A DNA stretch of 9,857 bases. It comes from a bacterium (lineage in GTDB: Bacteria > Orphanbacterota > Orphanbacteria > Orphanbacterales > Orphanbacteraceae). Within the stretch, counting starts at the first letter, position 1. The number at the start of each line of letters is the position of its first letter. A model generated the notes under the pieces. It searched no databases. It saw only the letters and a list, made by a program, of their open reading frames with translations, and was not told the DNA's origin. Location: NCBI GenBank assembly GCA_025782575.1, contig JALGYY010000022.1, positions 1-9,857 of the forward strand, in the 5' to 3' direction. This document shows positions 1 through 9,857 of this stretch, piece by piece. A program made the translations under genes and the position numbers.

Positions 1-340
1 GAAGCGACTCCCGACATCCGCTGCCGGAGATCAACGAATGAGGATAGTAATGTAAAATCCAGAAGAGGCCCGGAAGAGAAAACCCTTGCTTTGGGGCCGT
101 TCCATATCAGTTTGTTTTAGCGTCATACCCGGGGAGCCGGAGAGAGAGACCGGTGGGCAACCGCGGGTCTTTCTGCGTGTGGGGGTGGTGTGGGGGGTTT
201 GGGCGGGATCTCGCCTGTGGCGGGGCACGGATGCGAACTCAGATCCTGCTTCAAGCGCCAGAGTCTCGGGGTCTCGGGAATGAGACCCATAGTAGTAGAA
301 ATCCTAGCAATGCGTCAGAGGCCGGCGAGCTCTGCATTTC
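1..340. other. Non-coding stretch downstream of the metallopeptidase gene
   Basis: I see no convincing gene here. The short open frames on both strands lack a ribosome binding site and any recognisable domain; their translations are rich in Arg, Gly and Trp, as expected from GC-rich non-coding DNA. A G-rich segment lies at about 178-230. The only clear structure is the stem-loop at 269-288. I looked for a tRNA around 230-290 on the minus strand because of a GTTCGCATCC-like stretch, but no T-arm or cloverleaf forms. Confidence 0.6.
269..288 (-). terminator. Stem-loop 3' of the metallopeptidase gene
   Basis: GGGTCTC (269-275) pairs perfectly with GAGACCC (282-288) across a 6-nt loop, giving a 7-bp GC-rich stem about 52 nt beyond the stop codon of the minus-strand gene. 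No T-run follows on either strand, so this is not a classical intrinsic terminator. It could instead protect the 3' end of the transcript or pause polymerase. The 8-mer GTCTCGGG is also directly repeated at 263-270 and 271-278, so part of the stem may have arisen by a small local duplication. Confidence 0.35.
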
Positions 341-2887
341 TCATCGAAGGAGAATGACGCGTGTGACGGCCCGCTCGCCGGCGGCTTCGAGAGCAAAGAA
401 ATAGACGCCAGAGCGCACGGAGGGACCTGCCGTGCTTTCCCCTGACCAAACGACGTGGCCCTCGAGGCCCGCAAATCCGCCCTCGATCAGCGTCCGGACG
501 AGTCTTCCCGCCACGTCGTAGACACGAAGTGAGATCGGTCCGGACGACGGCACCGTGTAGTGAACGGTGGTAACCGGGTTGAACGGGTTCGGCGCCACGC
601 GGAGGGAAAGCACGCGCGGCGGGAGGGACGTCGCTGGCCCGGCTACATCAGTTGCCACAACGGAGCACCCGTTCACGCGGACGTCGTCGTACCAAGCTGT
701 CATGTAATCACTCGGGCCCGACGGGTCCGAGAAGTAGAAATTGCCTCGCGGGTCCCATCCGGCGTTGTACGTCGCGGTGCCAACGAACGTTCCGCCGACA
801 TCCACCGTGTACTGACGGCTCACCGGGTCCACGGTGATGACCACTTTCTTCCACGTGTTGCTGGGGCAGTAGCTCTGGAAAGCCGGGCCGAGCGCGACCC
901 GCCCACTCCAGTCGCCATTCTTGTCGTACTGAATCGCGAGAGTCGGCTGGTCGATGATGATTCGTACATGCCCGCAGAGCACCCAGAACCCCCAGTGGAA
1001 CGAGTTCCACCGATACCAGAAGGAGACCGTGTACAGTTCGGCGAAGTCGATGTCGAGCGAGGACGAGGATGCGGACGCATACGCACCGCCCGCGGCGTTG
1101 CCAGTCGACTTCACGCTCCAGATGCCGCTTTGCGCCTGGCTTCCGTCCACGGCGATCGTCGCGCCGTTGTTGGTGACGGTCCAGTCGGAGATGTTCGCGT
1201 CCTCAAAGTCGTCGACCCAGTCGGACCCGAGAAAGACAACCGTGTCGCGCGCGACGGCGCTCTCGATCCCGCGCGAGTTCGTCGCTCGCACCTCGACGTC
1301 GTGAGTCCCCCAGGCCGGCGACGCCAAGAAGGAATATGTCTCGTTGGCTTCGTCCCAAGAGCCGTCGTCCGGCGTCGCCGCCTGCCAAACGGCTCCGTCG
1401 AGTCGGTACTCCACGATCGAGACGCTCGTCACGTTGATCGAGTCACCGGAGCTCGAACCGGTCGAGTAACGCACGTGGTTCACGTTCGGCTCCACCTCCG
1501 GGATCACGCTTCCCGACCACGAGAGGGCCCCGCAGGCCGTGGACCCGCCGTAGCCGTTCAGAGCCAGCAGCGGGGGATGATCGACGATATCCGGGATCGA
1601 GTCGCCATCCGAGTCCATCCACCCGATGATGTTCCGGCAGAAGTTGCAGACGCTTCCATTGGTGAACTCAGCGAGCGTGTTGTTCTCCATGATGCACTCG
1701 ACGACCGGCTCCGGACCCTCGATACAGTTCCCGTTCGGCTGGTCGAGGTAGCCCGAGAGGCTGTCGTCGGAGCAGCCAGCGTACTCGTCGAGCGCGTAAA
1801 AAGTGTGGCCCAACTCGTGCGCCGTGAGGTAGTCGGTGTTGGCGTTCCCCCACTGGCCGCTGTCCCAGGTGAGCACCATGTACGGCCCGCCGAAGTAGGA
1901 CCAGTCGTATCTTCCGTTCGTGAACTTCCCGTCGGGATCGACCTGCGAGTTTACCGCGAAGATGGTGACGAACCACGCCTCATCAGCGTCGACTAGATAG
2001 TTGTTGTTGAAGTTCCGAACCTTGGCAAAGTAGTCAGCGCCACCATACCCGAGCGTGTCCATGAGATCGTCCACCCAGGTCGCTTCGAAGCCGGACGGAT
2101 GTCGGATCGGTTCCCACGGCGTCGCTACCTGCCAGGTGGTGGAGATCACCGTTTTCCAGCGGGCCGGGCCGTAGCGGGCGGCCCACCAATCCAGCCCGGC
2201 GGAGATTCCGATCAGCATGGTTGTCATGTCCTGCTGGATCCAGTTTTCCTGGTTGAGGTCGAGGTCGCCGTTCGACTCGGGGAAGATGATGTGGACGTTA
2301 AACTCCTCATGGAGGCTCCCGGGACCGTCGAGGATCATATACTCGCTCGTTGATGTGGGGCCGGCGCCGTAGCCCTTCTTTTCGGGGGCGCCGGAAGATT
2401 CCTCCCGGTACTCAGCGGGAACGGGAATGCCGCACGCGTAGTCGCGGGGAGGCGCGGAAACGCTGGCGGAGAGCGGCGGTTCGTCCTGCGCCGGGCGCAG
2501 GAAGTAGTCGTTCCAGATGGCGATCCCTGCCTCCTGCTCGCGCGTGAGCACGCCGTACGCCTCGGCGTTCGCGGCGTCAAAACGCACGTCGAGCACCTCG
2601 GGAAGCGCAACGATCCGGCCGCTTGCCTCGCGCGGAAGGAACGCGACAACTATCGAAGGCACGAAGACGAAGGTCACGCGACCTCCCTCGAATCGGACGA
2701 CTTCCTCCACTTGCTTGAGCGCCTCGACCGACGACGACGAGAGCAGGATCAACGCACGATCCCCCTCGGGGGCCGATATCGGCAGTCCGTTCGCGGTGAC
2801 GTCGCCCGTGAATACGAACGTCGCAATGGCGATGGCAATCCACCCGATCACCCACGACTCTCTCGATTCGGTTCCACCGGTTTTCAT
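341..2887 (-). CDS. Secreted zinc metallopeptidase, multidomain, with C-terminal FlgD-Ig/T9SS-like module
   Basis: 848-residue exported protein. The start at 2887 is chosen over an upstream in-frame start at 3031 because AGGAG lies 8 nt before it and a signal-type hydrophobic stretch follows (residues about 12-32). Residues 44-112 look like a protease-inhibitor I9-type prodomain. The catalytic region is about 183-440: HELGH at 357-361 gives two zinc histidines and the catalytic Glu358, Asp367 sits where a metzincin third ligand would be, and CIM at 398-400 could be the Met-turn. The HELGH…LDEY string also recalls M64-type peptidases, so the family is open. Then come a calcium-loop-like DSDGDSIPD (425-433), an Ig-like region (~455-552), a jelly-roll/LamG-like domain (~556-741) and a PNPFNP-led sorting-like module (~763-848). 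Ten cysteines suggest disulfides outside the cytoplasm. Substrate unknown. The coding region is much more GC-rich than the genes to its right. Confidence 0.88.
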   Translation of the reverse strand: MKTGGTESRESWVIGWIAIAIATFVFTGDVTANGLPISAPEGDRALILLSSSSVEALKQVEEVVRFEGGRVTFVFVPSIVVAFLPREASGRIVALPEVLDVRFDAANAEAYGVLTREQEAGIAIWNDYFLRPAQDEPPLSASVSAPPRDYACGIPVPAEYREESSGAPEKKGYGAGPTSTSEYMILDGPGSLHEEFNVHIIFPESNGDLDLNQENWIQQDMTTMLIGISAGLDWWAARYGPARWKTVISTTWQVATPWEPIRHPSGFEATWVDDLMDTLGYGGADYFAKVRNFNNNYLVDADEAWFVTIFAVNSQVDPDGKFTNGRYDWSYFGGPYMVLTWDSGQWGNANTDYLTAHELGHTFYALDEYAGCSDDSLSGYLDQPNGNCIEGPEPVVECIMENNTLAEFTNGSVCNFCRNIIGWMDSDGDSIPDIVDHPPLLALNGYGGSTACGALSWSGSVIPEVEPNVNHVRYSTGSSSGDSINVTSVSIVEYRLDGAVWQAATPDDGSWDEANETYSFLASPAWGTHDVEVRATNSRGIESAVARDTVVFLGSDWVDDFEDANISDWTVTNNGATIAVDGSQAQSGIWSVKSTGNAAGGAYASASSSSLDIDFAELYTVSFWYRWNSFHWGFWVLCGHVRIIIDQPTLAIQYDKNGDWSGRVALGPAFQSYCPSNTWKKVVITVDPVSRQYTVDVGGTFVGTATYNAGWDPRGNFYFSDPSGPSDYMTAWYDDVRVNGCSVVATDVAGPATSLPPRVLSLRVAPNPFNPVTTVHYTVPSSGPISLRVYDVAGRLVRTLIEGGFAGLEGHVVWSGESTAGPSVRSGVYFFALEAAGERAVTRVILLR

Positions 2888-2895
2888 GGCACGGT

Positions 2896-2900
2896 CTCCT
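2896..2900 (-). promoter_or_regulatory. Shine-Dalgarno AGGAG that fixes the metallopeptidase start
   Basis: On the minus strand the sequence reads GGAAAGGAGACCGTGCC then ATG, an 8-nt spacing. The alternative start at 3031 would add 48 Arg-rich residues in front of the signal peptide and lacks a comparable site. Confidence 0.75.
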
Positions 2901-3370
2901 TTCCTCGTGGATTTTCCTGTTTCATGCCACCTCTTCCGGCGGATGGCTCCAAAACTGGAGCGCTGTCTCCACGAGTCGTTCAGCGTCAACGGGCTGCTGT
3001 GGGCCTGGCTGCGAGGCTCAGTTTGCCCCACGCACGATCAACAGTGATACTACGAGACACCCGCGAACATCGAATGCGGATGCCCAGGCACGCCTAAGAG
3101 ATAGTTGCAGCGGAACAGGGTGATCAAAGAGATCGATGCAAAGGAACGCAGCCATGGAACTCCAAGCCCAGTGGGATTTCGTCTTCTTCTCATCTCTTGG
3201 TGAGCAGACTTTAGCTGATCCTAAGATCAATATAGCCTCGGCCACCAGGACCAACAAGGTGCCGCCCCTTGAACCCCGTAGTGTCCGAAAACTCGATCGA
3301 ATTGCAAGATCACGACTTGGGCTGCCGCTATCTCTACAATTATTAGCACCGCTTATGACAAGCGCCACAT

Positions 3371-3424
3371 CATCCTCCCGCCACGTGCGTGAGTCCTGCG
3401 CGCTCAGCCAGGTGACCCGGGCGA
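3371..3424 (+). repeat. Dispersed ~50-bp CACGTG repeat, locus 1
   Basis: One full unit begins CATCCTCCCGCC, with CACGTG at 3382-3387, continues GCGTGAGTCCTGCGC and ends with CCAGGTGACCC. The same order of blocks recurs at 3977, 4027, 6216 and 8235. This copy lies about 90 bp upstream of the lipoprotein start, the only one of the four loci not directly behind a plus-strand stop. A very degenerate second unit may follow at about 3425-3450. Confidence 0.85.
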
Positions 3425-3513
3425 CCATTGCTCTCCTGATGTGGCGGGGTCCGGCTCTTTCCCTTACACTGTGAGCGTTGTCATCTTCTACAAAGCAGTT
3501 TGTGAGGCAAGGC

Positions 3514-3918
3514 ATGTTCTCTGATCGCTTCCGAATCGCCAGGCTGCTAATTACGATCCTTACACTTCTTACCTTTAGCAGTTGTTCTGCCTATCGCCCG
3601 ATTCTTCTCAGCAGCAGCAAGTCTCAATCGAACAGTCCCGGGGCAGCGATAGATACTGATGCAATGGGCGCAAGGGTCAGGGTCCTTACCGCGGACGAGC
3701 AAATCCTGAGTGGGAGGATGCTGGCCATGGGAGAGGGGTGGGTATTAATTGAGTCCGGAGGAGAGCGCCTGCGTCTTGAGCACTCTGAGATTCAAGGAAT
3801 CTGGATTGAAGATGGTCAAAGTCCATTTCGAACAATGCTCTTGGTCGGCGTTCTGATCTTCGGTGCTGGCTTAGTGCTCTTCGCGACCTTTATAGAAAGT
3901 CTTTCTGGAGATATTTGA
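3514..3918 (+). CDS. Small lipoprotein with SH3/LSm-like domain and C-terminal membrane helix
   Basis: 134-residue protein, not assigned to a named family. A basic n-region and hydrophobic segment (residues 8-21) lead to FSSC with Cys24 as a plausible lipidation site, so export by Sec and lipid anchoring are expected. Residues 52-98 have the alternating beta pattern of a small SH3/LSm-like barrel (ARVRVLT…LSGRMLAM…WVLIES…LRLEHSEIQGIWI), seen in many uncharacterised bacterial lipoproteins. Residues about 107-126 form a Gly- and Leu-rich helix that could insert in a membrane. Start 3514 (ATG, with GAGG 6 nt upstream) is preferred to a TTG at 3478, because the latter lengthens the n-region and lacks a ribosome binding site. 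It stands alone: 61 bp further on the tandem repeat begins. Function unknown. Confidence 0.72.
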   Translation: MFSDRFRIARLLITILTLLTFSSCSAYRPILLSSSKSQSNSPGAAIDTDAMGARVRVLTADEQILSGRMLAMGEGWVLIESGGERLRLEHSEIQGIWIEDGQSPFRTMLLVGVLIFGAGLVLFATFIESLSGDI

Positions 3919-3976
3919 ATCGGTTGCCGATATTCCTGTCCTCACAATAACTCCACCAGGATGGTCTGACCGCTTC

Positions 3977-4100
3977 CATCCTCCCGCCGCGTGCGTGAGC
4001 CCTGCGCATTGAGCCACGTGACCCACATTCCTCCCGCCACGTGCGTGAGTCCTGGGCACGCGGCCACGTGACCCACGGCCCAGCGGCATCCTCCTCGCGG
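3977..4100 (+). repeat. Dispersed CACGTG repeat, locus 2: exact-period tandem pair plus partial third
   Basis: Two units, 3977-4026 and 4027-4076, are each exactly 50 bp and share most positions: (C/A)(A/T)TCCTCCCGCC, CGTGCGTGAG, CCTG, then GCCACGTGACCCAC. CACGTG occurs at 4015-4020, 4038-4043 and 4065-4070. A third, truncated unit (CATCCTCCTCGCGG) lies at 4087-4100. The array lies between the stop of the lipoprotein gene and the likely promoter of the beta-helix gene. Confidence 0.88.
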
Positions 4101-4101
4101 T

Positions 4102-4129
4102 TTCACTCCCACTGCATCTGTGATACAAT
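4102..4129 (+). promoter_or_regulatory. Candidate sigma70-type promoter of the beta-helix gene
   Basis: TACAAT (4124-4129) matches five of six -10 positions and is preceded, after a 16-bp spacer, by TTCACT (4102-4107), four of six for the -35 box. It lies about 50 bp before the ATG at 4179 and starts immediately after the last truncated repeat unit. Only the -10 box is good, so this is tentative. Confidence 0.4.
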
Positions 4130-4178
4130 CCTTTAGAAGCCCCGGTCACATCTTGGCCTCCAGTAACGAGGTGGGACT

Positions 4179-5642
4179 ATGCGCCACTGCTCGGCGACCT
4201 TATTGTTTGCCACGCTCGCCTTAACCGCACCCAGCGCCCATGCCACGACTTGGAACATCCTCCCAAACGGGACAGGAGATGCCCCAACTATTCAGGCTGG
4301 GATTGACTCCAGCGCAAGCGGAGATACGGTTCTTGTAGGTCCGGGGATCTACACGGGTATTGGGAATCGCGGTCTCGACTACGGGGGGCGGGAAATCGTA
4401 GTGCGCTCCTCAGACGGCGCATCAACGACCATCATCGATGCGGGTGGTGTCGATCGTGGTGTGCACTTCCACAGCGGGGAGACACAGAACTCGGTACTCG
4501 AAGGACTTACAATCACAAACGGGTACGTCGGCACATATCCGGGTGGTGGCGGAGTATTGATCCAGACGTCGAACCCCAAGATCCTCGATTGCGTGATAAC
4601 GGGCAACGAAGCGCACGCCCCCATGGGTGCAACTGGTGGCGGAGGAATCTGTATCGATGAAGCTTCAGCATTGATTCGTGGCACGACAATAACCTGGAAT
4701 ATAGGAGGTGGAATCTTTTCTGATGGATGGGTATCCATTCAGGATTGTGTCATTGCAGCAAATAGTACGGATCAGTCAGGTGGGGGCGTCTATGTGAATG
4801 GCACGGCAAGAATCGACAGCTGTGTTATTCGGGGAAACACCTCAGGCACATTCGGAGGTGGCATCTCTGGCGGGGTTGGAGAAGTATCGATCTCGGTAAC
4901 GCAATGTACTGTTACCAGGAATTGGGCCGGGACCAGTGGCGGTGGATTGGGATTGGGAAGATCGTATTGGTCTTGGTCACCTGGGACGAAATTGCTGGCA
5001 GCGAAGTCCCCTGAACAGAACGCGTATATTGAAAGTAGCATCATGTGGGGTAACTGCGCATCCACTGCTCGTACGGGGGAAGCTGCTCATGGCGGCGGTA
5101 TTGGCCTGATCACCTTCATGGGTGCCATTGTGGATTCAAGTGAGGTCCCGGATCCATTTTTGCACGATTACTGGTTCTGCGAATTCGAAGATCCTCTGTT
5201 CTGCGGACCTGTGGCTTGCGACAGCACTCCGAGCGATTCTGGTGACTACACGGTTGACCTGCATTCACTGGCGGTGGAATCCCCGATCATTCTATGGCCA
5301 GTGGGAGCACTGGGGGTGGGATGTAACGTTGCGACAGGCATCGCAGAACCGGCGGAGTCTGTAGTACGAACACCTAGACTCGAAGCTGCGCCCAACCCGT
5401 TCAACCCAGCCACGGTGATCAAATACTCGTTGCCGCTAGCAGGAGATGTGCGTCTCTCCATCTACGACGTAGCCGGCCGCCTCGTCCGCATCCTTGTGGA
5501 TGAGCGCGTCAGCTCAGGCAACCACACCACCACATGGGATGGGCGCGATGCGGCTGGGGTTGAAGCGTCGTCCGGCATCTACTTCACGCGGCTCGAAGCG
5601 GGTGGTGAGGTGGAGACGCGGAAGATTACGTTGGTGAGGTAG
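4179..5642 (+). CDS. Secreted right-handed parallel beta-helix protein with FlgD-Ig/T9SS-like C-terminus
   Basis: 487 residues. A Sec signal peptide (residues 1-22) ends in AHA, a good signal peptidase I site. From about 24 to 325 there are beta-helix coils of the pectate-lyase/polymorphic-outer-membrane type, opening with APTIQAGID and the phrase GDTVLVGPGIYTG. Coils repeat a GGG-start and DCVI/SCVI-N pattern (122-160, 176-195, 201-220, 226-258). No catalytic residues of a polysaccharide lyase are obvious, so a surface-binding or structural role is as likely as an enzyme. DPLFC (338-342) and GALGVGC (376-382) frame a cap-like segment often seen after such helices. Residues about 401-487 form the PNPFNP…YDVAGRLVR…GIYF module, closely similar to that of the metallopeptidase at the left, implying a shared export or cell-surface attachment route. 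ATG 4179 has GAGGTG 5 nt upstream. Confidence 0.9.
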   Translation: MRHCSATLLFATLALTAPSAHATTWNILPNGTGDAPTIQAGIDSSASGDTVLVGPGIYTGIGNRGLDYGGREIVVRSSDGASTTIIDAGGVDRGVHFHSGETQNSVLEGLTITNGYVGTYPGGGGVLIQTSNPKILDCVITGNEAHAPMGATGGGGICIDEASALIRGTTITWNIGGGIFSDGWVSIQDCVIAANSTDQSGGGVYVNGTARIDSCVIRGNTSGTFGGGISGGVGEVSISVTQCTVTRNWAGTSGGGLGLGRSYWSWSPGTKLLAAKSPEQNAYIESSIMWGNCASTARTGEAAHGGGIGLITFMGAIVDSSEVPDPFLHDYWFCEFEDPLFCGPVACDSTPSDSGDYTVDLHSLAVESPIILWPVGALGVGCNVATGIAEPAESVVRTPRLEAAPNPFNPATVIKYSLPLAGDVRLSIYDVAGRLVRILVDERVSSGNHTTTWDGRDAAGVEASSGIYFTRLEAGGEVETRKITLVR

Positions 5643-5799
5643 GTGGGTCATGCGGATCTTTCGTCAGGTGGGTAGCATCCTTCATCATCACGACCTCTAG
5701 TCTTGAGTATTGCTTCAATCTCCAGATGCTCTCGGTTGTACTTGATATTCACGCTGAGATACGTAAGCTTCCACTGGACCCCAATTGTAGGTGGTGATG

Positions 5800-6156
5800 A
5801 TGAACTGGGCTCAGAGGGTATTTATATCGATAATTGCAATCGCCATCTCTATCACATTGTTCGCCTCGTACTGGAATTTTCAACTCATGGAGCAGGGGCT
5901 AAACGCGAAGGAGTTGTATGCCATAGAGATTCTTCGAGGTCAGAAGACCATGGGATGGGATATGACGCCAGAAGAGTTCGCAAGATTAGACGAGTTAATT
6001 GAGAAAGAAACGGAATGGCGGTTCCGGCCGCTCTTGACGATGAATTCCAATATGCTAGCTGCTCCTACCCGAGCAGTTCTGCTGGGTCTCGTTCTCCCGC
6101 TTGCCTTGATTGGTTCCGCCGGGTTGGTGCTACTTGCATCTAAGAGCAGAAAATGA
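5800..6156 (+). CDS. Small two-helix inner-membrane protein, function unknown
   Basis: 118 residues; not recognised. A hydrophobic helix at about 7-25 and a second at about 91-114 flank a charged segment of about 60 residues (NAKELYAIEILRG…MTPEEFARLDELIEKE), so a hairpin topology is expected; the middle segment looks helical and is probably on the outer side if the first helix acts as an uncleaved signal anchor. The run GTG GTG ATG ATG (5791-5802) offers four starts. ATG 5800 is preferred because AGGTGG (5789-5794) then sits 5 nt away. The gene stands 157 bp behind the beta-helix gene and is followed after about 60 bp by another copy of the CACGTG repeat. No catalytic motif is visible. Confidence 0.65.
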   Translation: MNWAQRVFISIIAIAISITLFASYWNFQLMEQGLNAKELYAIEILRGQKTMGWDMTPEEFARLDELIEKETEWRFRPLLTMNSNMLAAPTRAVLLGLVLPLALIGSAGLVLLASKSRK

Positions 6157-6215
6157 CAGACTTGTACCTAGAAGAAACTCCATCCGCTCAACATGAACGT
6201 TTGGCGCAGCAATGC

Positions 6216-6280
6216 CCACCTCCCACCACGTGCGTGAGTCCTGCGCGCTCGGCCAGGTGACCTGGGGCCATTCTTCCGCC
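6216..6280 (+). repeat. Dispersed CACGTG repeat, locus 3
   Basis: A full unit runs from 6216 to about 6265: CCTCCCACCACGTGCGTGAG, then TCCTGCGCGCTCGGCCAGGTGACC, with CACGTG at 6227-6232, the same offset (11 nt from unit start) as in the copies at 3371 and 4027. A degenerate second unit follows (ATTCTTCCGCC, 6270-6280), at roughly the 50-bp period of the tandem array. It sits about 60 bp behind the stop of the two-helix membrane protein. Confidence 0.85.
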
Positions 6281-6327
6281 TAGTGAATGTTACTCGGTAC
6301 GGTGCGGTGGTTGGAGCGGGTCTCTAG

Positions 6328-6435
6328 GCTAGATATGGGAATGAGCGGGATCATTGGAATTACTTCTTGGTTGGGGTTTTCCTGGTAATGGGTATACTGG
6401 GACCGACGCTTGAGGGCTTATGGTCGTCAGCATGA
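6328..6435 (+). other. Open stretch encoding a membrane-like segment; possible gene remnant
   Basis: The 429-bp gap between 6156 and 6586 has no complete gene. Within it a 35-codon frame (bounded by stops at 6325-6327 and 6433-6435) encodes WNYFLVGVFLVMGILG followed by PTLEGLWSSA, which resembles a transmembrane helix with a short polar tail. It has no ATG near its beginning and no ribosome binding site, so if it was ever coding it is the 3' end of a lost gene. It may also be chance. Confidence 0.2.
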
Positions 6436-6585
6436 CAAAAGGCGGCGCTGTTGGCGCGTCTTGGTCGAATCTTGTCTGACACGCTGTGGCAACGGAAGGG
6501 ATGACCGGCGCAGCGCATTAGCTTTGTTAGCAATTCATGGAGAAATGTGTCAGAACGATATAGTTAGTAGGAAAGAAGACTGAGT

Positions 6586-7728
6586 ATGACCACGCCCGCC
6601 ATTCCCGACGAGATTCGACATACTATACTAGCCATTAGCATTGCTCTAGCATTGGCACCGTATATTCCGGGGCGGGATTTGGGCCCAATTAAGGTGCCCA
6701 AAGTTAACGCGATGTTTCGGAAGCTGCTTCAGTGGGGCGGCCCTCTTCTGATAATCATCTCGGTGCTCCTATATCTTCCAATCATTCCTGAAACCGAACA
6801 ACCAAGTTTCCGCTTCAAGGATGCCATATGCCGTCCGGACACGCTCTGGATAGTGCAGGAGGGAGGACCCCGTTTCGAACCGGACCATTTGACTCTTGAG
6901 TTAGACGGAATTCCTTTTCATGAACAAGTTCTTCGTGGACCAAACAGTAGGGTTGATAACTGGTACTTCGCAATGCAAGGTCGCAATCTCCCTGAAGACC
7001 TTGTAAAGGATGGAGCACATGACATACGAATTCTATCTCGAGGACGTGATCTCGCCAATCATGGAAAGGTTTTCTTTTCATCCTCCCCTCCGACGGTAAG
7101 CGCTCACATTGAGAAGCAGGATATGGATTCCTACGGCATTTTCGGCAAGGCGATAACCGGAACTCGGCTCACTAGCGACACTATCAAAGTAAACCTGCTT
7201 TTCTTCCATGAAGGGGCGGGCCAAAAGGTGGCAGTCCCCGTGATCCAGGTCGTAGATCTTGAGAGCGGCGATGCGCACTACGAATTCCACTACAGAATTT
7301 CAAACGTCCCGAATATGACATCCGAATCGCAAGCGTTTGATAGCCCGTTTTTTAGAATGGAAATCACTGATCAGATAGGGAACGAATTTCACCACGTTCA
7401 ATCATACGCTCATTTTGTCGCGCCGGGGAGGCAGTCATTTGGAACAGACCGGACCAAGATCTCAGTTAGGAAAGTTTCCGGGGAAGAACCGGGCGAGATT
7501 CGCGCCCAAATCCGGGTAAGCTCGGGAAGAACTCTTGGCGACTGGAAGAATAGTGACACTCATCCGATTTCGCTATTGGTGAACGGCCAGGCGGGGGGCA
7601 CAAGATCTCTATCATGGACTGACCTGCCTGATAGCAACAACGCGCGACCTTCCTTGACGGTTACCTTCCTTGACGGTTGTACTTCGAGATGGTCGAAGCA
7701 TTGGGGTTTCATTTGGAAACCAATATAG
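6586..7728 (+). CDS. N-terminal part of a frameshifted membrane-anchored protein
   Basis: 380 residues as read, but the last 21 (360-380) are out of frame because of the duplication at 7647-7678. Two hydrophobic helices, about 11-26 and 49-67, are separated by a short loop (PYIPGRDLGPIKVPKV) and followed by a large exported region. That region has beta-strand-rich stretches resembling Ig-like or carbohydrate-binding sandwiches (for example FEPDHLTLELDGIPF, HDIRILSRGRD, HPISLLVNGQ), but I cannot name a family. ATG 6586 has only an AG-rich stretch upstream (AGGAAAGAAG at 6569-6578) rather than a well-spaced Shine-Dalgarno. Removing one copy of the 16-bp duplication fuses it to the fragment ending at 8164 to give about 520 residues, presumably the ancestral form. 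As it stands the product lacks the fibronectin-III-like end. Composition is clearly less GC-rich than the metallopeptidase gene. Confidence 0.7.
   Translation: MTTPAIPDEIRHTILAISIALALAPYIPGRDLGPIKVPKVNAMFRKLLQWGGPLLIIISVLLYLPIIPETEQPSFRFKDAICRPDTLWIVQEGGPRFEPDHLTLELDGIPFHEQVLRGPNSRVDNWYFAMQGRNLPEDLVKDGAHDIRILSRGRDLANHGKVFFSSSPPTVSAHIEKQDMDSYGIFGKAITGTRLTSDTIKVNLLFFHEGAGQKVAVPVIQVVDLESGDAHYEFHYRISNVPNMTSESQAFDSPFFRMEITDQIGNEFHHVQSYAHFVAPGRQSFGTDRTKISVRKVSGEEPGEIRAQIRVSSGRTLGDWKNSDTHPISLLVNGQAGGTRSLSWTDLPDSNNARPSLTVTFLDGCTSRWSKHWGFIWKPI
7647..7678 (+). repeat. Exact 16-bp tandem duplication causing a frameshift
   Basis: ACCTTCCTTGACGGTT occurs twice without any gap, at 7647-7662 and 7663-7678. 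Sixteen is not a multiple of three, so the frame shifts by one and a stop appears at 7726-7728. With one copy removed the reading runs RPSLTVVLRDGRSIGVSF without interruption into the second fragment. The arrangement is what replication slippage or an assembly duplication would leave. Confidence 0.95.
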
Positions 7729-8164
7729 TGACTCCGACCGGCTTGATTCAAGCCGTGTTGCCTATAGAGTAGAGAGCCGTGTTTCGGACGGATCTGTTTA
7801 CTCTAGCAACACCGAAGTATATTCAGTTCCCCTGACGATCTCAGACATCACAGCGTCCCCATCTGGACTCGATGCGTTCGCTGTTACGATTACGTGGAAG
7901 ACCAATTTAGCTTCAGATTCGCAGGTGGAATTTGGAGAAACAGAGGAGTATTCAGCGCGTAGCATCGTCGACACAGCACAATTGAGTGAGCACTCGATAA
8001 CTCTTCTCGAGCCAGAAGTACGAGACGATATTCTATATCATTTTCGAGTTATCTCAACTTCACCAGAGGTTGGTATGGTGAAATCCGGTGATTTCTCGTT
8101 TCGTTTTGATGTTCCGGGAGTCGGGAGTCCAAGTGTGATAACTGGGCTTCGAGAAATACAATGA
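7670..8164 (+). pseudogene. C-terminal part of the frameshifted protein, fibronectin-III-like
   Basis: 164 residues counted from a TTG at 7670, which lies inside the duplication and is not a credible independent start: no ribosome binding site precedes it. Residues about 56-146 form a fibronectin type III-like domain of the kind found in surface and phosphatase-N proteins: VTITWKTNLASDSQVEFGET is followed by HSITLLEP, ILYHFRVISTS and SGDFSFRF, matching the strand order ITW…VEYG…H…L…YHYRV. In the repaired gene this domain is the outermost end of the membrane-anchored protein, a likely ligand-binding or spacer module. Unless frameshifting, slippage or independent initiation rescues it, this part is not translated. 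The stop at 8162-8164 precedes the terminator of the opposite operon. Confidence 0.75.
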
Positions 8165-8199
8165 ATCTGCCCTGTCTATCCGGAAAGACCGGTGTCCTT

Positions 8200-8226
8200 A
8201 AAAAAACTCCATCTGCACTTGATGGA
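8200..8226 (-). terminator. Intrinsic terminator of the minus-strand operon
   Basis: Read on the minus strand, TCCATC (8226-8221) pairs with GATGGA (8213-8208) across a 7-nt loop; one G then precedes seven T residues (8206-8200). It lies about 120 nt beyond the lipoprotein stop, with a repeat copy between, and also separates this operon from the convergent plus-strand gene ending at 8164. The plus strand lacks a T-run after the stem, so it should act in one direction only. Confidence 0.7.
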
Positions 8227-8234
8227 CGTCAGGC

Positions 8235-8310
8235 CATCCTCCCGCCGCGTGCGTGAGTCCTGCGCGCGTGGCCAGGGGACGCACACATCCTCCCGGCGCG
8301 TGGTGGGGCG
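8235..8310 (+). repeat. Dispersed CACGTG-type repeat, locus 4
   Basis: The full unit, 8235 to about 8284, starts CATCCTCCCGCCGCGTGCG, continues TGAGTCCTGCGCGCGTGGCCA and ends with a diverged GGGGACGCAC. Here the CACGTG core reads CGCGTG, as in the unit at 3977. A degenerate second unit starts at 8286 (CATCCTCCCGGCGCGTGGTG), a 51-bp period. The copy lies between the convergent genes, inside the region expected to be transcribed from the minus strand before the terminator. Confidence 0.85.
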
Positions 8311-8345
8311 TGAATTGCTGTCGATGGGAAAAGCTAAAGAGTAGA

Positions 8346-8849
8346 CTACCGTTCGAAATAATCATCCACAGGATCGTACATCCTTGATTCTCCGGGGATT
8401 CTGGGGGGGCGGGGGATTCTCTTGTACACAATTTCATCCCCATCTCGATACCTGATGACCCAATGATTTAGTTTGGGTTCGCGCATTAGGTTGTAGGTGT
8501 ACTCTCCCTGGTAAAACACGAAAGTATTGGATAGCATTTCAAACGTGTATTCGTAGAGTGGGTCCTGAACCATGTGATAATTATAGACAAGCCCTACCCA
8601 CATCTTTGAGGTGTTCTCTCCGAACGGCCTCGTGATCATCTCGTCGGGCTCGCCAAAGACTTTTGTGATTTCGGCGGGGAGCATACCGACTCTAATCTCT
8701 TCCACGGCGAGGGCAGAGAATGAGGGGTGACGGTTCGGGCTGCCAGCAGCACACCCCTGCCCTATTAGAACGACAACCAGTATAGCGAGAAGCGCTTTCG
8801 TCCAGGCCCGGATCATCGAGACACCACAATTGTCACTTCTACTGAACAT
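8346..8849 (-). CDS. Outer-envelope lipoprotein with BamE/SmpA-like motif
   Basis: 167 residues. Positive residues (MIRAWTK, 12-18) and a hydrophobic stretch (19-29) lead to LIGQGC with Cys33 as the probable lipidation site, though the residues before it are not a textbook lipobox. Residues about 48-70 read VEEIRVGMLPAEITKVFGEP, the hallmark of BamE/SmpA/OmlA-like proteins (small alpha-beta lipoproteins, in BamE a part of the outer-membrane beta-barrel assembly machine). Later strands (TFVFYQGEYTYNL, HWVIRYRDGDEIVYKR) fit the fold; the acidic-aromatic tail to 167 is extra. Membership of the actual BAM complex is not implied, as the fold is widespread. Start 8849 (ATG, GAGGA 5 nt upstream) overlaps the preceding gene by 11 bp, indicating translational coupling; an internal ATG at 8816 would give a shorter signal peptide but has a weaker site. 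Confidence 0.72.
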   Translation of the reverse strand: MFSRSDNCGVSMIRAWTKALLAILVVVLIGQGCAAGSPNRHPSFSALAVEEIRVGMLPAEITKVFGEPDEMITRPFGENTSKMWVGLVYNYHMVQDPLYEYTFEMLSNTFVFYQGEYTYNLMREPKLNHWVIRYRDGDEIVYKRIPRPPRIPGESRMYDPVDDYFER

Positions 8850-9723
8850 GCAATTCCTCGTCATCAGCAAACAACTGTTCCCGTACGGCCTCAAAATCAA
8901 GCCAGATTCTCTCGACGGTTCCTTGGGGGACGGGTATGCGCAATGGCTCGTCCGGCTTGTCGATACTAATAATTTCAATAAGAACGTCTGGCCATTCTCC
9001 GGAGCGGGGCTCGAATAGCTCGGGTAAGAACTGGAACATACCGAATTGCGCTAAATCCCTCCCGGCCACGAATCCACCATCGCCAAAATCCATCTTGCTG
9101 TAGGTAACACCCCGGCGAACCTCCTTAGCTGGGACGCCATCTATCTTGAGAATCAGATCCAGGAGATCCCCCTTGAATTCCATTTCATATTGTCCGTAGT
9201 ATGTTGTTCCGACCAGCCCGGCTGCGATGGAGCCGAGAATGTTTCCTGCAATACTCCCCCCAGTTTGGCCGATTTCGGGGAAAGCGGTAATCAAGACTGT
9301 GGGTGTATACTGCCCAAGGTATTGATACCAGTCTTTGAGATCTTCGAAAGCATCATACGTATCGATTTCTCGGGCTCCGCCCTTTGCCTCTCTCTTTCTT
9401 CTCTTCTTCATCAGTTCGAATTCGTTCTTTTTCTGCGAATGGTAAACCTGCGGCGGTGTGGTAATCTGCACTCGGTAGTCACCGGTCTTCGTGATTGAAG
9501 AGAGCTCATACACTCGTAGATTCCTGCCTATTCTTAGCGCCGCTGCTTCCAGTCCCCATATAGGATAGGGATAAGGAGGAAGAACAGGCAGCTTCTCCGG
9601 GCTGGGAGGCTCTGTGTCGGCGGCGAGCTCAGCGGCGCGGGTTATCAACCCGAGCGCCGGTGTAATAACCACACTCCCAGATAGTCCCGGCCCGCGTCGG
9701 GTAAAATCACCAAACGTATTCAT
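8839..9723 (-). CDS. Uncharacterised 294-residue protein, first gene of the lipoprotein operon
   Basis: I do not recognise the family. There is no clear signal peptide; the first 60 residues are Pro- and Ala-rich (PSPEKLPVLPPYPYP at 41-55). Residues about 66-92 look like a beta strand pair, 98-116 is a strongly basic patch (KKNEFELMKKRRKREAKGG), and 153-176 is a Gly-rich small-residue hydrophobic segment (GGSIAGNILGSIAAGLVG) that could be a membrane helix or a packed GxxxG-type helix. The C-terminal half (178-280) is beta-rich with FKGDLLDLILKIDGV, FGMFQFLPELFEP and VERIWLDF, and looks like a folded domain. ATG 9723 is chosen over a GTG at 9732, because AGGGA precedes the ATG by 10 nt but abuts the GTG. 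Its 11-bp overlap with the downstream lipoprotein suggests the two products act together at the envelope; that is inference from position only. Confidence 0.65.
   Translation of the reverse strand: MNTFGDFTRRGPGLSGSVVITPALGLITRAAELAADTEPPSPEKLPVLPPYPYPIWGLEAAALRIGRNLRVYELSSITKTGDYRVQITTPPQVYHSQKKNEFELMKKRRKREAKGGAREIDTYDAFEDLKDWYQYLGQYTPTVLITAFPEIGQTGGSIAGNILGSIAAGLVGTTYYGQYEMEFKGDLLDLILKIDGVPAKEVRRGVTYSKMDFGDGGFVAGRDLAQFGMFQFLPELFEPRSGEWPDVLIEIISIDKPDEPLRIPVPQGTVERIWLDFEAVREQLFADDEELHVQ
8855..8859 (-). promoter_or_regulatory. Shine-Dalgarno GAGGA inside the upstream gene
   Basis: On the minus strand GAGGAATTGC precedes ATG 8849, a 5-nt spacing. It lies within the last codons of the upstream gene (stop at 8839-8841), which decides the lipoprotein start and supports a two-gene operon. 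Confidence 0.65.
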
Positions 9724-9811
9724 TGCGACCACTTCCCTGTCATTGTATGTCGTCAGCCAAAATGGGACAGTTTCTCCTGAGAGCTAAAGGACACCCTCTC
9801 TTAGATCAGCA

Positions 9812-9834
9812 GGCCGAAGTAAATCGTTTCGGCC
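9812..9834 (-). promoter_or_regulatory. Hairpin in the leader of the minus-strand operon
   Basis: GGCCGAA (9812-9818) and TTCGGCC (9828-9834) form a perfect 7-bp stem around a 9-nt loop. If the TATAAT at 9850-9855 is the -10 box, the stem would begin within about 10 nt of the transcript's 5' end, a position typical of stabilising leaders or operator sites. No T-run follows, so termination is unlikely. Confidence 0.4.
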
Positions 9835-9849
9835 AATCGATCTCCCTTG

Positions 9850-9855
9850 ATTATA
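9850..9855 (-). promoter_or_regulatory. Candidate -10 box (TATAAT) of the minus-strand operon
   Basis: The minus strand reads TATAAT, a perfect -10 consensus, about 125 nt before the ATG at 9723. The -35 box would lie beyond the window edge and cannot be judged. Confidence 0.4.
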
Positions 9856-9857
9856 CC

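Follow-up and report, generated by a model that had tools for sequence, protein, structure and literature searches.

The closest described precedent for the repeats considered here is BrickBuilt of Porphyromonas gingivalis, in which a tandem repeat lies between a 'leader' and a 'tail' and the terminal inverted repeats match those of a resident insertion sequence (IS) (PMC4596501). BrickBuilt is present in 19 copies, all of which are intergenic; the number of units is variable, some copies are without leader, tail or both, and the repeat is 23 nt long, has no linkers and is flanked by terminal inverted repeats of the IS5 family (PMC4596501). Intergenic placement is a feature of prokaryotic MITEs, and one family prefers 3' untranslated regions (reviewed in PMC10969869). 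REP/REPIN elements with their RAYT transposases are also short, dispersed and intergenic. A further arrangement of this kind is that of the mycobacterial MIRUs, direct, same-orientation intergenic tandem repeats of about 50 nt that follow co-directional genes. We know of no MIRUs that are bounded by IS ends.

The window, a stretch of 9,857 nucleotides, belongs to a contig (C25) of a bacterial genome of 4.88 Mb in 49 contigs. It holds five copies of a repeat unit of 48 to 53 bp, here called D1, at four intergenic loci (3374, 3980, 4030, 6219 and 8238), every copy being on the plus strand. These copies are 81 to 94% identical over 48 nt, and a profile HMM scores each of them at 50 to 59 bits, far above chance. 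An earlier note had described five same-strand, intergenic units at four loci, richer in GC than their surroundings, with an exact 50-bp tandem pair at the locus near 3977 and with three loci shortly behind plus-strand stops. All of this is borne out: the units have a G+C content of 69 to 75% versus 47 to 56% in the flanks, the copies at 3980 and 4030 are spaced by exactly 50 nt, and the stops at 3918, 6156 and 8164 lie 58, 58 and 68 bp before the D1 starts at 3976, 6214 and 8232. The degenerate second units that it saw at the other loci fared less evenly, with a degenerate partial unit at the last locus (Table 1), a weak one at 6269 and a doubtful one at the first. What the note overlooked is that the shared sequence exceeds the unit, as a block of 40 to 46 bp (RE) precedes D1 at the two downstream loci. 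The distance from stop to unit, which it gave as 58 to 74 bp, is accounted for by this block, which largely fills it.

Table 1. D1 units and associated blocks in the window.
Feature	Position	Strand	Score or remark
Weak RE-like stretch, 5' of the D1 unit at 3369	~3281-3310	+	2.4 bits, borderline
D1 unit, single	3369-3419	+	nhmmer 59.0 bits; partial second unit doubtful
RE-like block CCTGTCCTCACAATAACTCCA..., seemingly a decayed right end of the IS, upstream of the D1 pair	3935-3975	+	By eye; HMM 3.0 bits, level with the highest background scores, weak
D1 unit 1 of tandem pair	3976-4027	+	51.2 bits
D1 unit 2 of tandem pair, 50-nt period	4025-4078	+	55.9 bits
RE, right-end block of the IS/MITE family	6163-6208	+	38.0 bits; begins 7 bp past the stop at 6156
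D1 unit	6214-6264	+	52.7 bits
RE, right-end block of the IS/MITE family	8195-8236	+	40.8 bits
D1 unit	8232-8284	+	49.5 bits
Degenerate partial D1 unit CATCCTCCCGGCGCGTGGTGGGG	8285-8312	+	From the sequence; last units of arrays at other loci are likewise partial

RE (TGTCCCTCAAAAAAACTCCATCTGCACGAGATGAGCGCTAGACCCAC) is common to the upstream side of many arrays in the genome, while a second block, LE, is found downstream of other arrays and ends in GCRGAYGGAATTATTTGGAGGGACA, which is approximately the inverted complement of the end of RE. RE measures about 46 bp and LE about 80 bp, and between them lie none to five D1 units. Approximately seven D1 loci have RE before them and seven have LE after them, and the order is always RE-D1-LE. 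About half of the D1 arrays are without a recognisable RE or LE, and both blocks are clear in only one array with full D1 units. Two small elements are complete, and neither carries a transposase gene. One (C45:2554-2719, 166 bp) consists of RE, roughly the first 21 bases of D1 and LE, and the other (C9:24304-24543, 240 bp) of RE, two D1 units and a variant LE. When the two termini of the 240-bp element are aligned as inverted repeats without gaps, 20 of 27 positions match; among 20,000 random pairs the highest number was 17. When scoring was done copy by copy over 28 nt with gaps allowed, the terminal inverted repeats reached 7 to 12 against a null maximum of 13, so that none is individually above the random maximum. 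These scores are modest, and the case for a MITE therefore leans on the family-wide pattern. The statement in the earlier note that there is no long inverted repeat is correct for the D1 unit but not for the whole element, the ends of which are inverted repeats. No clear target-site duplication was found at the complete copies, which may be old.

The same two blocks bound an intact IS at C45:7478-8786, the only full-length IS with both ends in the genome, which encodes a protein of 341 aa that contains an rve_3 integrase core. In NCBIfam this transposase scores 82 bits against IS3 (cut-off 160) and 74 bits against IS481 (cut-off 224), which does not settle its family. LE is the left end of the IS, and RE stands at the other end of the intact copy. 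Further copies or fragments of the transposase at C45:11575, C26:95514 and C36:15571-15754 each have LE on their start side. With the intact IS included, LE adjoins the transposase in four copies: in three it occupies an identical position relative to the transposase start (C45:8709, C45:12307 and C26:95455), and at C36:15435 it is a remnant. The terminal inverted repeats are common to the small elements and the intact IS of the same genome. Another genus of the family carries three homologous transposase copies (66 to 72% identity), and LE precedes all three (26.1, 21.5 and 11.6 bits; one shows in BLAST), while D1 is missing from that genus. Because LE stands before the transposase in a genus without D1, it can be regarded as an IS end that is older than D1. 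As to D1 itself, GTCCTGAGCGCCAAGCCACATGA in the right end of the IS and GTCCTGCGCACTCAGCCACGTGA of D1 are identical at 18 of 23 positions, a match that 13 of 1000 shuffles equalled (~1.3%), which is suggestive only of an origin of D1 from the IS right-end sequence.

Taken together, we consider it likely, with a probability of roughly 80%, that D1 is a minisatellite inside MITEs, which would be gene-less derivatives of the resident rve_3, IS481/IS3-like IS. Each element would comprise the right IS end (RE), 0 to 5 D1 units and the left IS end (LE), which in the IS lies just before the transposase start. The elements themselves contain no transposase, and the IS transposase may have moved them in trans. 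D1 could have arisen by tandem duplication beside the right end, which its 3' half resembles at the 18 of 23 positions given above, and units would later have been exchanged between arrays. Insertion or retention may depend on the directions of replication and transcription.

BrickBuilt is the closest precedent for this architecture, in which a repeat array sits between IS-like inverted ends in intergenic DNA. It differs in sequence and in IS family: D1 is longer, GC-rich and separated by linkers of 0 to 5 nt, the parent transposase is of the rve_3 type with IS481/IS3-like ends, and there is a minimal copy here in which no unit is complete, which has no counterpart in BrickBuilt. The uniform orientation on each contig, described below, is counted as another difference. 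The two systems thus work alike but do not form one family. If our reading is true, D1 seems to be another minisatellite within a MITE, one that arose independently and has a different IS family as its parent, and with such a second case the combination is not peculiar to Porphyromonas. The comparison with MIRUs concerns arrangement alone.

The earlier note had also compared the repeats with REP/MITE-type elements. The MITE half of this comparison holds, given the IS-homologous ends, the intergenic placement and the many copies, but the REP half does not. D1 has no conserved palindrome or hairpin: seven of eight folds had z-scores of -0.3 to -1.2 relative to shuffles and one had -2.5. Rfam returned a single sub-threshold match, which lies outside the repeats. 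A RAYT/TnpA_REP-like gene, for which the note had proposed a search, is not linked to the arrays either, as the four Y1_Tnp genes of the genome lie on C24, C37, C42 and C5 and none is on a contig with arrays. REP/REPIN was rejected because the hairpin is missing and the RAYT genes lie elsewhere.

The note had further proposed that more copies be sought in the whole genome, and these are plentiful, intergenic and in one orientation per contig; the outcomes that it had named as refuting it, few additional copies or copies within genes and randomly oriented, did not arise. A pattern scan of the whole genome returned about 30 strong D1 copies on only six contigs, with one strand per contig. BLAST and profile scans together (BLAST and pattern scans covering the whole genome, profile scans a subset of contigs) bring the total to some 44 units, grouped into about 20 arrays with 1 to 5 copies each, on seven contigs. 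With RE and LE included, about 50 loci are found on these seven contigs, mainly between genes. Among the genomes searched, D1 occurs in this one only. It is absent at up to two mismatches from 59 other genomes, six of which are of the same family, and BLAST searches of six other family genomes, with the whole element as query, likewise gave no D1; the genomes compared include no further strain from this species or its genus that could show a polymorphic empty site. An exact-pattern scan of 85,000 GTDB species genomes gave five isolated, chance-like matches, and that of IMG/VR gave none.

Two units of the same array resemble each other no more than do units from different arrays (identity 0.819 versus 0.825; permutation p 0.70; 39 units in 19 arrays). 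Recent local slippage was therefore rejected, and the arrays have not grown in place recently. Older growth, followed by spread and by exchange between arrays, would explain the variation.

The orientation of the elements is unexpected, and unusual for this kind of element. When the elements on the seven contigs were merged into loci, 50 of 51 share the orientation of their contig (2 on C9, 4 on C25, 8 of 9 on C45, 7 on C36, 8 on C39, 6 on C40 and 15 on C26), the sole exception being an RE match of 19.5 bits next to the IS on C45. Another contig, C17, has two weak LE matches that are mutually opposed. Genes on the array contigs are divided roughly half and half between the strands, and element orientation is independent of gene strand. 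In 17 of 20 gaps between tandem genes, however, the element is co-directional with transcription (one-sided p 0.001), and the D1 loci are so in 11 of 11; genes were taken as long open frames only, which makes these gene counts approximate. On six of the seven contigs the element strand has a positive GC skew, although that of C25 is within error, and on C45 the skew is opposite but small. This weakly suggests that the direction of replication sets the orientation. Alternatively, all of these contigs might belong to a single replichore or region. Orientation biases are known for Tn7, IS200/IS605 and several IS families with transposases that touch the sliding clamp (reviewed in PMC5371812). The near-complete lock seen here could be used as a test of how the directions of replication and transcription shape the settlement of DDE insertion sequences. 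It might even belong to a polarised system in which insertion or retention is locked to fork direction and the direct D1 arrays act as exchange points for the deletion, duplication or swapping of genes, a cassette-like shuffling without an integrase, although we think this improbable.

The same observations bear on other explanations of D1. It could be a free-standing REP/MIRU-like unit with a role at transcript ends or in mRNA stability that was captured beside IS ends by chance. The preference for positions after co-directional genes would fit such a role, as would the existence of several arrays that lack RE as well as LE and the equal likeness of units within and between arrays. Chance capture sits poorly with an RE-D1-LE order and orientation that is kept wherever the ends survive. 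There is also no stable conserved RNA fold, as seven of the eight folds are within 1.3 s.d. of shuffles, and the Y1/RAYT genes are not close to the arrays. We regard this explanation as unlikely. A regulatory role of another sort, in which D1 is a bank of putative CACGTG binding sites for a host protein that is kept by selection, extends a suggestion of the earlier note and draws on the strong conservation of the core CCACGTGCGTGAG among units. Recent spread would give high conservation as well, the second CACGTG reads CAGGTG in most aligned copies, and the arrays show no specific preference for promoters but lie at gene ends and in convergent gaps, all of which makes this explanation very improbable.

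The uniform orientation also invites comparison with integron-like cassette sites, with one site at the 3' end of each gene, all in one direction, and genes gained or lost between them. On two contigs (C25 and C39) there is about one gene between neighbouring arrays, sites often follow the stop of a co-directional gene, and the accessory genes are varied, including a Thoeris-like ThsB on C9. By reading, though, D1 is without the RYYYAAC/GTTRRRY core sites of attC, and the conserved hairpin is missing. LE and RE, moreover, are the ends of an IS with a DDE transposase, and we regard the cassette explanation as unlikely. An identity of D1 with attC was rejected; the genome has a true integron on C28, whose attC sites are classic and differ in sequence, and whose integrase is split by a frameshift. 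That the repeats are unlike a CRISPR array, as the earlier note had recognised, was upheld, since D1 units adjoin with only the short linkers and there are no unique spacers of fixed length. Three near-identical genes for Xer-like tyrosine recombinases (C39, C9 and C12) were considered as partners of D1 and rejected, as they have no link to it. Two of them are on array contigs at 17 to 25 kb from the arrays and one is on a contig without D1, and their identity of 86 to 88% ends near the gene borders.

Within the window, the GC-rich repeat D1 lies upstream of a small lipoprotein-like gene, an arrangement that recurs at a second such gene on contig C36; the two share their start region and signal peptide (MFSDRFR.ARL) and differ in the remainder. 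Further along, two adjoining frames of 380 and 164 aa, which returned no match in a family search, may be a single gene split by a frameshift.

On contig C9, D1 is found immediately downstream of a likely defence cluster in which ThsB (Thoeris TIR-like) is encoded beside an AAA-TIR protein and a membrane protein of the PDC-M50A-like type. On C45, an element joining D1 to the right end of the resident IS lies near a group II intron reverse transcriptase/maturase gene (TIGR04416, 351 bits). A second dispersed repeat of the genome, TGTAGCGGTTCAGCGAACATGAGACAGA, probably represents the ends of another mobile element; inverted pairs of it sometimes enclose such a right end–D1 element (C45:7118-7306).

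Coordinates of the features (C, contig; L, sequence piece, local coordinates)
Feature	Position	Piece
Lipoprotein-like genes (2)	window 3513-3918; C36:10331-10744	
Adjoining frames	window 6586-8164	
Putative defence genes	C9:19828-22978	L031:5829-8979
Reverse transcriptase/maturase	C45	L039:4054-5274
TGTAGCGGTTCAGCGAACATGAGACAGA repeat	C45:7118, C45:7279, C9:23001, C26:100678, C36:23927, C12:12850, and others	
TGTATGTCGTCAGCCAAAATGGGACAG repeat	window 9744-9789; C9	
Xer-like tyrosine recombinases (3; 290 aa, near-identical)	C39:10066, C9:49581, C12:1909	L044-L046
Integron	C28:104610-108372	L089, L090

The stretch beginning TGTATGTCGTCAGCCAAAATGGGACAG is a further dispersed repeat, with a near-unchanged copy downstream of the C9 Xer-like recombinase gene. 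Similarity among the three recombinase copies (86-88%) ends near the gene borders. A genuine integron is carried at one end of contig C28. Its intI (TIGR02249, 345 bits) is interrupted by a frameshift near 105395, and the cassettes that come after it bear attC sites of the classic type, TAACAAGCGC...GCGTTAGGC.

Follow-up and report, generated by a model that had tools for sequence, protein, structure and literature searches.

The window analysed here (9857 bp, the whole of contig C25) carries a gene that appears to have been broken recently and by a single event. We put at about two in three the probability that a one-off tandem duplication of a 16-bp unit, ACCTTCCTTGACGGTT (copies at 7647-7662 and 7663-7678, forward strand), frameshifted and disrupted one gene for a membrane-anchored protein with an FN3 domain (6586-8164, forward strand). 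The case for this reading is built on the relationship between the two frames that meet at the duplication, the history of the domain encoded downstream, and the structure of the duplicated site itself.

One gene in two reading frames

The upstream open reading frame (6586-7728, forward strand) encodes 380 residues. Its product begins with two hydrophobic segments, roughly at residues 10-32 and 44-72, which fit the label 'membrane-anchored' given in an earlier note on this DNA, and continues as an orphan region. After 353 residues, the frame reads on through the duplication and then into a 21-residue out-of-frame tail, ending in ...TVTFLDGCTSRWSKHWGFIWKPI. The downstream frame, which gives 164 residues when counted from a TTG (7670-8164, forward strand), corresponds to the rest of this gene on its C-terminal side. 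It is closed at its 5' end by a TGA at 7655-7657, within the first copy of the unit, and is open from just past this codon to a stop at 8162-8164. Neither a stop nor a second frameshift occurs downstream of the duplication before that point, and none of 5000 base shuffles was equally open over these 161 codons.

The two frames overlap by 71 nt (7658-7728, forward strand). In this overlap, the downstream frame contains no ATG or GTG, and the only ATG, GTG or TTG near its beginning is the TTG at 7670. This codon lies inside the second copy of the unit and is not preceded by a purine-rich ribosome-binding sequence. An independent start of the downstream frame, one of the two results that the earlier note had named as refuting its reading, was rejected on these grounds. 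Because the downstream frame lacks a usable start of its own, the two pieces are best read as one broken gene. A reading with a single copy of the unit joins the upstream frame to the frame ending at 8164 and yields one protein of 520 residues, in agreement with the earlier estimate of about 520 codons. This joined reading served only as a search query. Codon-usage scores of the two frames carry little weight here, since the region is atypical for the genome.

The downstream part encodes an FN3-fold C-terminal domain (7805-8161, forward strand). Residues 400-518 of the joined reading share 55% identity, over 119 codons, with the C-terminal end of a protein of 951 aa encoded on contig C2 of the same genome, and the two proteins end at nearly the same point. 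The six other family genomes encode a similar large protein, whose C-terminus shares 38-52% identity with the domain. The remainder of the 951-aa protein has no detected relation to the N-terminal part of the window protein. Between the domain in the window and that on C2, 0.89 of synonymous sites and 0.33 of nonsynonymous sites differ (Nei-Gojobori). Synonymous sites are therefore saturated while replacement sites are constrained, a contrast that indicates long purifying selection on the domain. Judged by its sequence, the downstream frame is genuine and old coding sequence, and the disruption must be young relative to the age of the FN3 domain.

Structure prediction bears out the FN3 label for this part of the protein. 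An AlphaFold2 model of the downstream part, built from five sequences, reached a pLDDT of 69, and a Foldseek comparison of it with the PDB placed FN3 domains at the top (best E 2.4e-4). No FN3-type Pfam model scored above its cut-off; the only hit was PF16656 (Pur_ac_phosph_N), at 17.2 bits against a cut-off of 30. A model of the whole read-through protein, made from one sequence and from a reading that retains the five extra residues of the duplication, was unusable (pLDDT 35).

The N-terminal part has a different standing. No homologues of the N-terminal 380 residues were detected in 145 related and distant genomes, GTDB contigs, IMG/VR viral contigs or plasmids, nor in the seven genomes of the phylum that were searched, and the source genome is the only one of its genus among the genomes compared. 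This part belongs to no Pfam, NCBIfam or PHROGs family, and its matches in the PDB are at chance level. A homologue ending near residue 380, the other refuting result named by the earlier note, was likewise not seen, as is to be expected of a part that yielded no relatives in these collections. The earlier description of both flanking frames as well conserved in character consequently applies to the FN3 part, but not to the N-terminal part, which has no detectable relatives.

The duplicated unit and its origin

The exact 16-bp tandem duplication described by the earlier note was recovered as two identical copies standing head to tail without a gap (100% matches, TRF). In the 4.88-Mb assembly, the 16-mer occurs only at these two adjoining sites, even when one mismatch is allowed. 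It is also exceptional in kind. A 553-kb sample of the genome yielded no further near-exact tandem duplication whose unit measures 14-40 bp, and no other exact one whose unit reaches 11 bp; the next longest exact units were 10 bp (n = 2). A simple count puts at about 2e-6 the chance that 9.9 kb of sequence would hold two identical 16-mers side by side. The match between the copies spans just one period, so the junction is without microhomology, and no short direct repeat is present at the ends of the duplication in the one-copy sequence. It follows that the one-copy form offers no repeat from which the duplication would be remade.

Two other origins were considered and set aside. Templating by another copy of the unit was rejected, since none exists elsewhere in the assembly. 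A target-site duplication left by an excised transposon is improbable, as 16 bp with nothing else remaining would be unusual.

We infer that the duplication is present in the cells, having probably arisen once by an error of replication or repair. Since 16 is not a multiple of three, the ribosome would enter another frame beyond the duplication and stop 50 nt after the end of the second copy. Translation would then yield 380 residues, the last 21 of them an aberrant tail, and the protein would be deprived of about 160 C-terminal residues, the FN3 domain among them. The cells would tolerate this disruption because the gene is presumably accessory, part of a genomic island, and can be spared. 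As expected of a disrupted gene, the downstream part is former coding sequence under constraint and the gene has a single defect. In this it resembles the small-indel pseudogenes of accessory or orphan genes, in which likewise a single event breaks the frame of an otherwise intact open reading frame in an accessory region. The usual pseudogenising indel is 1-2 bp, whereas the one found here is a clean 16-bp tandem copy; otherwise nothing distinguishes the two.

Alternative accounts of the duplication

The main competitor of a recent mutation is an assembly artefact, an unlikely account but one that deserves weight. Here the cells would hold one copy, and two contig ends sharing a 16-base overlap would have been joined without being merged. 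The contig is small and repeat-flanked, the run of exactly one period is what a failed overlap merge would leave, the 553-kb sample holds no other such duplication, and a single copy would give a clean gene. However, the k-mers usually employed in assembly exceed 16 bases, and with a non-repetitive local sequence nothing obvious would prompt a join at this point. Real tandem duplications of about this size are, moreover, well documented.

The earlier note had also raised the prospect of a phase-variable switch, in which the second copy would often be gained and lost and the population would mix full-length and truncated protein. This we regard as improbable. Exact tandem copies can be removed precisely, and there is a precedent in Streptococcus pneumoniae, whose capsule undergoes phase variation through duplications that arise spontaneously in the capsule genes cap3A, cap8E and tts (Waite 2001, 2003, as cited in PMC4022640). 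The pneumococcal genes and the window gene have in common a short exact tandem duplication within an open reading frame that alters its product, and in both the duplication is, in principle, precisely removable. The pneumococcal duplications, however, were seen to form and to revert in populations under growth, and with a phenotype, whereas the present case is one static assembly, which shows no one-copy allele. The two copies at this single occurrence are also the minimum product of any tandem duplication, and re-formation is not favoured, the one-copy state having no direct repeat. The reversion of tandem insertions of up to 9 bp, given in PMC4022640 as about 1e-5 at most, likewise counts against frequent switching; the literature offered no directly usable general rate for the excision of a 16-bp tandem copy. 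Nor does the gene have a known function that would profit from switching. Simple-sequence-repeat contingency loci consist of many short units that often change in number, and a site with two 16-bp units falls outside that class. A stronger version of the claim, in which selection in an uncultured bacterium maintains the duplication as a naturally recurring means of turning a surface protein's FN3 domain on and off, is more doubtful still.

The proposal of the earlier note thus survives in part. That one gene was split, and split recently, agrees with the constrained downstream part, the lack of any other defect and the missing downstream start. Its reversible or switching character finds no support at a site with only two copies and a one-copy form that lacks junction microhomology.

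Expression of both frames as they stand, whether by +1 ribosomal frameshifting in the overlap at 7658-7728 or by separate or re-initiated translation from the TTG at 7670, is scarcely credible, as no +1 shift site is recognisable by inspection, the TTG lies inside the duplication with no ribosome-binding sequence, and the downstream piece would be left without a membrane anchor.

Genomic setting and implications

Both the recent mutation and the artefact have to be judged against the surroundings of the gene. The window is a whole contig of 9.9 kb, one end of which (1-154) repeats the end of contig C36 (L037 8204-8356) with 96.7% identity over its first 153 bases; the region is for these reasons hard to assemble. 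The sequence common to the two contigs is likely to be a dispersed repeat at which the assembly broke. GC3 is about 0.52-0.58 for the genes at 3.5-9.7 kb and 0.39 for the downstream fragment, compared with 0.60-0.81 for the majority of genes in the rest of the sampled genome. The region is accessory DNA, an orphan-rich and repeat-rich island, and both the lack of relatives of the N-terminal part and the low-GC3, repeat-bearing context are as expected of such DNA. A broken orphan gene is unremarkable in accessory DNA of this sort, which is also difficult to assemble. Given a small contig in an island of this kind, harmless decay and assembly error are both plausible.

Several further features of this setting were recorded. 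An intergenic repeat of about 50 bp (consensus CCTCCCGCCACGTGCGTGAGTCCTGCGCaCtCaGCCAgGTGACC) occurs in the window at 3371-3421, 3977-4077, 6216-6266 and 8235-8302. It forms clusters of one to five units, spaced about 50-53 bp apart, and usually lies 10-140 bp 3' of a gene on the same strand. The repeat is limited to six of the 49 contigs (C9, C25, C36, C39, C40 and C45), keeps a single orientation on each, and does not occur in the other six family genomes. It can fold as a hairpin, in which 81% of pairs hold, against at most 48% when slid; the left arm is nearly invariant, which makes covariation uninformative. The layout resembles a cassette array or REP-like elements, but the canonical ends of an integron attC are, by inspection, missing, and there were no Rfam matches in the window. 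A second conserved element, approximately CCCTCAAAAAAACTCCATCTGCACGAGATGAGCGCTAGACC, is found just 5' of several of these repeats (window 6167-6218 and 8196-8237; L038 6163, reverse strand; L039 5930; L040 14353) and contains a small palindrome, CATCT-GCACG-AGATG.

Window positions 3371-3612 are 81% identical in DNA sequence to L036 10875-10634 (reverse strand), and this match starts exactly at a 50-bp repeat. The similarity continues into a gene for a small lipoprotein-like product (window 3514-3918; L036 10331-10744), a pattern suggestive of copying, between the two sites, of units bounded by the repeat. On contig C39, a XerC/XerD-like tyrosine recombinase (L034 10057-10914, reverse strand), which scores below the NCBIfam cut-offs, is located where high-GC3 core genes give way to lower-GC3 genes, and may mark the edge of the island. 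Contigs C9 and C12 also encode similar recombinases of about 290 residues, close to the end of the former and the beginning of the latter. Within the window itself, 341-3031 (reverse strand) encodes a secreted protein with a HELGH metalloprotease-type motif, a weak Laminin_G_3 match and a Por_Secre_tail/FlgD-like C-terminal domain.

For annotation, the locus should be entered as one frame-disrupted gene rather than as two genes. If the duplication is real, the locus gives a further example of a short tandem duplication that has lately broken an orphan gene of the accessory kind. Should sequencing reads give a mixture of alleles, duplication-based phase variation, known from the pneumococcal capsule, would be extended to a poorly sampled lineage.
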